Source: Faecalicoccus pleomorphus DSM 20574
GTDB lineage: Bacteria > Bacillota_I > Bacilli_A > Erysipelotrichales > Erysipelotrichaceae
Length of the DNA stretch: 64,000 nucleotides
NCBI RefSeq assembly: GCF_000420345.1
Contig: NZ_ATUT01000001.1
Location: forward strand, 186,001 to 250,000
Direction of reading: 5' to 3'
Of the stretch, positions 1 to 64,000 are shown one piece after another. Positions within the stretch are counted from its first letter, which is position 1. The number at the start of each line of letters is the position of its first letter. A program made the position numbers and the translations under genes. The notes beneath the pieces are model-generated. The model was not told where the DNA came from. It was given only the letters and a program-made list of their open reading frames with translations, and ran no database searches.

Positions 1-393
1 TTGGTTCAGGCTCGTTATTTGACCCAGCATTTATGCGATAAAATGATACGAGAGCATCAGATGGGACAGCTTGTATCGGTATCCTTGCGTGATACGGAAT
101 TCCACAACATCGTTCGCTCCCAAAATTTAGGACAATATACCAATCAGTTTCCACTGATCTATCAGGCAGTATCCAATTTGATCGAAGAAAATTTTGAACC
201 GATTGGATATCGTCATATCGGAATTCATGTCGGTTCAATCAAAGACCAGGAGAAAATTCTTCATCAACCTTCTATTTTTGAAGTTCCGCAACATGATACA
301 GACTGGATCTTAAACAAGCTGAATCGAAAAATGGATCAACAAGTATTTATGAAAGCGAGTGACCTTTTAAAAAATGGAAATCAACAAAAGTGA
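1..393 (+). CDS. Y-family DNA polymerase, C-terminal part (5' truncated by window)
   Basis: Only the last ~130 residues are inside the window; the frame is open from base 1, so the TTG there is not a trusted start. The segment matches the little-finger (IMS_C) domain of DinB/UvrX-type translesion polymerases and the tail after it: a basic strand-rich region, then a segment reading WILNKLNRKM...VFMKASDLL, which resembles the family's C-terminal 'N-k-kfG...kAs' stretch. The domain grips DNA during lesion bypass; the catalytic palm lies upstream and cannot be seen. The 3' end overlaps the next gene by 20 bases. The DinB versus UvrX-like subfamily cannot be decided from this fragment. Confidence 0.75.
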   Translation: MVQARYLTQHLCDKMIREHQMGQLVSVSLRDTEFHNIVRSQNLGQYTNQFPLIYQAVSNLIEENFEPIGYRHIGIHVGSIKDQEKILHQPSIFEVPQHDTDWILNKLNRKMDQQVFMKASDLLKNGNQQK

Positions 394-1039
394 CTTACGA
401 CTGGACTATTTCTTAGACAAAGAGCGTCCTTTATATCAACATCCAAAGCATTTTCGCTTTAATACCGATACCAAATTATTGGCTAATTTCTGTACGATTC
501 GAAAAGGAGAACGAATTTTAGATATCGGCTGTAATAATGGTGCTTTATTATATGCGTGTGATCAATATGATGTAAAAGAGCTTGTTGGTGTTGAGGTTTT
601 TGATGAAGCGTGTCTGGTTGCACGATATAATGTTGAACATTTTTTTAAGCATCCAACCAAGATCGTATGTTGTAGAGTGCAGGAATATCAGGATGAACCC
701 TTTGATGTAATCGTATCCAATCCACCATATTTTAAGGTCGATGCGACACATCCTGATATTTCCATGGATCCCAGACAAAATGGACGTGTCGAAGTACATT
801 TGACATTAGAAGAGTTGATTAGAAATGCTTCTCGTCTTTTAAAAAGTAACGGGCGTTTTTATTTTGTCCATCGTCCAAATCGCTTCAATGATATCTGCAA
901 GGTTTTATATAAGTATCATTTTCAAATACAAAGCATGCAGGTGGCATACGATCAAAATGTGGCGAAGTCTTTATTGATTGAAGCACGAAAAGAATCGGGA
1001 TGCGACTGCAAGATACTTCAACCTTATTTTATAAAGTGA
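374..1039 (+). CDS. TrmN6/YfiC-like tRNA1(Val) adenine-N6 methyltransferase
   Basis: A 221-residue class I SAM-dependent methyltransferase. The SAM motif is ILDIGCNNGALL (around residue 48) and the N6-adenine signature NPPY is near residue 116. The N-terminal RLDYFLDKERPLYQH and the stretch HFRFNTDTKLLANF are typical of the YfiC/TrmN6 (YabB) family, which methylates A37 of tRNA-Val in E. coli; transfer of that substrate here is by family only. The ATG lies inside the polymerase gene, so translation is probably coupled; no strong ribosome binding site is visible. The next gene starts 12 bases after the stop. Confidence 0.8.
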   Translation: MEINKSDLRLDYFLDKERPLYQHPKHFRFNTDTKLLANFCTIRKGERILDIGCNNGALLYACDQYDVKELVGVEVFDEACLVARYNVEHFFKHPTKIVCCRVQEYQDEPFDVIVSNPPYFKVDATHPDISMDPRQNGRVEVHLTLEELIRNASRLLKSNGRFYFVHRPNRFNDICKVLYKYHFQIQSMQVAYDQNVAKSLLIEARKESGCDCKILQPYFIK

Positions 1040-1051
1040 TAAGATAGTACT

Positions 1052-1957
1052 ATGAATATCAAGGAAGCATATGATGACTATATCATGCAACTAAAAGTGA
1101 TTGAAAATAAGTTTTTGAATACGATAGAGAGCTATCAGAGAAATTTAAATGTCTATTTAAAGTATTTAAAAGATCATGGGATTACAGATATGGAACAAAT
1201 TCATGTACAAATCGTAGAAAACTTTTTGATGATGTATATGGACACACATTCTGCGGCCAGTGGGAATCAGATGCTGTCGTGTATCAAGGGCTTTCATGCT
1301 TATACTGTATTGAATCATCCAACGATCAAGGATCCGGCTGTTTCGATCCGTGGCTTTCAACAAAGTAAGCATTTACCGGTTTACTGTACCAAACAAGATT
1401 TAGAAACGCTTTTTGCCTCTTTTGATCAAAGCGATAAAGGCATTTATGAAAAAACAATCTTGGAGGTACTCTATGGCTGTGGACTTCGTGTCAGTGAACT
1501 TTGTACCCTTACGACCAATCAGATTCATTATGATCAAAAGATCCTGCGAATTCACGGAAAAGGGGATAAAGAAAGAATTGTTCCGATGGCCGATGTTTGT
1601 ATCAATCAGATGAAACTTTATCAAGATCTTGTACGAAGACAATGGCTAACGAATCGAACCGCACTTTTTTTTATCAACGCTAAAGGAAAAGCTTGTAGCC
1701 GACAGTATGTTCATACGTTGATCAAACGAAAAGTTCGAGAATGTGGTTTAGATCCACGTATCTCGGCTCATAGTCTTCGTCACAGCTTTGCGACTCACCT
1801 TTTAGAAGGAGAGAGTGACCTGCGCATTGTACAGGAACTTTTAGGACACAGTGATATTCAAACCACACAAATCTATACGCACATTCAAAATCAAAGATTG
1901 ACAAAAGCGTATGATACGTATTTTAATGGGGTAAGCAAAACAAAGGAGGATAATTGA
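1052..1957 (+). CDS. Tyrosine recombinase XerC/XerD-like
   Basis: A 301-residue phage-type integrase of Xer length. An N-terminal SAM-like core-binding domain (about 1-90) precedes the catalytic domain. All active-site residues can be placed: Arg146 (GLRVSEL), Lys170, His240 and Arg243 (HSLRHSFATHLL), His266 (LLGHSDIQTT) and the nucleophile Tyr275. In Firmicutes such proteins resolve chromosome dimers at dif. The chromosomal context (DNA repair, tRNA modification, Mrp) and lack of mobile neighbours argue for a housekeeping Xer protein rather than an element integrase. XerC and XerD cannot be told apart by eye. The ribosome binding site is weak. Confidence 0.85.
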   Translation: MNIKEAYDDYIMQLKVIENKFLNTIESYQRNLNVYLKYLKDHGITDMEQIHVQIVENFLMMYMDTHSAASGNQMLSCIKGFHAYTVLNHPTIKDPAVSIRGFQQSKHLPVYCTKQDLETLFASFDQSDKGIYEKTILEVLYGCGLRVSELCTLTTNQIHYDQKILRIHGKGDKERIVPMADVCINQMKLYQDLVRRQWLTNRTALFFINAKGKACSRQYVHTLIKRKVRECGLDPRISAHSLRHSFATHLLEGESDLRIVQELLGHSDIQTTQIYTHIQNQRLTKAYDTYFNGVSKTKEDN

Positions 1958-1958
1958 T

Positions 1959-2795
1959 ATGTCTTGTGAAGGATGTCCAAGTAAAGGAAATTGTGGAAAA
2001 GATCAATCGACATGTGGGGTAGAAAACAATCCCAACAATCATATAAAAAATATCGTAGCGATCATGTCCGGAAAAGGTGGAGTTGGTAAATCTACGATTA
2101 CGGTGATGGTAGCTAAGGCTCTTGCGAAAAAAGGGTATAAAGTAGGAATCATGGATGCCGATATTACCGGTCCAAGTATTCCACGATTATTCGCTGCGGA
2201 AAATGAACAGGCTTATGCGACAAAAGAAAACTATATCATTCCGGTTGAGGTTACCGACGGAATTAAGATCATGTCTTTAAACTTTTTAATGAAGAATGAA
2301 AGCGATCCGGTAATCTGGCGTGGTCCTGTTATTGCCGGTGTGGTCAAACAGTTCTACACCGATGTATTATGGGGTGATCTGGATGTGTTATTGATCGATA
2401 TGCCACCTGGAACCGGTGATGTTGCCTTGACAATCATGCAGTCGCTACCGGTATCGGGTGTACTGATGGTATCTACACCACAGCCAATGGTTTCTATGAT
2501 CGTAGCAAAAGCCATTCACATGTGCGAACAAATGCATGTACCGGTATATGGTGTCATCGAAAATATGGCTTATCTGGAATGTCCAAACTGTCTGGAAAAA
2601 ATCGAATTCTATGATACGGCTCAGCTTCATCAGTTCTTTGAGGATACAAAGACAAAGCTTTATGGTACCTTGCCAATGTTGGATCTGATCCGTGATCTGA
2701 ACACATATGCACAATACAATGAAAACCAAAAAGAAATCGTTCATGATTTAATCGATTCGGCTGTCGATCAGCTGATTCAGGATATCGGATGTTAG
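1959..2795 (+). CDS. Mrp/NBP35-family Fe-S cluster carrier ATPase
   Basis: A 278-residue P-loop ATPase of the Mrp/ApbC/NBP35 group, which carries Fe-S clusters to apo-proteins in the cytoplasm. The deviant Walker A, SGKGGVGKST, covers residues 37-46 and the Walker B-like LLIDMPPGTGD is near 145. The cluster-bridging CPNC pair is Cys208/Cys211. There is also a cysteine-rich N-terminus (Cys3, Cys6, Cys12, Cys19), as in NBP35-type members that hold an extra cluster; classical bacterial ApbC has a DUF59 domain there instead. An AAAGGAGG site precedes the ATG, one base after the recombinase gene. The 3' end overlaps the next start by 7 bases. Confidence 0.9.
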   Translation: MSCEGCPSKGNCGKDQSTCGVENNPNNHIKNIVAIMSGKGGVGKSTITVMVAKALAKKGYKVGIMDADITGPSIPRLFAAENEQAYATKENYIIPVEVTDGIKIMSLNFLMKNESDPVIWRGPVIAGVVKQFYTDVLWGDLDVLLIDMPPGTGDVALTIMQSLPVSGVLMVSTPQPMVSMIVAKAIHMCEQMHVPVYGVIENMAYLECPNCLEKIEFYDTAQLHQFFEDTKTKLYGTLPMLDLIRDLNTYAQYNENQKEIVHDLIDSAVDQLIQDIGC

Positions 2796-3415
2796 AATAT
2801 ACTCTGATTCGTAAAAACAACAAAAATCTATATTTGAGGATTCGAGAGGGAAAAGTCGTAGTTACAGCACCTAAAAATGTGTCTAAAGCTTATGTAGATC
2901 AATTTGTGTGTAAGCATCGATCATGGATTGAACAACGTCTTACCACAAGTAAAAAACCATTACAAAACTTAGATACGATTTATATATTTGGTAAACCTTA
3001 TACCATTTGTTTTGATAGCATTACATCAAAGGATCCAATGATCATAAAATGCGGACCGGATATAAAATCCTTTCAAACATGCATTCGTTTGAAGATACAA
3101 GATATTTTCCTGCAACGCTTTAATATGCATTGTGAGCGAATGCATATTAAAGGATTAAAGCTTCGTATCGGCTTCTTCAAAAGCAAATGGGGAAGTTTTC
3201 ATCCGACAAAAAAAGAGATTTCTTTGAATGGAAACCTTGCCTTTACGGATATAGAATGCTTAGATGCGATCATCATTCATGAACTTTGTCATGTTTCATA
3301 TCGAAATCATTCGTCTGCATTTTATAAAGAAGTTTTACATTGGATGCCAAATTATAAAGAGGTACATAAACGATTAAACTCTTATGAAATACCTATACTA
3401 AAAAAAGACGCTTAG
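2789..3415 (+). CDS. YgjP-like (DUF45) zinc metallopeptidase
   Basis: A 208-residue protein of the YgjP/DUF45 family. The zinc site is HELCH (residues 164-168) with a third ligand at His174 (YRNH). The family features LRIREGKVVVTAP near the N-terminus and FFKSKWGSFHPTKKEISLN before the zinc helix are present. Members are predicted soluble metalloproteases; no substrate is established. The ATG lies in the last codons of mrp, suggesting coupled translation. Its 3' end forms one arm of a terminator hairpin shared with the convergent purB gene. Confidence 0.85.
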   Translation: MLEYTLIRKNNKNLYLRIREGKVVVTAPKNVSKAYVDQFVCKHRSWIEQRLTTSKKPLQNLDTIYIFGKPYTICFDSITSKDPMIIKCGPDIKSFQTCIRLKIQDIFLQRFNMHCERMHIKGLKLRIGFFKSKWGSFHPTKKEISLNGNLAFTDIECLDAIIIHELCHVSYRNHSSAFYKEVLHWMPNYKEVHKRLNSYEIPILKKDA

Positions 3416-3422
3416 CGTCTTA
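3401..3422 (-). terminator. Intrinsic terminator of purC-purB, overlapping both convergent stop codons
   Basis: The perfect inverted repeat AAGACGC / GCGTCTT (3405-3421) has a three-base loop and, on the minus strand, is followed by a run of T (complement of 3401-3406). It includes the last codons of the DUF45 gene and the purB stop. On the plus strand there is no T-run, so it should mainly end purB transcription. Confidence 0.8.
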
Positions 3423-4850
3423 TACGTTGATTTCAGCGTGTAAGCCTAATACGTCTTTTTCTTTTGTCAAAATTGGATCGACATGTTCGCCAAAGAATTC
3501 TTCCGTCTGTTGTACAGAACGACCAACAAACTTTGATGGATCCATGATCGAAAGAATTTGTTCTTTTGTCATACCAAATTTAGGATCACCTGCGATACGA
3601 TCAATCAAATCGTTTGGTTTTCCTTCTTCTTTGACAACTTTTCCGGCTGCCATAGAATGCTGACGAATCAATTCATGAAGTTCCTGACGATCGCCACCGG
3701 CTTTGACCGCATCCATCATGATATTTTCGGTAGCCATGAAAGGAAGCTCTTTTTGAAGATTGGCTTCGATGACTTTTGGATACACAACTAAACCATCTGT
3801 GATGTTTAAGTACAAATCCAGGATGCCATCAGTAGCTAAGAAGGCTTCCGCAATGCTGATACGTTTATTGGCGGAATCATCCAAGGTTCTTTCAAACCAT
3901 TGCGTGCTGGCAGTAATGGCCGGGTTTAACGCATCACACATGACATAGTTGCTTAAAGCGGCAATACGTTCAGAACGCATAGGATTGCGCTTATAAGCCA
4001 TAGCACTGGAACCAATCTGACCTTTTTCAAAAGGTTCCTCAATTTCCTTCATGTGCTGCAGCAGGCGAATATCGTTGCTAAACTTATGTGCACTTTGCGC
4101 GATGCCCACCAGAACACTCAAGACCTGCGTGTCGTATTTTCGTGTATAAGTCTGCCCGGAAACAGGGAAGTAAGCATCATAACCAAGTTTTTCACAAATC
4201 TTTGCATCCAGGGCTTTTACTTTATCGGTATCACCTTCAAAAAGCTCCATAAAGCTTGCCTGTGTGCCGGTAGTTCCTTTACATCCTAAAAGTTTTTTAT
4301 TTTCCAAGAGATGTTCGATCTCCAGATAATCCATATACAAATCTTGCACCCATAAGCTGGCTCGCTTACCAACGGTAGTTGGCTGGGCCGGTTGAAAATG
4401 CGTGAAAGCTAAACAAGGCATATCCTTATACTTTAACGCAAATGTTTTTAATTCAGCCAAAATGTTCACGATCTTGGTTTGAACTAAACGCAAGGCTTCA
4501 TGCATGATGATTAAATCGGTATTATCTCCGACATAACAGGAAGTAGCACCTAAATGAATGATTCCTTTTGCCTTAGGGCATTGTTGTCCATAAGCATAAA
4601 CGTGAGACATTACATCATGACGCACGATCTTTTCACGCTCTTTAGCAACATCGTAATTGATATCATCTTTATGTTCAATCAGTTCGTCGATCTGCTCATC
4701 AGTGATATCCAAACCGAGTTCTTTTTCACTTTGTGCAAGTGCAATCCAGAGCTTTCTCCATGTCTTGAATTTTTTATCGTTGGAGAAAATAGCCTGCATT
4801 TCTTTTGAGGCATATCTCTGAGAAAGAGGAGACTGATAAAATTCATTCAT
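3420..4850 (-). CDS. purB: Adenylosuccinate lyase
   Basis: A 476-residue member of the fumarase/aspartase superfamily. It performs two purine steps, SAICAR to AICAR and adenylosuccinate to AMP, releasing fumarate. The signature loop GSSAMAYKRNPM contains the catalytic serine and SxxMxxKxNP pattern; the conserved segment THFQPAQPTT is also present. The ATG at 4850, one base after the purC stop, is preferred over TTG 4862 or GTG 4859, which would overlap purC. It forms a two-gene purine operon with purC and is followed by an intrinsic terminator. Confidence 0.95.
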   Translation of the reverse strand: MNEFYQSPLSQRYASKEMQAIFSNDKKFKTWRKLWIALAQSEKELGLDITDEQIDELIEHKDDINYDVAKEREKIVRHDVMSHVYAYGQQCPKAKGIIHLGATSCYVGDNTDLIIMHEALRLVQTKIVNILAELKTFALKYKDMPCLAFTHFQPAQPTTVGKRASLWVQDLYMDYLEIEHLLENKKLLGCKGTTGTQASFMELFEGDTDKVKALDAKICEKLGYDAYFPVSGQTYTRKYDTQVLSVLVGIAQSAHKFSNDIRLLQHMKEIEEPFEKGQIGSSAMAYKRNPMRSERIAALSNYVMCDALNPAITASTQWFERTLDDSANKRISIAEAFLATDGILDLYLNITDGLVVYPKVIEANLQKELPFMATENIMMDAVKAGGDRQELHELIRQHSMAAGKVVKEEGKPNDLIDRIAGDPKFGMTKEQILSIMDPSKFVGRSVQQTEEFFGEHVDPILTKEKDVLGLHAEINV

Positions 4851-4851
4851 T

Positions 4852-5565
4852 CTATTCACCAAACCCCATTCGTTTAAAGACTTCCTGATAAGCGCCTTCC
4901 GGATCCCCTAAATCACGACGGAATGTGTCTTTATCCAAATGTTTACCTGTTTTCATATCCCAATAGCGACATGTATCTGGACTGATTTCATCCGCAAGAA
5001 CAATTTGTCCATCGCTTGTTTTTCCAAATTCCAGTTTAAAGTCGATCAGTTCGATGCCAATCTGGGCAAAGAAATCTTTAAGCACATCATTCACTGTAAA
5101 GGCATATTTTGTGATCGTATCGATTTCTTCCTGTGTGGCAGCACCGATGGCTTTAGCCATATAAGAGTTGATCAGCGGATCCCCTAAATCGTCATCTTTA
5201 TAGCTGAATTCCAAAGTAGAGCATTTTAATTCAGTTCCTTCCGGAATTCCTAAGCGTTTGGAAAAGCTTCCGGCTGCCTTATTACGAATGATCACTTCCA
5301 ATGGAATGATCGAAACACGTTTTACCACTGTACGACGATCATCCAGCTCTTCTACAAAGTGTGTTGGTACACCTTTTTCTTCCAAAACCTTCATCAAGTA
5401 GTTTGTCATGCGGTTGTTGATGGCACCTTTTCCAACGATCGTACCTTTCTTTTGACCATTAAATGCTGTCGCATCATCTTTGTAGTCAACGATCACACAG
5501 TTTGGATCGTCTGTGGCATAGACTTTTTTGGCCTTACCTTCGTAAATCATGTCCATTTGTTTCAT
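4852..5565 (-). CDS. purC: Phosphoribosylaminoimidazole-succinocarboxamide synthase (SAICAR synthetase)
   Basis: This enzyme joins aspartate to CAIR with ATP in de novo purine synthesis. Diagnostic segments are IYEGKAKKVY at the N-terminus, VDYKDDATAFNGQKKG, and LIDFKLEFG...LADEISPDTCRYWD near the C-terminus. A GGAGG site sits correctly before the ATG at 5565 (MKQMDMIYEG), so the longer reading from 5580 is rejected: that ATG overlaps the ribosome binding site. The product is about 237 residues, the normal family size. It is first in the purC-purB operon. Confidence 0.95.
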   Translation of the reverse strand: MKQMDMIYEGKAKKVYATDDPNCVIVDYKDDATAFNGQKKGTIVGKGAINNRMTNYLMKVLEEKGVPTHFVEELDDRRTVVKRVSIIPLEVIIRNKAAGSFSKRLGIPEGTELKCSTLEFSYKDDDLGDPLINSYMAKAIGAATQEEIDTITKYAFTVNDVLKDFFAQIGIELIDFKLEFGKTSDGQIVLADEISPDTCRYWDMKTGKHLDKDTFRRDLGDPEGAYQEVFKRMGFGE

Positions 5566-5593
5566 GTCATTATCCTCCATCTGTAACAGTACT

Positions 5594-5622
5594 ATTATAC
5601 TTTAGTGATATAGGCAATTCAA
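5594..5622 (-). promoter_or_regulatory. Sigma-A type promoter of purC-purB
   Basis: On the minus strand, TTGAAT (5622-5617) and TATAAT (5599-5594) are separated by 17 bases, about 30 bases upstream of the purC start. No obvious purine riboswitch fits in the short leader. Confidence 0.65.
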
Positions 5623-5741
5623 TGTCAATTTCCCAACGTTTCACTTTTTTAGAGAGCTATTTTCTTGAACAAGAAACACTTTTGAACATGAAATCTGTCT
5701 GGAGAAAAAGGTATTCTATAGATACTGCTAGACACATATTG

Positions 5742-5747
5742 TATAAT
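5742..5747 (+). promoter_or_regulatory. Probable -10 element of the murT operon
   Basis: TATAAT lies 20 bases before the murT ATG, preceded by TTG. No convincing -35 hexamer is visible at 17-base spacing, so this is a weak single-element call. Confidence 0.4.
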
Positions 5748-5767
5748 AGGGGATGGGAGCGTGAAGT

Positions 5768-7084
5768 ATGAAAACATTATCGATAGTATCGACAAAATTA
5801 AGTGCCTTTCTTTTACGATTGATTGGCCGTGGTGGTTCTTTACCAGGCTCAATCGGTTTAAAAATAGATTCAAATATTTTATCTAAATTATCCTTTTCCG
5901 GCCCTATCATTCTTGTCACCGGAACAAACGGAAAAACAAGTACCGCCAATATGATTGCCGATGTTTTATCAACAGCCGGATACGATGTGATTTCCAATCG
6001 AAAAGGCGATAATTTAAAAGCCGGTATCGTAACTACTTTATTGACACAGGCAACACTTACAGGAAAAGTAAAAGCCAACGCCTGTGTTCTGGAAGTTGAT
6101 GAATTAAACATTCGACATATTTTACCGGCAATACCGGTTACGGCCCTGGTTGTAAATAACTTTTTCAGAGATCAGTTAGATCGTGCCAGAGAAATGGAGC
6201 AGTTGATTCATTCCATTGAAAATGTACTGCCTGAGTATGATAAAGAATTGATTTTGAACGGAAATGATCCTAATGTACTACGTTTAGCACTTTGTGCACC
6301 AAAAGCGCATTGTACATATTTTGGAATTGACAAAAATCAATATTCTGTGGCATCCACTAAAGAGGCCAGTGAAGGAAAGTTCTGTCCAAAATGTGGCCGT
6401 AAACTGGAATATGAGTATTACCAGTATTCACATATCGGTTCTTTCCACTGTTCAAATTGTGATTTTAAAACACCATCACTGGATGTTTGTTTACAAAATA
6501 TTGATCTGGAAAAGGAAACATTTGTGTACGACAATCAAACCATACATTCACCATATGAAGGGATGTATTCCATGTATAATTGTGCTGCCGTGATTGCCCT
6601 TGCGCAGTTTTTACACATCGATATAAAACATGTCTTGTATGTCTTTCAACATGCACCGCAGCCAAAGGGAAGAAATGAGCATTTCAAGAAAGATCAAAAG
6701 GAATGTATTTTGAATTTGATCAAAAATCCAACCGGTGCCAATGAAGTCATGAAAGTTATTGATAAGGATGAAGATGATAAGGTTGTCTGTATCGTTTTAA
6801 ACGATCATGAGCAAGATGGTACGGATGTCAGTTGGATCTACGATACTTTCTTTGAAAAGGTTTGTAAGCCTTCGACAAAAAAAGTCGTTTGTACAGGAAC
6901 CAGAGCCTATGATATGGCTTTGCGCATCTATTATGAAAACTATAAGGGACCGATTGAAATTGCCGAATCAATCGAGCAAGCTATTCATTCCTCTCTTTCT
7001 GACAGTTTAAAATGTTATGCGATTGCGACATATACGGCTTTGTTGCCAACGCGAAACGCCATAGTAAAGGAGATGTCAAAATGA
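5768..7084 (+). CDS. murT: Lipid II isoglutaminyl synthase, Mur ligase subunit
   Basis: MurT pairs with GatD to amidate the D-glutamate of lipid II stem peptide to isoglutamine at the inner face of the membrane. The 438-residue protein has a Mur-ligase ATP site TGTNGKTST (51-59), a central domain with a four-cysteine zinc ribbon (Cys206, Cys209, Cys228, Cys231) inserted as in known MurT proteins, and a C-terminal DUF1727 domain. A GGGAG site lies 8 bases before the ATG. The stop overlaps the gatD start by ATGA, which supports a coupled MurT-GatD complex. Confidence 0.95.
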   Translation: MKTLSIVSTKLSAFLLRLIGRGGSLPGSIGLKIDSNILSKLSFSGPIILVTGTNGKTSTANMIADVLSTAGYDVISNRKGDNLKAGIVTTLLTQATLTGKVKANACVLEVDELNIRHILPAIPVTALVVNNFFRDQLDRAREMEQLIHSIENVLPEYDKELILNGNDPNVLRLALCAPKAHCTYFGIDKNQYSVASTKEASEGKFCPKCGRKLEYEYYQYSHIGSFHCSNCDFKTPSLDVCLQNIDLEKETFVYDNQTIHSPYEGMYSMYNCAAVIALAQFLHIDIKHVLYVFQHAPQPKGRNEHFKKDQKECILNLIKNPTGANEVMKVIDKDEDDKVVCIVLNDHEQDGTDVSWIYDTFFEKVCKPSTKKVVCTGTRAYDMALRIYYENYKGPIEIAESIEQAIHSSLSDSLKCYAIATYTALLPTRNAIVKEMSK

Positions 7085-7830
7085 GCCTCTCAATAAAAGT
7101 ATGTTGGATGTATCATGACATCATGGATCTTTACGGAGACAAAGGAAACATGATGGTCTTACAAAAGCGATGTGAAGATCGCCAGATTGATTTTCACCTG
7201 GAAACTTGTGCTATTGGTGAAAAGAAAGATCTTTCTTCGTTCGATCTGGTGTTTTTAGGTGGCGGTGCCGATAAAGAACAGATCAGTTTAATTCCTGATT
7301 TATTAAAACGTAAAGAAAACATCCGGAAAGCCATGGATGAAAACACCTTTATTTTATTAATCTGTGGCGGTTATCAGCTCTTTGGTCAATACTATATTGC
7401 CGCCGATGGATCTCGTATTGAAGGTCTTAAATTTTATAATTATTATACGGATACCGGAAAGCAGGGAACTCGTTGTATCGGAAACATCATCATTGATGCA
7501 AAATTAGATGAGCTGCATACAAAGATCATCGGTTTTGAAAACCATGGCGGGCAAACATTACATGTTACACATCCACTTGGTAAAGTCTTACATGGGTTTG
7601 GTAATGCCTTTGATGCCGGCTATGAAGGATTTTATGATGGGAAGATTCTGGGTACTTATCTGCATGGGCCTTTATTGCCTAAAAATCCAGATGTTGCGGA
7701 CTTTGTGATCACAAAAGCCATTCAGAAAAGAAATCCTGATTTTACGATAAACGATTTAAAACCGTTGGATAATACGTTTGAGGAAAACGCAAGAAAGGCG
7801 TTATTAAAGCGATTCCAGATTCAGGAATAG
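7081..7830 (+). CDS. gatD: Lipid II isoglutaminyl synthase, glutamine amidotransferase subunit
   Basis: A class I glutamine amidotransferase (CobB/CobQ-like) of about 249 residues that releases ammonia from glutamine for MurT. The nucleophile is Cys95 in LLICGGYQLFG, and the histidine is in GTYLHGPLL near the C-terminus. The ATG at 7081 has an AAGGAG site and overlaps murT by four bases; a longer frame from 7012 lies inside murT and is not preferred. A lipoprotein gene follows after 13 bases and is probably co-transcribed. Confidence 0.95.
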   Translation: MSLSIKVCWMYHDIMDLYGDKGNMMVLQKRCEDRQIDFHLETCAIGEKKDLSSFDLVFLGGGADKEQISLIPDLLKRKENIRKAMDENTFILLICGGYQLFGQYYIAADGSRIEGLKFYNYYTDTGKQGTRCIGNIIIDAKLDELHTKIIGFENHGGQTLHVTHPLGKVLHGFGNAFDAGYEGFYDGKILGTYLHGPLLPKNPDVADFVITKAIQKRNPDFTINDLKPLDNTFEENARKALLKRFQIQE

Positions 7831-7843
7831 GAGGAAGTGTTTT

Positions 7844-8767
7844 ATGAAGAAAATACTGTCTGTATTATGTTCGATCTTTATCATTTTACTGCTTACCGGT
7901 TGTCAAACAAAGGATCCGACAATCTCTTTAAAAAAAGATGTAACCTTTGAATTAAAAGATGTTATGACGATTACCAACGATGAATCCAATTCAATCTATT
8001 ATTACTATATGGCAACGATCACCAACGATTCAAAGGATACCTATTCGACCAATGATGTTGTATATTCCATAACCGATGATGGCAAAGAGCATTTAAATCC
8101 CATTGATCAACATGAATCGATGCCGATCACAACGGTCTTACCAGAACAAACTGCCTATGTCTATGGATATATCGGCTTCCCCAATAATAATCAAAATGAC
8201 ATGGGATTCTATTTTAAGGATTCAGGTGAGTTCTTATCCTTTAACAACGTTAATGTTCGTAAGGCAACGAATCAAGATATCAAAGAATCAGAGGATTTGA
8301 AATTTACGATGTACGAAGACAATGCCTTAAAGATCGAAATCAATGCCGAGGATGTAAAAGCACAGTTTGAAAATGGAAAGACAACACTATCGGATTTGAA
8401 GATCACATATACCAATAAAACCGAACAACAGATCGTTGTTCCTTATCTGGTACCTAAAGCCGATCTAAACGGAATCTTACTTACAAATTATACGGATAAA
8501 GGTGATTTTTCTTCCATGAATGAAGATCAAATTAAAAAATTTGATTTTACGACCAACGGATTAGCCCCTAAGACTGATCCAATTGAGGGTAAAGCTTTTG
8601 GATACATGGTTGAATATTTAGATCCGGAGCAAAGCATAGAATGTAACGTTGGTTTTACATTTGAGAATGCTGCCATCAACTATCAAAGCAAGAATAAAGA
8701 TTGCTTCGATATTCATCTGGTTTCCAGTGCATTTGGCATTACGCATGATATGACGGTTTCTTATTAA
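7844..8767 (+). CDS. Predicted lipoprotein of unknown function
   Basis: A 307-residue secreted protein with a type II signal peptide: MKK, a hydrophobic stretch, then the lipobox LLTGC with lipidated Cys20. The mature part is rich in Asp, Asn, Thr and Tyr and looks like two beta-rich domains: about 25-145 (phrases such as MATITNDSKDTYSTND) and about 165-300 (KITYTNKTEQQIVV). That is the style of Ig-like DUF4352 lipoproteins, but I cannot name a family. It has a strong AGGAGG site, sits directly after gatD and ends in a terminator, so it is likely the third gene of the murT-gatD operon and may act in the envelope. Confidence 0.7.
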   Translation: MKKILSVLCSIFIILLLTGCQTKDPTISLKKDVTFELKDVMTITNDESNSIYYYYMATITNDSKDTYSTNDVVYSITDDGKEHLNPIDQHESMPITTVLPEQTAYVYGYIGFPNNNQNDMGFYFKDSGEFLSFNNVNVRKATNQDIKESEDLKFTMYEDNALKIEINAEDVKAQFENGKTTLSDLKITYTNKTEQQIVVPYLVPKADLNGILLTNYTDKGDFSSMNEDQIKKFDFTTNGLAPKTDPIEGKAFGYMVEYLDPEQSIECNVGFTFENAAINYQSKNKDCFDIHLVSSAFGITHDMTVSY

Positions 8768-8777
8768 TAACACAAAC

Positions 8778-8827
8778 AAGACAGGACGATTTGAATACAG
8801 TTTTCAAAATACTCCTGTCTTTTTTTA
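8778..8827. terminator. Bidirectional terminator between the lipoprotein gene and the lacI-type gene
   Basis: AAGACAGGA (8778-8786) pairs with TCCTGTCTT (8813-8821), followed by a T-run on the plus strand. The internal GAATACAGTTTTCAAAATAC segment may add loop structure. On the minus strand the hairpin follows the regulator stop codon. Confidence 0.75.
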
Positions 8828-9904
8828 CTTTCTCGGTTTTCCTGTAGTTTTACGGATGATCAGTTCCGGTTCATATTCCAGACGCAATATATAAGGATGT
8901 GACTTTTGCGTATTATTTTTTAGATGTTTTTTATAGATGATATCGACTGCTTCTTTTCCTTTTAAAAACGTTGCATGTTCGATTGTTGTCAACGAAATAT
9001 CCGGAAGAGAAGACATCAGAATATTATCAAAGCCTGCCACGGAAAAATCCTTTGGAACTTTATAGCCCTCACTTTTTAAAGCCGATAATACACCTAATGC
9101 GGTCATATCGTTATTGGCCAAAAAGGCAGTAGAATCCGTTCCTTCTTCCAAAGCTTCCATGGTAAGCTCGTAACCAACCTGATATTCGATATTTTCGGTC
9201 TGAATGCTTTCATACTGCGCTAGAGACATGGTTTTTAGCTGGATGTTTTGAACATCCTTACCTTGATCTTCAAAGGCATGAATCAATCCTTCATAACGAT
9301 GAATACGAGAAATTTCTTTACCCATGACAGGTGCAGAGATAAAAGTGATTTTCTCATGTCCCAAGTTAAGCAGATATTCACCCATTAAATGACCGGCTCT
9401 TACACCATTTAATTCCACCGAGTCAAAACGACTGCCCTGAGGTTTATCACCGATAGAGACAACCGGCATTCTTTTAAACAAAGCGTTTGCCTTAGAAATC
9501 TTGGTAGGAGGATAGAGATAGATGATGCCAGCTAAGTCTAAATTGGATAGCAGCTCATAGTAAGAGTCTTCCTGTTGTGCATTTCGCATGGTCGTAATCG
9601 TAAAGACCGAGTAATTATGCTTTTTTGCCTCGTAAACGATAGAATGAATCAAAGTCGCATAGTAGCTATTTGAAAGGTGAGGGGCAATCACTACAATCGT
9701 TTGATGAAGATCTTTCTGACTTGATTTCGACTTATGGATTTCATTTTTATAGCCTAGCTTTTTGGCAGCCTGCAATACGATATCCTGTGTTTCTTTGGAA
9801 AAGGAAACATTCTCTTTATGTGAAAGGATCATTGAAACGGTAGATTGTGACAATCCGGTATATTCGGCAATATCACGTGTTGTTATTTTTTTACGTTTTC
9901 CCAT
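8825..9904 (-). CDS. LacI-family transcriptional regulator
   Basis: A 359-residue repressor. The N-terminal helix-turn-helix (ITTRDIAEYTGLSQSTVSMIL, starting near residue 6) and hinge helix region are followed by a periplasmic-binding-like effector domain ending at LEYEPELIIRKTTG. The gene has an AAGGAG site and is divergent from the FAD oxidoreductase operon. Several TTGATTAAT palindromes lie between them, two of them overlapping this gene's own promoter, so it probably represses both itself and the operon. The effector, perhaps a sugar or polyol (derivative), is not visible from sequence. Confidence 0.88.
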   Translation of the reverse strand: MGKRKKITTRDIAEYTGLSQSTVSMILSHKENVSFSKETQDIVLQAAKKLGYKNEIHKSKSSQKDLHQTIVVIAPHLSNSYYATLIHSIVYEAKKHNYSVFTITTMRNAQQEDSYYELLSNLDLAGIIYLYPPTKISKANALFKRMPVVSIGDKPQGSRFDSVELNGVRAGHLMGEYLLNLGHEKITFISAPVMGKEISRIHRYEGLIHAFEDQGKDVQNIQLKTMSLAQYESIQTENIEYQVGYELTMEALEEGTDSTAFLANNDMTALGVLSALKSEGYKVPKDFSVAGFDNILMSSLPDISLTTIEHATFLKGKEAVDIIYKKHLKNNTQKSHPYILRLEYEPELIIRKTTGKPRK

Positions 9905-9948
9905 AATGTTCTCCTTAAAATTTTGATTTATTTTGAATAATCAATCTC

Positions 9949-9972
9949 AATTAATCAAATTGTTTTTGATTA
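9949..9972. promoter_or_regulatory. Candidate LacI-type operator O1
   Basis: TAATCAAA (9952-9959) and TTTGATTA (9965-9972) form a perfect inverted repeat with a five-base spacer. The left arm extends to AATTAATCAAA from 9949. It lies just downstream of the regulator's own -10 element, a position suited to autorepression. A further half-like copy, TTTTGATTAATT, lies at 9985-9996 inside the promoter spacer. Confidence 0.6.
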
Positions 9973-9977
9973 CTAAT

Positions 9978-10006
9978 ATTATACTTTTGATTAATTGGTT
10001 GTGCAA
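9978..10006 (-). promoter_or_regulatory. Promoter of the lacI-type regulator
   Basis: On the minus strand, TTGCAC (10006-10001) and TATAAT (9983-9978) have exactly 17 bases between them. The spacer contains AATTAATCAAAA, matching the candidate operator sequence. Confidence 0.7.
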
Positions 10007-10064
10007 GAAAAACCGTTAAAATCAGGACTTTGATCATTATAAAAAGTCAATAAATTTTTCAATG

Positions 10065-10089
10065 AATTAATCAGATATTTTGATTAATT
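10065..10089. promoter_or_regulatory. Candidate LacI-type operator O3
   Basis: AATTAATCA (10065-10073) and TGATTAATT (10081-10089) are perfect inverted repeats around a seven-base spacer. The core matches O1, so the same repressor probably binds both. It lies upstream of the oxidoreductase promoter. Confidence 0.6.
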
Positions 10090-10130
10090 AAAAATGCCTG
10101 AAAATCCTATATTTAAAGGCATTTACAAGT

Positions 10131-10159
10131 TTGACAACCTATTTTATGTGGGTTAGATT
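10131..10159 (+). promoter_or_regulatory. Promoter of the FAD oxidoreductase operon
   Basis: A consensus TTGACA (10131-10136) is 17 bases from TAGATT (10154-10159), 34 bases before the ATG. Just upstream, AAATGCCT (10092-10099) and AGGCATTT (10117-10124) form a spaced inverted repeat that may be a second regulatory site. Confidence 0.6.
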
Positions 10160-10193
10160 TACAGTGTATGAATACTATGGATGGAGGGGTACT

Positions 10194-11633
10194 ATGTACG
10201 ATGTAATCATAATTGGAGCCGGTGTCAGCGGTAGTGCAATTGCCCGTGAGTGTTCACGCTTTCCGCTAAAAATTGCGGTTCTTGAAAAGTGTGAAGACGT
10301 TTGCTGCGGAACTTCCAAGGCAAACAGTGCGATCATTCATGCCGGCTATGATGCCAAAGAAGGTACGTTGATGGCAAAATTGAATGTAGAAGGTAACTTG
10401 ATGATGGACGAACTTGCCAAAGATCTGGATATTCCATTTCAGCTAATCGGATCTTTTGTAGTTTGTACAGATAAAGAAAATCGCGACCAATTAACGACTT
10501 TGTACAATCGCGGTATTACAAATGGTGTTCCCGGTCTTCGTATTGTTGAACGCGACGAATTAAAGGAGATGGAACCAAATATATCCGATGAAGCTGTGGC
10601 AGCTTTATATGCGCCAAGCGCCGGTATTGTTTGTCCTTTTGAGTTAAATCTGGCCATGGCTGAAAATGCGGCAGAAAACGGTGTAGAGTTTTATTTTGAT
10701 TCTCCGGTGGAGGCGATACAAAAAGTAGATGATCACTATGAGATCCAAACACCAAATCAAACATTTCATTCAAAATATGTTGTGAATGCTGCCGGTGTTT
10801 ATGCCGATATGATCCATAATATGGTCAGTGCTGATAAAATGGAGATCATTCCTCGTAAAGGAGAATATTATCTGCTGGATAAAAGTGCTGGAAAACATGT
10901 TTCTCATACGATTTTTCAGTTACCGACTAAGATGGGAAAAGGGGTTCTGGTAACGCCAACTGTACACGGCAATATGTTAGTGGGCCCAACAAGTATGGAT
11001 ATCGACAATAAAGAAGGTGTCAATACGACACGAAAAGGATTGGACGAAGTTGCTATGAAATCATCCATAGCTGTTAAGAATCTTCCTATGAGAGATGTCA
11101 TCACATCCTTTGCCGGACTTCGTGCACATCATCCGAATCATGAATTCATCATTGAAGAAGTCAAGGATGCACCAAACTTTATTGATGTGGCCGGTATCGA
11201 ATCACCTGGTCTTTCTTCCTGTCCGGCTATTGGGGTAATGGTCGCAAAGATGATCAAGAAAAAAACGAATACACATGAAAAACCAGATTTCAAAAAGACA
11301 CGCAAAGGACTGATCAAGCCATCACAAATGAGTATGGAAAAAAGAAATGAACTTATCCAAAAGGATCCTCGTTATGGAACGATCATCTGTCGCTGTGAGA
11401 TGGTAACAGAAGGAGAGATCGTAGAAGCGGTACATCGAATCATTCCTGCCCGTTCACTGGATGGTATAAAACGTCGTACAAGAGCAGCTATGGGACGGTG
11501 TCAGGCTGGTTTCTGCAGCCCGCGTGTTATGGAAATCTTATCGCATGAAGTACCGGATATTGATATGTATAAAGTTAGCAAATCCGGTGGACATTCAAAC
11601 TTTATCGTAGGAAACGATAAAGAAGATCTGTAG
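10194..11633 (+). CDS. GlpA-like FAD-dependent dehydrogenase with [2Fe-2S] domain
   Basis: A 479-residue flavoprotein resembling anaerobic glycerol-3-phosphate dehydrogenase subunit A and LhgO-type DAO enzymes. The FAD site is VIIIGAGVSGSAIAREC at the N-terminus. The DAO fold continues to about residue 370 (SFAGLRAHHP is the family's late motif). The C-terminus is a BFD-like [2Fe-2S] domain with cysteines in ICRCEMV and GRCQAGFC. The start is set at 10194 by a GGAGGGG site; the longer frame begins inside the promoter. It is first in a three-gene operon with a second flavoprotein and a DUF1667 protein. The substrate may be glycerol-3-phosphate, but no glpK or glpF is nearby. Confidence 0.85.
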   Translation: MYDVIIIGAGVSGSAIARECSRFPLKIAVLEKCEDVCCGTSKANSAIIHAGYDAKEGTLMAKLNVEGNLMMDELAKDLDIPFQLIGSFVVCTDKENRDQLTTLYNRGITNGVPGLRIVERDELKEMEPNISDEAVAALYAPSAGIVCPFELNLAMAENAAENGVEFYFDSPVEAIQKVDDHYEIQTPNQTFHSKYVVNAAGVYADMIHNMVSADKMEIIPRKGEYYLLDKSAGKHVSHTIFQLPTKMGKGVLVTPTVHGNMLVGPTSMDIDNKEGVNTTRKGLDEVAMKSSIAVKNLPMRDVITSFAGLRAHHPNHEFIIEEVKDAPNFIDVAGIESPGLSSCPAIGVMVAKMIKKKTNTHEKPDFKKTRKGLIKPSQMSMEKRNELIQKDPRYGTIICRCEMVTEGEIVEAVHRIIPARSLDGIKRRTRAAMGRCQAGFCSPRVMEILSHEVPDIDMYKVSKSGGHSNFIVGNDKEDL

Positions 11634-11644
11634 GAGGCAAGACT

Positions 11645-12901
11645 ATGAAAAAGGTAAATGTAGTAATTATCGGTGGTGGACCGGCAGGTCTTGCGGCCGC
11701 ACTCAGTGCTAAAGAAGCAGGCGAAAGTGATATCTTAATTTTGGAACGTGATACAAAATTAGGTGGTATCTTAAATCAATGTATTCATAACGGTTTTGGA
11801 CTGCACACATTTAAAGAAGAATTGACTGGGCCGGAATATGCGAATCGTTTTATTGAGAAAGTAAAAGAACAAAATATTCCTTATAAGCTGAATACAATGG
11901 TCATGGATATTTCTTCCGATAAAGTAGTTACTGCCATGAACGCAAAAGAAGGTTTATTCCAAATTCAGGCAAAGGCAATCATCTTGGCCATGGGCTGTCG
12001 AGAACGACCTAGAGGGGCTTTAAATATTCCAGGTTATCGTCCAGCTGGTATATACAGTGCCGGAACAGCACAGAAATTAGTCAATATCGATGGATTGATG
12101 CCAGGAAAAGAAGTTGTCATCTTAGGTTCCGGTGATATCGGTTTGATCATGGCACGAAGAATGACTTTAGAAGGGGCTAAAGTAAAAGTCGTCGCCGAAT
12201 TGATGCCATATTCCGGTGGTTTAAAAAGAAATATCGTACAATGTCTGGATGACTTTGGAATTCCGTTAAAACTAAGTCATACCGTAGTCGATATCGAAGG
12301 TAAAGAGCGTGTCGAAGCTGTCACGATTGCAGAGGTCAAAGATGGAAAACCAGTACCGGGAACCGAAGAAAGATATACTTGTGATACTTTATTATTATCA
12401 TGTGGTCTTATTCCGGAAAACGAGCTTTCCAATCAGGCCGGCATTGAAATTAGTCCGATCACAAAAGGACCAAAGGTCAATGAATCGTTAGAAACAAACG
12501 TTGACGGCATCTTTGCCTGCGGCAATGTATTGCATGTACATGACCTGGTTGATTTTGTATCTCAGGAAGCAAAACAGGCTGGAAAAAATGCCGTAAAATA
12601 TCTGAAAGAGCAGGAAATCAAAAACACAAAAGTCATTCCTATTCAGACTGAAAACGGCGTACGTTACAGTGTACCTTTTGTGGTAAGACCTGAAGATATG
12701 GATGACTTGCTGACGGTACGTTTCCGTGTAGGTGGCGTTTATAAAGATCATTTTATCAGTGTCTATCTGGATGATCAAAGAATTCTTCATAAACCCAGCA
12801 AAATCTTGGCTCCAGGAGAAATGGAACAGATCATTCTGACTAAGAAAAAAATGATGGAAATCGATCCATCTACGATTCGCATTACTCTGGAGGATAAATA
12901 A
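11645..12901 (+). CDS. FAD/NAD(P)-binding oxidoreductase partner
   Basis: A 418-residue pyridine nucleotide-disulfide oxidoreductase-type flavoprotein. The first dinucleotide site is VVIIGGGPAGLAAALSA; the second, for NAD(P)H, is VVILGSGDIGLIMARR near 160. The segment VDGIFACGNVLHVHDLVDFVS is the late FAD-binding motif of this fold. No redox CxxC pair of the thioredoxin reductase kind is evident in the central domain. In many Firmicutes this protein is paired with a GlpA/GlpO-like subunit and a DUF1667 protein, probably passing electrons between the substrate flavoprotein and NAD. GGAGG precedes the start, 11 bases after the previous stop. Confidence 0.85.
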   Translation: MKKVNVVIIGGGPAGLAAALSAKEAGESDILILERDTKLGGILNQCIHNGFGLHTFKEELTGPEYANRFIEKVKEQNIPYKLNTMVMDISSDKVVTAMNAKEGLFQIQAKAIILAMGCRERPRGALNIPGYRPAGIYSAGTAQKLVNIDGLMPGKEVVILGSGDIGLIMARRMTLEGAKVKVVAELMPYSGGLKRNIVQCLDDFGIPLKLSHTVVDIEGKERVEAVTIAEVKDGKPVPGTEERYTCDTLLLSCGLIPENELSNQAGIEISPITKGPKVNESLETNVDGIFACGNVLHVHDLVDFVSQEAKQAGKNAVKYLKEQEIKNTKVIPIQTENGVRYSVPFVVRPEDMDDLLTVRFRVGGVYKDHFISVYLDDQRILHKPSKILAPGEMEQIILTKKKMMEIDPSTIRITLEDK

Positions 12902-12902
12902 T

Positions 12903-13265
12903 ATGGAAACAAGAGAATTAACATGTATTGGCTGTCCGATGGGATGTGCTCTAACGGTAAAAATGGAAGAGGGAAATGTGATTTCTGTTTCCGGTAATAC
13001 TTGTCAACAAGGCGATATTTACGCTCATAAAGAAGTAACTAATCCAACCAGAATCGTAACTAGCATTGTTCCGGTAACTGGTTCAAAGGATGAGATCATG
13101 ATTTCTGTTAAGACAGCACATGATATTCCAAAGAATAAAATCTTTGCCTGTATGAAAGATCTAAAAGCTGTTAAAGTACAAGCTCCTGTACACATTGGAG
13201 ATGTAGTCTTAAAAAATGTAGCGGATACAGGAGTCGATGTGATTGCGACAAAGGAGGCATTATAG
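12903..13265 (+). CDS. DUF1667 cysteine-rich small subunit
   Basis: A 120-residue DUF1667 protein. The N-terminal CIGCPMGC motif (first Cys near residue 9) and a further Cys near 34 (GNTCQQGD) resemble the cluster-binding head of molybdopterin oxidoreductases, without the rest of that enzyme. The family nearly always follows a GlpA-like and a NAD-binding flavoprotein, as here, so it is likely an Fe-S electron-transfer subunit of the complex. The start lies one base after the previous stop with a GGAGG site inside the upstream gene. Confidence 0.85.
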   Translation: METRELTCIGCPMGCALTVKMEEGNVISVSGNTCQQGDIYAHKEVTNPTRIVTSIVPVTGSKDEIMISVKTAHDIPKNKIFACMKDLKAVKVQAPVHIGDVVLKNVADTGVDVIATKEAL

Positions 13266-13275
13266 GAGTATTTCT

Positions 13276-13555
13276 ATGACAGAATTTGAACAGCAAACAT
13301 TAAACATCAGAAAAAAATCCTAAAGCCAGTGTATTAGGCACAAAGTGATTCTTATCCGCTGCCAACATTTTGACATATCTTGGACTTGGATCAGTGGTTG
13401 CTGAAGTCCTGGCAACAACAAAAATAGGTTATCCAGTATTAATGATCGGATTACATGATGAATTTGATCAAAAATGGCAGGCCGAAGACTTAATGAAGCG
13501 CTATTATTTAGATACTAGTAGTATTGCTTAAGCTATTCATGAATTTTTAAAATAA
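13276..13555 (+). pseudogene. Transketolase remnant: N-terminal subunit start joined to C-terminal subunit end
   Basis: A good GGAG site and ATG open a frame, MTEFEQQTLNIRKKS, that stops at 13321. Adding one base to the A7 run at 13311-13317 continues it as IRKKILKPVY then a stop (TAG) and AQS, the opening helix of split transketolase N-subunits. After losing the GHPGG segment, a third frame reads LSAANILTYL, also from the N-subunit. This runs straight into GLGSVVAEVLA, the start of the last domain of the C-subunit, and on through PVLMIGLHDEF and EDLMKRYYLDTSSIA. A TAA at 13529 then replaces a probable Glu codon before AIHEFLK and the true stop. Roughly 1.5 kb of the normal gene pair must be deleted. 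Confidence 0.75.
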
Positions 13556-13558
13556 ATC

Positions 13559-13583
13559 AAAAGCGGTCAATGATCGCTTTTTT
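13559..13583 (+). terminator. Terminator after the transketolase remnant
   Basis: AAAAGCGGTCA faces TGATCGCTTTT with one G-U pair and a very small loop, then a T-run. It probably once ended the oxidoreductase-transketolase transcript and still can. Confidence 0.75.
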
Positions 13584-14227
13584 GCATAAATTCCCTATTT
13601 TTTATATTAGTATAGTCCACTTAACTATTATAGGATTGTTTTAGATATTAAACCGGCAAAGGTATTTTTATTTATAGATATTTCATTTTTCTTTCTATAT
13701 TTTCGCTCAAATATTTTGATGATCATGATTTCATCATAACTTTAAATGAATATGTTCACATGTGCATATCAAACTCGATTAAATAGACTCTATGAGAGTA
13801 CGTGAAAAAGAAAAACATGGGTAATCATACGTTCGATACATTTTACAGAATCAAATAAGGAATGTATATTTTGATTATCATAATTATATATAAGAAAATA
13901 GACTAAATAAAATAATGATGAATTTTGTTAGATAAAACAATATAAAAATCTGCATTATGTAAATTTTTTAAGACCGCAAGATGAAAAACCGTGTTCAAAA
14001 ATTAAATATGTTTTGATAAAACACGATTATACATTTTTTACATAATATACATTATGCGAAGTAAAATTTATTGGCGTACCGATAGTACATTAGCCGATCG
14101 ATAGAAATTTGCAGGAAAATGTAGATAAACGTATAGATTCTTATTTAAATTGAAGGTGCACCTTTAAATTTATTATGCACTGTCCATATCAGATTTATAC
14201 ATAGTACGTCATAAAAATGAGATAAAC
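13584..14227. other. AT-rich stretch without a recognisable gene
   Basis: About 640 bases very rich in A and T, with stops in all six frames and no RNA gene, riboswitch or repeat that I can identify. It contains a perfect 12-base palindrome, AAGGTGCACCTT, at 14153-14164 with imperfectly symmetrical AT flanks. It lies between a decayed transketolase and the terminator of the hxl operon, so it may be further eroded coding DNA. I could not match any translated piece to a family. Confidence 0.6.
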
Positions 14228-14250
14228 AAAAAGCCCAGTGAGGGCTTTTT
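14228..14250. terminator. Bidirectional terminator of the hxlA-hxlB-cupin operon
   Basis: AAAAAGCCC (14228-14236) and GGGCTTTTT (14242-14250) form a perfect stem with a five-base loop and T-runs in both directions. The cupin gene ends six bases away on the minus strand. Confidence 0.85.
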
Positions 14251-14255
14251 ATAAG

Positions 14256-14609
14256 TTATCGATTGTAATCATCTTCGATTCGTACTACATCATCTAAATG
14301 AGGGGTACTGACTTCGATAATCGTTGTATCTTCTAAAGCGGTATTTCGATGTCGAAAGGTCGGAGGATTGCTGATGATATCACCGGGTCCATATATATGG
14401 GTATGTAGTTCTTTATGTTCATCATCTTCCAGGACCTCCAACTTCCCTTTCAAAATGTAAATGTGTTCTTCTTTTTGATTATGGTATTGAAAGGAACAGC
14501 GCTCACCTTTCTTAAAGAAAATCTCCTTTAAGGCATAGTGATCTGTTACTGCAAGCCACTTTTCGTAACCCCATGGCTTTTCGACATATTTGACTAATTT
14601 TTGTTTCAT
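14256..14609 (-). CDS. Small cupin protein, mannose-6-phosphate isomerase-like
   Basis: A 117-residue single-domain cupin. Motif 1 includes CSFQYHNQKEEHIYILKGKLEV and motif 2 is PGDIISNPPTFRHR, so metal ligands (His, His/Glu, His) are present. The N-terminal KPWGYEKW is shared with the sugar-phosphate cupins fused to mannose-1-phosphate guanylyltransferase. The third place in the hxlA-hxlB operon suggests a sugar-phosphate isomerase or sensor role; this is inference only. It starts ten bases after hxlB. Confidence 0.75.
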   Translation of the reverse strand: MKQKLVKYVEKPWGYEKWLAVTDHYALKEIFFKKGERCSFQYHNQKEEHIYILKGKLEVLEDDEHKELHTHIYGPGDIISNPPTFRHRNTALEDTTIIEVSTPHLDDVVRIEDDYNR

Positions 14610-14618
14610 AATAACGAA

Positions 14619-15179
14619 CTACTCCATATTGGCATGTCTTCCAAACATCGTATCGGAATCCATATGATTCTTTTCCATCAACATCATGATCGCAATATCC
14701 ATAAACAAACCTTCGGATTGTTCAAATAAAGATCCCATAGGCTGTATGGATTTAATTTGTCCTTCTTTAGCACTTTTCGGACTCGGTGCACTGATTTCAA
14801 TAACAACATCAGCCATCTTTCCTATCGTCGATTCAGGATTGATCGTGATCAAAGCAAGCTTAGCGCCTACTTCTTTGGCCTTTTGCGCATGATTAACCAG
14901 GCTTTTTGTTTCACCGGAGCCAGAACAAATCACTAAGATTCCATCCTCTTTGATATTTGGTGTGCATGTTTCTCCTACAACATAAGATTTCTTTCCCATA
15001 TGCATCAAACGCATCGCGAAGCCTTTGACTTGAAATCCGCTTCGTCCTGCACCGGCGCAAAAGATTTCGTTAGCCTGATCCACAAGCTCAACAAACTGTT
15101 CTGCATTTTTGGTATCTATGCTTAATAATGTATGTTCCAGTTCATTTAATACTGTTTTTGCATATTCGATCGTATTCAT
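14619..15179 (-). CDS. hxlB: 6-phospho-3-hexuloisomerase
   Basis: A 186-residue SIS-domain isomerase that converts D-arabino-3-hexulose-6-phosphate to fructose-6-phosphate. Typical features are FCAGAGRSGFQVKGFAMRLMHMG, the glycine-rich phosphate loop ICSGSGETKSL, and PMGSLFEQ with a C-terminal helix used in tetramerisation. Length and motifs fit bacterial and archaeal HxlB/PHI rather than KpsF- or GutQ-type SIS proteins. Its ATG overlaps the hxlA stop by four bases, so the two are translationally coupled. Confidence 0.88.
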   Translation of the reverse strand: MNTIEYAKTVLNELEHTLLSIDTKNAEQFVELVDQANEIFCAGAGRSGFQVKGFAMRLMHMGKKSYVVGETCTPNIKEDGILVICSGSGETKSLVNHAQKAKEVGAKLALITINPESTIGKMADVVIEISAPSPKSAKEGQIKSIQPMGSLFEQSEGLFMDIAIMMLMEKNHMDSDTMFGRHANME

Positions 15180-15805
15180 GATTTTAAATATCCTTTCATC
15201 TCTTTTGCCATTTTTGCTCGGTTTTTGGCATTGCAGATGGCACCGCCAACCACAATGATCTCAGCACCTTCATTGACGATATCCTGAATCGTTTCCAGCT
15301 TTACACCCCCGGCAACCGCACTTTTCGCATGATTAATGACTTTATTGACTATCTTTAATTCTTCTAACGGATCTTGACCGGATTGTTGCACATCAAAGGC
15401 CGTATGAACACAAATATAATCGACACCCATTTCATCGATTTCTTTGGTTCTTGTGGCTAAATCATGAACATTGATCATATCGACCATGACTTTTCCGTTG
15501 TGATTTTTAGCAGATCGTACAACTCCCTGAATCGTTTCATCATGACTGACACCCAAAACAGTTACAATAGAAGCACCGGCTTCAAAGCATTTATCGGCTT
15601 CAAATTCACCGGCATCCATGATTTTCGCATCGGCCAGAACTTCAACCTTCGGAAATCTTTTATGAATCTCTTTGACAGGCACCATTCCTTCTTCAATGAT
15701 AAATGGAGTACCCACCTCAGCAATCTCTACACTTCCCTTTGTTTGTTCTAAAAGTTGAATACATTCCTCCAGGCTTAATGTATCCAAAGCAACCTGTAAT
15801 TTCAT
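15176..15805 (-). CDS. hxlA: 3-hexulose-6-phosphate synthase
   Basis: A TIM-barrel enzyme of the OMP decarboxylase superfamily, 209 residues, that condenses formaldehyde with ribulose-5-phosphate or runs in reverse. The metal and phosphate segments are EVGTPF, the DAKIMD signature with EFEADKCFEAGA, VDMINVHDL and AVAGGVKLETI. The related 3-keto-L-gulonate-6-phosphate decarboxylase shares the fold, but partnership with hxlB and the TVLGVSHDETIQ segment favour the synthase. AAGGAG nine bases upstream sets the start at 15805, not the further ATGs at 15838-15814. Confidence 0.85.
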   Translation of the reverse strand: MKLQVALDTLSLEECIQLLEQTKGSVEIAEVGTPFIIEEGMVPVKEIHKRFPKVEVLADAKIMDAGEFEADKCFEAGASIVTVLGVSHDETIQGVVRSAKNHNGKVMVDMINVHDLATRTKEIDEMGVDYICVHTAFDVQQSGQDPLEELKIVNKVINHAKSAVAGGVKLETIQDIVNEGAEIIVVGGAICNAKNRAKMAKEMKGYLKS

Positions 15806-15893
15806 CCTCATCATCTCCTTGTGTAAAGCGTACATCATTCATCTCCTTCTCTCAACAAAAAGATTGGTTTTAATCAAAATAAAGGGTAAAAAA

Positions 15894-15928
15894 CTTGGTA
15901 ATATAGTATAATTTATTGGAAAACCAAG
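15894..15928. promoter_or_regulatory. Operator-like repeats and -10 element in the hxl/DeoR divergent region
   Basis: CTTGGT (15894-15899) is repeated inverted as ACCAAG (15923-15928), and the palindrome TTGG-AAAA-CCAA covers 15916-15927. A TATAAT (15907-15912) lies between them, reading towards the DeoR gene. A related ATTGGTTTTAATCAA is at 15863-15877. They are likely sites for the DeoR regulator, inferred from position alone. Confidence 0.5.
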
Positions 15929-15942
15929 AATTAGGAGATAGT

Positions 15943-16698
15943 ATGTCAAAGAATAATGAAAAACGTAGAAATGAAATTTTGAAAAAATTAGAACAACAAC
16001 CTTCCCTTCGCATCAAAGAACTTGCTGAATTCTTTCAAGTCACAACCGAGACCTTGCGTAAAGATCTTTTTGTTTTAGAACAACGAGGCCAAGTGAATAA
16101 GACGCATGGCTACGTGCATAGAAAAGATGGATACGATGAATTGCCCATTGAAGTAAAAGTTGAAGAAAATACAGAGTTAAAAGATCAAATTGCACGAAAG
16201 GCCATTGAGTTTGTAATTGATTATTCTGTCGTATATTTAGATCCGGGCAGCACCACGCTTTCTATAGTGCGTTATTTTGCGTTAAAAAAGGGGTGTACGA
16301 TTGTTACCCCATCTATTCGTATTGTGCAAAGCCTGTTAGCTTTGAAACACGAAATTCTGTTGATTGGTGGCCTGATTCAGAAAAAAGGAAGTACGACAAC
16401 AGGTGCCTTTGCCTTAGATAATTTAAAGCATGTCAAGATCGATACGGCCTTCATGGGGACCGATGGCTTTAAAGATTGTCAGGGACCGACTACATTCTCT
16501 TTTCAGGAGCTATCGGTGAAACAAAAAGTGATTGAACAGTCTAAACAAAAGATCTTAGTCTGTGATCGTTCTAAATTCTTTAAGACCGGTACGTATCCAT
16601 TTGCTCGTTTCAGTGATTATGATAAGATCATTACCAATCCAATCGATCCAAAAGAAAAGGCAATGATCGATTCCGCTAAGGAAATCGTCATCGCCTGA
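15943..16698 (+). CDS. DeoR-family transcriptional regulator
   Basis: A 251-residue repressor. The N-terminal winged helix-turn-helix reads RRNEILKKLEQQPSLRIKELAEFFQVTTETLRKDL, followed by the DeoR-type sugar-phosphate sensor domain: YLDPGSTTLSIVRYF, LIGGLIQKKGSTTTGAFALDNL, and MGTDGF near 170. These are the D-x-GTT and G-G loops that bind a phosphorylated sugar. A TAGGAG site fixes the ATG at 15943. It is divergent from hxlA-hxlB-cupin, so a hexulose or pentulose phosphate is a sensible effector guess. The usual HxlR regulator of B. subtilis belongs to a different family. Confidence 0.88.
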   Translation: MSKNNEKRRNEILKKLEQQPSLRIKELAEFFQVTTETLRKDLFVLEQRGQVNKTHGYVHRKDGYDELPIEVKVEENTELKDQIARKAIEFVIDYSVVYLDPGSTTLSIVRYFALKKGCTIVTPSIRIVQSLLALKHEILLIGGLIQKKGSTTTGAFALDNLKHVKIDTAFMGTDGFKDCQGPTTFSFQELSVKQKVIEQSKQKILVCDRSKFFKTGTYPFARFSDYDKIITNPIDPKEKAMIDSAKEIVIA

Positions 16699-16703
16699 TT
16701 TTC

Positions 16704-16784
16704 TTAAATCAATAAACCAAGAATCATTGATCCAATCACAAGAAAACAGAATAATAGAATAAAGAAACGCTTTAAAAATACCAT
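16704..16784 (-). CDS. Possible 26-residue hydrophobic membrane peptide
   Basis: Three bases after the hup stop, a minus-strand frame encodes a short peptide: MVFLKRFF, then an almost unbroken run of Ile, Leu, Phe, Val and Gly. One membrane helix with a positive N-terminus is clear. There is no good ribosome binding site, although coupling to hup is possible. It may be chance in AT-rich DNA, or a small membrane protein of the EpuA type. Confidence 0.3.
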   Translation of the reverse strand: MVFLKRFFILLFCFLVIGSMILGLLI

Positions 16785-16787
16785 GAT

Positions 16788-17078
16788 TTATTTTTTATTA
16801 CAGAGATTTTTCAATGTCTGACTTGGTTTAAACTTCGGCAGCTTGGTTGCCTGGATCTTCATTCTTTCTTTTGTGACAGGATTAATTCCCATTCTCTCTT
16901 TACGATTAAAAATGATAAACTTGCCAAAGCCAGAAATATCAACTTCTCCATCACTGGCCAGTGCCAGAGACATCTCTTGAAAGATTCTTTCTACCGCATG
17001 ACCGGCATCTTTTCTGGAAATCTTCAGTTCTTGATAAATCACCTCAGCCAAAGCCTCTTTATTTACATATTTTGCCAT
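16788..17078 (-). CDS. hup: HU family nucleoid protein
   Basis: A 96-residue DNA-binding protein of the HU/IHF family that bends and compacts DNA. It shows NKEALAEVIYQEL, the saddle segment DISGFGKFIIFNRKERMGINPVT with the intercalating Asn-Pro tip, and a basic C-terminus. The GFGKF core is normal. It has a GGGAG site and follows gpsA with one base between, at the end of the cmk-der-gpsA-hup series, an order also found in Bacillus. Confidence 0.93.
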   Translation of the reverse strand: MAKYVNKEALAEVIYQELKISRKDAGHAVERIFQEMSLALASDGEVDISGFGKFIIFNRKERMGINPVTKERMKIQATKLPKFKPSQTLKNLCNKK

Positions 17079-17079
17079 G

Positions 17080-18075
17080 TTAAAACTCCCTTTTTAGCTC
17101 TCGCAGCATTAAGTCGTTGGCACATGTCTTTGGCTCTTTACCTTCGTATAGAATTTGATAGACTTCCTCACAAATCGGCATATCGATTCCATTTGCCTTA
17201 GATACATTGTGAACAATCTTCGCAGTACGAACCCCTTCCACCGTCTTTTTATTGTTCTTTAAAAAGTTTTCTACTGTATTTTCTTTGCCGATCTGATAAC
17301 CAGCTGAAAAATTGCGGGAATGAACACTTGTACATGTGACGATCAAATCTCCGATACCGGTAAGCCCCATGAATGTCTGCTGTTGTCCGCCAAATGCCAT
17401 TCCATAACGAATCATCTCCTGTAAGCCACGGGTGATCAAAGCTGCTCTGGTATTATCCTGATAGCCTAGACCAGATAAGATTCCGGACGCAATGGCCATA
17501 ACATTTTTGATGGCTACACCTAATTCACTACCCACTTCATCGCTTCCTGTATAGATACGAAGATAATGGTTGGAAAATAGCTGCTGCACAACAATCGCAT
17601 CTTCTTCATTGAGGCTGACCGCATCGATCGTTGTCAATAAACGAATGATTACTTCTTCGGCATGACTAGGTCCGATCAAAGAAACAACACTGCTTAAATG
17701 ATCGGCAGAAATACAACGACGAATCACCTGCGACATTCTTTCGTTGGTTGTTGGATGAAACCCTTTGGATACATTGACAATGATCGTTTTCTTTGTCAAT
17801 AGCAGATCAATTTGTTGACAAATGGATTCAATCGCTATGGTCGGTACTGCCAGTAATACAACATCGGCCTCTTTGACTACGTTAATATCCATAGTAGCCT
17901 TTAAGGAAGGATTGATACTAACATCTTCAAAATATTTGGAGTTTTTATGATGAAGATTGATATCATCCACTTCCGATTTTTCAATACCATATAATATGAC
18001 ATCTCGTTGATTGTCTTCTAAAACCTGTGCAAGGGCTGTTCCCCAGCTCCCGCTTCCGATCACTACTGTTTTCAA
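17080..18075 (-). CDS. gpsA: NAD(P)H-dependent glycerol-3-phosphate dehydrogenase
   Basis: The enzyme reduces dihydroxyacetone phosphate to sn-glycerol-3-phosphate for phospholipid synthesis. It has the Rossmann motif VIGSGSWGTALAQVL at the very N-terminus, VSKGFHP, the substrate loop IGPSHAEEV, and the catalytic lysine in GVAIKNVMAIASG. At about 331 residues it is full length. GAGG eight bases before TTG 18075 makes that a better start than GTG 18084, where the site would touch the start codon. It follows der in a tight operon. Confidence 0.93.
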   Translation of the reverse strand: MKTVVIGSGSWGTALAQVLEDNQRDVILYGIEKSEVDDINLHHKNSKYFEDVSINPSLKATMDINVVKEADVVLLAVPTIAIESICQQIDLLLTKKTIIVNVSKGFHPTTNERMSQVIRRCISADHLSSVVSLIGPSHAEEVIIRLLTTIDAVSLNEEDAIVVQQLFSNHYLRIYTGSDEVGSELGVAIKNVMAIASGILSGLGYQDNTRAALITRGLQEMIRYGMAFGGQQQTFMGLTGIGDLIVTCTSVHSRNFSAGYQIGKENTVENFLKNNKKTVEGVRTAKIVHNVSKANGIDMPICEEVYQILYEGKEPKTCANDLMLRELKREF

Positions 18076-18085
18076 ATCAAACACC

Positions 18086-19393
18086 TCAACTTTTCTTTCG
18101 CGCTATAATATGAATCGGTGTACCTTCAAATCCAAAGGCTTCCCGAATTTTATTCTCGATATATCGCTTATAGCTAAAATGCAATAATTCCGGATCGTTT
18201 ACAAATAGAACAAAGGTTGGCGGTTCTACGCTGACCTGTGAAGAATAATAGATCTTTAACTGCTTACCGTTATGCGGCTTGGCAGGATTCATCATTTGCG
18301 CATCCAAGATCACATCGTTTAATACATTGGTTTGAATACGCAAGCTGCAGTTTTCATGCACCTGATTGATCAAAGGCAGTAATTGATTGACTTTTTGATG
18401 TGTCAAAGCTGAAGCAAAAGCAATTGGTGCATAATCTAAATAAACAAATTGCGCACGAATTTCTTTCTCGATCTTTGCCATTGTTTTCTCATCTTTTTCT
18501 ACAGTATCCCATTTATTATAGACAATGATGACACCTTTTCCAGCTTCATGAGCTAAACCGGCCACGTGTTTATCTTGTTCACGAATTCCTAAAGAACCAT
18601 CAATTAAGAATAAAACGACATTGCTTCGATCAATTGCGCTTAATGCACGTAAAATGGAATATTTTTCAATATTCTCATAAATCTTTCCTTTTTTGCGAAT
18701 ACCGGCTGTATCGATGATCATGTATTCCTGTCCATCGTAAGTAAACGGTGTATCGATCGCATCGCGTGTCGTTCCTTCTACATTGGAAACAATAACACGA
18801 TCTTCTTTTAAGATCGCATTGACCAAAGAACTTTTTCCTACATTGGGACGTCCGATCACACAAAAAGATGTCATTCCTTCATAAGGAGATAATTTCTTTT
18901 CCGGCATAACTCTGGTGATCTCATCCAATACATCACCTAAACCGATACCATGGGCACTGCTGACACAGAATGGATCCTGTAATCCCAAAGCATAAAATTC
19001 ATACGCATCTAAGCGTAATTTTTCATTATCTACCTTATTAACAACTAACACGATGGGCTTGCCAGACTTCTGTAGTTTTTTGGCAATGGCTATATCATCG
19101 GTCATAACACCTTCTTTACAGGAGACAAGAAAAACAATAACATCGGCTTCCTCAATCGCAATATCCACCTGCATATTGATTTCCTGAGCAAATGGCTGGT
19201 CCTCAATCTGGATTCCACCGGTATCAATGATACGATAGGTTTTCGTGAGCCATTCTACTTCTCCATAGATACGATCTCGTGTCACTCCCGGTGTATCATC
19301 AACAATGCTTTTTCTTTGTCCAATCAAGCGATTGAAGAAGGTTGATTTCCCGACATTAGGGCGTCCAACGATTGCAATGGTACCCTGGATCAT
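18086..19393 (-). CDS. der: Ribosome-assembly GTPase Der (EngA)
   Basis: A 435-residue protein with two GTPase domains in tandem, a layout unique to Der, which helps mature the 50S subunit. P-loops: [12 protein letters not shown] (about residue 9) and [12 protein letters not shown] (about 183). Switch motifs DTGG and DTAG, NKVD and NKWD specificity motifs, and a C-terminal KH-like domain ending in HIIARKKS are present. It has a GAGGAG-type site and lies between cmk and gpsA. Confidence 0.96.
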
Positions 19394-19407
19394 AAAATCA
19401 CTCCTCT

Positions 19408-20064
19408 CTATACTTTTTCATCAATTATTTTTTGAATTTCTTCTACAACTTCCTCAATAGTCATATCCGAAGTATCAATGACCTGTGCATCTTCGGCTAC
19501 TTGTAACGGCGAAATTTCACGATGCGAATCTTGATAGTCACGCGCTACGATATCTTGAAAAATCGTCTCATAATCCGCATCAATACCTTTAGAAATATAT
19601 TCCTGATAACGACGCTGCGCTCTGGCCTTACTGGAGGCATCCATATAGATTTTTACCTCGGCATCCGGCAATACAACGCTGCAGATATCTCTTCCATCCA
19701 GAATATAGCCTTTATTCTTGGCAATCTGTTGTTGCAAAGAAACTAGCTTTTTACGCACAGCATTAAAGGCCGAAAACTTCGAGGCTGCCATAGATATCTC
19801 ATTCATACGAATTTCTTTGGACACATTTTCTCCATTTAAAAACACTTGATCCTCCTGAAAAGAGATATCTATATTTTCCAATGCATCCAAGAGTTCTTTT
19901 TCGTTATTTACATCCACTTTGTTTTTTAACAGATAGTAGGCAACGCATCGATACATAGCGCCGGTATCTAAATGTATCATATGATAGGCATCAGCTAATA
20001 AATTGGCAATAGTACTTTTCCCGACCCCACTGGGACCATCGATCGCAATATTAAATTTTGACAT
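19408..20064 (-). CDS. cmk: Cytidylate kinase
   Basis: A 218-residue nucleotide kinase that phosphorylates CMP and dCMP. The P-loop is [10 protein letters not shown] at residues 8-17. Other family marks are [34 protein letters not shown] and an arginine-rich lid ([10 protein letters not shown]). A TAGGAG site precedes the ATG. It is followed by der with 14 bases between. Confidence 0.95.
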
Positions 20065-20067
20065 ATT

Positions 20068-21015
20068 TTAAGCTCCTATTTGTGTAATGAAGTAGAAGGT
20101 TGCGGCTAAAGAAGCAATCAAAAGTAAGACTAAAACAACTAAAATCACATTGATGATCATACCCGATTTGCTCTTTGGTTCATTTTCCATCTCTTCCAAA
20201 TCACGAGTGCTCATACGAATTTTTGCCGATGGCATTTCTTGTGAATCCTGCACTTTTTTCGATTTTGATTTTTTAGCCTTATGTGTTTTTGTTCGTTTTG
20301 GCTGTGCCTCTTTTTTAGGCTGCTCCAAAACTTCTTCTTGTTTTGAAGGCTTTGTCGTATCGAACAGACTTAAATGATCGGTATCTGCCGTATCGTCTAC
20401 TAAAATATCCTGACTTCCCAGGACAATATTCGTATAGGTTGCTTCCGGAGAATGATCCTCATCTTCTTGAGCCACATAGCTTTGTACTGAATCATCCATA
20501 CCGACTTTCGGTTCTTCTACGACTTCCGGTTTTGTCTGGATAGGATTGATACGCGTCAACTTCTGATTTGGCATATAGGTAGCCACACCGTCCACATCTT
20601 GTTCAATTTCCGGTTTCTGTATCTTCATTGTACCGCCGGTTTCTTCTTCCTCCATCGGTACAATATGCGTATTTCTGTGCATAGAAGAAGGTTTTTGATC
20701 CAACTGACGCAAAATGTTGATCTGTGTATCATCCGTTATACGATTTCCCTGATCAATATTATAGCGTTTCACTTCCCCTAAAAGATCTTCCATGACTGGG
20801 CTGTTGTTGTTAGTCGCCTCTTGTGCAGATGATCTGGAAGGGACTGCCGACACATTTAAATCATTGGCATGTGCCAATGCCTTGTGTTGTGTTCTGGATA
20901 ATCGTGCAAACCCTGTCTGTTGATTGATTTTATCTTCCTGAGCAGCTGTAGTTTCTTCATCCAGCCGATTTCTTAAATCTTCATACCGTTTTGTTCTTGA
21001 TAATTTTTCTGCCAT
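20068..21015 (-). CDS. Disordered, tail-anchored membrane protein of unknown function
   Basis: A 315-residue protein with no recognised domain. Residues 1 to about 280 are hydrophilic and low in order (rich in Glu, Asp, Lys, Gln, Thr), including a basic lysine block near 240-255 (KRTKTHKAKKSKSKK). A single transmembrane helix follows at about 287-310 (MIINVILVVLVLLLIASLAATFYF), leaving only a few residues outside; this is a tail-anchored layout with a large cytoplasmic part. The N-terminus reads LSRTKRYEDLRNR, close to the SRxxR motif used by GpsB-binding cell-wall proteins. It has a GGGAGG site and sits just before cmk. It may belong to a lineage-specific divisome or wall family; unproven. 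Confidence 0.6.
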   Translation of the reverse strand: MAEKLSRTKRYEDLRNRLDEETTAAQEDKINQQTGFARLSRTQHKALAHANDLNVSAVPSRSSAQEATNNNSPVMEDLLGEVKRYNIDQGNRITDDTQINILRQLDQKPSSMHRNTHIVPMEEEETGGTMKIQKPEIEQDVDGVATYMPNQKLTRINPIQTKPEVVEEPKVGMDDSVQSYVAQEDEDHSPEATYTNIVLGSQDILVDDTADTDHLSLFDTTKPSKQEEVLEQPKKEAQPKRTKTHKAKKSKSKKVQDSQEMPSAKIRMSTRDLEEMENEPKSKSGMIINVILVVLVLLLIASLAATFYFITQIGA

Positions 21016-21095
21016 AAGATCCTCCCAAGCATTCTTTTAACATTATACAAAATCTGATTCAATTCTACAATATGCTTTACATAAAGCTATTTTCT

Positions 21096-21818
21096 CTATA
21101 AGTCAACTACTGTCTTTAAAAATTTCAAACCAGCCAGATGAGTTTGTTCAAATCGTTCATACCAATCCGCCCAAAAGATGCAGTCTTTGATTTCAAAATG
21201 ACAGTTTTCAATTAAAACATCGATATTTTTCGAAGAAGCCTTAAATAAAAGATAAACTTTTCTCATGTCCGATTTATACATTTTTATGCCATTTTGATTA
21301 CAATAATGACATAAAAAACCACCGTCTTTGATACTTAGCGTTTCTAAAGCATCTTTTCGATGACAAAGAGTACAACCATCGACAAATGGCTGAATACCTT
21401 CTGCACATAAGATTTCTTTTAATACAAAACAACCATAAGCAAAGACAGAATTTCTTTGGTCCTGAACCGCTTTTAAATATTCCAAAAAAGCTTCCAACAA
21501 CAAGGGACTAGACTTAGTCTTTAATAAAATATCGCGTAAAAGAAAGCTAAAAGCCTGTATAGTTAGATCCTCCATTACGCGATAAAAGAAACAAATTGGT
21601 GTGGCATGTATCAACAATCCCGGTCCCTGATTTCTTTCTTCGATGTGCCATGTCGCATATAAAAAAGGCTGACATCCGCTTCTAAGCTTGGACCCTTCTT
21701 TCTGGATGCCTCGTACTCGAACTGAAACGATTTGATCCTGTGTCAACATCCATGCCAGCCCGTCTTTTTCCTTATAATCTTGAACCTTTAAAACAATGCC
21801 GGTCGTTTTAATCGTCAT
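21096..21818 (-). CDS. recO: DNA repair protein RecO
   Basis: A 240-residue protein with an N-terminal OB fold (TTGIVLKVQDYKEKDGLAWMLT), a helical middle and a four-cysteine zinc site (CTLCHRKD...GGFLCHYC, about 141-166). RecO helps RecR load RecA on SSB-coated DNA. The start overlaps the end of era. The era-recO order is common in Firmicutes. Confidence 0.9.
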   Translation of the reverse strand: MTIKTTGIVLKVQDYKEKDGLAWMLTQDQIVSVRVRGIQKEGSKLRSGCQPFLYATWHIEERNQGPGLLIHATPICFFYRVMEDLTIQAFSFLLRDILLKTKSSPLLLEAFLEYLKAVQDQRNSVFAYGCFVLKEILCAEGIQPFVDGCTLCHRKDALETLSIKDGGFLCHYCNQNGIKMYKSDMRKVYLLFKASSKNIDVLIENCHFEIKDCIFWADWYERFEQTHLAGLKFLKTVVDL

Positions 21819-22704
21819 TTAGCTCATCCAATCCGAATTCTTTAATTTTTTGTTCTTTATTTCGCCAGTTTTTCTCTACGCGAACATATAATTCCAAATC
21901 CACCGGACAACCAAATTTTTCCTTGAGTTCTTTTTGTGCCGCAAGACGAATCTTCTTGATCATACTTCCCTGTTTTCCGATCAATATCCCTTTTTGGGAA
22001 TCACGATCAACAATGATCATTGCCTGCAGATGCAGACGACTTCCTTCCATCCTGCGATTTTCCAGTACGACCGCAACGCTGTGTGGAATTTCCTCTTTGG
22101 TCACAAATAAAATTTTCTCACGAATGATCTCCGTCGTTTGAAAATTCTCATCATGATCACTGATCATCTCCTGCGGGTACATAGCCATTCCTTCGGGAAG
22201 AGCTTGTTTCAATACTTGTAACAGCTCATGCAAGTTTTCTTTTTTGAGCGCACTGATTGGAATGATGGCATGAAAGTCATATTTATTTTGCCAATCCATC
22301 AGCACTTTGATCATGTTCTCTTTTGAAAGATGATCGATCTTATTGACCAGAAGAAAACAAGGCTTATGTAAAGATTGTATACGCTCCAGGATAAACGAAT
22401 CGCCTTTGCCAAAGGGTTGTGTGCCATCAACGATCCATGCCAGACAATCACAGTCCTCCATGGCCATATACGCATTCTTGTTTAAAACACGTCCCAACTG
22501 CTGCTGCGGTTTATGAATGCCCGGTGTGTCCACAAAAACAAACTGGGCATCTTTCTGGGTTAAGATACCGGCAATATTGTTTCTTGTCGTATTAGGTTTA
22601 TCAGACATAATGGCCACTTTTTCTCGCAATAATGCATTTAAAAGCGTACTTTTCCCGGCGTTGGGTCTTCCGATGATCGCAATAAAACCTGATTTATATG
22701 TCAT
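21808..22704 (-). CDS. era: GTPase Era
   Basis: A 298-residue GTPase that binds 16S rRNA near its 3' end and helps 30S maturation. The GTPase domain has GRPNAGKSTLLN (P-loop), DTPGIHKP and NKID; the KH domain follows from about residue 200 (MIIVDRDSQKGILIGKQGSMIKKI with the GxxG loop). AAAGGA site present. It overlaps recO by 11 bases. Confidence 0.96.
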   Translation of the reverse strand: MTYKSGFIAIIGRPNAGKSTLLNALLREKVAIMSDKPNTTRNNIAGILTQKDAQFVFVDTPGIHKPQQQLGRVLNKNAYMAMEDCDCLAWIVDGTQPFGKGDSFILERIQSLHKPCFLLVNKIDHLSKENMIKVLMDWQNKYDFHAIIPISALKKENLHELLQVLKQALPEGMAMYPQEMISDHDENFQTTEIIREKILFVTKEEIPHSVAVVLENRRMEGSRLHLQAMIIVDRDSQKGILIGKQGSMIKKIRLAAQKELKEKFGCPVDLELYVRVEKNWRNKEQKIKEFGLDELNDD

Positions 22705-22716
22705 ACTCGTTCCTTT

Positions 22717-23061
22717 CTAAATTATTTTTTGAATAAGGATCACAAATCCAATAAAAGCACTGAAAAGGCTCAGTAAAAAGACAGCGCCTGCTGCCATATC
22801 CTTGATCTGTTTTGCCTGTTTGGTATGTTCTAAAGAAATGTAATCGACAAGCTGTTCGATACAAGAATTTATGATTTCTCCAACTACAACAAGCACAATA
22901 CATAAAAGGATCCAAAACCATTCTTGTACAGTAAATCCAAGCAACAAGCCAAACAGGATCACTAGCAGGCCAAATAGCATTTGAAGAGCTATGCTTTTAT
23001 CACAAATCGCATAGCGCAGACCGCTAAACGCATATTTAAACCTACCTTTGAACCACTTCAT
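22717..23061 (-). CDS. dgkA: Diacylglycerol/undecaprenol kinase family membrane protein
   Basis: A 114-residue integral membrane kinase with three predicted helices (about 28-47, 49-67 and 90-112). The active-site segment EIINSCIEQLVDYIS and the following KDMAAGAV are characteristic. Gram-positive members phosphorylate undecaprenol, the lipid carrier of wall synthesis, rather than diacylglycerol. It overlaps the end of ybeY by 20 bases and precedes era, a standard Firmicutes order (ybeY-dgkA-era). Confidence 0.9.
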   Translation of the reverse strand: MKWFKGRFKYAFSGLRYAICDKSIALQMLFGLLVILFGLLLGFTVQEWFWILLCIVLVVVGEIINSCIEQLVDYISLEHTKQAKQIKDMAAGAVFLLSLFSAFIGFVILIQKII

Positions 23062-23497
23062 CCAGTATCACATCCTGTAAATCAAACATCTCTTTTTCAT
23101 CCTTTGGACACATGTGATCATAACCCATCAGATGTAATAGGCCATGACAGAAAAGAAAACAGGCTTCTCTTCGTTTAGAATGTCCATACTCCTTTGCCTG
23201 TGCGCTGATAGCTTCCACATTGATGAAGATATCTCCTAATTCGTTTTCCTCTTCTTCCAAAACGATGTTGGAGCTATCATCCTGCAGAGCAAAGCTAATT
23301 ACATCCGTACTGCGATCGATGTTGCGATATTCTTTATTGATCTCATGGATCCTTTCCGGTGTCACAAAAATGACACTTAATGTATAATCGTGATTACGAT
23401 GCAGAATGGAACAAGCTCGTTCTAAAATCCTTTGATAATCTTTCTTATAGCGATAAATACTTTTATCTTTTGCTTCATTGATCATTACTATTTCCAT
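23042..23497 (-). CDS. ybeY: Endoribonuclease YbeY
   Basis: A zinc-dependent RNase used in 16S rRNA 3'-end maturation and ribosome quality control. The three zinc histidines are in HGLLHLMGYDH near the C-terminus, and the substrate region is EYRNIDRSTDVISFAL. I prefer ATG 23497 (MEIVMINEAK, about 151 residues), since families begin shortly before this point; ATG 23515 and ATG 23485 are alternatives. No strong ribosome binding site decides it. A TATAAT on the minus strand near 23505-23510 may be its -10 element. Confidence 0.88.
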   Translation of the reverse strand: MEIVMINEAKDKSIYRYKKDYQRILERACSILHRNHDYTLSVIFVTPERIHEINKEYRNIDRSTDVISFALQDDSSNIVLEEEENELGDIFINVEAISAQAKEYGHSKRREACFLFCHGLLHLMGYDHMCPKDEKEMFDLQDVILDEVVQR

Positions 23498-23523
23498 ATA
23501 AGAATTATACACCAAACATGAAA

Positions 23524-23550
23524 AAAGGACTATTCAAATCTATAGTCCTT
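23524..23550 (-). terminator. Terminator of the CcpA-like gene
   Basis: On the minus strand AAGGACTAT pairs with ATAGTCCTT, followed by TTTTTT (complement of 23521-23526). The stem reaches the gene's stop codon. Confidence 0.85.
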
Positions 23551-24556
23551 ACTTTGTCGTTCCTTTAGGTATAAAAGAATATCCTAATTCAATGCTTTTG
23601 TTTTCACGTACAGATTCATCATCCACCAGCATTTTTGTCAATAAACGCATCGATACGGCCCCCATATCATACTCCGGAATGTTAAAGGTTGAGATATTTG
23701 GTCGTGTCATGGAAAGATACTTATTATTAAGAACACATACAAGCTGGCAGTCATCCGGAATCTTATATCCGGCTTCCTGACAGGAATTCAATACCGCAAT
23801 AGCCTGAGAATCTCTAAATGTAAACACAAACTGACTTGGTTTATTGGTCTTAAAGTATTCAGTCAAGAAATTATAAGAGCTTTTATATGTTTCATCATAC
23901 GAAATGTATTTTTTAAACTCAGTTCCGTGATCATGGAAAGCACGTTCAATTCCAGATCGCATCTGTTCCATCATACTTAAATTTAACTTGTCCTCTACCA
24001 GCGAAATATCATTGATGCCTTTATCGAACAATTCATTGACCATTTCATAAGCCATTTTTTCAAAATCGACATAGACATTGCCTACATTGTTGACTTTGGT
24101 TTCCGGCAACAAAGAACCAACGACAACCATTGGAATCTGATATTCCTGCAAGACTTCCATCTCATCTTCTGAGAAATTATCATTGAATAAAATAACACCA
24201 TCGACATGGGATTTGATAATGGATTCGATCACATCCTGCATTTTAGAAATGCCCTGTGATGTCGTGTGGAACATGATGTTGTAGTTATAGATCTTTGCCA
24301 CATCCATCAAACCATTTAAAATTTTTCCATTATAGGCAAACAGTTTTTCACTCATGACGATTGATACGGTCGTTGTTTTGGATAAGGCAAGTCCCTGTGC
24401 AATCGCATTGGGCTTGTAGCCTAACTTTTCAATGGCTTCCTGTACCCTTTGTTTAGTGTCTTCACGAACCACATTGCTGTCATTAATGACTCGGCTGACC
24501 GTAGCCAAAGAAACATCAGCTTCCTTGGCCACATCATAAATCGTTATACGTTTCAT
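23549..24556 (-). CDS. LacI-family regulator, CcpA-like
   Basis: A 335-residue repressor closely resembling catabolite control protein A: ITIYDVAKEADVSLATVSRVIN, the hinge GYKPNAIAQGLALSKTTTVSIV, and the late segment YDMGAVSMRLLTKMLV. CcpA with HPr-Ser-P would govern carbon catabolite control. The sensor core is diverged in places (VIESIIKSHVDGVILFND), so orthology is likely but not certain. It has a GGAG site and is first seen after the ybeY group; the small coiled-coil gene lies three bases upstream. Confidence 0.8.
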   Translation of the reverse strand: MKRITIYDVAKEADVSLATVSRVINDSNVVREDTKQRVQEAIEKLGYKPNAIAQGLALSKTTTVSIVMSEKLFAYNGKILNGLMDVAKIYNYNIMFHTTSQGISKMQDVIESIIKSHVDGVILFNDNFSEDEMEVLQEYQIPMVVVGSLLPETKVNNVGNVYVDFEKMAYEMVNELFDKGINDISLVEDKLNLSMMEQMRSGIERAFHDHGTEFKKYISYDETYKSSYNFLTEYFKTNKPSQFVFTFRDSQAIAVLNSCQEAGYKIPDDCQLVCVLNNKYLSMTRPNISTFNIPEYDMGAVSMRLLTKMLVDDESVRENKSIELGYSFIPKGTTK

Positions 24557-24559
24557 AGC

Positions 24560-25141
24560 TTATTCTCCATCCTCCTGTATCCCCGAATCGGAAGTTGTAC
24601 GATCTTTTTTATCAAGGAACTTACGGATTCCACTAAATACCGCATCTCCTACTTTTTGTGTAATTTGTTCCGCAGAATCCACGGCATTTTTCAAACCTTC
24701 ACTTTCTCTTAATACATCCAGTTTTTCATCGGCCGTGTTCACAAAGTTTTTGATATTATCGTTTTTCATCAAGGCATCAGCACCGGCTTTGATACCATCT
24801 CCAATCAAAACACCAGCCCCAATTAAAAAGTCTTTCCCGGCTGAAACTGTATTCTTGAACTGCTCTGAATTGCTGATTTCCAATGCTTTTTCCTTTGTCG
24901 CCTTCAAGACCTTTACCGTTTCATCTTTAGCCTTGTTTAAACCTTCTTTGACTTTCTCCGGTTCTGTATTTTCTTTGATCCATTCCTGCAGATCTTCAAA
25001 AATAGCCTTGATCTTTTCCTTGGCATCCTGAATTACTTCCTCATTTTCTTTGTTGTTGTCTTCCTTCAGCGTCTCCAGCTGATTCATCGCTTCATTTTCT
25101 AATTCCTGAACAACTTCAGCGCTTTTGTTTTCATCACTCAT
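24560..25141 (-). CDS. Helical, coiled-coil rich protein of unknown function
   Basis: A 193-residue acidic protein, mostly predicted amphipathic helix (EVVQELENEAMNQLETLKED; EPEKVKEGLNKAKDETVKVLKATKEKALE). One less polar stretch, KDFLIGAGVLIGDGIKAGADAL (about 113-134), is too glycine-rich to call a firm membrane helix. It resembles YtxH or apolipoprotein-like stress proteins in style only. The start overlaps the stop of the upstream gene by ATGA, so the two are coupled. Confidence 0.6.
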   Translation of the reverse strand: MSDENKSAEVVQELENEAMNQLETLKEDNNKENEEVIQDAKEKIKAIFEDLQEWIKENTEPEKVKEGLNKAKDETVKVLKATKEKALEISNSEQFKNTVSAGKDFLIGAGVLIGDGIKAGADALMKNDNIKNFVNTADEKLDVLRESEGLKNAVDSAEQITQKVGDAVFSGIRKFLDKKDRTTSDSGIQEDGE

Positions 25142-25509
25142 GATTCATCCTCCTTATCTGATGCTGCATTTACAGGTTCTGTATCCATGACCGGCTCCTT
25201 CTTCGTATTGAACCAGTTCTTAATCTGATCTACATTCTTGACTACGGTACTGGCTGCTGTCTTTACGGCTTTTTTCGTAGTTTCATGTACTTCGTCGATC
25301 GTATGTGAGATATTCTCTGCTGTAGAAAGAGGAGCATCCAGCTTACGGAGCTGCTGTTCGGTTGTATCTAAGGTTCGAGTAGCGCTTTTTACCGTTTGTA
25401 AAAGCTCTTTTAAGATCAAAATCACATATACTAAAACAACGATACCCAGCACAGGTAAGATCCAACCTGCAACCATCGCAACCGTAGAAAAAAATTCATT
25501 TACAGTCAA
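25138..25509 (-). CDS. DUF948-like membrane-anchored helical protein
   Basis: A 123-residue protein with one N-terminal transmembrane helix (about 10-33, VAGWILPVLGIVVLVYVILIL) and a cytoplasmic helical tail (LLQTVKSATRTLDTTEQQLRKLDAPLSTAENISHTIDEV), the layout of DUF948/YtxG proteins. In many Firmicutes YtxG-like and YtxH-like genes are adjacent, and YtxG is next to murC and ccpA in Bacillus; the same neighbourhood occurs here. The start is a TTG with a GAGGTGAT site. Confidence 0.65.
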   Translation of the reverse strand: MTVNEFFSTVAMVAGWILPVLGIVVLVYVILILKELLQTVKSATRTLDTTEQQLRKLDAPLSTAENISHTIDEVHETTKKAVKTAASTVVKNVDQIKNWFNTKKEPVMDTEPVNAASDKEDES

Positions 25510-25613
25510 AATATCACCTCAGAATTATTATAACATTTACAAGGAAGGAAGACCATTTCTTTTTGAAAAAATTTTCATAAATCTTGAAAACGCTTTAAAA
25601 TAAAGACGGAGTT

Positions 25614-25638
25614 GAAAAAAGACACCCTAAAGGCGTCT
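25614..25638 (-). terminator. Terminator of murC
   Basis: On the minus strand AGACGCC and GGTGTCT pair (one G-T) around a short loop, followed by a T-run complementary to the A-run at 25615-25620. Confidence 0.7.
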
Positions 25639-25648
25639 ATAAACGATA

Positions 25649-26959
25649 CTATTTTAGAAGACTTGCTAATTTATCCTTTAATAGGTAAATATCCTTACTG
25701 GACATAAAGACATAGACAGCCGGTGCCATCTCTTTTAAGACCTCTGCTGATTTTTCATCGATATCCAATAAGATAGAATTCGGACATAAATCTAAAAGAT
25801 CTTGAATCGTAACTGTAATACTTTCACCTTCTCTTTGCGCATTTTTAGGGAAATCGCACAATACAACTTGATCAGCCGTATTTAAGCTGTCGGCAAAATC
25901 TTGAAGGAAGTATTGCAGCCTGGAATAACGATCCGGCTTATACAGGGCAATAACCTTCTTTTCCGGATATTTCTTTCGTGCAGAATCGATCATGTAGCGA
26001 ATGGCAGTCGGATGATGTGCATAATCATCGATCAATACACTATCCTTGACTTTTTCAATGACAAAACGGCGGGCAATTCCCTGGTAAGTCTTTAATCCTT
26101 TGACAATGTCATTTACAGGCATTCCTAACACATGACATAAGGCAAAACAACCTAAGGCATCCTGCAGGAAGGGATCACCGACCTCGCTTAATTCTAGATG
26201 TGCTAAAACCTTGCCCTGATATAGACAATCAAAGTGCATTCCAAAAGGACCTTGTTCAATATTTACAGCCTGATAATCATTTCCCTCTTGTAAACCATAT
26301 GTCGTAACAGGCACCGAATACGATAATTTTGGCAAATATGGATCATCTCCAAAAATGACACAGTGCTTCTTTGTCTGATTGACAAAAGATTGAAACGCAT
26401 CGAGATAATCATCCATATCTTTATAATAATCAACATGATCCAACTCAATGTTAGTAATCAGTGCATAATCTGGATGGTATGCTAAAAAATGTCGTTGAAA
26501 CTCACAAGATTCCAATACAAAATATTTCGCATCCTCCGGCATATGTCCATGTCCATCACCAATCAAATATCCCGTCGGTAAAAGCTGTGGCAAGACATGC
26601 CCCAAAATTCCCGTCGTCGTTGATTTTCCATGCGTTCCTGCCACACTGATGGACGCATAAGACTCCAACAATTTTCCCAGGTATTCATTGTAGTAATATG
26701 TCTTTACCGTTGGATTCTGCATAGCAGCTTTAACTTCCGGATTGGTCTCATCAAACGAAAGTCCGATAATGCATGTATCATGATCATGAATATGACTGGC
26801 ATCGAAGGTCGTGATCGCAATGCCTCTTTTTTCCAGTTCATCCTGTGTAAAGATATATTTTTCAATATCGCTTCCCGTAACCTCTTTATGCTCATCATAA
26901 AGAATACTGGCTAAAGCTGCCATTCCTGTACCTTTGATTCCGATAAAATGATAGGCCAC
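25649..26959 (-). CDS. murC: UDP-N-acetylmuramate--L-alanine ligase
   Basis: The first amino acid ligase of peptidoglycan precursor synthesis. It has the N-terminal HFIGIKGTGMAALASIL Rossmann motif, ATP site SVAGTHGKSTTTGILG, and DDYAHHPTAIRYMID, a MurC hallmark. At about 436 residues it is full length. A GAGGTGA site makes GTG 26959 (MAYHFIGIKG) the likely start; GTG 26968 would overlap that site. It follows a disordered protein gene with about 15 bases between. Confidence 0.95.
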   Translation of the reverse strand: MAYHFIGIKGTGMAALASILYDEHKEVTGSDIEKYIFTQDELEKRGIAITTFDASHIHDHDTCIIGLSFDETNPEVKAAMQNPTVKTYYYNEYLGKLLESYASISVAGTHGKSTTTGILGHVLPQLLPTGYLIGDGHGHMPEDAKYFVLESCEFQRHFLAYHPDYALITNIELDHVDYYKDMDDYLDAFQSFVNQTKKHCVIFGDDPYLPKLSYSVPVTTYGLQEGNDYQAVNIEQGPFGMHFDCLYQGKVLAHLELSEVGDPFLQDALGCFALCHVLGMPVNDIVKGLKTYQGIARRFVIEKVKDSVLIDDYAHHPTAIRYMIDSARKKYPEKKVIALYKPDRYSRLQYFLQDFADSLNTADQVVLCDFPKNAQREGESITVTIQDLLDLCPNSILLDIDEKSAEVLKEMAPAVYVFMSSKDIYLLKDKLASLLK

Positions 26960-26974
26960 TTGACTCACCTCGAA

Positions 26975-27616
26975 TCAGTCTTTTGAAAACAAAGTGGCTT
27001 GCTTGTTTTCTTTCTTTTCCGGTTTTTCTAACATCGAATCCAGAGAATATCCGCGATCCTTGCTCTTGACTTCTTTTTGTGCCGGTTCCATCTTTGGAAT
27101 ATTCTGTACCACTGGTGTTACCCCCGGTCGATCTCCGTACATCGGTGAAAGAACTGTCATATAGTCTTCCAACTGCTCCGGTTTACTCAAATCAATCGCA
27201 TTATGCACCTTGGACGTATCTTTTTTTGACTCTTCCATATTCCCAAAAATCGGAGAAATAATAGGTGTATATTCCAAATCCTCCTGAGTTCTGCGCACTT
27301 TTTTGGTTTTAGAGCGATCGAAATGATACATTTTTTTTCTTGGACGCGGCTCTTCGCTTGCTACACTGTCAACATCCAATCCCGTAAAAATCGTACTTTT
27401 GGGTTCTGTGCTTGCAGGAGTCTGACCAAAGCTTGCGATCTGTACATCTTCTGTCTGTGGTTCCAAATGAATCTGCGGCTCAACAAAAGTTGATTCCTGC
27501 GATTGTTGTACCTGTACATTGGAAACAGTCGTCTCTTCCTTTTGAACAGGCTCGTTTACTTCTTCTTCCGGCTCTACTTCTTCAGTAAAAATAGCTTGCA
27601 TTAAGTCTTTAAACAT
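26975..27616 (-). CDS. Disordered protein with repeated SPIFG-type motifs, unknown function
   Basis: A 213-residue soluble, hydrophilic protein rich in Glu, Pro, Thr, Gln and Lys. After an acidic first third, a basic patch (PRKKMYHFDRSKTKKVRR) precedes two related short motifs: YTPIISPIFGNMEES and YMTVLSPMYGDRPG, that is x-[IV]-[IL]-S-P-[IM]-[FY]-G. Between and after these are charged linkers, and the tail ends RGYSLDSMLEKPEKK. No membrane helix or signal. It has a GGAGGAAT site and sits just upstream of murC. Such motif-bearing disordered proteins usually act as adaptors; I cannot name this one. Confidence 0.6.
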   Translation of the reverse strand: MFKDLMQAIFTEEVEPEEEVNEPVQKEETTVSNVQVQQSQESTFVEPQIHLEPQTEDVQIASFGQTPASTEPKSTIFTGLDVDSVASEEPRPRKKMYHFDRSKTKKVRRTQEDLEYTPIISPIFGNMEESKKDTSKVHNAIDLSKPEQLEDYMTVLSPMYGDRPGVTPVVQNIPKMEPAQKEVKSKDRGYSLDSMLEKPEKKENKQATLFSKD

Positions 27617-27618
27617 GT

Positions 27619-27948
27619 TTATTCCTCCACATCCTTTAACGCATCAAGATATGCTTCAATTTCCGGTCTGGTCTTTCGCAGTGAAGAGACAAAACGAGAA
27701 ACTTCTTTTCCATTTTTAAAGCTGACAAAGCTTGGGATTCCCATGATTTCCAGTTCTTGTGCCAGATCCATCATTTCATCACGGTCTACTTCATAAAAAT
27801 CATAGGCATCATATGCCGCTTCGACACTTGGCATAAATGGTTTGATAAACATACAGTCACCACACCATTTGGTCGTAAATAAGATGACACTGATTTTATC
27901 ATTTTGAATAGCGGTATTAAATTCCTGTTCATTATGAATCTGTTTCAT
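27619..27948 (-). CDS. Thioredoxin-family protein
   Basis: A 109-residue single-domain thioredoxin fold. The active site is KWCGDC (Cys29, Cys32), with CGDC in place of the usual CGPC, and the cis-proline segment IMGIPSFVSFKNGKEVSRF follows. GGAGAAGG before ATG 27948 sets the start; the longer frame from 28038 runs within trmB. It overlaps the trmB stop by 17 bases. It is probably a cytoplasmic disulfide reductase or a redox partner. Confidence 0.88.
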   Translation of the reverse strand: MKQIHNEQEFNTAIQNDKISVILFTTKWCGDCMFIKPFMPSVEAAYDAYDFYEVDRDEMMDLAQELEIMGIPSFVSFKNGKEVSRFVSSLRKTRPEIEAYLDALKDVEE

Positions 27949-28582
27949 TTTCCTTCTCCTTTTTGAATACACAGCGATAGATAGGCTGCCCATTAGCAAT
28001 AAATTTTTCTTCGTATTCGGTGATCGCATCTTCTTCATGCGGCTCTCTTCGATAATTCACACATAAATCATCCAATAAAAAGCCTGCTTTCAAAAACTCC
28101 AGAACAGAATATTCAAACAACTTTTCATTATCTGTTTTCATCTGGATCTGTCCGTACTTAGATAAGATCGACTGATATTGCTGCAGAAATGAAGCACTGC
28201 TCAATCTTCGCTTCGCATATCGTTTTTTCGGCCATGGATCACTAAAGTTTAGATGAAGTATATCGACCTCTTCTTTGGCAAACCATGTATCGATCAAAGA
28301 AGCATCTCCATGAATCAAGAAAAGATTTTTCACCTCCATGGCCTCATCAAATTTCTTTGCCGCAATACCAGCTGCACTCTCATTCTTTTCAATAGCCACA
28401 AACAGTTCATCCGGATATTTACGTGCCATTTCTAACGAATAGTTCCCTTTACCGCAACCAATCTCTACATGAAGCAGGCGATATTGTCCCTTCCATAAAG
28501 ATTTTTTTTCTTCGGGATGGCTGACTAGCTTCTGACTGTCGGATAAGTATTCCACAGCCCACTTTACTTTACGCATTCGCAT
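27932..28582 (-). CDS. trmB: tRNA (guanine-N7-)-methyltransferase
   Basis: A 216-residue SAM enzyme that makes m7G46 in tRNA. Motifs: HVEIGCGKGNYSLEMA (SAM), HLNFSDPWPKKRYAKRRL (the TrmB signature) and the late segment IYRCVFKKE. It lies between pepV and the thioredoxin gene with minimal gaps, so it is in the same operon. Either of the two early ATGs (MRMRKVKW) could be the start. Confidence 0.95.
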   Translation of the reverse strand: MRMRKVKWAVEYLSDSQKLVSHPEEKKSLWKGQYRLLHVEIGCGKGNYSLEMARKYPDELFVAIEKNESAAGIAAKKFDEAMEVKNLFLIHGDASLIDTWFAKEEVDILHLNFSDPWPKKRYAKRRLSSASFLQQYQSILSKYGQIQMKTDNEKLFEYSVLEFLKAGFLLDDLCVNYRREPHEEDAITEYEEKFIANGQPIYRCVFKKEKENETDS

Positions 28583-28584
28583 GA

Positions 28585-29961
28585 TTAACTACACAAAGAT
28601 ACAATCGCATCGGCATAAATAGCGATAGCCTGTATCAAATTCTCCAATTTAATTCCTTCATCTCTTTGATGACATTCTCCGACAAATTGATCGGTCGTTT
28701 TTACTTCGTTTGGCAAGACCGGTCCATAAGATACAAAATTTTCAAACTTACGAGCATAAGTTCCTCCACCCAATGTAAAGGCGCAGGAGAACGTATCTTT
28801 CGTGTATTTCTGATAAACCGCCATCAGATCCGTAACCAACTTGGATTGAGGATCGACAAACAACGGTTTAGAATCACTCTCCATGATCGCACGAATGTTG
28901 GAGGATAAAGAAGCACATGTCGCATCAAAGCCTTCCATAATCGATTTCGCATCAGTATCGTTTGGATAACGAATATCAATCAAAATACGTGTTTTACCAT
29001 CTTCAATATCGACAATACCTGTGTTCATCGTCAAGAAAGACATATATAAACCATTTTTATAAATCCCAACCGGTTTTCCCTGCCAGTCTTGTAAGATATG
29101 ATATAAATCCTTGGCAAGTTGATCATCAAAGGACTGACCAACAAAATTCAAAATGTGGACTGCTGCATTTACCCCTAACCATGGCATAGCTGCATGGGCA
29201 AAAACACCATCAATATGAATCGTATTGCCTTCAATGCTTCCCTGCAGACCGTTGACTTTACAATAATAAGCAAACTCTTCTTTTTGTTTATCATTGATGG
29301 AGACAAGTGTACAATCCGCTTTTCCAATCACGATATTAGGTCGACTGCCGGCATGAAAAGACTGGATGACGCTTTCATCCTGCGATTCCAGGACTACATG
29401 CAGACCACCTTTTTCTCCATAGATGACTGGGAAATCGGCATCCGGTACAAATCCCATCTGTGGAATTTCCGCATGTTCTTTATAATAGTCCATACACTCC
29501 ATTCCGCTTTCTTCATCGCATCCGGTAATCAACATGACCCTGCGCTTTAAAGGAATGTTTTGTTCTTTAATGATCTTTAGCGCATAATAAGCAGCCAAAG
29601 CCGGTCCTTTATCATCCATGACACCACGACCAAATACATAGCCGTCATTGACAGTAACTTTCAGCGGATCTTTTGTCCAGTCATCCCCGATTGGAACGAT
29701 ATCCAGATGACCCAATACACCTAATGTATCTTTTTGTTCTCCATATTCAATGACACCGGCATAGCCATCAATATCTTTTGTCACAAAACCATCACGTTTT
29801 CCCATCTCCAACATCGCATCCAACGCTTCTCGGCATTTCTTACCAAAAGGTGCATTTTCTGCTTTTGTGGATAGATCACGTGTTGATTCTATAGAAACCA
29901 ATGTATTCAAATCTTTAAGAAAATCCTCTTGTTTTTCTTGTGCAAATTTCAAAAAATCCAT
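28585..29961 (-). CDS. pepV: M20 family dipeptidase, PepV-like
   Basis: A 458-residue two-domain zinc dipeptidase that cleaves short peptides (carnosine or beta-Ala dipeptides in Lactobacillus PepV). The catalytic pieces are VLGHLDIVP (His ligand), GVMDDKGPALAA (bridging Asp), TGCDEESGMEC (catalytic Glu) and the lid domain with HAAMPW. It has a GAGGTGG site. It heads the short pepV-trmB-trx operon. Confidence 0.9.
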   Translation of the reverse strand: MDFLKFAQEKQEDFLKDLNTLVSIESTRDLSTKAENAPFGKKCREALDAMLEMGKRDGFVTKDIDGYAGVIEYGEQKDTLGVLGHLDIVPIGDDWTKDPLKVTVNDGYVFGRGVMDDKGPALAAYYALKIIKEQNIPLKRRVMLITGCDEESGMECMDYYKEHAEIPQMGFVPDADFPVIYGEKGGLHVVLESQDESVIQSFHAGSRPNIVIGKADCTLVSINDKQKEEFAYYCKVNGLQGSIEGNTIHIDGVFAHAAMPWLGVNAAVHILNFVGQSFDDQLAKDLYHILQDWQGKPVGIYKNGLYMSFLTMNTGIVDIEDGKTRILIDIRYPNDTDAKSIMEGFDATCASLSSNIRAIMESDSKPLFVDPQSKLVTDLMAVYQKYTKDTFSCAFTLGGGTYARKFENFVSYGPVLPNEVKTTDQFVGECHQRDEGIKLENLIQAIAIYADAIVSLCS

Positions 29962-30167
29962 ATGTTAGTTCCACCTCTCTTTGGTATTTTAACACATTTC
30001 AAATCGACTATAAACAGGAATGACAATTATCTTCTATTACGTTTTATAAAAATTCCTGATCATTAAAATCTCTACTATTTATCGCTATTTAGAAGAATTT
30101 CAAAAAATAAAAATGTTTACATTTGCTTTTGATATTATAACTGAAATCCAATAAATTCACTTTTTAC

Positions 30168-30193
30168 AAAAAAAGGATTGCACTCTGCAATCC
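30168..30193 (-). terminator. Terminator of pnp
   Basis: A perfect stem GGATTGCA / TGCAATCC with a three-base loop is followed on the minus strand by seven T (complement of 30168-30174). It begins at the pnp stop codon. The remaining bases between here and pepV (29962-30167) are AT-rich with no gene visible. Confidence 0.9.
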
Positions 30194-32346
30194 TAGTTCG
30201 ATTCTTCTTTCTGTTCTTTTTTCGGTTCTTCCTTTGGTTTTGGAAGCAGTGCTTTGGCACTGACATTGATACGACCTTTGTTGTCGATCTCAGTAACCTT
30301 GACATCAATCGTATCGCCGATCTTTAAGACATCTTCCACTTTTTCTACACGGTGATGAGAAATCTTGGAGATGTGCAATAATCCATCCGTATTACCAAAC
30401 AAGTTGACAAATGCACCAAATTTTTCGATACGAACGACTGTTGCGGTATAGACATCACCAACTTTAGCTTCACGAACGATATTAGAAATCATTTCTTTAG
30501 CTTTGTTGATCGTATCATAGTCATGATGATAGATCACAACTTTTCCGTCATCATCGATATCGATCTTGACATTGTCACAAGCCGCAATGATCTCATTGAT
30601 CATTTTTCCACCTGGACCAATGACATCCTTGATCTTATCTGGATCAATGTTCATCATCGCAATCTTAGGAGCATATGGACTTAATTCCTTTCTTGGTTCC
30701 GGAATACATGCCAACATGTTATCCAAGATTTCCAGACGGGCTTTGTGCGCCTGTGCCAGTGCTTCTTCGAAAATATCCTTTGTGATTCCAGTCACCTTGA
30801 TATCCATCTGTAAGGCAGTGATCCCTTTTGTAGTACCGGCAACTTTGAAATCCATATCACCAAAGTGATCTTCCATACCCTGAATATCCGTTAATACTGT
30901 ATATTTACCGGAGTTATCATCCATGATCAGCCCCATCGCAATACCGGCTACCGGCGCCTTGATCGGAACACCGGCTGCCATCAAAGACATCGTTCCGGCG
31001 CAAATACTAGCCTGAGAACTGGAACCGTTACTTTCCATAACATCGGCAACGGTTCGAATCGTATAAGGGAATTCATCTAAGCTTGGTAATACCTGCAACA
31101 AAGCACGTTCTCCTAAAGCTCCATGTCCGATTTCACGACGTCCCGGACTTCCCATACGTCCGGTTTCTCCGACACAGTATGGTGGGAAATTGTAATGATG
31201 CATGAAACGCTTAGCTTCAACCTCTGTCAAATCATCAATGATCTGGTTTTCGTTAATAGCCCCTAATGTTGTGGTAGATAATACCTGCGTTTCCCCACGT
31301 GTAAACAAGGCAGAACCATGAACTCTTGGCAATAAATCGACCTGTGAATTTAATGGACGAATTTCATCGATAGCACGACCATCCGGACGCACTTTGTCTT
31401 CAATGATTAAACGACGAACTTCATCGGCTTCAATACCACGACAAATTTCTTTTGTCTGTTTTACGGCATTGTTCAATTCTTTTTCAGAATCGTATTCCTT
31501 GGCAGAGATCATCTCTACTGCTTCTTCTGTCAATTCATCAATTTTTCCGTAGCGTTCCAATTTTTCTTTGATGGATACAGCTTCACGGATTTTTGCTTCA
31601 AAGTTTTCACGAACTTCTTTATCTAATGTTTCATCAACTGCATATAACGTCACTTCGCGTTTTTCTTTACCACAGGCTTTTACAATTTCTTCCTGAAAGG
31701 CACAAAGCTTTTTGATTTGTTCATGTCCAAACATCAATGCCTGTAACATATCTTCTTCACTGACCTCTTTGGCCCCGGCTTCCACCATGTTCAAAGCCTG
31801 GCTGGTACCGGCAACCGTAAGATCGATATCACTGGCAGCAGCCTGTTCAACGGTTGGGTTACAAATCAGTTCCCCGTTGACACGACCGACTTTTACACCG
31901 GCAATCGGGCCGTTAAATGGAATATCACTGATGCACAAGGCAAGGCTGGCCCCAAACATAGCCGCCATTTCCGGTGAACAATCCTGATCTACACTTAAAA
32001 CCGTATTTACGACCTGTACTTCATTACGGAAGCCTTCCGCAAACAAAGGACGGATCGGACGGTCGATCATACGAGCCGTTAAAGTCGCATGCTCACTTGG
32101 GCGTCCTTCTCTTCGTAAAAAACCTCCCGGAATCTTCCCTACGGAGTATAACTTTTCTTCAAAACTGACTGTTAGCGGAAAGAAATCAATTCCTTCCTTT
32201 GCCTGATTCGATGCACAAGCGGTTGATAACGTAACGGTATCTCCGTAACGCACGATAACGGCGCCATCTGCCTGCTTGGCAATCTCACCAGTTTCCACTG
32301 TGATCCCCCGACCACAGAAATCTAAATGAAACTCTTGTTTCGCCAT
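30193..32346 (-). CDS. pnp: Polynucleotide phosphorylase
   Basis: A 717-residue exoribonuclease that degrades RNA with phosphate. Two RNase PH domains (about 1-230 and 310-540, with [13 protein letters not shown] and the phosphate-binding NGSSSQAS), a KH domain ([20 protein letters not shown], about 555-620) and an S1 domain ([20 protein letters not shown], about 625-695), then an acidic-basic tail. GAGAGG site. It follows rpsO, the order found in most bacteria. Confidence 0.97.
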
Positions 32347-32393
32347 ATTTTACCTCTCTTTATACCGATTGTTAGTGTAACATAATCGGACAA

Positions 32394-32420
32394 CAAAAAA
32401 AAGTAATCTTTCGATTACTT
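32394..32420 (-). terminator. Terminator of rpsO
   Basis: On the minus strand AAGTAATC pairs with GATTACTT around a GAAA tetraloop, followed by eight T. The stem overlaps the last codons of rpsO. It separates rpsO from pnp. Confidence 0.9.
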
Positions 32421-32681
32421 TCTCAGACCTAAACGAGAGATCAAAGATTTATAACGTTCCAAATCTTTGTTCTTCAAATATGCCAACATGTTTTTACGGC
32501 GACCAACCATTTTCATCAAACCTCTTTGAGAATGATAATCATGTTTGTGTTCCTTGAAGTGTTCTGTCAAACGGTTGATCTGTGCTGTCAATACCGCAAT
32601 CTGAACTTCCGGAGAACCTGTATCTCCTTCATGTGTGGCATATTCTTTCATAATAGCCTGTTTTTCTGCTTTCAATAACAT
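32415..32681 (-). CDS. rpsO: 30S ribosomal protein S15
   Basis: An 88-residue S15, a primary 16S rRNA binder. The signature [26 protein letters not shown]([14 protein letters not shown]) and RRKNMLAYL are complete. AGGAGGAAG site. It lies between hemW and pnp, with its own terminator and a structured leader upstream. Confidence 0.97.
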
Positions 32682-32699
32682 TTTTTCTTCCTCCTGTAT

Positions 32700-32750
32700 T
32701 GTGTTCTAATGATCCAGGAATAAGGTCGGAAGTCTCCTTGTTCTTAGACC
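32700..32750 (-). promoter_or_regulatory. Candidate S15 autoregulatory leader
   Basis: On the minus strand the leader has two nested inverted repeats: outer TCTAA/TTAGA (32748-32744 with 32709-32705) and inner AAGG/CCTT (32739-32736 with 32725-32722), about 20 bases before the rpsO ribosome binding site. S15 of several Firmicutes represses its own mRNA through a small junction of this sort. The match to a known S15 leader class is a guess by position and pairing. Confidence 0.4.
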
Positions 32751-32768
32751 AAAAGCAAAAATACTATA

Positions 32769-33851
32769 TCAGTTTACATCGAGGAAATCAACTAAAATCG
32801 TATTTAAAATCTCCATTCCCTTTGGTGTCGGTTTTAAATACGGTTTTTCATAAACAAGGTATTCCGGCATGTATTTTCGCAATACATTTTGATAGATCGT
32901 ATGAAAATCCTTCTGATACTTTTGTTGCCATTGATCAACATTTAATCCAAAACTCGTTCGTAATGCCATCATGATCGCATCAAAAGCATTGTCCTCTTCC
33001 AAATAAACAGGATTGGGACCTTCTTTTAAATACGTCTGCATATCCTTTGTGTTTTCATACAACAATCCATTTTCTTTACCGGATGCCCCACAGCCAATAC
33101 CATAAAAATCCTGATCCGACCAATAATGAAGATTATGTAGAGAATAAGCTTTCTCTTTGGCAAAGCTGCTGATTTCATAATGTTCAAATCCATGTTCAAC
33201 ACATGCCGAAACGACAGTTTCATACATATCCGCTTCCAAATCTTCATCACAGGGCAAAATATGCCATTTGCCAAAAACAGAATTTTCCTCGATCTGTAAA
33301 GAATAAATGGAAAGATGTTTTACATCTAACGCGAACGTATGTGCCAAATCCTCTTTCACTTCCTCTAAAGTCTGATTTGGTAAAGCATAGATCAAATCAA
33401 TGGAGATATTATGGATACCGGCTTTCTTAAAATAAGAAATCGCATCAGTAACTTGTTTTATAGAATGTGTTCGACCAATAGCCTGCAGCTTTGTATTCGA
33501 AAATGTCTGAACACCAAGACTGATTCGGTTAACACCCAGCTTCTGATACAAAGCGGCCTGTTCCTGTGTCACATACTCTGGATTGCACTCTACCGTCCAT
33601 TCATAATTGTTATCTAAATACGGCTTAAAGAAAGAAGCCAGTTTGATAAACGAAGACTCTGAAAGAGAGTTTGGTGTTCCCCCTCCAAAATATAACGTCT
33701 TTAAATGCGATATCGATTTTGCATGAACTTCTTTTTGAATCTGATCCAACCATGGATCTATTCTGTTTTCATCGTAGATCCAGCGACAAAATGCACAGTA
33801 ATAGCAGATGCTTCTACAAAACGGAACATGGACATAACACGCATCCGCCAT
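32769..33851 (-). CDS. hemW: HemW-like radical SAM protein (heme chaperone family)
   Basis: A 360-residue radical SAM protein of the HemN/HemW group. The 4Fe-4S cysteines are Cys12, Cys16 and Cys19 (PFCRSICYYCAF); other family segments are LYFGGGTPNSLS, VECNPEYVT, NRISLGVQTFS and the C-terminal HemN_C wing. HemW carries heme rather than acting as coproporphyrinogen dehydrogenase. It follows lepA with a one-base stop/start overlap (TAATG), a common Firmicutes order. Confidence 0.88.
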   Translation of the reverse strand: MADACYVHVPFCRSICYYCAFCRWIYDENRIDPWLDQIQKEVHAKSISHLKTLYFGGGTPNSLSESSFIKLASFFKPYLDNNYEWTVECNPEYVTQEQAALYQKLGVNRISLGVQTFSNTKLQAIGRTHSIKQVTDAISYFKKAGIHNISIDLIYALPNQTLEEVKEDLAHTFALDVKHLSIYSLQIEENSVFGKWHILPCDEDLEADMYETVVSACVEHGFEHYEISSFAKEKAYSLHNLHYWSDQDFYGIGCGASGKENGLLYENTKDMQTYLKEGPNPVYLEEDNAFDAIMMALRTSFGLNVDQWQQKYQKDFHTIYQNVLRKYMPEYLVYEKPYLKPTPKGMEILNTILVDFLDVN

Positions 33852-35653
33852 TATTGATCATCCATAGAAAGAACAGCCATGAAAGCTTCCTGGGGAATTT
33901 CTACCGATCCCACTTTCTTCATACGCTTCTTTCCTTCTTTCTGTTTTTCCAACAGTTTCTTTTTACGAGAGATATCCCCACCATAACACTTGGCCAATAC
34001 ATTCTTACGCAGCGCTTTGATATTGGTACGGGCAATGATCTTTCCACCAATGGCTGCCTGTACCGGAATTTCAAACTGCTGCTTAGGAATGATGTCTTTT
34101 AACTTGATGGTCATCGCATTGCCACGATTATAGGCAAAATCCTTAAACACGATCGTACTTAAGGCATCGATGATTTGTCCATTCAATAAGATATCCATTT
34201 TTACTAAAGCACTTGTTTTATAACCACTAAAATGATAATCCAGACTGGCATAACCCTTAGTATAAGATTTCATTTTGTCAAAGAAATCATAGATGATCTC
34301 ACTTAAAGGTAATTCATAAACCATGTTCATACGAAGATCATCAATCACCTGCAGATCGATGTACTCGCCTCGTTTTTTCTGACACAAATCCATCATGGCG
34401 CCTACATAATCCTTTGGCACCATGATTTCAGCGCGTACATAAGGCTCTTCGATATGATCGATATTTTGTGTTGGCGGCAAAGCAGCCGGGTTGTCGATTT
34501 CCAACATCGTTCCATCCGTTTTATAGACATGATAAATTACGGAAGGTGATGTGGCAATCAAATCCAAATTGTATTCTCTTTCCAATCGCTCCTCGACCAC
34601 ATCCATGTGTAAAAGTCCTAAAAAGCCACAGCGGAAGCCAAAGCCTAAAGCCTGGGATGTCTCCGGCTCAAAACGCAAAGAAGCATCATTCAATTTTAAT
34701 TTGGATAAAGCTTCTTTTAGATCATCATAACGAGCGTTATCCACCGGGTAGAGTCCACAATAAACCATTGGATTCATTTCACGATACCCATGCAAAGCCA
34801 CTTCACAAGGTTGTTCCACTTTGGTAATCGTATCACCGACACGTACATCCTCGATATTTTTGATGGCCGCACTCACCCAACCGACTTCACCGGTCACAAG
34901 TTCGGATTTAATAACTTCCTTAGGTGTACGAACGCCAACATCTATGACCTCATATTCGGCGCCGGTTGCCATAAAGCGAATCTTATCTTTCGGTTTGATC
35001 GTTCCATTTTTGACACTGATAAAGGCAATAACACCACGATAAGAATCATAAAGGCTGTCAAATACCAGGGCTTGAAGCGGTGCATCATTATTACCTTTGG
35101 GTGCCGGTAACTTATGCACAATCTGCTCCAGTACCTGATCGACATGTAAGCCGGATTTAGCACTGATCTCTACCGCATCGCTGCAATCTAAACCAATAAG
35201 ATTTTCAATTTCCTCTTTGACAACATCTGGTTGTGCGCTGGGAAGATCGACTTTATTTAAAACCGGTAAAATCTCAAGATCGTTTTCTAAAGCCAGATAA
35301 ACATTAGCCAAGGTTTGTGCCTGTACCCCCTGGGCCGCATCAACGACAAGGACAGCTCCATCACAGGCAGCTAAAGAGCGAGAAACCTCATAGCTAAAAT
35401 CGACATGGCCCGGTGTATCGATCAAATGAAAAACATAGTCCTGTCCATCTTTGGCATGATAAATCAGCTGAACCGCATTCAATTTGATCGTAATACCTCT
35501 TTCTCTTTCCAGATCCATAGAATCTAAGATCTGATCCTTCATCTCTCTTTTTTCCACAGTATCTGTTAATTCCAAAATACGATCGGCCAATGTGGATTTG
35601 CCATGATCGATATGTGCAATAATTGAAAAATTTCGTATATTCTTCTGATCCAT
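33851..35653 (-). CDS. lepA: Elongation factor 4 (back-translocating GTPase)
   Basis: A 600-residue EF-G-like GTPase. G1 is [15 protein letters not shown]3 [13 protein letters not shown]4 NKVD, and the LepA-specific C-terminal domain ends [32 protein letters not shown] eight bases before ATG 35653 fixes the start; the longer frame from 35752 is inside fmt. It is the second gene of fmt-lepA-hemW-rpsO. Confidence 0.97.
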
Positions 35654-35664
35654 TTCACCACTCC

Positions 35665-36597
35665 TTAACTGACGCGTTTCCCTTTTAGATTTTGTCCTTG
35701 TCCATTGGCAAAATCCAGACCGGAAACAACCGGTTTTCCTTCCATTTGGCACTGTTGAATGATCAAAATGCCATGGTGAAGACTTAAACCAAAGCCTTGA
35801 TCCACTTTACCTAACCAAACAAAAGGCTCCTTAACTTCCTGTTGTTTATAATCTACTTTATAAACCTTAAACTTCTTGTGATTGACTTCAATGTAGCCTC
35901 CCGGCGCATGCGATAAAGCATTGATCTGACAAAGAATGGCTTCATCATCTTTGGAAAGATCGATCTTTTCATCTTCTTTTTCAATCTTGGCCGCAAAGGT
36001 TACCATTGATTCATCCTGTTCCACATAGTGTGCATCCTTAGAACAGATCGCATCATAATCTCTTATCAACAAGCGACTGGCCGCCAGTGCCATCTTTTCA
36101 AATAAGCCGGACGATGTTTCCATTGGCTCAATCACGATTTCCTCGGTATCAAAAACCGGTCCGGCATCCATAGCCGAAACCATCTTCATCAAAGACATGC
36201 CAGTCTTTTTTTCACCATCCCAGATGGCCCTTTGAATCGGCGCCGCCCCTCGATATTTTGGCAATATAGAACCATGAAGATTCACACAACCATAAACCGG
36301 TGCTTCTAAGATCACATCCGGTACGATTTGTCCAAATGCACAAGTCACGATCAGTTCCGGCTTGGCATCCAAAACAGCCTGATACTCCTCCTTGATACGA
36401 TATGGCTGGAACACAGGAATGTCATGATTCAAAGCACATTCCTTGACCGGCGAATAAGTAACCTTCTGCTTACGACCTACCTTTCGATCCGGCTGTGTCA
36501 CCACCAGTACGATATCGATACCAGCTTCTATCATATTTTCTAATACAGTACAGGCGATTTGCGGGGTTCCCATAAAAACGGTACGTACTTTTTTCAT
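35665..36597 (-). CDS. fmt: Methionyl-tRNA formyltransferase
   Basis: A 310-residue enzyme that formylates initiator Met-tRNA with 10-formyl-THF. Segments [14 protein letters not shown], the catalytic [24 protein letters not shown] and GMSLMKM are diagnostic; the C-terminal OB domain follows from about residue 205. GGAGG seven bases before ATG 36597 ([10 protein letters not shown]) is better than ATG 36603. A TATAAT (36625-36620, minus) lies just upstream. Confidence 0.96.
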
Positions 36598-36646
36598 ATC
36601 CATTCCTCCAATCTTGGCTATTATACCCTATTTTTTTGAACTTGTG

Positions 36647-36675
36647 TTGCATTAAGAACAATATTTTGTTATAAT
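36647..36675 (+). promoter_or_regulatory. Promoter of rpsT
   Basis: TTGCAT (36647-36652) and TATAAT (36670-36675) are 17 bases apart, 33 bases before the rpsT start. Confidence 0.75.
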
Positions 36676-36707
36676 TCAAAAGCAATTTAAGTCAGGAGGT
36701 GCAAGCC

Positions 36708-36971
36708 ATGCCACAAATTAAATCGCAAAAGAAACGTGTTAAAACAAATAACAAAGCGCACAAATTAGTTGTATCCAAAAAAACGGCTTTAAAAACTTCC
36801 ATTAAAAAAGTTTTAGCTGCTGTAGAAGCTCAGGATAAAGAAGCAGCAGTTGCCGCATACAACGAATGTTGTTCAAAGCTTGATAAAGCTGTCGCTAAAG
36901 GCGTACATCATAAGAACTATGCCAGCCGACAGAAATCACGTTTGGCTACAGCTATCAACCATATTCAGTAA
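36708..36971 (+). CDS. rpsT: 30S ribosomal protein S20
   Basis: An 87-residue basic, all-helical S20. Its start MPQIKSQKKRVKTNNKA is the classic N-terminus, and it has the late HHKNYASRQKSRLA segment. AGGAGGTG precedes ATG 36708; an in-frame ATG at 36699 falls too near that site and is rejected. A single-gene unit convergent with holA. Confidence 0.96.
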   Translation: MPQIKSQKKRVKTNNKAHKLVVSKKTALKTSIKKVLAAVEAQDKEAAVAAYNECCSKLDKAVAKGVHHKNYASRQKSRLATAINHIQ

Positions 36972-36972
36972 A

Positions 36973-37004
36973 AAAAGTTTCCGCTTGGGAAACTCTTTTT
37001 TTTT
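36973..37004. terminator. Bidirectional terminator between rpsT and holA
   Basis: AGTTTCC pairs with GGAAACT around a five-base loop, with an A-run before and a T-run after. It serves rpsT on the plus strand and the holA operon on the minus strand. Confidence 0.88.
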
Positions 37005-37932
37005 ACATCCATTTTAAGATCATGTTCTCAAAACCTTCATCCTTATCGATACGCCCCATTTTCATTTCCTGATCCAATGTAGCCAAGGTTTCTAACTGAT
37101 CCAATAATTCCTCGCTGGTAAAAGATTGTGCCTTTTTCATATTGATCTGCACCCGATAAGGATGCGCCTTTAAAAACGAAGCGATCTCCTCTTTTGTCAT
37201 CGCCTGATCCATGCAAACTCGAACCTGAAATAAAAAGCGAACCTGTGATGCCAACAATCCGATGATTGCTACCGGCTCCATATTCTGTTTTCGAAAGTTT
37301 CGATAAAAAGCTAATAAACGAACCCCGTTTTTGGAAAACAGCGCATCTACCATCTTAAAAACATCGTTGACCGGCTCCGGCGTAACCAATGCTTGTACGT
37401 CTTCTAAATGAATCACATCTCCATACGTTTTTAATTTATAGATCTCTGAGTCAATTCGCATCGCATCCAGGCCGACTCTTTGACAAAACCATCGCAGAGC
37501 ATCCGCATCCATATGCAGCTGTTCTTTCTTGATATGCTCCTGAATATAGCTTCTCTGACTTTGTTCATCTAAGGCAATACAACTATACACTGTGGAAATT
37601 TCCATCAACTGTTTTACCGCTTTTTTTCTTTGATCCAGCTTGGCACTTTCACAAATCAAAACAAGAACATAGCCATCCTCCCCATTTCTTTTTAAAAACG
37701 ATTCAATGTCATAATGCGTGGTATTTTTCGACGACAGGAATGTACAATGCTCCAGACAGATCATCTTAGCCTCATCAAAGATGGAAATACTGTCCATCTC
37801 CTGCAGGACTTCCTCCTGTGTTTGCACCATTGCATCTAAACGCACGATATTTTGAATCTTGTGTTTTCTTTTTATCACATCTACCTTTTGATGAATACGA
37901 CTTGTATCATCACCAAATACGATATAGAACAT
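37003..37932 (-). CDS. holA: DNA polymerase III delta subunit
   Basis: A 309-residue clamp-loader subunit that opens the beta clamp. Weakly conserved, but the N-terminal FYIVFGDDTSRIHQKVDVIKRKH, the central segment VFKMVDALFSKN and the C-terminal LARK-like helices (LLASQVRFLFQVR) fit the family. It lies three bases after comEC, the standard comEA-comEC-holA arrangement, and ends at the rpsT terminator. Confidence 0.88.
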   Translation of the reverse strand: MFYIVFGDDTSRIHQKVDVIKRKHKIQNIVRLDAMVQTQEEVLQEMDSISIFDEAKMICLEHCTFLSSKNTTHYDIESFLKRNGEDGYVLVLICESAKLDQRKKAVKQLMEISTVYSCIALDEQSQRSYIQEHIKKEQLHMDADALRWFCQRVGLDAMRIDSEIYKLKTYGDVIHLEDVQALVTPEPVNDVFKMVDALFSKNGVRLLAFYRNFRKQNMEPVAIIGLLASQVRFLFQVRVCMDQAMTKEEIASFLKAHPYRVQINMKKAQSFTSEELLDQLETLATLDQEMKMGRIDKDEGFENMILKWM

Positions 37933-37934
37933 AT

Positions 37935-39863
37935 TTAAATCACCGAACCAATTATACCAAAAATATGATTCCCTGTTTGAAAAAAATGTAAACCATGAAA
38001 GCTGGAAATTTGTATCATCCCCGCATCTGCAGTATTCAGTGTATCAATGCCTGCTTTCTGTAAATTATTGAGTACCTCAAGATCGGGATGTCCGTATCGA
38101 TTGCCTTTTCCAGAAGAGATCAAAGCAAGTTGTGGATGCACGTGATACAAAAAGTCTGGTAAAGAACTGGTTTTAGAACCATGATGTCCTACTTTTAGAA
38201 TGTCGGCTTTTAGATTCGGATATTGGTGAAGCAACTGTTTTTCGATCATTCTTGAAGCATCGCCCATCCATAAATAGTTCTGATCATCATAAGTAAAATA
38301 AGAGATGATACTTTTATCGTTTTCTTCTTTCGCATCACGATTTTCCAACAGTGAATAAAACGGATACGAAACATTGATTTTTTGAAAAGGCTGCGTAATG
38401 ATCGTATCAATCTGTAAATGCTCCTTTAAAGTTTCAATGCCACCGATATGATCAAAGTCTTCATGAGTCAAAATAACCGTATCAATTCTGTTGATATGCT
38501 TCTTTTGAAGATATGGCAATACTACTTTTTCCATATTGTCCGGATGCATGATATTTTCTCCACAGTCAATCAATACGGCTGATCGCAAAAAAGGTTCTGT
38601 GATCAAAGTGCAGTCCGCCTGTCCGATGGAAAAGACCGTCACTCTAAAGAAAGGATCACAATATGGTAAAACAAAAGGCGCCAGCATCGTTGTGACCGAT
38701 AATAGTACAGTTATTCTCTGTTTGCGATAAAAAAGTAATCCAAAACAAGCGGTCAACCATACCAATAAAAATAAGAAACCGGCATCATAAAACCACGTAA
38801 AAGAAGGAAGAGCATTCGCAAATGCAGTCCAGTATGTTGAAATATCCACTGCCGGAAACCACAATCCAACACATGCCAGCAACAATACGATACCGCTCCA
38901 TTTATGCAGCCAGCTAAAACAAAGAAAGCTGAATCCATCAATTTCTTGAAAGTATAAAAATGAAAGTCCGAATAAAAGAAGCCTACGTACCAACCATCTT
39001 TGTACTGAGCCCGAACATAAAACGACTGTCAGTGAAAACAAAGACGGAAGAACAAAGGCAAAGGAAAGTGCTTTTTGCGGCATCAAAAGTAGAAATAAAA
39101 AGGTCGTACAGGCAAATTGATATTCCCAATCCTTAAAGAAATAACGAGAAATTTTCTGACAAATATAACGACATAAAGAGGCTGTAAAAACAAACATCAG
39201 GCCACATAAGAGTCCTATCAAGATCATGAATAGAGTTATCCCTGAAGACGATACAAACCGTTTCAAAGCTTTCTCTACAAAATAGAACAAAGCCATCAAT
39301 GGAAGCGATAAGCGCATGACTAAATCCGGTGTATCTTCCTTATAAATGCCATATAAAAATCCTTGTAAAGACGAAGAATGATGACGAATAAAACGATATA
39401 CATCACTGCGTAAAGACCTTCCCTTTTGAACCAGAGAATCTTTATGAACAATTCCCTGATAATAAATATCGGACGTCTGAAGATACTGTTCAAAGGAAAA
39501 TAACGAAAGATTATTCAAGGAATGCACACGTTTAAATTCTTTTATATAGTATTGATCACCATAATCTGCATCTTGAAGATCATATAAGAGAATCTTTGTT
39601 GTAGAATCCGAGGCAATCGCATAATTAGCCTTTATTTCCTCTACCACATACGTACCAGGTTTTGGCATTGTCGGCCGCATAGGATAAAAGCACAAAGAAA
39701 CTAGACATACCATTATCCAAAGTACAAGGATACCCAAATACTTTGTGTTAGTTGCACAAAACAAAAACAAACCACACACAAAGAGAATAAGTAGAAAGTA
39801 TATATCCTTTATTGCTAACGAAAGCCAGAAACCAACCGCAAGAAAGAACACATTCCTTTTCAT
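37935..39863 (-). CDS. comEC: ComEC/Rec2 DNA-uptake channel protein
   Basis: A 642-residue polytopic protein that carries single-stranded DNA across the membrane in natural transformation. An N-terminal pair of helices and OB-like region is followed by the Competence transmembrane core (about 180-410) and a C-terminal metallo-beta-lactamase domain with LTHEDFDHIGG, MGDASR and KVGHHGSKTS. It is shorter than the ~750-residue proteins of Bacillus, mostly in the N-terminal half. The core motif usually written as AISGLH is only partly kept (SSSGITLF). Its start overlaps comEA by four bases. Confidence 0.88.
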   Translation of the reverse strand: MKRNVFFLAVGFWLSLAIKDIYFLLILFVCGLFLFCATNTKYLGILVLWIMVCLVSLCFYPMRPTMPKPGTYVVEEIKANYAIASDSTTKILLYDLQDADYGDQYYIKEFKRVHSLNNLSLFSFEQYLQTSDIYYQGIVHKDSLVQKGRSLRSDVYRFIRHHSSSLQGFLYGIYKEDTPDLVMRLSLPLMALFYFVEKALKRFVSSSGITLFMILIGLLCGLMFVFTASLCRYICQKISRYFFKDWEYQFACTTFLFLLLMPQKALSFAFVLPSLFSLTVVLCSGSVQRWLVRRLLLFGLSFLYFQEIDGFSFLCFSWLHKWSGIVLLLACVGLWFPAVDISTYWTAFANALPSFTWFYDAGFLFLLVWLTACFGLLFYRKQRITVLLSVTTMLAPFVLPYCDPFFRVTVFSIGQADCTLITEPFLRSAVLIDCGENIMHPDNMEKVVLPYLQKKHINRIDTVILTHEDFDHIGGIETLKEHLQIDTIITQPFQKINVSYPFYSLLENRDAKEENDKSIISYFTYDDQNYLWMGDASRMIEKQLLHQYPNLKADILKVGHHGSKTSSLPDFLYHVHPQLALISSGKGNRYGHPDLEVLNNLQKAGIDTLNTADAGMIQISSFHGLHFFQTGNHIFGIIGSVI

Positions 39864-40339
39864 AGCGAAATCTGATTCTTAATGGCTTCAAACAGTTTAG
39901 GCCCAATCCCTTTGACGTTCATAATTTCTTCCAGCGTAGAAAACGGCTTTTCTTGACGATAAGCAATGATGCGATCGGCCATGGCCGGACCGATTCTATG
40001 CAGACGGCAAAGTTCTTCCTTGGAAGCAGAGTTTATTGAAATTAAATGCGCTGTTTCTTTTGAAGATGGAATCATGATCGTACTGTCCGGTTCCACATTT
40101 TCTAACAATGTCAAATTTTGTACGTCCGCTTCCTCGGTAAGTCCACCTGCTTCCTCAATGAGATCTTGTATTGTAGCTTCCCACTTGATGGAATAAATCC
40201 CTGGTTTGTTGACTTCTCCCTTTATCTCTGCTTTCTTGATCGTTGGTGCGACTAAATCCAAAGAAACCGGCTGATATCGATTCCAGTACGCAAAACAGAG
40301 ACAAAACACAAATAACAAAAAAAGAAGAGCTCTTTTCAT
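39860..40339 (-). CDS. comEA: ComEA-family DNA receptor
   Basis: A 159-residue protein with an N-terminal membrane anchor (ALLFLLFVFCLCFAYW), a short SLBB-like region (IKGEVNKPGIYSIKWEATIQDLIEEAGG) and a C-terminal tandem helix-hairpin-helix (SINSASKEELCRLHRIGPAMADRIIAYR, LEEIMNVKGIGPKLFEAIK). ComEA binds double-stranded DNA outside the membrane and passes it to ComEC. GGGTGAT site. No other competence gene is in the window. Confidence 0.92.
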   Translation of the reverse strand: MKRALLFLLFVFCLCFAYWNRYQPVSLDLVAPTIKKAEIKGEVNKPGIYSIKWEATIQDLIEEAGGLTEEADVQNLTLLENVEPDSTIMIPSSKETAHLISINSASKEELCRLHRIGPAMADRIIAYRQEKPFSTLEEIMNVKGIGPKLFEAIKNQISL

Positions 40340-40384
40340 AATATATCACCCTTCTTTTATATACGTATAAAATTTGAAAAACTA

Positions 40385-40870
40385 TTACTTTATACTTAAA
40401 ATTTTTACTTTATATGGTTCTTCGACACGTGTAACTGTTACTGTCTCTCCAACTTTGTGATCCAAAATAGCTTCAGCCAATGGCGTATTGTTGGAAAGCT
40501 TTCCGTTTAATGGGTCAGCTTCAATTGAACCTACGATAGAGAATGTGTTCTCTACATGATCCTGTAAATCTTCCAATGTCACAATCGATCCCAACTTCAC
40601 AACAGCATTTTTCTTCTTTTTCTTACCATCAGATTCTTCGATGATCTCCGCATTTTTGATCATTGTCTCCAATTCGCGAATACGAGCTTCTACCTGCGCC
40701 TGATGATCTCTGGCTGCATCGTAATCCGCGTTTTCCGACAAGTCCCCCTGTGCACGGGCTTCCTGTAGTTCAACGATGACCTGCTGACGGACATTTTGAA
40801 CTAGATTTTCATGCTCTTTGACAAGATCATTATACCCTTCCTGGGTGACATAAAATTTATCATTTTCCAT
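40385..40870 (-). CDS. greA: Transcription elongation factor GreA
   Basis: A 161-residue factor that rescues backtracked RNA polymerase. The N-terminal coiled coil has the acidic tip GDLSENADYDAARDHQAQVEARI, and the C-terminal FKBP-like domain has NGKLSNNTPLAEAILDHKVGE. AAGGAG site. It is preceded by its own extended -10 element and lies downstream of mltG. Confidence 0.96.
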   Translation of the reverse strand: MENDKFYVTQEGYNDLVKEHENLVQNVRQQVIVELQEARAQGDLSENADYDAARDHQAQVEARIRELETMIKNAEIIEESDGKKKKKNAVVKLGSIVTLEDLQDHVENTFSIVGSIEADPLNGKLSNNTPLAEAILDHKVGETVTVTRVEEPYKVKILSIK

Positions 40871-40898
40871 TGTTTATTCACTCCTTGATTGCATTGTG

Positions 40899-40904
40899 AT
40901 TATA
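40899..40904 (-). promoter_or_regulatory. Extended -10 element of greA
   Basis: The minus strand reads TGCTATAAT, a TGn-extended -10 element, about 30 bases before the greA ATG. It supports separate transcription of greA besides read-through from mltG. No -35 hexamer is needed or obvious. Confidence 0.55.
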
Positions 40905-40929
40905 GCATACCCACTGTTTTTTTCAATCC

Positions 40930-42018
40930 TTAATTCAAGATCAGACCCAGCTCTTCACAAATGCGCTGATGTTCCTCATACGTCTTGGAATAATACACCT
41001 TACCATCACCATGAATATCGGCCGCAAAAAATAAATACTCTGAAGATTCCGGTTCTAATACAGCAAGTAAGGCATCTCCTCCAGGATTTAAAATAGGTCC
41101 AACCGGCAGTCCGTTATTCAGATATGTATTATATGGAGAATCCACATCCGTTTGTGTTTCACAATCCTGTGGATCATCAAACTGATCATACAACGCATAG
41201 CACACAGTAACGCTGGATTCCAAACGCATATCCTGATTTAAACGGTTGTAGAAGACACCGGCAATCGCGGGCATATCTTGTTTAGTCCCGGACTCAAACT
41301 GAACGACACTGGCAAGTGTTACCAGTTCATGTACCGAGTAAGAGCTATTTTCAAAAGCTGATTTATGTTCTTCATAGAAAATATTAAACTGATCCAGCAT
41401 TGTACGTGTGATCGTATCCAGATCGGCATCATTCGCTAAGAAATATGTCTCCGGGAACAAATACCCTTCCAGCTTCACTTTATAGTTATCGTTGTTAAGA
41501 GCATCCGCATCCAAAAAGGCATAATCCTTTGACAATGTTTGAATATATTCGCTGTCATTCCACAAAGATAGAATCTCATCGGTGCTGTAAGATGGATACA
41601 GGCTGGAAATCGAAGCGGCTACTTCCTTGGCCCATGTTCCTTCCGGTACTGTCAATCGTTTTTCTTCCTGTTTGGCATTTTCCTGATTTCCGATGTACGA
41701 TAAGATCTCTATGGTGCTCATGCCATCGTTTAACTCAAATAGACCGGCATAATACTGATTCATTCCCGTAAAACGAGCATACAGCTTAGCTACGGAATCA
41801 GAGCGAATCAAGTGTTGTTCTTTTAATGAGGTCAAGACAGAATCAAAGGTTTCTCCTTCTGTGATTTCAAAAGAAATGACTTCTTCTCCATTTCCTACCG
41901 CTTCTAAATTTATGCGCACATAAATAAATGTACCAATACCGGCAATCCCCAGCAACAATACGATAACCAGCAGGATTCGAGGCCATAAAGCCTTTCGCTT
42001 TTTTCTTTGTTTAGGCAT
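40930..42018 (-). CDS. mltG: Endolytic murein transglycosylase MltG
   Basis: About 362 residues. A basic N-terminus (PKQRKKRK) leads into one transmembrane helix (LLVIVLLLGIAGIGTFIYV), a LysM-like region, then the YceG catalytic domain with the glutamate in LASVVQFESGTK and the late segment SPYNTYLNNGLPVGPILNPG. It cuts nascent glycan strands at the membrane to set their length. Start 42018 overlaps the DUF1292 gene by eight bases and has AGGA nearby; 42036 is the alternative. Confidence 0.92.
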   Translation of the reverse strand: MPKQRKKRKALWPRILLVIVLLLGIAGIGTFIYVRINLEAVGNGEEVISFEITEGETFDSVLTSLKEQHLIRSDSVAKLYARFTGMNQYYAGLFELNDGMSTIEILSYIGNQENAKQEEKRLTVPEGTWAKEVAASISSLYPSYSTDEILSLWNDSEYIQTLSKDYAFLDADALNNDNYKVKLEGYLFPETYFLANDADLDTITRTMLDQFNIFYEEHKSAFENSSYSVHELVTLASVVQFESGTKQDMPAIAGVFYNRLNQDMRLESSVTVCYALYDQFDDPQDCETQTDVDSPYNTYLNNGLPVGPILNPGGDALLAVLEPESSEYLFFAADIHGDGKVYYSKTYEEHQRICEELGLILN

Positions 42019-42265
42019 TTTCCTCGTCCTCGGCAAAGGTGTTGATCACTTCCTCTACCATTTCCCACTCTTCTTCGCTTTCAATCGGATATAAATTTCC
42101 CTGATCGTCATAACAGGAGGCAAATACTTCTTCTGTATCATGGTCAGCATCCTGAAAAACAACGTACTGTTTCTTTTTGTCTTCACTGTCAAAAGTAAAA
42201 AGAATAGTCATCTTTTTTTCATTTCCGTTTTCATCCTGTACATACAAACAATTTGAATCTAACAT
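42011..42265 (-). CDS. DUF1292 (YrzB-like) protein
   Basis: An 84-residue acidic protein, very rich in Glu and Asp, with the family pattern MTILFTFDSEDKKKQYVVFQD and VFASCYDDQGNLYPIESEEEWEMVEEVINTF. The function is not established. It sits in the conserved ireB-ruvX-DUF1292-mltG series. AAGGAAA before ATG 42265 sets the start. Confidence 0.88.
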   Translation of the reverse strand: MLDSNCLYVQDENGNEKKMTILFTFDSEDKKKQYVVFQDADHDTEEVFASCYDDQGNLYPIESEEEWEMVEEVINTFAEDEENA

Positions 42266-42299
42266 AATTTTGTTTCCTTTCCAAAAAAAATAGGGATGT

Positions 42300-42725
42300 T
42301 TAAACTCCCCCATTTTGTTGATCTAAATACCCTTGAAGAATCTCAACCGCTGCCAGCTGATCAATGATCTTCTTCCGCTTTTTTCGGGAAACATCACCTT
42401 CTAAAAGGATCCGCGTTGCACTGACTGTCGTCAAGCGCTCATCCCATAGGGTTACATCGTAACCCTCTTTCTTTAATTCTTCGGCAAACTGAATCGATAT
42501 CTCGGCCCGTGTGCCTATATCCCCATTCATATGCTTTGGTAAACCAAGCACGACTTTTTTAACTTGATTCTTTTCTAAAAGATCCAATACCTCATCAAAA
42601 CAGATATCATAATCTTCCGATGGAAAACGGATCGTTTTCAAGGTCCTTGCCACCAATCCTGTCGCATCACTGATCGCAACCCCACAAGTAACGCTTCCAA
42701 GATCCAAACCGATGATACGTGCCAT
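42300..42725 (-). CDS. ruvX: Holliday junction resolvase-like RuvX/YqgF
   Basis: A 141-residue RNase H-fold nuclease, linked to pre-16S rRNA 5' processing and possibly Holliday junctions. Key segments are IGLDLGSVTCGVAISD, VLGLPKHMNGDIG and LWDERLTTVSA; acidic residues for metal binding are kept. Its ATG overlaps the ireB stop (TAATG). Confidence 0.93.
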   Translation of the reverse strand: MARIIGLDLGSVTCGVAISDATGLVARTLKTIRFPSEDYDICFDEVLDLLEKNQVKKVVLGLPKHMNGDIGTRAEISIQFAEELKKEGYDVTLWDERLTTVSATRILLEGDVSRKKRKKIIDQLAAVEILQGYLDQQNGGV

Positions 42726-42976
42726 TATTTTTCCAAATATGCGCGAACCAGCTCTTCAATGATTTCATATCGTTCAATGCGCTGAATCAGATTACGCGCA
42801 TTTTTATGCGATGAAATATAAGCCGGATCGTTAGAAATCAAATAACCGGCAATCTGGTTCACCGAGTTATAACCACGTTCTTCCAACGCCTCAGAGACTT
42901 CACGCAAGACCCCCTTTATATTTTCTCGACGAATCTCTTCGGTAGTAAATGTCATAGTTTCTGTAATATCTTTCAT
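42725..42976 (-). CDS. ireB: IreB family regulatory phosphoprotein
   Basis: An 83-residue protein of the IreB (DUF965/YrzL) family: MTFTTEEIRRENIKGVLREV, LEERGYNSVNQIAGYLISNDPAYI and NARNLIQRIERYEI. In Enterococcus IreB is phosphorylated by the Ser/Thr kinase IreK on N-terminal threonines and affects cephalosporin resistance; the Thr-rich start (ITETMTFTTEE) is kept here. AAGGAG site before ATG 42976; the longer frame from 43075 lies in the alaS terminator. Confidence 0.92.
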   Translation of the reverse strand: MKDITETMTFTTEEIRRENIKGVLREVSEALEERGYNSVNQIAGYLISNDPAYISSHKNARNLIQRIERYEIIEELVRAYLEK

Positions 42977-43045
42977 ACTATCACACTCCTTGCTACGAGT
43001 AATTATACACGATTCAAAATAAAATGAAAACACAAACGATTCAAT

Positions 43046-43073
43046 AAAAAGGAGATTGGTGATCCCAATCCCC
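43046..43073 (-). terminator. Terminator of alaS
   Basis: On the minus strand GGGGATTGG pairs with CCAATCTCC (one G-T) around a short loop, then TTTTTATTG. It lies three bases past the alaS stop. Confidence 0.8.
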
Positions 43074-43076
43074 ACA

Positions 43077-45704
43077 TTAGATCTCTTTTAATGTATTTTC
43101 TACCAGTTTCATGGCTTCATCGACCTTGGAAATGTCCTTTCCTCCGGCCTGTGCCATATCCGGTTTTCCACCGCCGTTACCATCACATAGCATGGCAGCC
43201 TGTTTAACAAGTTTACCGGCATGCACACCTTTTCTCACCGCTTCTTTTCCAGCTCCGGCAACAAAGACAACTTTATTGTCATTTACATTCACAAAGAAAC
43301 ATACGATATTTTCATCCTGGCCCTTTAAATTGGAAACGATATCCTTTAAAGCCGAAGTATCCATGCCCTGTACCTTTTTGATCAAAGCTTTGATAGATCC
43401 ACATTCTTTAGCTTCCAGGATCCATTCTTTGGACTTTAACGCAAAAATCTGATTCTTCAAATTTTCATTTTCCTTTTGCAGCGCATGCATCTGTTCCAGG
43501 AAAGAATCAACTTTCAGTTCAATTTCCTTAGTGCTCTTCTGTTTGGCACTCTTGGCAATGTGTTCCAACTGTGCCTGCTGATGCGCACATTCTTTATAAG
43601 CGGCATATTTAGTCTTGGCCGTTATACGACGAATATCTGACCCGATACTTTCTTCACTGGTAATCTTGCACAAACCAATCTGTGAAGTATGATCCACATG
43701 GCATCCACCACAGAATTCTTTGGAAACATCACCCATCGTTACAACACGAACACGATCACCATACTTTTCATTAAACAGAGCTGTAGCTCCGGATTTTCTG
43801 GCATCTTCAATATCCATAACTTCTTTGGTAACGGTATAGTTGGCATCGATATACTGGTTAACCAAGTCTTCAATTTCTACCAGCTGTTCTTTGCTCAGCT
43901 TTTCAAAATGATTGAAGTCAAAACGCAGGTAATCTTCACAAACATAAGAACCAGCCTGTGAAATATGACTTCCGACTACTTGTTTTAAAGCACTCTGCAA
44001 CAAATGCGTACAGGAGTGATTAGCTGTAATGGCAGCACGTTTTTTGGAATCTACTACCTGATGTAATGTCATGCCCTCTTTTAAAACGCCTTGTTCCAAC
44101 TTGACCTGCAGCAGGTTTTGTTTATTTGGTGCTTTTTGTACATCCAGTACCTGTGCTTTGATTCCATCGGCTTCTAAAACACCTGTATCCGCAATCTGTC
44201 CACCACTTTCGGCATAGAAGCAGGTCGTATCTAAGATGATCTGGCCTTCCTCTTCTAAGGCATCCACACGCTTTCCATCCTTGAACAAAGCGATAATCGT
44301 TCCATCACATTCCAAATGATCGTATCCAATATATTGACTTTCCTGTGTGAATTCCATCAAATCTACATGTTGCGAAGCAAAAGATTCTTTGGTATTACGG
44401 GCATTACGAGCACGTTCTTTTTGAAGTTGCATCTGGGCATCAAATTCATCACGAAGCACTTCCAAACCACTTTCCTGAGCAATTTCCTGTGTCAACTCAA
44501 ATGGGAACCCATAAGTATCATACAGCTTAAAGACAATTTCACCGGAAAGCTTACCATTCTGCGCTTTCCGAATTTCCTCATCCAGTAAAGCCTGTCCATT
44601 TTTCAAAGTCTTTTTAAAAGTATCCTCTTCTATTTTGATCAAACGCTGGTTAAATTCCACATGCTCCTGTAAATACGGATAGAAGTCCTGCATCGTATCG
44701 GCAACAACCGGAACAAGCTTATATAAGAACGCATCCTCCAATCCTAACTTCAAGCCATAGCGAACCGCTCTACGAAGCACACGACGAAGAACATAGCCAC
44801 GACCACTGTTTGAGAAGTTGGCACCATCACTTAACGCAAAGGTTACAGTACGAATGTGATCGGCAATAACACGATAAGCCATTTTATATTCACCCTCGTA
44901 CGGATGTTTGGCCAGTTTTTCCGTCGCATGAATAATCGGTAAGAACAAATCGGTATCAAAGTTTGTTTCGCCATCCTGAATCAAGGCAACCAAACGCTCC
45001 AAGCCCATACCGGTATCAATATTTTTCTGTGGCAATTCTTTATAATCTTTACGATCGATAGAAGGATCACAATCGTATTGAGAGAATACGATATTCCATA
45101 CTTCAACATATCGATCATTTTCCAATTCTTCAAAGAACAGACGTTCTCTCAAGCCTTCCGGATCATATTTTTCACCACGATCGAAGAAAATCTCAGAGTC
45201 CGGTCCACCCGGCCCTTTACCGATTTCCCAGAAGTTATCATCCGTTTTCAAGATGTGTTTTGGATCTACACCACATTTTTCAGTCCAAATGCGATACGCA
45301 TCCTCATCATCTGTATAAACCGAAACATACAAACGATTTTTATCGATGCCCATCCATTTTTCACTCGTCAAGAATTCCCATGCGAAAGGAATGGCTTCTT
45401 CTTTAAAGTAATCTCCAATACTAAAGTTTCCCAACATTTCAAAGAATGTATGATGACGTGCTGTTTTCCCTACATTTTCGATATCGTTGGTACGAATGCT
45501 CTTCTGTGCATTGGCAATGCGATTACAACGCGGTTTTTCACTACCGTCAAAATACTTTTTCAAAGCGGCAACTCCCGCATTGATCCATAATAAAGTTGGA
45601 TCGTTGTTGGGGATCAAGCTGGCGCCCGGTTCGATCATATGTCCTTTTTCTTTAAAGTAGTCCAGGAACATCTGTCGAATTTGATTTCCACTTAACTGTT
45701 TCAT
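43077..45704 (-). CDS. alaS: Alanine--tRNA ligase
   Basis: An 875-residue class II synthetase. The aminoacylation domain holds NAGVAALKKYFDG and RHHTFFEMLGNFSIGDYFKEEAI; the editing domain has the zinc site HSCTHLLQSAL and CGGCHVDHTS; the C-Ala domain ends GGGKPDMAQAGGKD. Start ATG 45704 has a GGAGGAAAG site. It is controlled by a T-box leader directly upstream. Confidence 0.97.
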   Translation of the reverse strand: MKQLSGNQIRQMFLDYFKEKGHMIEPGASLIPNNDPTLLWINAGVAALKKYFDGSEKPRCNRIANAQKSIRTNDIENVGKTARHHTFFEMLGNFSIGDYFKEEAIPFAWEFLTSEKWMGIDKNRLYVSVYTDDEDAYRIWTEKCGVDPKHILKTDDNFWEIGKGPGGPDSEIFFDRGEKYDPEGLRERLFFEELENDRYVEVWNIVFSQYDCDPSIDRKDYKELPQKNIDTGMGLERLVALIQDGETNFDTDLFLPIIHATEKLAKHPYEGEYKMAYRVIADHIRTVTFALSDGANFSNSGRGYVLRRVLRRAVRYGLKLGLEDAFLYKLVPVVADTMQDFYPYLQEHVEFNQRLIKIEEDTFKKTLKNGQALLDEEIRKAQNGKLSGEIVFKLYDTYGFPFELTQEIAQESGLEVLRDEFDAQMQLQKERARNARNTKESFASQHVDLMEFTQESQYIGYDHLECDGTIIALFKDGKRVDALEEEGQIILDTTCFYAESGGQIADTGVLEADGIKAQVLDVQKAPNKQNLLQVKLEQGVLKEGMTLHQVVDSKKRAAITANHSCTHLLQSALKQVVGSHISQAGSYVCEDYLRFDFNHFEKLSKEQLVEIEDLVNQYIDANYTVTKEVMDIEDARKSGATALFNEKYGDRVRVVTMGDVSKEFCGGCHVDHTSQIGLCKITSEESIGSDIRRITAKTKYAAYKECAHQQAQLEHIAKSAKQKSTKEIELKVDSFLEQMHALQKENENLKNQIFALKSKEWILEAKECGSIKALIKKVQGMDTSALKDIVSNLKGQDENIVCFFVNVNDNKVVFVAGAGKEAVRKGVHAGKLVKQAAMLCDGNGGGKPDMAQAGGKDISKVDEAMKLVENTLKEI

Positions 45705-45717
45705 TTCTTTCCTCCAA

Positions 45718-45925
45718 TAAAAAAAACGTCCCTATCTCTAGGAACGTTATCAACGCGGTACCATCCTAGTTCGTCTTCCTGTTGGAAAACGCCCTTAATT
45801 CTTCTTTAACGCAGAATACGGCTTCACTCCAAAGTAGCTTCAAAGAGTCTTATTGTAAGGCTTGCACCAAACGCCTTATCTCTAACTGTCCAAATTCTCT
45901 TCTACTCATCTTTTTCATCATCAAG
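45718..45925 (-). promoter_or_regulatory. T-box riboswitch of alaS
   Basis: The minus strand carries the T-box sequence AGGATGGTACCGCG (45767-45754), then a terminator stem AACGTTCCTA / TAGGGACGTT with a T-run (45748-45718). Upstream, GAGTAG near 45910 can pair with CTACTT near 45815 to close stem I, with an AGAGAA loop-E-like motif on its 5' side. The 3' side reads GAAGCTAC, giving a GCU (alanine) specifier. Uncharged tRNA-Ala would favour the antiterminator and raise alaS expression. Confidence 0.9.
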
Positions 45926-45935
45926 CTCTCAAATT

Positions 45936-47240
45936 CTAGCATTCTTTTAAGATTTTGACAAGTAACTTCAACCCTTCCTGCAGACGATCTCTATCTAAAT
46001 ACGCAAAAGAAACGTTCAGACGATCTTTTGCCGGTGTATCGATACCGATTCCTTTTTCTTCACAAGTCTTTATGATCGCAAAGACATCACAATGTGAAAT
46101 ATCGATCTGATAGCTAAAATACGCCTCCTGCAAAAGGACGGAAAAACCTGCGGAAGAAAGAAGATCATACGTGATCTGCTCTTTTTTCGCATATTCTCTT
46201 TTTAACTTACGCACATGTTTTTCCAAATATCCATTGGCGATATATCTTGCCAGTACCAGCTGTTCCAGCTTGGAAGCGGTCGGTCCAAATGAATCTTTAA
46301 ACTGTTGATAAGCATGTTGATACTTTGTGTTTAAGATCATATAGCTTAGACGTAAAGATGGCAATAAGAGTCTTGAAAAGGAACTGAAATAGATCACATT
46401 ATCCATGACACTGGCGGATTGTAAAGCCTGTCTGGGCTTGGAATGATAGGTTAATTCCCCATTATAATCATCTTCCAGAATTAAAAAGTTATTATCATAG
46501 GATAGCTGTAGAATCATATCCCGCATAGAATTCGAAAGTGGTGCAAAATCCCGTCCAAAACAGGCCGTATTGATATATAAGATATCAATATCCAGTAAAG
46601 ATAATTCCTCTATATATCTTTCTTTGGATAAAAAATGACAATCAAACCCAAAAGATGTAAACACATGGTTGACTTCTTTGGATACACCCTCTTCCATCGC
46701 AATCGAAATCGGTTTTTCCAACAGTGAACAAAAATCAAACAACAACGATTGAAATCCGGATCCTACTAAAATCTGAGCACCGGTCGCCAAGATTCCTCGA
46801 TTATGATAAGCATACTCACTAAGGGCAGTCCGTAATTCTTGTTCGCCTTGTTTATCTCCATACGTAGAAATCAATGGTGTATCTTGAAATACATCCTTCA
46901 TATATCGTTTCCAGACTCGTAGGTCAAAGCTATCCTGGCTGACGGCATGGCTTCTAAAATCATATAAGTATTGTTTCGGTATGTCTGAATTTGAAGCCTG
47001 TGCTATGATTTGTTGGCGATGAAGCTGATAAGGCTTGATATCAACAATAAATCCTTTTTGTGCCTCACTGATAATATAACCATCCAATACTAATTGTTCA
47101 TAACCTCTTTCAATGCTCGTTTTTGAAAAGCCAAAGATCTCCACACTTTTACGAATACTGGGAAGTGTATCTCCGTATTTTAAATATCCTTTTTTGATAT
47201 CCTCTACAAATTTGTTATAGACCTGCATATATCGTTTCAT
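45936..47240 (-). CDS. MocR/PdxR-type GntR regulator with aminotransferase-like domain
   Basis: A 434-residue protein: a GntR winged helix at the N-terminus (GYLKYGDTLPSIRKSVEIFGFSKTSIERGYEQL, about 18-50), then a fold-type I aminotransferase-like domain. The domain keeps ILVGSGFQSLL and LILEDDYNGELTY (Asp257/258 region). The Schiff-base lysine expected in SFSK is Arg290 (SSFSRLLLPSLRLSYM), and the TPxHQxPxG motif is degraded (TACFGRDFAPLS). It may therefore bind no PLP covalently. It is divergent from an ECF S component. AGAGGA site. Confidence 0.82.
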   Translation of the reverse strand: MKRYMQVYNKFVEDIKKGYLKYGDTLPSIRKSVEIFGFSKTSIERGYEQLVLDGYIISEAQKGFIVDIKPYQLHRQQIIAQASNSDIPKQYLYDFRSHAVSQDSFDLRVWKRYMKDVFQDTPLISTYGDKQGEQELRTALSEYAYHNRGILATGAQILVGSGFQSLLFDFCSLLEKPISIAMEEGVSKEVNHVFTSFGFDCHFLSKERYIEELSLLDIDILYINTACFGRDFAPLSNSMRDMILQLSYDNNFLILEDDYNGELTYHSKPRQALQSASVMDNVIYFSSFSRLLLPSLRLSYMILNTKYQHAYQQFKDSFGPTASKLEQLVLARYIANGYLEKHVRKLKREYAKKEQITYDLLSSAGFSVLLQEAYFSYQIDISHCDVFAIIKTCEEKGIGIDTPAKDRLNVSFAYLDRDRLQEGLKLLVKILKEC

Positions 47241-47330
47241 AAACTGTCCTCTTAAAATTTAACATAATTGTATATTTTATAAAAGACACTTTATTCGTAA
47301 AATAGAGACAAAGAAAGGAATGAGATAGAT

Positions 47331-47846
47331 ATGAAAACAAACAAACAAATTCAACAAATTGTGCTCAGCGCCTTAGGAATTGCCATTGTATTTGTCGCAA
47401 CAATCTCGATTCGTATTCCCAATGCGATGCAGGGATATGTCAATATGGGTGATGGATTTATCCTTTTATTTGCTTCTATTTTAAATCCCGGTTTATCATT
47501 TCTTGTCGGGGGGTTAGGTAGTGGTCTGGCTGACGTGACCGGAGGTTATGGATACTACTTTATTTTCACTCTGATCATTAAAGGGCTGGAAGGTTTTATC
47601 GTTGCGTATCTGTTACAAAAAAATGATAGGCCGATGTATCGCATACTTTGGTACCTGATTGGCTCTATGATCATGATCGGTGGTTATTTTCTAGCCGATT
47701 CAATTATCAACCAAAGTGTATGGTTAGGTCTTGCCAGTGTATGGGGTAACTTATTTCAGGCTGCCATGGGATTTCTGGTTGCGATCGTTGGCTACCCTCT
47801 TTTATCAAAACTTCATATGGTATCTTCTGAAAAAGCCACACATTAA
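47331..47846 (+). CDS. ECF transporter S component, possibly for vitamin B6
   Basis: A 171-residue membrane protein with five or six helices. The motif region NMGDGFILLFASILNPGLSFLVGGLGSGLADVTGGYGYY is typical of PF07155-type S components, which bind a vitamin and dock on a shared EcfA/A'/T module. No ATPase or T gene is near, as is usual for group II ECF systems. Divergence from a MocR-type regulator suggests pyridoxine or a relative, because PdxR-like regulators govern B6 genes; that is inference. AAGGAATGAG site. Confidence 0.78.
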   Translation: MKTNKQIQQIVLSALGIAIVFVATISIRIPNAMQGYVNMGDGFILLFASILNPGLSFLVGGLGSGLADVTGGYGYYFIFTLIIKGLEGFIVAYLLQKNDRPMYRILWYLIGSMIMIGGYFLADSIINQSVWLGLASVWGNLFQAAMGFLVAIVGYPLLSKLHMVSSEKATH

Positions 47847-47860
47847 CGTGTGACTTTTTT
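47831..47860 (+). terminator. Terminator of the ECF S component gene
   Basis: AAAGCCACAC and GTGTGACTTTTTTT form a stem (CACAC/GTGTG with an AAG/CTT extension) and T-run, overlapping the stop codon. Confidence 0.75.
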
Positions 47861-47865
47861 TGTGA

Positions 47866-47899
47866 TAATAAAAAAGAACAAATCCATATGATTTGTTCT
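47866..47899 (-). terminator. Terminator of tRNA-Leu
   Basis: On the minus strand AGAACAAATC pairs with GATTTGTTCT, followed by six T. It lies 12 bases after the tRNA 3' end. Confidence 0.88.
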
Positions 47900-47910
47900 A
47901 ATCTTTTAAA

Positions 47911-47997
47911 TGGTCCCCGAGGCCAGACTCGAACTGGCACGGTATCGCTACCGGTGGATTTTGAGTCCACTGCGTCTACCAATTTCACCACCCGGGG
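47911..47997 (-). tRNA. tRNA-Leu (anticodon CAA), CCA encoded
   Basis: A class II tRNA of 87 bases. The acceptor stem CCCCGGG pairs with CTCGGGG (one G-T), then A and the encoded CCA. The anticodon stem GTGGA/TCCAC holds the loop CTCAAAA, giving anticodon CAA for UUG codons. The long variable arm (CGGTAGCGATACCG) and TTCGAGT T-loop confirm the leucine type. Confidence 0.95.
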
Positions 47998-48129
47998 AAA
48001 TCTCTTTATCGCTGTCGCTTGTCTATTATAACGAATTCAAAAATAGAAATCAATACCTTTTTTTTGAAAAGCTGAAAACAAGCCGAAGAAGCATTTGAAA
48101 ATTACACTGAATTTCTCTATAATGAGCCT

Positions 48130-49293
48130 ATGGAAAAAGTATTAGTTGGATTAAGCGGCGGCGTAGATTCTGCCATTGCCGCCTATATATTAAAAAAACA
48201 AGGTTATGATGTAACATGTTGTTTTATGCGAAATTGGGATGCGTTTGCCAATAACGATATTGAAGGCAATCCTACCATACAAAATGATGTATGCCCGCAG
48301 GAGCAGGACTACATGGATGCCAAGGCGGTGGCTGAGCATTTAGACCTGCCGTTACTACGCGTTGATTTCATTAAAGAATATTGGGATTCTGTTTTTCAGA
48401 CCTTCTTAAACGAATATGAAAAAGGACGTACACCTAATCCGGATATTCTTTGTAATAAATATATTAAGTTTGATGCTTTTTTTGACTATGCCATGAAACA
48501 TGGATTTGATAAAGTGGCTACCGGTCACTATTGTTCAAACGAAACCAAAGATGGTTTTACCTATCTTACACGTGCTGCCGATCAAAACAAAGATCAAACT
48601 TACTTTTTGTGTCAGGTTCCGGAAAAAGCATTGGCAAAAACGCTATTCCCTATTGGGAATCTAATTAAGCCGGAAGTTCGAAAACTGGCAGATCAGCTGC
48701 ATTTGGAAAGTGTTGCCACAAAAAAAGACAGTACCGGAATTTGTTTTATCGGCGAAAGAAATTTCAGACAGTTTCTTTCTAACTACCTTCCCAATAAAGA
48801 AGGCGATATCGTAGATATCGACACCGGAAAGAAGATTGCCAAACACTGTGGTGTTCTATACTATACGATCGGTCAAAGAAAAGGCCTTCATATCGATCAT
48901 GAAAAAGGTCCGTGGTTTGTCTGTGGAAAGGATGTTCACAAAAACATTCTCTTTGTATGTCATACCAATCATAGAGAATGGCTCTATTCGGATTCCTGCA
49001 TCGTTAAAAGCATTAACTGGTTAGTACCGGATTTAAAAGAAATCCCAACCAAGCTGACCTGTAAATTTCGATATCGTCAGGCTGATCAGGATATTGAAAT
49101 TGTTTCTTTTGACAAAGATAGTGCAATGATTCGATATCCACAAAAGATCGCGTCTGTAACCGTGGGACAGGAAGCCGTCTTCTATCACGGACATGTTTGT
49201 CTGGGTGGCGGTGTTATTGAACAAGTCTTTGCGGGTGATGAAGATTTAAACGAGAAAATTATTCAAACATATAAGGAGAAAATCAGTGGATAA
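48130..49293 (+). CDS. mnmA: tRNA-specific 2-thiouridylase MnmA
   Basis: A 387-residue enzyme that puts sulfur on U34 of tRNA-Lys, -Glu and -Gln. The PP-loop is GLSGGVDSAIAAYIL; the catalytic cysteines are in NPDILCNKYIKF and STGICFIGERNF; the C-terminal beta barrel follows from about 285. It is transcribed with recD2, whose GTG start overlaps its end by eight bases. Confidence 0.96.
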   Translation: MEKVLVGLSGGVDSAIAAYILKKQGYDVTCCFMRNWDAFANNDIEGNPTIQNDVCPQEQDYMDAKAVAEHLDLPLLRVDFIKEYWDSVFQTFLNEYEKGRTPNPDILCNKYIKFDAFFDYAMKHGFDKVATGHYCSNETKDGFTYLTRAADQNKDQTYFLCQVPEKALAKTLFPIGNLIKPEVRKLADQLHLESVATKKDSTGICFIGERNFRQFLSNYLPNKEGDIVDIDTGKKIAKHCGVLYYTIGQRKGLHIDHEKGPWFVCGKDVHKNILFVCHTNHREWLYSDSCIVKSINWLVPDLKEIPTKLTCKFRYRQADQDIEIVSFDKDSAMIRYPQKIASVTVGQEAVFYHGHVCLGGGVIEQVFAGDEDLNEKIIQTYKEKISG

Positions 49294-51409
49294 ACAAACC
49301 ATAAAAGCCAGTTTGGATTTTATCATATTCGAAAACCAAGAAACCCACTATGTTGTGGGTTCTTTTTCTGAGACGGAAACATATCATACTTTTACCGGAG
49401 CCGGCCGCCTGCAAAACCCGATTGAGGATCAGGAGTATGAATTGGTTGGCCGCTACATTACGCATCCAAAGTATGGTTCTCAATTTCAAATATTTAGTGC
49501 ACAGAAAATTCTTCCAAAAAAAGAACGAGCTATTGTTCATTTTTTGACCAGCGATGTCTTTCCTACAATCGGTAAAAAGACAGCACAGGCAATCTATGAC
49601 ACATTGGGAGAGGAATGTCTGCATCACATTATCGAAGATCCTGGAAAACTCGATATGGTTCCCGGTCTAAATGCCAAAAAAAAGGAAATCATCAAGGAAG
49701 GTTTACAGTCCTTTGACGGCTTTAATGAAACTTATGTCCGTCTTATGGAACTGGGGTTGGATCAAAAAAAGATCGAACTGTTGGAACAAGCCTATGACAA
49801 TGTTTTAGATGTGATTGAAGAAGATTGTTTTCGTCCTTACTATGAAATTTATGGTTTTGGCTATCGATCGGCCTTAAAGTTAGCCGATGGCCTGGAAATG
49901 GATAAAAAAGATACTCGTCGTATGGATGCCTATGTCTATGAACTGACAAGAAATCTAAGCATGGCAACCGGAAATACATATATTTTTAAGACTTCCCTTT
50001 TGGAACATTTGCCAAATTGTTCGATAGAACTGCTGGATGAAATCTTAGATCGCTTATGTCTTCATAAAAGTCTTCATGTCGATGAAAACAAAGTGTATCC
50101 GTTTGGTTTATATGATGAAGAAATTGAAATTGCCAAAATCTTATCCCATCATCAATTTAAAGTAGATACCCTTTCCAAAAAAGACTTAGATAAAAAAATA
50201 GAAGAAGTGGAATTTGCTTATAACCTTCAATACGACAGTGTACAAAAACAAGCCATTGAAACTTTTTTTAATCACAGCATTTGTATCATCAATGGTGGAC
50301 CGGGTACTGGAAAAACAACGACTGTTAAAGGGATTCTGGCTTTGTACAATGCCTTTTATCCGGATTCAAAAGTACAGCTTTGTGCTCCAACCGGTCGTGC
50401 CAGTAAGCGTTTAAGTCAACTGGCTTATGCGGATAGTAAGACCATTCATTCCCTTTTAAAATGGAACAAAGACGATAATACCTTTTCCAAAGACGAAAAC
50501 GATCCCTTAGAACTGGATGTATTGATCATCGATGAATTCAGTATGGTCGATACCCATCTTTTCTGCAGTTTATTAAAAGCCCTGCCGGATCATGCACGAA
50601 TATTAATGATCGGTGATGAAGATCAGCTGGAAAGTGTTGGACCGGGAAAAGTGTTTGAAGATATCATTTCAAGTCAGGTCTTTCCGGTAATTCATCTAGA
50701 AAAAATCTTTCGTCAAAAAAATGGTTCCGGTATTGTTACACTGGCCAAAGAAATCCGCGAGGAAACTACATGTACCTATGAAGATGGAGTCAACTTTATT
50801 GAAGAAAGTTCACAAAGGATCTTGCCGACGATACAAGAACTCACAAAGGATCTGGATCTGAATGATTTTCAAATCTTATCACCGATGTATAAAGGGGCTG
50901 CCGGTATTGATGCGATCAATGTAGCCATGCAGGAACAATTTAATCCAGGCTCTATAAACAAGCAGGAGCTAAAGGTCGGTACAACCATCTTTCGTGAAGA
51001 CGATAAGGTCATGTTACTAAAAAATTTTCCGGAGGAAGATGTGTATAACGGTGATATTGGATATATCATCGAAATTGATAATTCTTCGAAAGCCAATCAA
51101 AGAATCAGTGTGGATTTCGGCAATCGAATCGTAGATTTTACGTATGATTTTCTCTATTATCTCAAACATGCCTACTGCATCAGTGTTCATAAAGCACAAG
51201 GCAGTGAATATGACACGGTTTGTTGTGTAGTCGATCAAAACTCTCTGCACATGTTGGAAAAGCGCTTGTTGTATACGGGTATATCCCGTGCCAAAAAACA
51301 GCTTTTCATTATTGGGCAACGCTTCGTTTTTGAAAAACAGGTACGTTTAAAAAATCGCAGAATTCGGCAAACAACACTAAAGAAAAGGATACAAGACTAT
51401 ATACGATAA
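49286..51409 (+). CDS. recD2: RecD2-type 5'-3' helicase
   Basis: A 707-residue SF1B helicase not in a RecBCD complex. The N-terminal OB-like and HhH region (FPTIGKKTAQAIYDTLGE; GLNAKKKEIIKEGLQSF) precedes the motor: Walker A INGGPGTGKTTTVKG, DEFSMVD, GDEDQLESVGPG, and the late motif YCISVHKAQGSEYD. The GTG start has AAGGAG seven bases before. RecD2 limits recombination and helps fork repair in Bacillus and Deinococcus. The protein is a little shorter than the ~800-residue Bacillus form. Confidence 0.93.
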   Translation: MDKQTIKASLDFIIFENQETHYVVGSFSETETYHTFTGAGRLQNPIEDQEYELVGRYITHPKYGSQFQIFSAQKILPKKERAIVHFLTSDVFPTIGKKTAQAIYDTLGEECLHHIIEDPGKLDMVPGLNAKKKEIIKEGLQSFDGFNETYVRLMELGLDQKKIELLEQAYDNVLDVIEEDCFRPYYEIYGFGYRSALKLADGLEMDKKDTRRMDAYVYELTRNLSMATGNTYIFKTSLLEHLPNCSIELLDEILDRLCLHKSLHVDENKVYPFGLYDEEIEIAKILSHHQFKVDTLSKKDLDKKIEEVEFAYNLQYDSVQKQAIETFFNHSICIINGGPGTGKTTTVKGILALYNAFYPDSKVQLCAPTGRASKRLSQLAYADSKTIHSLLKWNKDDNTFSKDENDPLELDVLIIDEFSMVDTHLFCSLLKALPDHARILMIGDEDQLESVGPGKVFEDIISSQVFPVIHLEKIFRQKNGSGIVTLAKEIREETTCTYEDGVNFIEESSQRILPTIQELTKDLDLNDFQILSPMYKGAAGIDAINVAMQEQFNPGSINKQELKVGTTIFREDDKVMLLKNFPEEDVYNGDIGYIIEIDNSSKANQRISVDFGNRIVDFTYDFLYYLKHAYCISVHKAQGSEYDTVCCVVDQNSLHMLEKRLLYTGISRAKKQLFIIGQRFVFEKQVRLKNRRIRQTTLKKRIQDYIR

Positions 51410-51410
51410 A

Positions 51411-51437
51411 AAAAACAGGTCACGGCCTGTTTTTTCT
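51411..51437. terminator. Bidirectional terminator between recD2 and the DUF956 gene
   Basis: AAAACAGG and CCTGTTTT form a stem around TCACGG, with A-run and T-run on either side. It serves recD2 (+) and the mannose-PTS operon (-). Confidence 0.85.
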
Positions 51438-51803
51438 GTGTAGAAGATTATGAATTCCTCTTTTTAAAACGGTAAAGAAACCAAGGGACTGTACCATTTT
51501 ATCCGAAGGCATATGATTACGAATCGCACGTAGAAGCTCTTTATTGCGTTTTCCCGCTGAAAAAGAGAAACTTCCATCACTTTTCGTAAAGATTGCAAAA
51601 CGATTGATATAGCGTTTAAAATAAACCGATGCGGCTAAATAGTCGATTTCCTCCCAGGGAATTTGAATGTAGTCTTCGACCTTACGATCGTTATAATATT
51701 CAAACGCTTTATCACCGACCATGATCTTACCGGTACTGGTCAAGCCCATAAAACAGCTTCCCTTGACCGTCAACTCTGCTTTTGTATTCATTGATTGAAC
51801 CAT
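51420..51803 (-). CDS. DUF956 protein linked to mannose PTS
   Basis: A 127-residue protein of the DUF956 (ManO) family: ELTVKGSCFMGLTSTGKIMVGDKAFEYYND, IQIPWEEIDYLAASVYFKRYINRFAIFTKS. It looks like a PH-like/GRAM fold. The family is found almost only after mannose-family PTS genes, as here; its job is thought to be regulatory but is not settled. AGGTGAT site. A hairpin separates it from the IID gene. Confidence 0.85.
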   Translation of the reverse strand: MVQSMNTKAELTVKGSCFMGLTSTGKIMVGDKAFEYYNDRKVEDYIQIPWEEIDYLAASVYFKRYINRFAIFTKSDGSFSFSAGKRNKELLRAIRNHMPSDKMVQSLGFFTVLKRGIHNLLHRKNRP

Positions 51804-51823
51804 CGTATCACCTCAAAAAGAAG

Positions 51824-51845
51824 AAGTCCGGTAAAAACCGGACTT
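51824..51845 (-). terminator. Internal hairpin between PTS IID and DUF956
   Basis: AAGTCCGGT (51824-51832) and ACCGGACTT (51837-51845) form a perfect nine-base stem with a four-base A loop. On the minus strand the run after it is CTTCTTTTT, a poor T-tract, so it may lower rather than stop transcription or may guard the 3' end of the PTS mRNA. Confidence 0.65.
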
Positions 51846-51854
51846 TTATACATT

Positions 51855-52766
51855 CTACATGAATCCGCAAAGAACACCAATGATACCAACAATGAAAAGT
51901 CCAATGATAATAACGATCGGCGAAATGTTCTTTTTCAATAGCCAGCAGATAAACAAAGTCAATAATACCGCCAGTAAACCTGGTGTTAATGAGTTTAAGT
52001 TATCTTGTAATGTAGTCGATGTTGTATCATACAAGAATTTTCCACTGTCATATTCACGTAAAATGGCCTGTAAAGATTCACCGGTACCGTCAAATTTAGA
52101 GAAGTCGATAATATTAACTTCATCATTGGCAACGGTAGATACAACCGGTGTTAAAGTGATGCTGACCCAACGCTGAACCAGGCCACCAATGACAAACATA
52201 CCAAGGATACTGGCTCCCTGCGTAATCTTTCCTAACAATCCACCGGACAAGTCTTTGGTGATGGAAGTTCCTACTTTATAGCCAAACTCTTGTGTGTACC
52301 ACATGAACGCAAAACGAATCACGTTCCATAACACAAAGAATAATACGGGGCCTAATAAATTACCGCTCAGGGCAAAAGAAGCGCCTAAAGCCCCTAGGAT
52401 TGGACGCATGGTAAACCAGAAAGCCGGGTCACCGACACCAGCCAATGGTCCCATCATACCAACCTTAACACCCTGGATTGCCACATCATCGATTGGTGCA
52501 CCATTGGCACGTTCTTCTTCCATGGCCAAAGTAACACCCATGACCGGAGAAGATACATAAGGATGGGTATTATAGAATTCCATATGACGCTTTAATGCGG
52601 AAATCTGATCTTCTTTGTTTGTATATAGTTTCTTGATAGCCGGAATGATGGAATAGCACCATCCACCGTTCTGCATACGTTCATAGTTCCAGGATCCCTG
52701 AAGAAACTGATGACGCCAACAAACTTTCATACGATCTTTTTTAGATAAAACAATTTTTTCTGCCAT
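51855..52766 (-). CDS. Mannose-family PTS IID component
   Basis: A 303-residue membrane protein of the ManZ group: LQGSWNYERMQNGGWCYSIIPAI, NTHPYVSSPVMGVTLAMEE, VGMMGPLAGVGDPAFWFT are family signatures. One or more C-terminal helices (LLAVLLTLFICWLL, IVIIIGLFIVGIIG). With IIC it forms the sugar channel. AAGGAG site. Third of four genes in the PTS operon. Confidence 0.93.
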   Translation of the reverse strand: MAEKIVLSKKDRMKVCWRHQFLQGSWNYERMQNGGWCYSIIPAIKKLYTNKEDQISALKRHMEFYNTHPYVSSPVMGVTLAMEEERANGAPIDDVAIQGVKVGMMGPLAGVGDPAFWFTMRPILGALGASFALSGNLLGPVLFFVLWNVIRFAFMWYTQEFGYKVGTSITKDLSGGLLGKITQGASILGMFVIGGLVQRWVSITLTPVVSTVANDEVNIIDFSKFDGTGESLQAILREYDSGKFLYDTTSTTLQDNLNSLTPGLLAVLLTLFICWLLKKNISPIVIIIGLFIVGIIGVLCGFM

Positions 52767-52786
52767 ACTAATCTCTCCTTTCGATC

Positions 52787-53596
52787 CTAGTAATCATTCA
52801 GGATATCCCCTAACGGGTCACCTGTATTGGAGGCGTTTCCACCGGAACCTCCGCTTTCCTTCAATGCCAGATAAATCAAAGCTAAGGCAACACCAATGAC
52901 ACCCAGACCGATCAATGTGATCTCCTGAATACAAGCCAGTGTGAAACCTAAGGCGAAGAATGGCCAAGTTTCCTTTGTGGCCATCATATTGATAACCATG
53001 GCATAGCCGACAGCGGCAACCATACCACCACCAACAGTCATACCATTATTCAACCATGCCGGCATTGCCTGTAGAGCACTGGTAACGATATCCGATGGAA
53101 CAAAGCACAAGATAGCTGCCGGGATCGCAATACGAAGTCCCTGCATCAAAATGGCGATATATTGCCAGATTTCAATCGTTTTAAAGCTTCCTTTTTCAGC
53201 CGCACCATCCATAATATGTACGATAGGAATGGCCAGCGTACGACAAATCATCGTTAAGAACAATCCAGCTACTGACAAAGGAACCGCAACCGCGATGGAT
53301 GTAGAAATAACACTGTTTACATCGGTAGCTCCGTCTAAACCAAGCACCATGATAATGGCAGAGGCAACCGATGCCAAAGCAGCATCCGGTGCCACAGCAG
53401 CTCCAACGTTGGCCCATCCTAAAGCCATCAGCTGAAGATTTCCCGCCAACATGATCCCTTCTGTTAAGTGACCTGTTACAAGTCCGATCAATGTACATGC
53501 AACCAAAGGCTGATGGAACTGGAATTCATCCAAAATTCCTTCCATACCCGCTAATAAGGCTACAATGACAATGAGAATCACTGTAATAATATTCAT
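52787..53596 (-). CDS. Mannose-family PTS IIC component
   Basis: A 269-residue polytopic permease: GMEGILDEFQFHQPLVACTLIGLVTGHLTEGIMLAGNLQL with the conserved QxQ/P substrate region, and GWANVGAAVAPDAALASVAS. The start is ATG 53596 with GGAGGTTAAT; the upstream frame to 53614 includes that site. Predicted substrates of the family are mannose, glucose, fructose, N-acetylhexosamines; the choice here is not readable. Confidence 0.93.
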   Translation of the reverse strand: MNIITVILIVIVALLAGMEGILDEFQFHQPLVACTLIGLVTGHLTEGIMLAGNLQLMALGWANVGAAVAPDAALASVASAIIMVLGLDGATDVNSVISTSIAVAVPLSVAGLFLTMICRTLAIPIVHIMDGAAEKGSFKTIEIWQYIAILMQGLRIAIPAAILCFVPSDIVTSALQAMPAWLNNGMTVGGGMVAAVGYAMVINMMATKETWPFFALGFTLACIQEITLIGLGVIGVALALIYLALKESGGSGGNASNTGDPLGDILNDY

Positions 53597-53616
53597 ATTA
53601 ACCTCCAAAAACAATC

Positions 53617-54597
53617 TTATCCAAGTTCAGCTTCTGCTTTTTTCAAGATCGCATCCATATTTTCCGGGCTGTCGGCCGGAACTTTACGGACATCAAATTT
53701 AACACCAAGCTTTTCAATCTCACGCATGGTCTTGACATCGTCTTTATCAAAAGCTAAAGCCTTCGTAACCGCAACTTTTCCCTGTGAATGTGCCATGGAA
53801 CCTACATTTAATGTTTTGACATCCACACCACCCTGGATTGCTTTTAGGGCATCCTGTGGTGTTTCAAACAACAATAACGCTTTGGTCGCACCAAAACGAG
53901 GATCCTTGGCCACAGCAATCATCTTATCAATCGGTACAACATGTGCCTTAACTCCCGGAGGAGCAGCCTGTATGATCATGTTTTTACGCAATTCATCGTG
54001 TGCTACATTATCAGAAACAACGATGATACGATCCGGATTGGTTGATTTTGTCCATGTTGTTGCCACCTGTCCGTGCAATAAACGGGTATCGATTCGAGCT
54101 AATACATATTTGATATGTCCATCACCCAGCACGGTACCTTCCGGAATGGCCTGCTGCATGACAGGAGCCGCACTCTGCTCTTTTTCTTCTTCCACCGGTT
54201 CCAGATCTTCCGGTTGAATGCGAACACCCTCTTTTGCCGTCTTGGCAATGTGCATCGCAATTTCATGAGCTGTGTCCATGCTCATTCTGGATGCATAGGC
54301 TTCAATCAACATAGGCAGATTCAAACCGGTTACGATAGCCCAGTTTTCATGCCCGTCTTTTAAAGCACTTGCCTGATTGAAAGGCGTTCCGCCCCAAAGA
54401 TCCACCAGGAATAAAATCTCATCCTGTTGATCAAAGGAAGCAATCGCGTCTTCCATTTTTTTGCGAATATCCTGAGGTCCCTCGCTTGGTTTTAAAATGC
54501 AAGGTTTGACATTTGCCTGTTCGCCAAAGATCATAGATCCGGACTGATGAATCCCCTCGGCAAATTCCCCATGACTCGCTAGGATAATTCCTACCAT
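53617..54597 (-). CDS. Mannose-family PTS IIAB fusion
   Basis: A 326-residue soluble two-domain protein. IIA (about 1-125): ILASHGEFAEGI with phospho-His9 and LVDLWGGTPFNQA. An acidic/Gln linker (about 128-158) leads to IIB: LARIDTRLLHGQVATTW with phospho-His175. Phosphate moves HPr to IIA to IIB to sugar. GGAGGTTAAT site. It is first in the operon IIAB-IIC-IID-DUF956. No LevR-type regulator is next to it. Confidence 0.95.
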   Translation of the reverse strand: MVGIILASHGEFAEGIHQSGSMIFGEQANVKPCILKPSEGPQDIRKKMEDAIASFDQQDEILFLVDLWGGTPFNQASALKDGHENWAIVTGLNLPMLIEAYASRMSMDTAHEIAMHIAKTAKEGVRIQPEDLEPVEEEKEQSAAPVMQQAIPEGTVLGDGHIKYVLARIDTRLLHGQVATTWTKSTNPDRIIVVSDNVAHDELRKNMIIQAAPPGVKAHVVPIDKMIAVAKDPRFGATKALLLFETPQDALKAIQGGVDVKTLNVGSMAHSQGKVAVTKALAFDKDDVKTMREIEKLGVKFDVRKVPADSPENMDAILKKAEAELG

Positions 54598-54818
54598 ATT
54601 AACCTCCTATCTACTCACCTGTATATAAGTGATCATGTTGCCTGCATAAAAACAGAACGCATTTGTATTCATTATATAGCTATACTATTTTTATACAGTG
54701 GTACATTCATTCTTATTTTAAAAAATTTAAAGCGATTTCGCAATAGTTTTCACAAATTTTCCCACATTTCCATATTGCCATCATCATTATCACATATTAT
54801 TTGCATAAAAGAAAAACG

Positions 54819-54841
54819 AAGAGTTTCCTCTTCGCTATCTG
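54819..54841 (-). terminator. Terminator of yneF
   Basis: On the minus strand CGAAGAG and CTCTTCG pair around a four-base loop, followed by TTTTTC. The stem reaches the yneF stop. Between here and the PTS start (54598-54818) I see AT-rich leader DNA with a short GCGATTTCGC palindrome at 54732-54741 and a TATAAT-like element, nothing firmer. Confidence 0.8.
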
Positions 54842-55050
54842 TTTTGGTTAACTGATTTCATGATCTGACGAATCTGCGCTTCACTAGGTTTACGACCCAT
54901 TTGTAAGAACATAGCACGAATCATCTTTTCATTGATCGGTGGATTTTCCTTTAATTCTTTTTCAAACTTTTTCTTTGTGAAATAAAAACCTAAAATCCCG
55001 CCAATAACAACCCCAACTAAGGTGTAAAGTATTGTACTTAACCAATCCAT
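54835..55050 (-). CDS. yneF: YneF family (UPF0154) small membrane protein
   Basis: A 71-residue protein: N-terminal helix (LYTLVGVVIGGILGFYFTKKKFEKEL) and cytoplasmic tail NPPINEKMIRAMFLQMGRKPSEAQIRQIMKSV, exactly the UPF0154 layout. Function unknown in all species. GAGGATGG site. Confidence 0.93.
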   Translation of the reverse strand: MDWLSTILYTLVGVVIGGILGFYFTKKKFEKELKENPPINEKMIRAMFLQMGRKPSEAQIRQIMKSVNQNR

Positions 55051-55095
55051 ATTTAATCCATCCTCACTATTTACATACTTTATATTACTATTTTT

Positions 55096-55986
55096 TTATT
55101 CTTTTGACAACCGTTTGAAAATTCTATTTTTATCAAACAGAGATTCCCCTTCTACTAAGATAACCGACAGAAAAATCAATAAACCACCAAGGATCATGAT
55201 CCACGTCTTTTCTTCGTGCAACAACACAAATCCAAAAACATTGGCAAATAAAGATTCTGTACAAAGAAGCACACTGGCACTGGAAGAATCGATATATTTT
55301 TGCGCCAGTGTCTGTAATTGAAACGCAAGCCACGTGGCAATCAAAATCATATAAAGGCAGCTGAAAACGGCCATCAAGGAGATGTGTGAAGGCACCGTTT
55401 CCAGACATAAGGCACCTGGAATGGATACTATTGCAGCAACTGACATTTGTACCGCGTTGATGAGTCGCACATCCTGACCTTTTGTCGAATACTCCAAAGA
55501 GATAAAGTGACAGGCAAAAAAGAAGGCGCACATCAGTGATAAACCATCTCCAAAAGAAAAGTGAAACTGCCCTTTCGATAGAGAAAGACATCCAATACCA
55601 ATCAGACAGATCAAGCTGGCAAATACCTGCATGAACTGTGGTCTTTTCTTAAAAATAAGCCAGGCAATATAAGGTACCATGACCACATTGACCGCCGTTA
55701 AAAAAGCATTTTGACCGGTATTTGTCATATCTAAGCCAAAGGTTTGAAAGGCAAAGGCCAAATACAAGAAAATACCTGATAAAGATCCTTTTAATACACC
55801 GGCTTTGGTAATGCGTATTTTTTGAATTCCTACTATGAGCCAGCACACAAGACTGGCACCTAAAAAGCGAATCAATAAAACGGTAAACGGATCAAAGGTG
55901 GCCAAAGCGGCATCGGTCGCAATGAAACCACCGCCCCAGATGGCTGCCACCAAGATACAGATGGCACTCGCATTTTTTCTGGACAT
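55096..55986 (-). CDS. EamA/DMT-family transporter
   Basis: A 296-residue membrane protein with ten predicted helices in two EamA repeats (AAIWGGGFIATDAAL ... PFTVLLIRFLGASLVCW; ALCLETVPSHISLMAVFSCLYM ... YIDSSSASVLLCTESLFANVFGFVLLHE). It is likely an exporter or exchanger of a metabolite; no substrate can be read. The start is two bases after parC with GAGGTATAAG, so it shares the parE-parC transcript. Confidence 0.88.
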   Translation of the reverse strand: MSRKNASAICILVAAIWGGGFIATDAALATFDPFTVLLIRFLGASLVCWLIVGIQKIRITKAGVLKGSLSGIFLYLAFAFQTFGLDMTNTGQNAFLTAVNVVMVPYIAWLIFKKRPQFMQVFASLICLIGIGCLSLSKGQFHFSFGDGLSLMCAFFFACHFISLEYSTKGQDVRLINAVQMSVAAIVSIPGALCLETVPSHISLMAVFSCLYMILIATWLAFQLQTLAQKYIDSSSASVLLCTESLFANVFGFVLLHEEKTWIMILGGLLIFLSVILVEGESLFDKNRIFKRLSKE

Positions 55987-55988
55987 GC

Positions 55989-58469
55989 TTATACCTCAAA
56001 AAGTGAAAGCTGTACACTTTCTTCCTCTGACCAGTTTCCTTCCTCAATACAATCCAGATTTTCAGGAATCGTATAAGCTTCCAGCTTGCCAAATGGATTC
56101 GAGAACGTTGATTCTACCGACATCAAAGAAATGGAAGCCGGCACAAAGTGAAGAAGCTCTTCACTTTCCAGCATGATTTCCTTTTGTAGATCACGAATCT
56201 CCTTCATTTTATATAGATGACTTGGATTCGATTTAATCAGCTTACAAATGCGGTTTCCTTTAGCCGGTCGATTAAATTGGGCAATCTGATCCATCTTGAC
56301 ACGTTTCATCTGTCCTTCACTTGTCATAAATAGAATCTGCCCCTGCAAGTCAGAACAGACAAGCATATCTTCCACATAATCGTCCTTTGTCAGATTGATT
56401 GATTTAACACCTTTGGATTTTGCCGATACCTGCGGTACTTGTTCAACCGGATACGTCAAACCAAAACCATTTTTTGTCACCAACACGATCTGATCAGATT
56501 GTGTCATGGATGCTTTTGCCGAAATCGTTTCATCGGCTGATCCAACTTTCATGCAGACCATCGTTTTATTGGCGCGAGAAACCTGCAGATCTTTTAAAGA
56601 GGTTCGCTTGATCATTCCTAAAGCCGAGGCAAAGACCATCTCTACATGTTTATCAAAATGATCGATCAAATAGGCCTGAATGATCTTTTCCGAAGAATCG
56701 ATCTTCAAATAACTGCTGATATGTTTTCCCAAATCCTTCCACTTGGCTTCTTCCAAGGTATAGACCGGTAAATAACCATAGGTTCCGCGATTGGTAAAAA
56801 ACAAGAGTATCTGTAAGGTGCTGGCCTGGCCACTGCATACGATAAAATCGCCATCCTTATGACCACTCAGGCTATCCGGTGACGCATTATAAGAACGCAG
56901 ACTGACACGTTTAACATACCCATCATGTGTCATTGTCACCATGACTTGTTCATCCGCAATCATAGCTTTTTCATCAATGATGATCTCTTGAATATCATTT
57001 TGAATCTCACTGCGTCTTTCGGTCTTAAAAGTCGTATTGACTTCTTTTAATTCTTTGACTAACAATGCATGCAGCTTTTTCTTATCCGATACGATACCTT
57101 CCAAGCGTTGAATATCCTTTAAAAGCGCATCGTATTCATCCTGCAATTCTTTAATATCCGTATGTGTCAAACGATATAAACGCATGATGACAATGGCTTC
57201 TGCCTGTTCTTTGGAAAAGCCAAAGCGAGAAATCAGATTATTTTTGGCATCGGCCTTATCTTTAGAAGAGCGAATGATAGAAATGATCTCATCCATGACA
57301 CTAACCGCTTTGATCAAGCCTTCCAAGATATGTGCTCTTTCCTTTTTAGCCTTTAAATCATAATGACTTCGCCTTAACACTACATCTTCCCGATGTTGAA
57401 TAAAGGCATCCAGCGCCATTGGCAAAGACATCAATACCGGTGCCTTATTGACAATGGCAATCACATTATAGTTATAAGAAATCTGAAGATCGGTATTCTT
57501 ATAAAGATAATTCAAGATCGTTTCATCGGCACAATCTTTCTTTAAGTCGATGACAATGCGCAATCCATTACGATCACTTTCATCACGTACATCTAAGATA
57601 CCATCGACTTTTTTATTGATTCGAATATCATCGATCTTTTTGACCAGCTGGCTTTTGATAACTTCATAAGGAATTTCGGTAACCACCAGTTGTTTGATTG
57701 TTCGTGCCTGTTCCACATGCACTTTGGATCGAATCATAACTTTCCCTTTTCCTTTTGAAAAAGCTTCTTTGATTCCCTCAATGCCCATAACGATACCGCC
57801 GGTTGGAAAATCCGGACCTTTTACGATCTGCATCAGTTCATGTAGATCACATTGTGGATGTTGGATACGATAAATCGCTGCTTCGACGACTTCATTTAAA
57901 TTATGTGGCGGTATATTGGTCGCATAACCAGCGGCAATACCGGTAATTCCATTCACCAGCAAGTTGGGATAACGAGCCGGCAAGACTGTCGGTTCCATCT
58001 TTTCATCGGAAAAGTTGGGCGCCCATTCTACCGTATCCTTTTCAATATCCTGCAACAAATAATCCGAAAGCTTGGAGAGTCTTGCTTCCGTATATCGCAT
58101 AGCCGCAGCCGGATCATCATCGATCGAACCGTTATTTCCCTGCATATCGATCAATGGATCCGCAATTTTCCATGATTGCGATAGTCGCACCATCGCATCA
58201 TAAACCGAACTATCTCCATGCGGATGATAGTTACCGATGACATTACCTACCGTTTTAGCACTTTTACGATACGGTTTGTTGTAGGTATTTCCATCTTCAT
58301 ACATCGCATACAAAATACGCCTTTGCACCGGCTTTAAGCCATCTCGTGCATCGGGTAAAGCACGCTCCTGAATGATGTATTTGGAATAACGTGCAAAGCG
58401 GTCCGCCATGATATCTTCTAGTGAATTTTTTAAGATATGATGTTCTTGCACTGTATTTGTCTTAGTCAT
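55989..58469 (-). CDS. parC: DNA topoisomerase IV subunit A
   Basis: An 826-residue type IIA topoisomerase subunit that unlinks daughter chromosomes. RYSKYIIQERALPDARDGLKPVQRRILYAM, the quinolone region HPHGDSSVYDAM (wild-type-like Ser and Asp) and the catalytic Tyr in AAAMRYTEARL are seen; a C-terminal pinwheel domain has several VLVTKNGFG-type repeats. SAKTVGNVIGNYHPHGDSSVYDAMVRL resembles ParC/GrlA more than GyrA, and no GyrA box (QRRGGKG) is visible. It overlaps parE by eight bases. Confidence 0.92.
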   Translation of the reverse strand: MTKTNTVQEHHILKNSLEDIMADRFARYSKYIIQERALPDARDGLKPVQRRILYAMYEDGNTYNKPYRKSAKTVGNVIGNYHPHGDSSVYDAMVRLSQSWKIADPLIDMQGNNGSIDDDPAAAMRYTEARLSKLSDYLLQDIEKDTVEWAPNFSDEKMEPTVLPARYPNLLVNGITGIAAGYATNIPPHNLNEVVEAAIYRIQHPQCDLHELMQIVKGPDFPTGGIVMGIEGIKEAFSKGKGKVMIRSKVHVEQARTIKQLVVTEIPYEVIKSQLVKKIDDIRINKKVDGILDVRDESDRNGLRIVIDLKKDCADETILNYLYKNTDLQISYNYNVIAIVNKAPVLMSLPMALDAFIQHREDVVLRRSHYDLKAKKERAHILEGLIKAVSVMDEIISIIRSSKDKADAKNNLISRFGFSKEQAEAIVIMRLYRLTHTDIKELQDEYDALLKDIQRLEGIVSDKKKLHALLVKELKEVNTTFKTERRSEIQNDIQEIIIDEKAMIADEQVMVTMTHDGYVKRVSLRSYNASPDSLSGHKDGDFIVCSGQASTLQILLFFTNRGTYGYLPVYTLEEAKWKDLGKHISSYLKIDSSEKIIQAYLIDHFDKHVEMVFASALGMIKRTSLKDLQVSRANKTMVCMKVGSADETISAKASMTQSDQIVLVTKNGFGLTYPVEQVPQVSAKSKGVKSINLTKDDYVEDMLVCSDLQGQILFMTSEGQMKRVKMDQIAQFNRPAKGNRICKLIKSNPSHLYKMKEIRDLQKEIMLESEELLHFVPASISLMSVESTFSNPFGKLEAYTIPENLDCIEEGNWSEEESVQLSLFEV

Positions 58470-60393
58470 GGCGTACCTCCTTTACATAATCATCTTCCAA
58501 TGTGAAAACAACATTGTCTTCAATCCAGTTACGACGAAGCTCGGCTTTATCTCCCATCAGCTCATGGACACGACGCTCAGCCATGACCGCATTTTCTATC
58601 GTTACACAAATCAAGGTACGCGTAGCCGGATTCATCGTGGTATCCCAAAGCTGCGTCGCATTCATTTCACCAAGACCTTTATAACGGGTGATGGTATAGC
58701 CGTTTTTGAGCTCTTTTTTCTTTTCATCCAGTTCTTCATCCGTGTATAGATAGTATTCATTCTTTCCTTTGGCAATCCGATATAAAGGTGGCAAGGCGAT
58801 ATATAACATTTCCTTATCGATCAAATCTCTCATATAGCGATAAAAGAATGTCAACAATAGATTTTGAATATGTGCCCCATCATCATCCGCATCGGTCATG
58901 ATGATGACCTTGTAATAATTGGAATCTTCCGCGGTAAAATCTTTTCCGACACCCGCTCCTAAAGCATGAATGATCGTATTCAGCTCTTCATTTTTTTCAA
59001 TATTTTCTAAAGAAGCCTTTTCCGTATTTAATACCTTTCCTCTCAGCGGCAGGATAGCCTGATATTTAGAATCTCTTCCCTGTTTGGCACTGCCTCCGGC
59101 AGAATCTCCCTCGACAAGATATAATTCTTTTCTTCGAGCATCCTTGCTTTGCGCACTGGCAAGCTTTCCGGACAATACTCTTTCTGCCTTCTGTTTGCCT
59201 TTGCCTTTACGCGCTTCCTCTCTGGCCTTGCGAGCTGCATTACGCGCATTAGCCGCTTTCACGATCTTTCGCACCAGCGCCTGTGCCGTTTCTTTATTTT
59301 CCTCTAAGAAATAACGTAAGTTTTCACTGACGATCGCATCCGTAGCTGATTTTGCCTCCGGTGTTCCCAATTTCTCTTTTGTCTGTCCTTCAAACTGAAG
59401 AAGATTTTCCGGAATCGTCAGATTGATGACAAGCGTTAAGCCTTCCCGAACATCACTGCCATCAAAACTTTTATCCTTCTCTTTTAAGAAACCGTTTTTA
59501 CGGGCATATTCGTTGAACACTTTGGTAAAAGCTTGTTTCGCACCGGTTTCATGACTTCCGCCATCCCGTGTTCGAACCATGTTGGTAAAGCTAAACACAT
59601 TTTCCTGATAATCATCAGTATATTGAAAACAACCACGCACTTGTATGCCATTATTGTTGCCTTCAAAACTGATTGGATCGTGCATCGGTGTATGATCTTT
59701 ATCAATTTCCTCGATAAAAGCCTGTAAGCCATTTTCATACTGATAGACCATTTCCCGTTTTTCTTTTCGAAGATCGGTCACTTTCATCTCTAAGCCTTCT
59801 AAAAGGAAAGCATCTTCCTGCGCACGTTCACAAATCTTAGAGAAGGAAAAGCGATTTTGTTTAAAGATGTGAGGATCCGGTAAGAACTGTACAGTACTTC
59901 CGGTACGATTGGTCTTACCGATCTTCTCCAGTTTTCCGACTTTCTTTCCCCCATCTTCAAACAACATAGACCATACATTTTTACCATCATGCACCGTTAC
60001 TTTACACCAGGAACACAATGCGTTAACAACACTGGCCCCTACTCCATGCAAACCACCGGCACTTTGATAGCCTCCACTGCTGGTAAATTTACCGCCGGCA
60101 TGAAGCACCGTAAAAATAACTTCTAAGGTACTGACACCGGATTTATGTTTTCCGACAGGCATTCCACGCCCATGATCTTCTACCGTAACACTGCCATCGG
60201 CATTCAATGTAATATGGATCTGATTTCCATACCCATTCAATGCCTCGTCAATCGCATTATCGACGATTTCCCAAACCAGGTGGTGAAGACCTCTGGAATC
60301 CGTAGAACCAATATACATACCCGGACGTTTACGGACTGCTTCCAGTCCCTCCAGGATCACAATACTATTCTCATCATATGTCTTATCTGGCAT
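58462..60393 (-). CDS. parE: DNA topoisomerase IV subunit B
   Basis: A 643-residue GHKL ATPase subunit: EIVDNAIDEALNGYG, GRGMPVGKHKSGVSTLEVIFTVLHAGGKF, GGLHGVGASVVNAL; the toprim region has YLVEGDSAGGSAKQGRDSKYQAILPLRGKVLN and IIMTDADDDGAHI. AAGGATGA before ATG 60393 sets the start rather than ATG 60411. It forms an operon with parC and the EamA gene. Confidence 0.94.
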   Translation of the reverse strand: MPDKTYDENSIVILEGLEAVRKRPGMYIGSTDSRGLHHLVWEIVDNAIDEALNGYGNQIHITLNADGSVTVEDHGRGMPVGKHKSGVSTLEVIFTVLHAGGKFTSSGGYQSAGGLHGVGASVVNALCSWCKVTVHDGKNVWSMLFEDGGKKVGKLEKIGKTNRTGSTVQFLPDPHIFKQNRFSFSKICERAQEDAFLLEGLEMKVTDLRKEKREMVYQYENGLQAFIEEIDKDHTPMHDPISFEGNNNGIQVRGCFQYTDDYQENVFSFTNMVRTRDGGSHETGAKQAFTKVFNEYARKNGFLKEKDKSFDGSDVREGLTLVINLTIPENLLQFEGQTKEKLGTPEAKSATDAIVSENLRYFLEENKETAQALVRKIVKAANARNAARKAREEARKGKGKQKAERVLSGKLASAQSKDARRKELYLVEGDSAGGSAKQGRDSKYQAILPLRGKVLNTEKASLENIEKNEELNTIIHALGAGVGKDFTAEDSNYYKVIIMTDADDDGAHIQNLLLTFFYRYMRDLIDKEMLYIALPPLYRIAKGKNEYYLYTDEELDEKKKELKNGYTITRYKGLGEMNATQLWDTTMNPATRTLICVTIENAVMAERRVHELMGDKAELRRNWIEDNVVFTLEDDYVKEVRHD

Positions 60394-60494
60394 CTGATCA
60401 TCCTTTCGCATAGTTTTAATTATATCAAAGTTTTCCGCATAAAAAATGTCAAATTCTAGATTTCAAGGCGATTTTTGATCATTTTATGGATAAA

Positions 60495-60535
60495 AAGAAA
60501 AGCCTACCACCAAGGATAAGCTCTTCTATAGACTC
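60495..60535 (-). terminator. Probable terminator of the DAACS symporter gene
   Basis: On the minus strand AGCTTATCC and GGTAGGCT can pair with G-T pairs and one bulge, followed by TTTTCTTTTT. The stem is imperfect, so the call is moderate. Confidence 0.5.
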
Positions 60536-60540
60536 TATTT

Positions 60541-61785
60541 TTACTTAGAACCATTTGTCGAATGTTGTAAAAGCCAGTTTTTTCCCTCGACCAAACGAGT
60601 TACGATCATGCTGGCAATCGTATCTCCGCTGGCATTTAAAGCCGTTGCCATAGGATCAAACAAGAATCCCAGAGTTGCGATTAAAGGAAAGGCTTCCGGT
60701 GGAAAGCCAAACATCGATACGATCAAAACCTCTCCGACTAGGCCACCCCCCGGTGCTCCTGAAAGGACAAAGGCTGAACAGATGGCTACTAAAATCGACA
60801 TCGCATAGGTGTCGATACCGGTAAATGGTAAATTAAAGGTTGCGAATAAAAATACGATTTTAGTAATCGAGCTTAATACCGAACCATCCATATGCATCGT
60901 ACATCCCATCGGTAAGACAATATCACTGATATCCGATGGTACACCAATCTTTTCACAGGCTTCCTTATTGACCGGTAATGTTGCGGCTGAACTTTGAGTC
61001 GCAAAAGCAGTGATTGCCGGTGTAAAGATATGCTTTAACATGCGCTTAACTCCTTCCTTACCGCCGGAGAAATATGCGTATAAAGGATAAAAAATAAGAA
61101 CATATAAAAGACATAAAGGATAATATACGATCATGCTGCGACCATAATCTCCTAATAGCTGTGGACCATACTCGGCAATCAAGTTTGCAAAGTAAGCACC
61201 TAATCCAATTGGCGCAAGTTTCATAATGATGCCGACAAAACGCATAATGATTTCATTTAAATTCTTTAACAGTTTTCCAACCGGACTTTCATCACCACCA
61301 CTCATGGATACACATAACCCAAACAAAATCGCAAAGATGATCAGCGCCAGCATATGTGATTTATCCAACAGCTGATAAAAATCAGAAACTGTCAAAGTGG
61401 ATACAATCAATTCAGAAACACTTTGTGTCTTATCGATTTCTGTCGTACTCAATTCGATATCCCCACCGGATGCCGGACTAAAAAACTGCACCCAGATCAG
61501 GACAAGGGCTGATGCGAATAAACCCGTAACGATAAAAGTCACTAACGTACTTCCCAAAATCTTACCTAGCCGCTTACGGTTTACCATGGTTCCCACGGCT
61601 GCCGTAATCGATATAAAGACCAAAGGCACAACAATCGTAAATAACAAATTGATAAAGATATCACCTAGAGGTTTTAAAATCTTTCCTGTATCTGGACTGA
61701 AGATTCCAATCAAAGAACCGATCAGAATTCCACCCAACAATAATAATACGGAGCCATATTGCTTCCAGAACTTACTTTCTTTCAT
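60541..61785 (-). CDS. Dicarboxylate/amino acid:cation symporter (DAACS family)
   Basis: A 414-residue GltPh/SstT-like symporter. HP1 holds FATQSSAATLPVN, TM7 is MGCTMHMDGS (NMDGT-type motif) and HP2 includes LSGAPGGGLVGEVLIVS. The Asp in TM8 (FDPMATALNASGD) fits substrate amino-group binding. Serine/threonine, glutamate or other acidic substrates are possible. Its start overlaps the end of the malY-type gene by 14 bases, so the two are in one operon. Confidence 0.92.
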   Translation of the reverse strand: MKESKFWKQYGSVLLLLGGILIGSLIGIFSPDTGKILKPLGDIFINLLFTIVVPLVFISITAAVGTMVNRKRLGKILGSTLVTFIVTGLFASALVLIWVQFFSPASGGDIELSTTEIDKTQSVSELIVSTLTVSDFYQLLDKSHMLALIIFAILFGLCVSMSGGDESPVGKLLKNLNEIIMRFVGIIMKLAPIGLGAYFANLIAEYGPQLLGDYGRSMIVYYPLCLLYVLIFYPLYAYFSGGKEGVKRMLKHIFTPAITAFATQSSAATLPVNKEACEKIGVPSDISDIVLPMGCTMHMDGSVLSSITKIVFLFATFNLPFTGIDTYAMSILVAICSAFVLSGAPGGGLVGEVLIVSMFGFPPEAFPLIATLGFLFDPMATALNASGDTIASMIVTRLVEGKNWLLQHSTNGSK

Positions 61786-62941
61786 TTCTTCTGTTTACCG
61801 CCTTTTCTAACTGTTTCATTGCCTGTTTTAACACACTTCTTGGACAGGCCACATTCAATCGCATATAGCCTTCCAGTCCCCTTTCAAAGTCACCGCCGTT
61901 ATTCAAGCCTAATTTGGCTTCCTGAATAAAGAAGGTGTTCAGTTCTTCCTGATTCAAATGTAAATCACGACAATCCAGCCATACCAGATAAGTCGCATCC
62001 GGTCGCATGGGTTTGATACATGGAATGTGTTTTCTACAATACTCCACGACAAAATCAATATTGTCACTTAAATAGGCAAGCAGTTGATCCAGCCATTCTT
62101 CCCCTTTATTCAAGGCTGTTTCCATCGCAATCAGACTGAATGCGTTGTTTCGGTGGATATCCATCCTGGCCCAGTATCGATCAAATACTTCCTTCTGTCT
62201 TGCATCACTGAATACGACCGTACAGGCCTGCAGACCGGCCAGATTGAAGGTCTTCGTACACGAAATACACGTGATCACATCCGGATCGACCAGAGCCGAT
62301 GGAATATGTGTCTTTCCATGGAAGACTAGATCCGAGTGAATCTCATCGGACACAACAGGAACCGAATATTTCTTACAAATGGAAAACATCCGTTCCAGAT
62401 CTTTTCTTTCCCAAACGATGCCTAAAGGATTATGCGGTGAGCATAAGATAAACAGCGAAGCCTGGCTTGCCTTTTCTTCAAAATCCTTCCAGTCAATAGA
62501 CCAGTTTCCGTTTTCTTCCACCAGACGGTTTTCAATCACCGTGCGATCCCAGGCTTCAACGACATCATAGAATTCCGGATAGACCGGTGTCTGAATCATG
62601 ACTTTTCCACTCAACGGAGTAAACAGCTTGACGATAGCACTCAAAGAAGGAACCACACCTAACGCATAGGACATTTTCTTGATCTCCGGTTTCCAGCCAT
62701 GACGTTTCTCCTGCCAGTTGGCATAGGCTTCAAAATACGAATCATCTCTGGAGGTATAACCCCATATACCTTCTTTGGCCCGTGATTCTAGAGCATCAAT
62801 GATCGGCTGTGCGGTCTTGAAATCCATATCTGCCACCCATAGAGGAATGACATCCTCTGTACCAAACTTTTTGATTCGCTCATCATACTTCGCTGCATGA
62901 TTCTTGGAACGATCTATGACTGTATCAAAGTTATACTTCAT
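61772..62941 (-). CDS. MalY/PatB-type PLP-dependent C-S lyase
   Basis: A 389-residue fold-type I PLP enzyme of the MalY/PatB group (cystathionine beta-lyase activity in known members). WVADMDFKTAQPI, GIWGYTSRDDSYFEAYANW, CSPHNPLGIVW, SDEIHSDLVF and the Schiff-base Lys230 (SCTKTFNLAGLQ) are all present, as is the late MRLNVACPRSVL. With the adjacent symporter it may import and break down a sulfur or other amino acid. Confidence 0.88.
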   Translation of the reverse strand: MKYNFDTVIDRSKNHAAKYDERIKKFGTEDVIPLWVADMDFKTAQPIIDALESRAKEGIWGYTSRDDSYFEAYANWQEKRHGWKPEIKKMSYALGVVPSLSAIVKLFTPLSGKVMIQTPVYPEFYDVVEAWDRTVIENRLVEENGNWSIDWKDFEEKASQASLFILCSPHNPLGIVWERKDLERMFSICKKYSVPVVSDEIHSDLVFHGKTHIPSALVDPDVITCISCTKTFNLAGLQACTVVFSDARQKEVFDRYWARMDIHRNNAFSLIAMETALNKGEEWLDQLLAYLSDNIDFVVEYCRKHIPCIKPMRPDATYLVWLDCRDLHLNQEELNTFFIQEAKLGLNNGGDFERGLEGYMRLNVACPRSVLKQAMKQLEKAVNRRNERK

Positions 62942-63067
62942 AATCTTTCACTTCTTTCTTTATTCCTATTTATTTCGTATGTTTACTATACTATACTCAT
63001 TATAGAGCCATTTACAAGTTATTTACACTACTGCCCACTTCTCAACTCAAAAAAAGAAAGGCTACTC

Positions 63068-63319
63068 ATGAAAAATCAAACAGTAAAAAGATTATTATTT
63101 GCGCTCATCGTCATTTATGTCTTTATAGGTCTGTGTGATATGGATCAAAGAATCTCTTCTCCTATTTTTCATATAATCGGCTATATAATCATGGCGATCA
63201 TTTGGTCTTTGCTTTATTATGATGCGAAACAAGCAAACCAAAAATATACTTGGTTGTTTTTGATTCTAATTGTTTCATATCTATTGCAGGTCATGAATGC
63301 GATTTCGCTGCTTTTCTAG
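63068..63319 (+). CDS. Small membrane protein of unknown function
   Basis: An 83-residue protein with three predicted membrane helices (about 8-24, 34-50 and 61-80) and a short charged loop (YYDAKQANQKY). An AAAGG lies before ATG 63068; the longer upstream frame overlaps the divergent promoter and is not preferred. No family recognised. It is between the divergent MalY-type gene and plsY. Confidence 0.55.
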   Translation: MKNQTVKRLLFALIVIYVFIGLCDMDQRISSPIFHIIGYIIMAIIWSLLYYDAKQANQKYTWLFLILIVSYLLQVMNAISLLF

Positions 63320-63433
63320 ACTTATTTATTTAGAATTTTCACCTATCGCATCCTTATTTTGTTTTTACTGAAGAATAATTTTACATTTCCTATAAAACTG
63401 TTTAGAATAAAATTGTTGAAAAGGTGAGGGATT

Positions 63434-64000
63434 ATGAATTTTTTATATTTGATTCTTTGTATTTTACTGGGCTATCTTTTAGGTTCCATTCCCTTCGCAT
63501 TGGTCATTGGCAAGGTTTTCTATAAAACCGATATTCGCCAATACGGGTCTGGAAACTTAGGTGGTACCAATGCCGGACGTGTATTAGGAAGAAATGCCGG
63601 AATTTCCGTTATTGCCTGTGATATTTTAAAGGTTGTATTGGCCATGGGCCTAGCAAGCTTGATCGACGGCTCCTGCAGCATCTGGTGCGGTGTCGCTTGT
63701 TGTATCGGACACTGTTATCCTATATTTGCGCACTTTAAGGGTGGAAAAGCAGTCAGTACGATGTTTGGTTTCTTAGTTTCCTTATGGTTTTTTACTTTCC
63801 ATGATATCAGCTATGCCCTGGTTCCATTAGGAATGTTTTTAATCATTCTCTTTATTTTTAAATATGTATCGCTGGCCAGCATTTGTGCATCGATTGCCAG
63901 CTGTATGTATATCAGTGCTCGCGTTCTTTCATTAGCGCTGAATCCTATTTTTATCGTTTTAGCTTCATGGATTATGATGTTTTTGATTATCTATCGCCAT
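63434..64000 (+). CDS. plsY: Glycerol-3-phosphate acyltransferase PlsY (3' truncated by window)
   Basis: The gene runs off the window end; 189 codons are visible. It encodes a polytopic membrane acyltransferase that uses acyl phosphate to start phospholipid synthesis. All three PlsY motifs appear: GSIPFALVIGK with YGSGNLGGTNAGRVLG, GHCYPIFAHFKGGKAVST, and KYVSLASICAS. AAGGTGAGG before ATG 63434. It lies near parE, a common Firmicutes neighbourhood. Confidence 0.92.
   Translation, partial: MNFLYLILCILLGYLLGSIPFALVIGKVFYKTDIRQYGSGNLGGTNAGRVLGRNAGISVIACDILKVVLAMGLASLIDGSCSIWCGVACCIGHCYPIFAHFKGGKAVSTMFGFLVSLWFFTFHDISYALVPLGMFLIILFIFKYVSLASICASIASCMYISARVLSLALNPIFIVLASWIMMFLIIYRH

Follow-up and report, generated by a model that had tools for sequence, protein, structure and literature searches.

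A short relic of an adjacent tktN-tktC transketolase pair at the end of a putative catabolic operon in Faecalicoccus pleomorphus

Results

Organization of the locus

The window analyzed here spans 64,000 nucleotides of Faecalicoccus pleomorphus DSM 20574 (G000; contig NZ_ATUT01000001.1, positions 186,001 to 250,000), and all coordinates refer to it unless a contig is named (Table 1). A gene for a LacI-type regulator and three intact genes, the last of which codes for a DUF1667 protein, precede a stretch of 280 bp (13276-13555) that on translation reads in three frames. The frame of the start codon gives MTEFEQQTLNIRK, the next frame KILKPVY*AQS and the third LSAANILTYL-GLGSVVAEVLA...SSIA*AIHEFLK, which reproduces the reading of the initial annotation, where the stretch was taken for a collapsed pair of split transketolase genes. 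Just past it, a hairpin followed by a T run is probably the old terminator of the operon; it is not listed by the consensus terminator scan.

Table 1. Features of the relic and of its neighborhood in the window
Feature	Position	Strand	Evidence
LacI-type regulator	8825-9904	-	homologous in G003
FAD-dependent oxidoreductase, GlpA/GlpO-like (DAO + BFD [2Fe-2S]), intact	10131-11633	+	Pfam DAO 1e-68, Fer2_BFD 1e-13; 90% identical to G003
NAD(P)/FAD pyridine nucleotide-disulphide oxidoreductase, intact	11645-12901	+	Pfam Pyr_redox_2 6e-35; 96% identical to G003
DUF1667 protein, intact, last functional gene before the relic	12903-13265	+	PF07892 1e-32; 90% identical to G003
tktN relic, first 13 codons, original frame and start codon	13276-13314	+	MTEFEQQTLNIRK vs MTELQKHAINIRK
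tktN relic past the one-base loss, frame +3, TAG vs TGG in G003	13311-13345	+	KILKPVY*AQS vs NILKMVYIAQS / NILNQVYWAQS
tktN relic past the 13-base loss at GHPGG, frame +2, LSAANILTYL	13346-13381	+	alignment with tktN of G003, G001 and G002
tktC relic, last 57 codons and stop, in frame with the tktN remnant	13382-13555	+	tblastn, alignment
Hairpin and T run just past the relic	13559-13583	+	10-bp stem, -10.6 kcal/mol, z -2.97

Both ends of the relic are homologous in sequence to split transketolase genes, the left one to tktN and the right one to tktC. The tktC part (13382-13552) shares 42% identity over 57 residues with a tktC of the same genome on contig C19 (tblastn, E 6e-8), and the DNA at 13275-13345 is 75-78% identical over 71-72 nt to the tktN starts of G001 and G002 (E 3e-8 to 6e-5; 1.9e-8 for the N-part DNA in the whole-genome search), with the start codon aligned to theirs. 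The relic is therefore present beyond chance at the place initially annotated, its transketolase matches being obtained by tblastn for the C part and at the DNA level for the N part. The protein pieces of the tktN part (E 0.006 and 0.012) are too short for significance alone, and Pfam identifies no domain in the 57-residue C remnant.

The region that follows the relic (13556-14256) is AT-rich, has no evident genes and contains a break in synteny, the left side of which matches G003 and the right side G001 and G002. Further on (14256-15838), genes resembling those for a cupin, a SIS-domain protein (3-hexulose-6-phosphate isomerase-like) and a hexulose-6-phosphate synthase lie by a DeoR regulator. 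A homologous synthase-like gene is located near gpsA in G001 and G002, and none was found in G003. In G014, a homologue of hexulose-6-phosphate synthase (L215, C1:361531-362178) carries two in-frame TGA codons.

The deletion and the smaller lesions

Comparison with both complete tkt pairs of G002, the subunits of which comprise 269 and 310 residues, in line with the sizes of about 270 and 310 initially given for adjacent split subunits, shows that the relic lacks about 1,441 bp between its surviving ends. With the G002 pair on C16 as reference for the breakpoints, the left end covers codons 1-40 of tktN and the right end codons 254-310 of tktC; neither the open frame of about 270 codons nor that of about 310 is preserved (three frames, an internal TAG and an internal TAA). 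Most of tktC is gone, along with the thiamine-diphosphate segment of tktN; both the thiamine diphosphate motif (GDG...N) and the GHPGG segment are missing from the aligned relic, as the initial annotation had proposed in postulating one large deletion plus small decay that removed the cofactor site. Inspection of the junction revealed no clear repeat.

Several smaller lesions accompany the deletion. Relative to the AGAAAAAATATCC-type sequence, the relic lacks one base between AGAAAAAA and ATCC. The frameshift initially assigned to an A7 run is thus real, but according to the alignment the run is the product of the one-base loss and not its site. The loss described around GHPGG is confirmed and amounts to 13 nt by alignment to related tktN genes, and the in-frame TAG, likewise described initially, occupies the site of a TGG in G003. 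The late stop, a TAA at 13529-13531, had been attributed to a change from Glu, which is incorrect: the corresponding codon is CAA (Gln) in the G003 and G000 copies and AAA (Lys) in G001 and G002. None of the lesions has a counterpart in any related copy compared.

The changes private to the relic affect 12/55, 11/70 and 10/21 sites at the first, second and third codon positions, respectively, against 20/80, 9/83 and 25/51 in the active G000 copies. Per site, the relic thus favors third positions as active copies do, a comparison that involves few bases and has little power. Taken at face value, these counts suggest that most of the divergence of the relic had probably accumulated before the gene died, and the bias would reflect either a recent death or some remaining constraint. 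The latter would be expected if the remnant still made a small product, for instance from a 53-codon frame (LTYLGLGSVV...) that starts with TTG, crosses the deletion junction in frame and would yield part of the transketolase C domain. This frame, however, lacks both an ATG and a visible ribosome-binding site, ends at the premature TAA at 13531, reads FDQKWQA where related copies share an FGxSGKP segment and contains no Pfam domain, so that we regard a surviving product as very improbable.

Other transketolase copies in the genus

The genome contains a complete tkt pair on C17, more distant in sequence, with open frames of 288 and 329 codons. Two further copies, interrupted by nothing but contig ends, account for the tktN ends on C18 (past prfB) and C14 and for the tktC ends on C19 (before cysK) and C28. 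The search for intact tkt genes elsewhere in the genome, which the initial annotation had called for, thus finds the C17 pair. A second damaged transketolase gene lies within a contig (C12, about 6064-6558; L044) and consists of a tktC without its 5' half; it differs from the tktC end on C28 at 2/120 bases.

Copies of tkt do break assemblies in this genus, as several G000, G001 and G003 contigs end inside tktN or tktC, and a collapse or chimera of repeated copies could in principle have created a false junction, the very event initially named as grounds for rejecting the relic. The remnant DNA, however, is just 55-63% identical to the other compared copies of the genome (the N part was aligned with C18 and C14, the C part with C12), so that their reads could not have built it. 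It is also located far from the ends of a 320-kb contig and shows several small lesions independent of one another, and we consider an assembly artefact extremely unlikely.

Two tkt loci are common to G001 and G002, judged by their flanks. The two G002 pairs differ at 26/1,732 positions, 11 of which fall in the last 19 bases, and the visible G001 ends show few differences until the last ~25 bases; between both genomes, the 3' tails match by locus and the bodies by species. At the 5' end, the first 72 bases of tktN on C14 and C18 of G000 (L043 and L041) show 25 differences, and the next 490 bases show 8. Overall, near-identity within a genome, except in the few dozen bases at one end or the other, is observed for the copies on C14 and C18 of G000, C2, C44, C8 and C86 of G001, C16 and C2 of G002 (L207 and L208) and C21, C45, C52 and C55 of G003. 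Gene conversion between loci would produce such a pattern; its extent may be inflated where short-read assemblies have collapsed.

The same block in related genomes

The LacI/DAO/Pyr_redox/DUF1667 block is shared with G003, of the same genus, at 88-96% protein identity. At the DNA level the match (82% over 9003-13316) runs unbroken from the upstream operon into the relic, with 79% identity for DUF1667 and the relic start. In G003, DUF1667 and a short gap are followed by an undisturbed tktN start at the exact position and spacing of the relic. The comparison with a relative thus provides the intact start, but the G003 contig ends 58 codons into tktN, and the complete tktN-tktC pair at that locus is our inference. 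To the right, G003 has two tktC ends followed by cysK or ABC transporters, and not the genes of the window.

Upstream of its block, G003 encodes proteins that resemble PTS components, alcohol dehydrogenases, an FGGY kinase, a class II aldolase, a glycerol-1-phosphate dehydrogenase and a HAD phosphatase. Similarity with the window stops at about 9003, and G000 offers no close counterpart of the glycerol-1-phosphate-dehydrogenase-like gene (best match at 22% identity, E 4.5e-5). Judging from these sequences, the upstream half of the operon appears to have been lost in this genome as well.

When 273 family genomes were searched with the DNA spanning DUF1667 and the relic, the relic was found in no other genome, and only G003 matched across the DUF1667/tktN boundary. 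Among 80 named loci retrieved by Pyr_redox protein similarity, mostly from Lachnospiraceae and relatives, none has tkt beside DUF1667 within the stretch covered, some of these stretches ending soon past DUF1667. A literature search returned no relevant paper.

Discussion

On the evidence presented here, an adjacent tktN-tktC pair very likely once closed, at its 3' end, a catabolic operon located by a LacI-type regulator, and the relic is very likely the dead remainder of this pair. A large deletion and small lesions would have reduced the pair to a short remnant, presumably without a product of its own. The presence of other tkt copies suggests that loss of the window pair need not cost transketolase activity; the pair may have become dispensable once the operon had lost its upstream half, with the other transketolases serving the cell. 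Since that upstream half seems to be missing too, the relic resembles the last piece of an operon that has been dismantled in part, in keeping with the decay of a dispensable catabolic function.

By itself the relic matters little: it marks a decaying sugar-catabolism operon and accounts for a stretch to which annotation tools would give either no name or a wrong one. We suggest more tentatively that the tkt copies of the genus might be kept near-identical by gene conversion, and that the window copy might have left this exchange once the deletion removed the shared body. If so, homogenized copies with diverged ends would illustrate, on a small scale and in nature, how metabolic genes of bacteria evolve in concert, and homogenization would explain the assembly breaks at tkt.

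The arrangement recurs in G009 (L220), where PTS, dehydrogenase, aldolase, HAD, DAO, Pyr_redox and DUF1667 genes are followed by open tktN (282 aa) and tktC (314 aa) genes 3' of DUF1667; the DUF1667 protein, however, is only 46% identical to that of the window, and the upstream sugar genes are different. With respect to split transketolases in general (tktN/tktC; Pfam PF00456, PF02779/PF02780), the relic matches intact adjacent pairs in gene order, start, end and spacing, but it misses about 84% of their length, its frame is broken twice and stops occur in both halves. It is an ordinary deletion pseudogene which, like other bacterial deletion pseudogenes in operons, combines an internal deletion, small indels and stops with intact neighbors, and which differs from them only in being unusually short and in keeping both gene ends.

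Follow-up and report, generated by a model that had tools for sequence, protein, structure and literature searches.

MocR regulators have been described as PLP-dependent proteins that act through a conserved lysine. The lysine is stated for all MocR-like regulators in a passage of PMC2018728, and, in the sections cited here, it is conserved in every cluster of a set of 1331 domains (PMC6677901) and in 278 EnuR proteins (PMC8739950). Our literature search, covering open-licence papers, found no report of a MocR protein that naturally lacks it. The 64,000-nucleotide stretch of Faecalicoccus pleomorphus DSM 20574 analyzed here (the window) carries a MocR gene in which, according to the original prediction, the PLP lysine is replaced by arginine (SFSR, Arg290). 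We were particularly interested in whether this arginine is kept among relatives, and in what such a regulator could still sense.

The gene (45936-47240, minus strand, ATG start) encodes a 434 aa protein whose MocR architecture was established from the open reading frame, Pfam, phmmer against GabR, an AlphaFold2 model and fold comparison. Both domains of the MocR/GabR family are present, namely an N-terminal GntR-type winged helix-turn-helix (wHTH; residues 4-66, 47043-47231, minus strand; PF00392, 35 bits, cut-off 27) and, downstream of it, a C-terminal fold-type-I aminotransferase-like domain (PF00155 Aminotran_1_2, 37.4 bits, cut-off 19.7), but the aldimine lysine is not. The AlphaFold2 model (alignment of 56 sequences) had a pLDDT of 93.9 and a pTM of 0.83. 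Its closest solved folds were Bacillus subtilis GabR (4n0b/5t4j; Z 40.0, rmsd 2.2 over 344 residues, matching model residues 90-434) and Bacillus clausii PdxR (7pq9/7zla/7zn5; VIA-align Z 38.9, rmsd 2.2 over 346 residues). The regulator also resembles PdxR, including that of the Streptococcus pdxR-pdxKU system, in architecture and divergon layout, and its best NCBIfam model is PdxR (NF052282). Unlike PdxR, it has no Schiff-base lysine, its score of 267.1 bits lies below the curated cut-off of 320, and its partner genes are an ECF transporter S component and mnmA. An Arg-type relative in genome G199 scores 359 with the same model and passes its cut-off; annotation names follow the PLP-dependent description. 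In its own genome, the regulator was the only full-length match to itself, the second match being a 72-residue stretch of 28% identity. The confident model, the likeness to GabR and PdxR and the retention of the arginine in the subclade (below) indicate a protein that does not look decayed. A T-box was also noted between the MocR gene and alaS (45737-45927, minus strand), just upstream of alaS and on the same strand as it.

Residue equivalences were taken from the phmmer alignment to GabR 4n0b. The PLP-binding Lys312 of GabR aligned with Arg290, encoded by AGA (46371-46373, minus strand), confirming the predicted replacement. Four residues of GabR were kept, Asp279 as Asp257, Tyr281 as Tyr259, Arg319 as Arg297 (46350-46352, minus strand) and Phe250 as Phe228. 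In contrast, Tyr205 was replaced by Ser187, Arg207 by Glu189 and His248 by Cys227. The equivalents of Asp279 and Arg319 are described in part of PMC6917764 as contacting the pyridine nitrogen and phosphate of PLP, respectively. The PSHQF loop of GabR (around 246-250) reads T-A-C-gap-F in the regulator, in agreement with the claim that the nearby substrate loop is eroded. The acidic segment and the wHTH, which had been called intact, are indeed present; the segment EDDYNGEL (residues 256-263, 46452-46475, minus strand, including Asp257 and Tyr259) is not that of GabR, which reads EDDYDSEF, but the mark of a subfamily. This subfamily was found in Erysipelotrichales and Clostridia among the best 80 of 207 relatives, and E256, D257, D258, N260, G261, E262 and L263 were invariant in an alignment of 24 sequences.

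The distribution of Arg290 was followed in two sets of relatives. Among 272 genomes of the GTDB family, 92 had a match at E 1e-20 or better, and 94 of the 95 matches were used, one of two copies in genome G142 being dropped; L077, the same protein as L076, was also left out. L076 and L077, two copies of an Arg-type MocR gene in G142, lie about 114 kb apart and adjoin an aminotransferase-like gene, not an S component. A scan of named genomes, seeded with EDD[HY]NGEL and a second motif, placed the nearest kin of the regulator in Faecalicoccus among the best 80 of 207 relatives. We then built a tree from 86 rows, 3 of them outgroups, by a quick method with column 290 excluded. The 83 EDDYNGEL-subfamily rows comprised 21 with Arg and 62 with Lys, and 20 of the 21 Arg rows fell within one 22-row, mainly Erysipelotrichaceae clade (fork support 91), the exceptions in it with Lys being L082 and G174. 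The nested groups around the regulator were all Arg (16/16, support 90; 12/12, support 100). This clustering of Arg in one clade is more than chance. The one Arg row outside, L104:4953-6272, is a MurD-type MocR of Ruminococcus from a single goat-rumen metagenome genome and represents a separate Lys-to-Arg change. As to whether Arg is fixed across the lineage, a check that had been proposed, the Faecalicoccus/Holdemanella/Merdibacter part is all Arg, but nearby Erysipelotrichaceae groups have Lys, as does G174, which groups with Longicatena.

Within the GTDB family, the 27 EDD[YH]NGEL proteins divided into 18 with Arg and 9 with Lys. The Arg was written with all six codons (AGA 8, CGA 3, CGT 3, CGC 2, CGG 1, AGG 1), and its persistence through synonymous change is not expected of a position drifting after the loss of its role. 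Five pairs of Arg proteins gave paired dN and dS values of 0.127 and 2.25, 0.130 and 0.76, 0.258 and 2.71, 0.030 and 0.34, and 0.025 and 0.58 (dS above 1 being near saturation), and a sixth pair yielded no dS. Judged from these sequences, the retention of Arg in the surrounding clade looks selected. Isolates with Arg290 include Faecalicoccus acidiformans DSM 26963, Holdemanella biformis DSM 3989, Longicatena caecimuris DSM 29481 and Merdibacter massiliensis.

The Lys-type relatives have neighbors of their own. A set of clostridial MocRs with EDDYNGEL and Lys faces an operon that encodes a MurD-like ligase, two M42 peptidases and a GNAT protein (L097, L098, L101, L102, L109-L111, L120, L121, L127-L129, L133, L142, L143 and L147; identities read in L097 and L091, the others assigned by clustering), and a Met_gamma_lyase-family PLP enzyme also belongs to this operon where it was read (L091). 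For the Thomasclavelia-type EDDHNGEL MocRs with Lys (L095, L099, L107, L123, L124 and L126), the divergent gene encodes the cysteine synthase CysK, a PLP enzyme (read in L095, the others by clustering).

The PLP lysine has changed repeatedly among the MocR proteins examined. In the 94 family proteins, Lys was found in 48 and another residue in 46; the tree required 15 changes, of which starred branches force at least 8. With 61 proteins from the wider class added, the 155 MocRs comprised 95 with Lys and 60 without, with 20 changes, at least 11 of them forced by well-supported branches; these counts include both directions, gain and loss being inseparable on the tree. The class set is a non-random sample, in which 62 of 93 listed places were read (30 as returned, 32 hand-picked) and L256 was dropped as a duplicate of a family row. 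Fourteen of its 61 proteins had R, T, S, H, E or N in place of the lysine (L282, L287, L289-L291, L294-L296, L299, L300, L303-L305 and L314), and 6 of the 14 had a detected S component. One protein of this set, L289, is an Arg protein facing pdxS. Two full-length proteins had Ile at 290 (L196, L218).

A second lineage in the same family consists of 44 MocRs shorter than 420 aa, 42 of them of about 350-375 aa (L187-L194, L198-L202, L204, L205, L211, L213, L214, L216, L220, L221, L224-L233, L235-L243 and L245-L248). Their match to the query stops near residue 350-365, indicating that they lack the end of the aminotransferase-like domain. Position 290 was K in 18, R in 14, Q in 3, N, T, E and V in 2 each, and M in 1. 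A divergent S-component match was found beside 13 of the 44, three of these matches lying in short ORFs or fragments (70 to 107 aa, or close to that), and in some loci a PfkB kinase follows the S component. The remaining short proteins face a PfkB kinase, pyridoxamine kinase, ABC exporter, VanY, beta-eliminating lyase, DUF6056 or other varied genes; pyridoxamine kinase over the curated cut-off of NF005491 faces two of them (G162, G165).

The contacts of the pocket were conserved in spite of the absent lysine. Asp257 and Arg297 were each found in 46 of the 46 Lys-less family proteins, in which 16 of 434 columns were fully conserved, 8 of them, including these two, in the aminotransferase-like domain. 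Among all 60 Lys-less proteins, Asp was present in 59 and Arg in 57, with Lys in 2 others, and the long-branch row L303 was the only one with neither Asp nor an Arg/Lys contact. Glu256, Tyr284 and Phe288 were just as invariant in the 46 proteins, so structure alone could account for this conservation. Two further differences separated the 20 Arg rows of the clade from the Lys rows. Residues 160-164, which we take to be the phosphate-cup loop of the fold, read [GA][SAP][SNG][FYV]Q in the Arg rows, where many Lys rows have GAGTQ. Pro occupied position 320 in 20/20 Arg rows versus 8/62 Lys rows. The 8 Lys rows with Pro320 come from nearby Erysipelotrichaceae and have similar loops at 160-164, suggesting that both changes may predate the loss of the lysine.

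The probable target of the regulator is the divergent gene for a 171 aa ECF transporter S component (47331-47846, plus strand; PF07155, 105.8 bits), possibly a B6 vitamer importer. The two start codons are 90 bp apart (47241-47330); the S component is followed by mnmA, and neither pdxST nor pdxK adjoins the regulator. No GABA genes adjoin it either, in contrast to GabR. The only PDB sequence match of the S component at E up to 1 was 4hzu_S (E 1.7e-14), the Lactobacillus brevis HmpT/PdxU2, for which pyridoxamine is identified as substrate in a passage of PMC4860826. PdxU and PdxU2 are placed in PF07155, and Erysipelotrichia among the groups lacking both B6 synthesis routes, in a section of PMC9997740. 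PdxS was found in 10 of the 272 family genomes, and not in the regulator's own genome. A script detected an S component beside 14 of the 18 family Arg proteins, and a fifteenth (G006) was masked by an overlong ORF call. Among the full-length family MocRs, pdxS-pdxT is faced by six, each with Lys (identity read in L058, the others by clustering), and pdxS lies beside 30 of the 155 MocRs examined.

Lysine loss also occurs outside S-component loci, the neighbors of the 60 Lys-less proteins being an S component in 29, a PfkB kinase in 3, pdxS in 1 and none of these in 27. Of the MocRs beside an S component, 29/60 lacked Lys, versus 1/30 of those beside pdxST (Fisher p 9e-6), but the tree offers only about 4 independent pairs, with the trait differing in about 1, so the association may reflect no more than kinship, and neighbor type as the determinant of lysine loss was rejected. 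Protein length, short versus full, was likewise rejected as a driver (3 pairs, no signal). Pyridoxamine kinase was absent from 14/18 Arg versus 3/9 Lys genomes of the EDD[YH]NGEL group, a pattern that follows clades.

A putative operator of 45 bp, CTGT-N20-YTGT-N14-ACA, lies between the divergent genes at 47244-47288 and recurs in relatives. In its own genome, the window copy was the only exact match of a stricter pattern; looser matches, allowing two or three mismatches, were no more frequent than for the reversed control (22 versus 27 in all). In a scan of 153 of the 155 loci, two without upstream sequence being omitted, the pattern was present, where an S component was detected, in 14 of the 29 Lys-less loci versus 1 of the 31 Lys loci. 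None of the 30 pdxS loci and none of the 63 others had it. Shuffling gave an expectation of 0.02 or less per class, which does not cover the choice of a pattern read off the sequences by eye. Among EDD[YH]NGEL proteins of the family that have an S component, it stood beside 12/14 Arg versus 1/7 Lys proteins, and the two remaining Lys-less hits came from the class set (L305 with Arg; L282, a distant row, with Thr). By eye, the Lys loci showed only variants of the pattern, and it was absent from all short-lineage loci. Being restricted mainly to Arg loci, this element is not general. The commonest MocR motif structure, according to a part of PMC5320631, is two direct boxes plus an inverted one.

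Taken together, the arginine kept by relatives and the adjoining likely B6 importer suggest that the regulator probably senses B6 without a covalent bond. Our reading, to which we give about an even chance, is that it is a working MocR regulator of B6 salvage, in a divergon with a probable B6-vitamer S component, that would read a phosphorylated B6 vitamer or a close analogue without forming an aldimine. The dimer would bind the 45-bp element, repress its own gene and switch the S-component gene according to the B6 state of the cell, probably activating it in B6 shortage, much as PdxR does; PdxR is described as activating pdxKU in group A Streptococcus in an excerpt of PMC11619246. Candidate ligands are PLP, PNP, PMP and close analogues. 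Asp257 and Arg297, probably together with Arg290, would hold the ligand with no Schiff base, and Arg290 could hydrogen-bond the ring O3', the 4' group or the phosphate. In that case the response would be to reversible binding and not necessarily restricted to the aldehyde form. Laboratory mutants without the PLP lysine behave otherwise. EnuR Lys302His had no PLP incorporation and was a constitutive repressor, and MpaR Lys314Ala had no activity, as given in passages of PMC8739950 and PMC10790758. Such loss-of-function mutants indicate that losing the lysine can simply break the sensor, so a natural change would call for compensation or a different response; the change found here, unlike theirs, is natural, retained in a clade and repeated. 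Aspartate aminotransferase tolerates a Lys-to-Arg change, with PLP or PMP bound non-covalently.

It is possible, though on balance unlikely, that the pocket has been re-purposed and the regulator senses the substrate of the S component, a micronutrient other than B6. PF07155 is named for riboflavin, and NCBIfam gave the S component no B6 name, its best model being TIGR04002, of unstated function, at 50.3 against a cut-off of 120. Six conserved pocket residues of PdxU2/HmpT are given in part of PMC4860826 as E41, H84, Q87, Y120, N140 and Q143. At these positions, the window S component reads DKEYNQ versus EHQYNQ in HmpT; Y120, N140 and Q143 are kept, while E41, H84 and Q87 are D, K and E, so its substrate may differ from that of HmpT. 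G174, which has Lys at 290, shows the same S-component pocket type. The own genome showed neither a PF08543 kinase over the cut-off (two weak matches) nor the pyridoxamine kinase NF005491, and the route from an imported vitamer to PLP is thus not visible; a kinase gap of such kind is already known, since 'missing PdxK?' is the entry for 114 B6-auxotrophic gut genomes in a section of PMC6593275. In the regulator itself, the ring-stacking Tyr205 and the carboxylate ligand Arg207 of GabR are replaced. Against a ligand other than B6, the contacts of GabR to the pyridine nitrogen and phosphate are retained, related MocRs adjoin pdxST, pyridoxamine kinase or S components, and H84, Q87, Y120 and Q143 of HmpT are kept in 11 of the 12 short-lineage S components read, the twelfth being a fragment.

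A dead sensor, in which the regulator would no longer bind a ligand and would constitutively activate the transporter and repress itself, is improbable. In the account of PMC5320631, as far as cited here, apo-PdxR is the activating form and PLP an anti-activator, so a PdxR without the lysine could be locked on. This state would suit a B6 auxotroph, and the scrambling of position 290 in the short lineage (R, N, Q, T, E, V and M beside K) would agree with it. In the clade of the regulator, however, the position is held as Arg rather than free, and the pocket anchors and the domain are conserved. The original prediction had offered another ligand, non-covalent PLP binding or constitutive action; with Asp257 and Arg297 invariant, a PF07155 partner and a putative operator, the evidence leans to a non-covalent B6-type ligand, and a purely constitutive protein is less likely because the Arg itself is held.

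Covalent binding of PLP through another lysine, such as K324, is more doubtful still. K324 is Lys in 19 of 20 Arg290 proteins but equally in 61 of 62 Lys290 proteins, indicating no compensation, and the position is Arg in one Faecalicoccus Arg290 protein (L034/L069). In nineteen columns, at least 10 of the 20 Arg rows had Lys. At six of these columns, Lys was clearly less frequent in the 62 Lys rows, namely 2, 3 and 10, in the wHTH, and 176 (14 versus 7), 268 (10 versus 11) and 347 (15 versus 4, with Arg in 58), and none of the six was invariant in the Arg rows. The search for a replacement lysine by alignment, as had been proposed, thus brought out no good candidate. A sequencing error or pseudogene, for which nothing was found in favor, is ruled out for practical purposes by Arg in the genomes of isolates, the open frame, the confident fold and the codons.

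Beyond this locus, the non-covalent B6 reading may extend to a wider group, which we put forward tentatively and with somewhat less than even confidence. In B6-salvaging Bacilli, MocR regulators often standing beside ECF S components would have lost the aldimine lysine many times, Arg being the commonest replacement, and would now sense a B6 vitamer that binds reversibly and non-covalently, a second lineage having also lost the end of the aminotransferase-like domain; the lysine would then be dispensable for the whole group. The natural recurrence of the replacement, and its retention within a clade, suggest that the family can persist without the covalent step. The natural set of proteins with Lys, Arg and other residues beside the same kind of gene could show whether PdxR-type sensing needs the aldimine or only a non-covalent fit.
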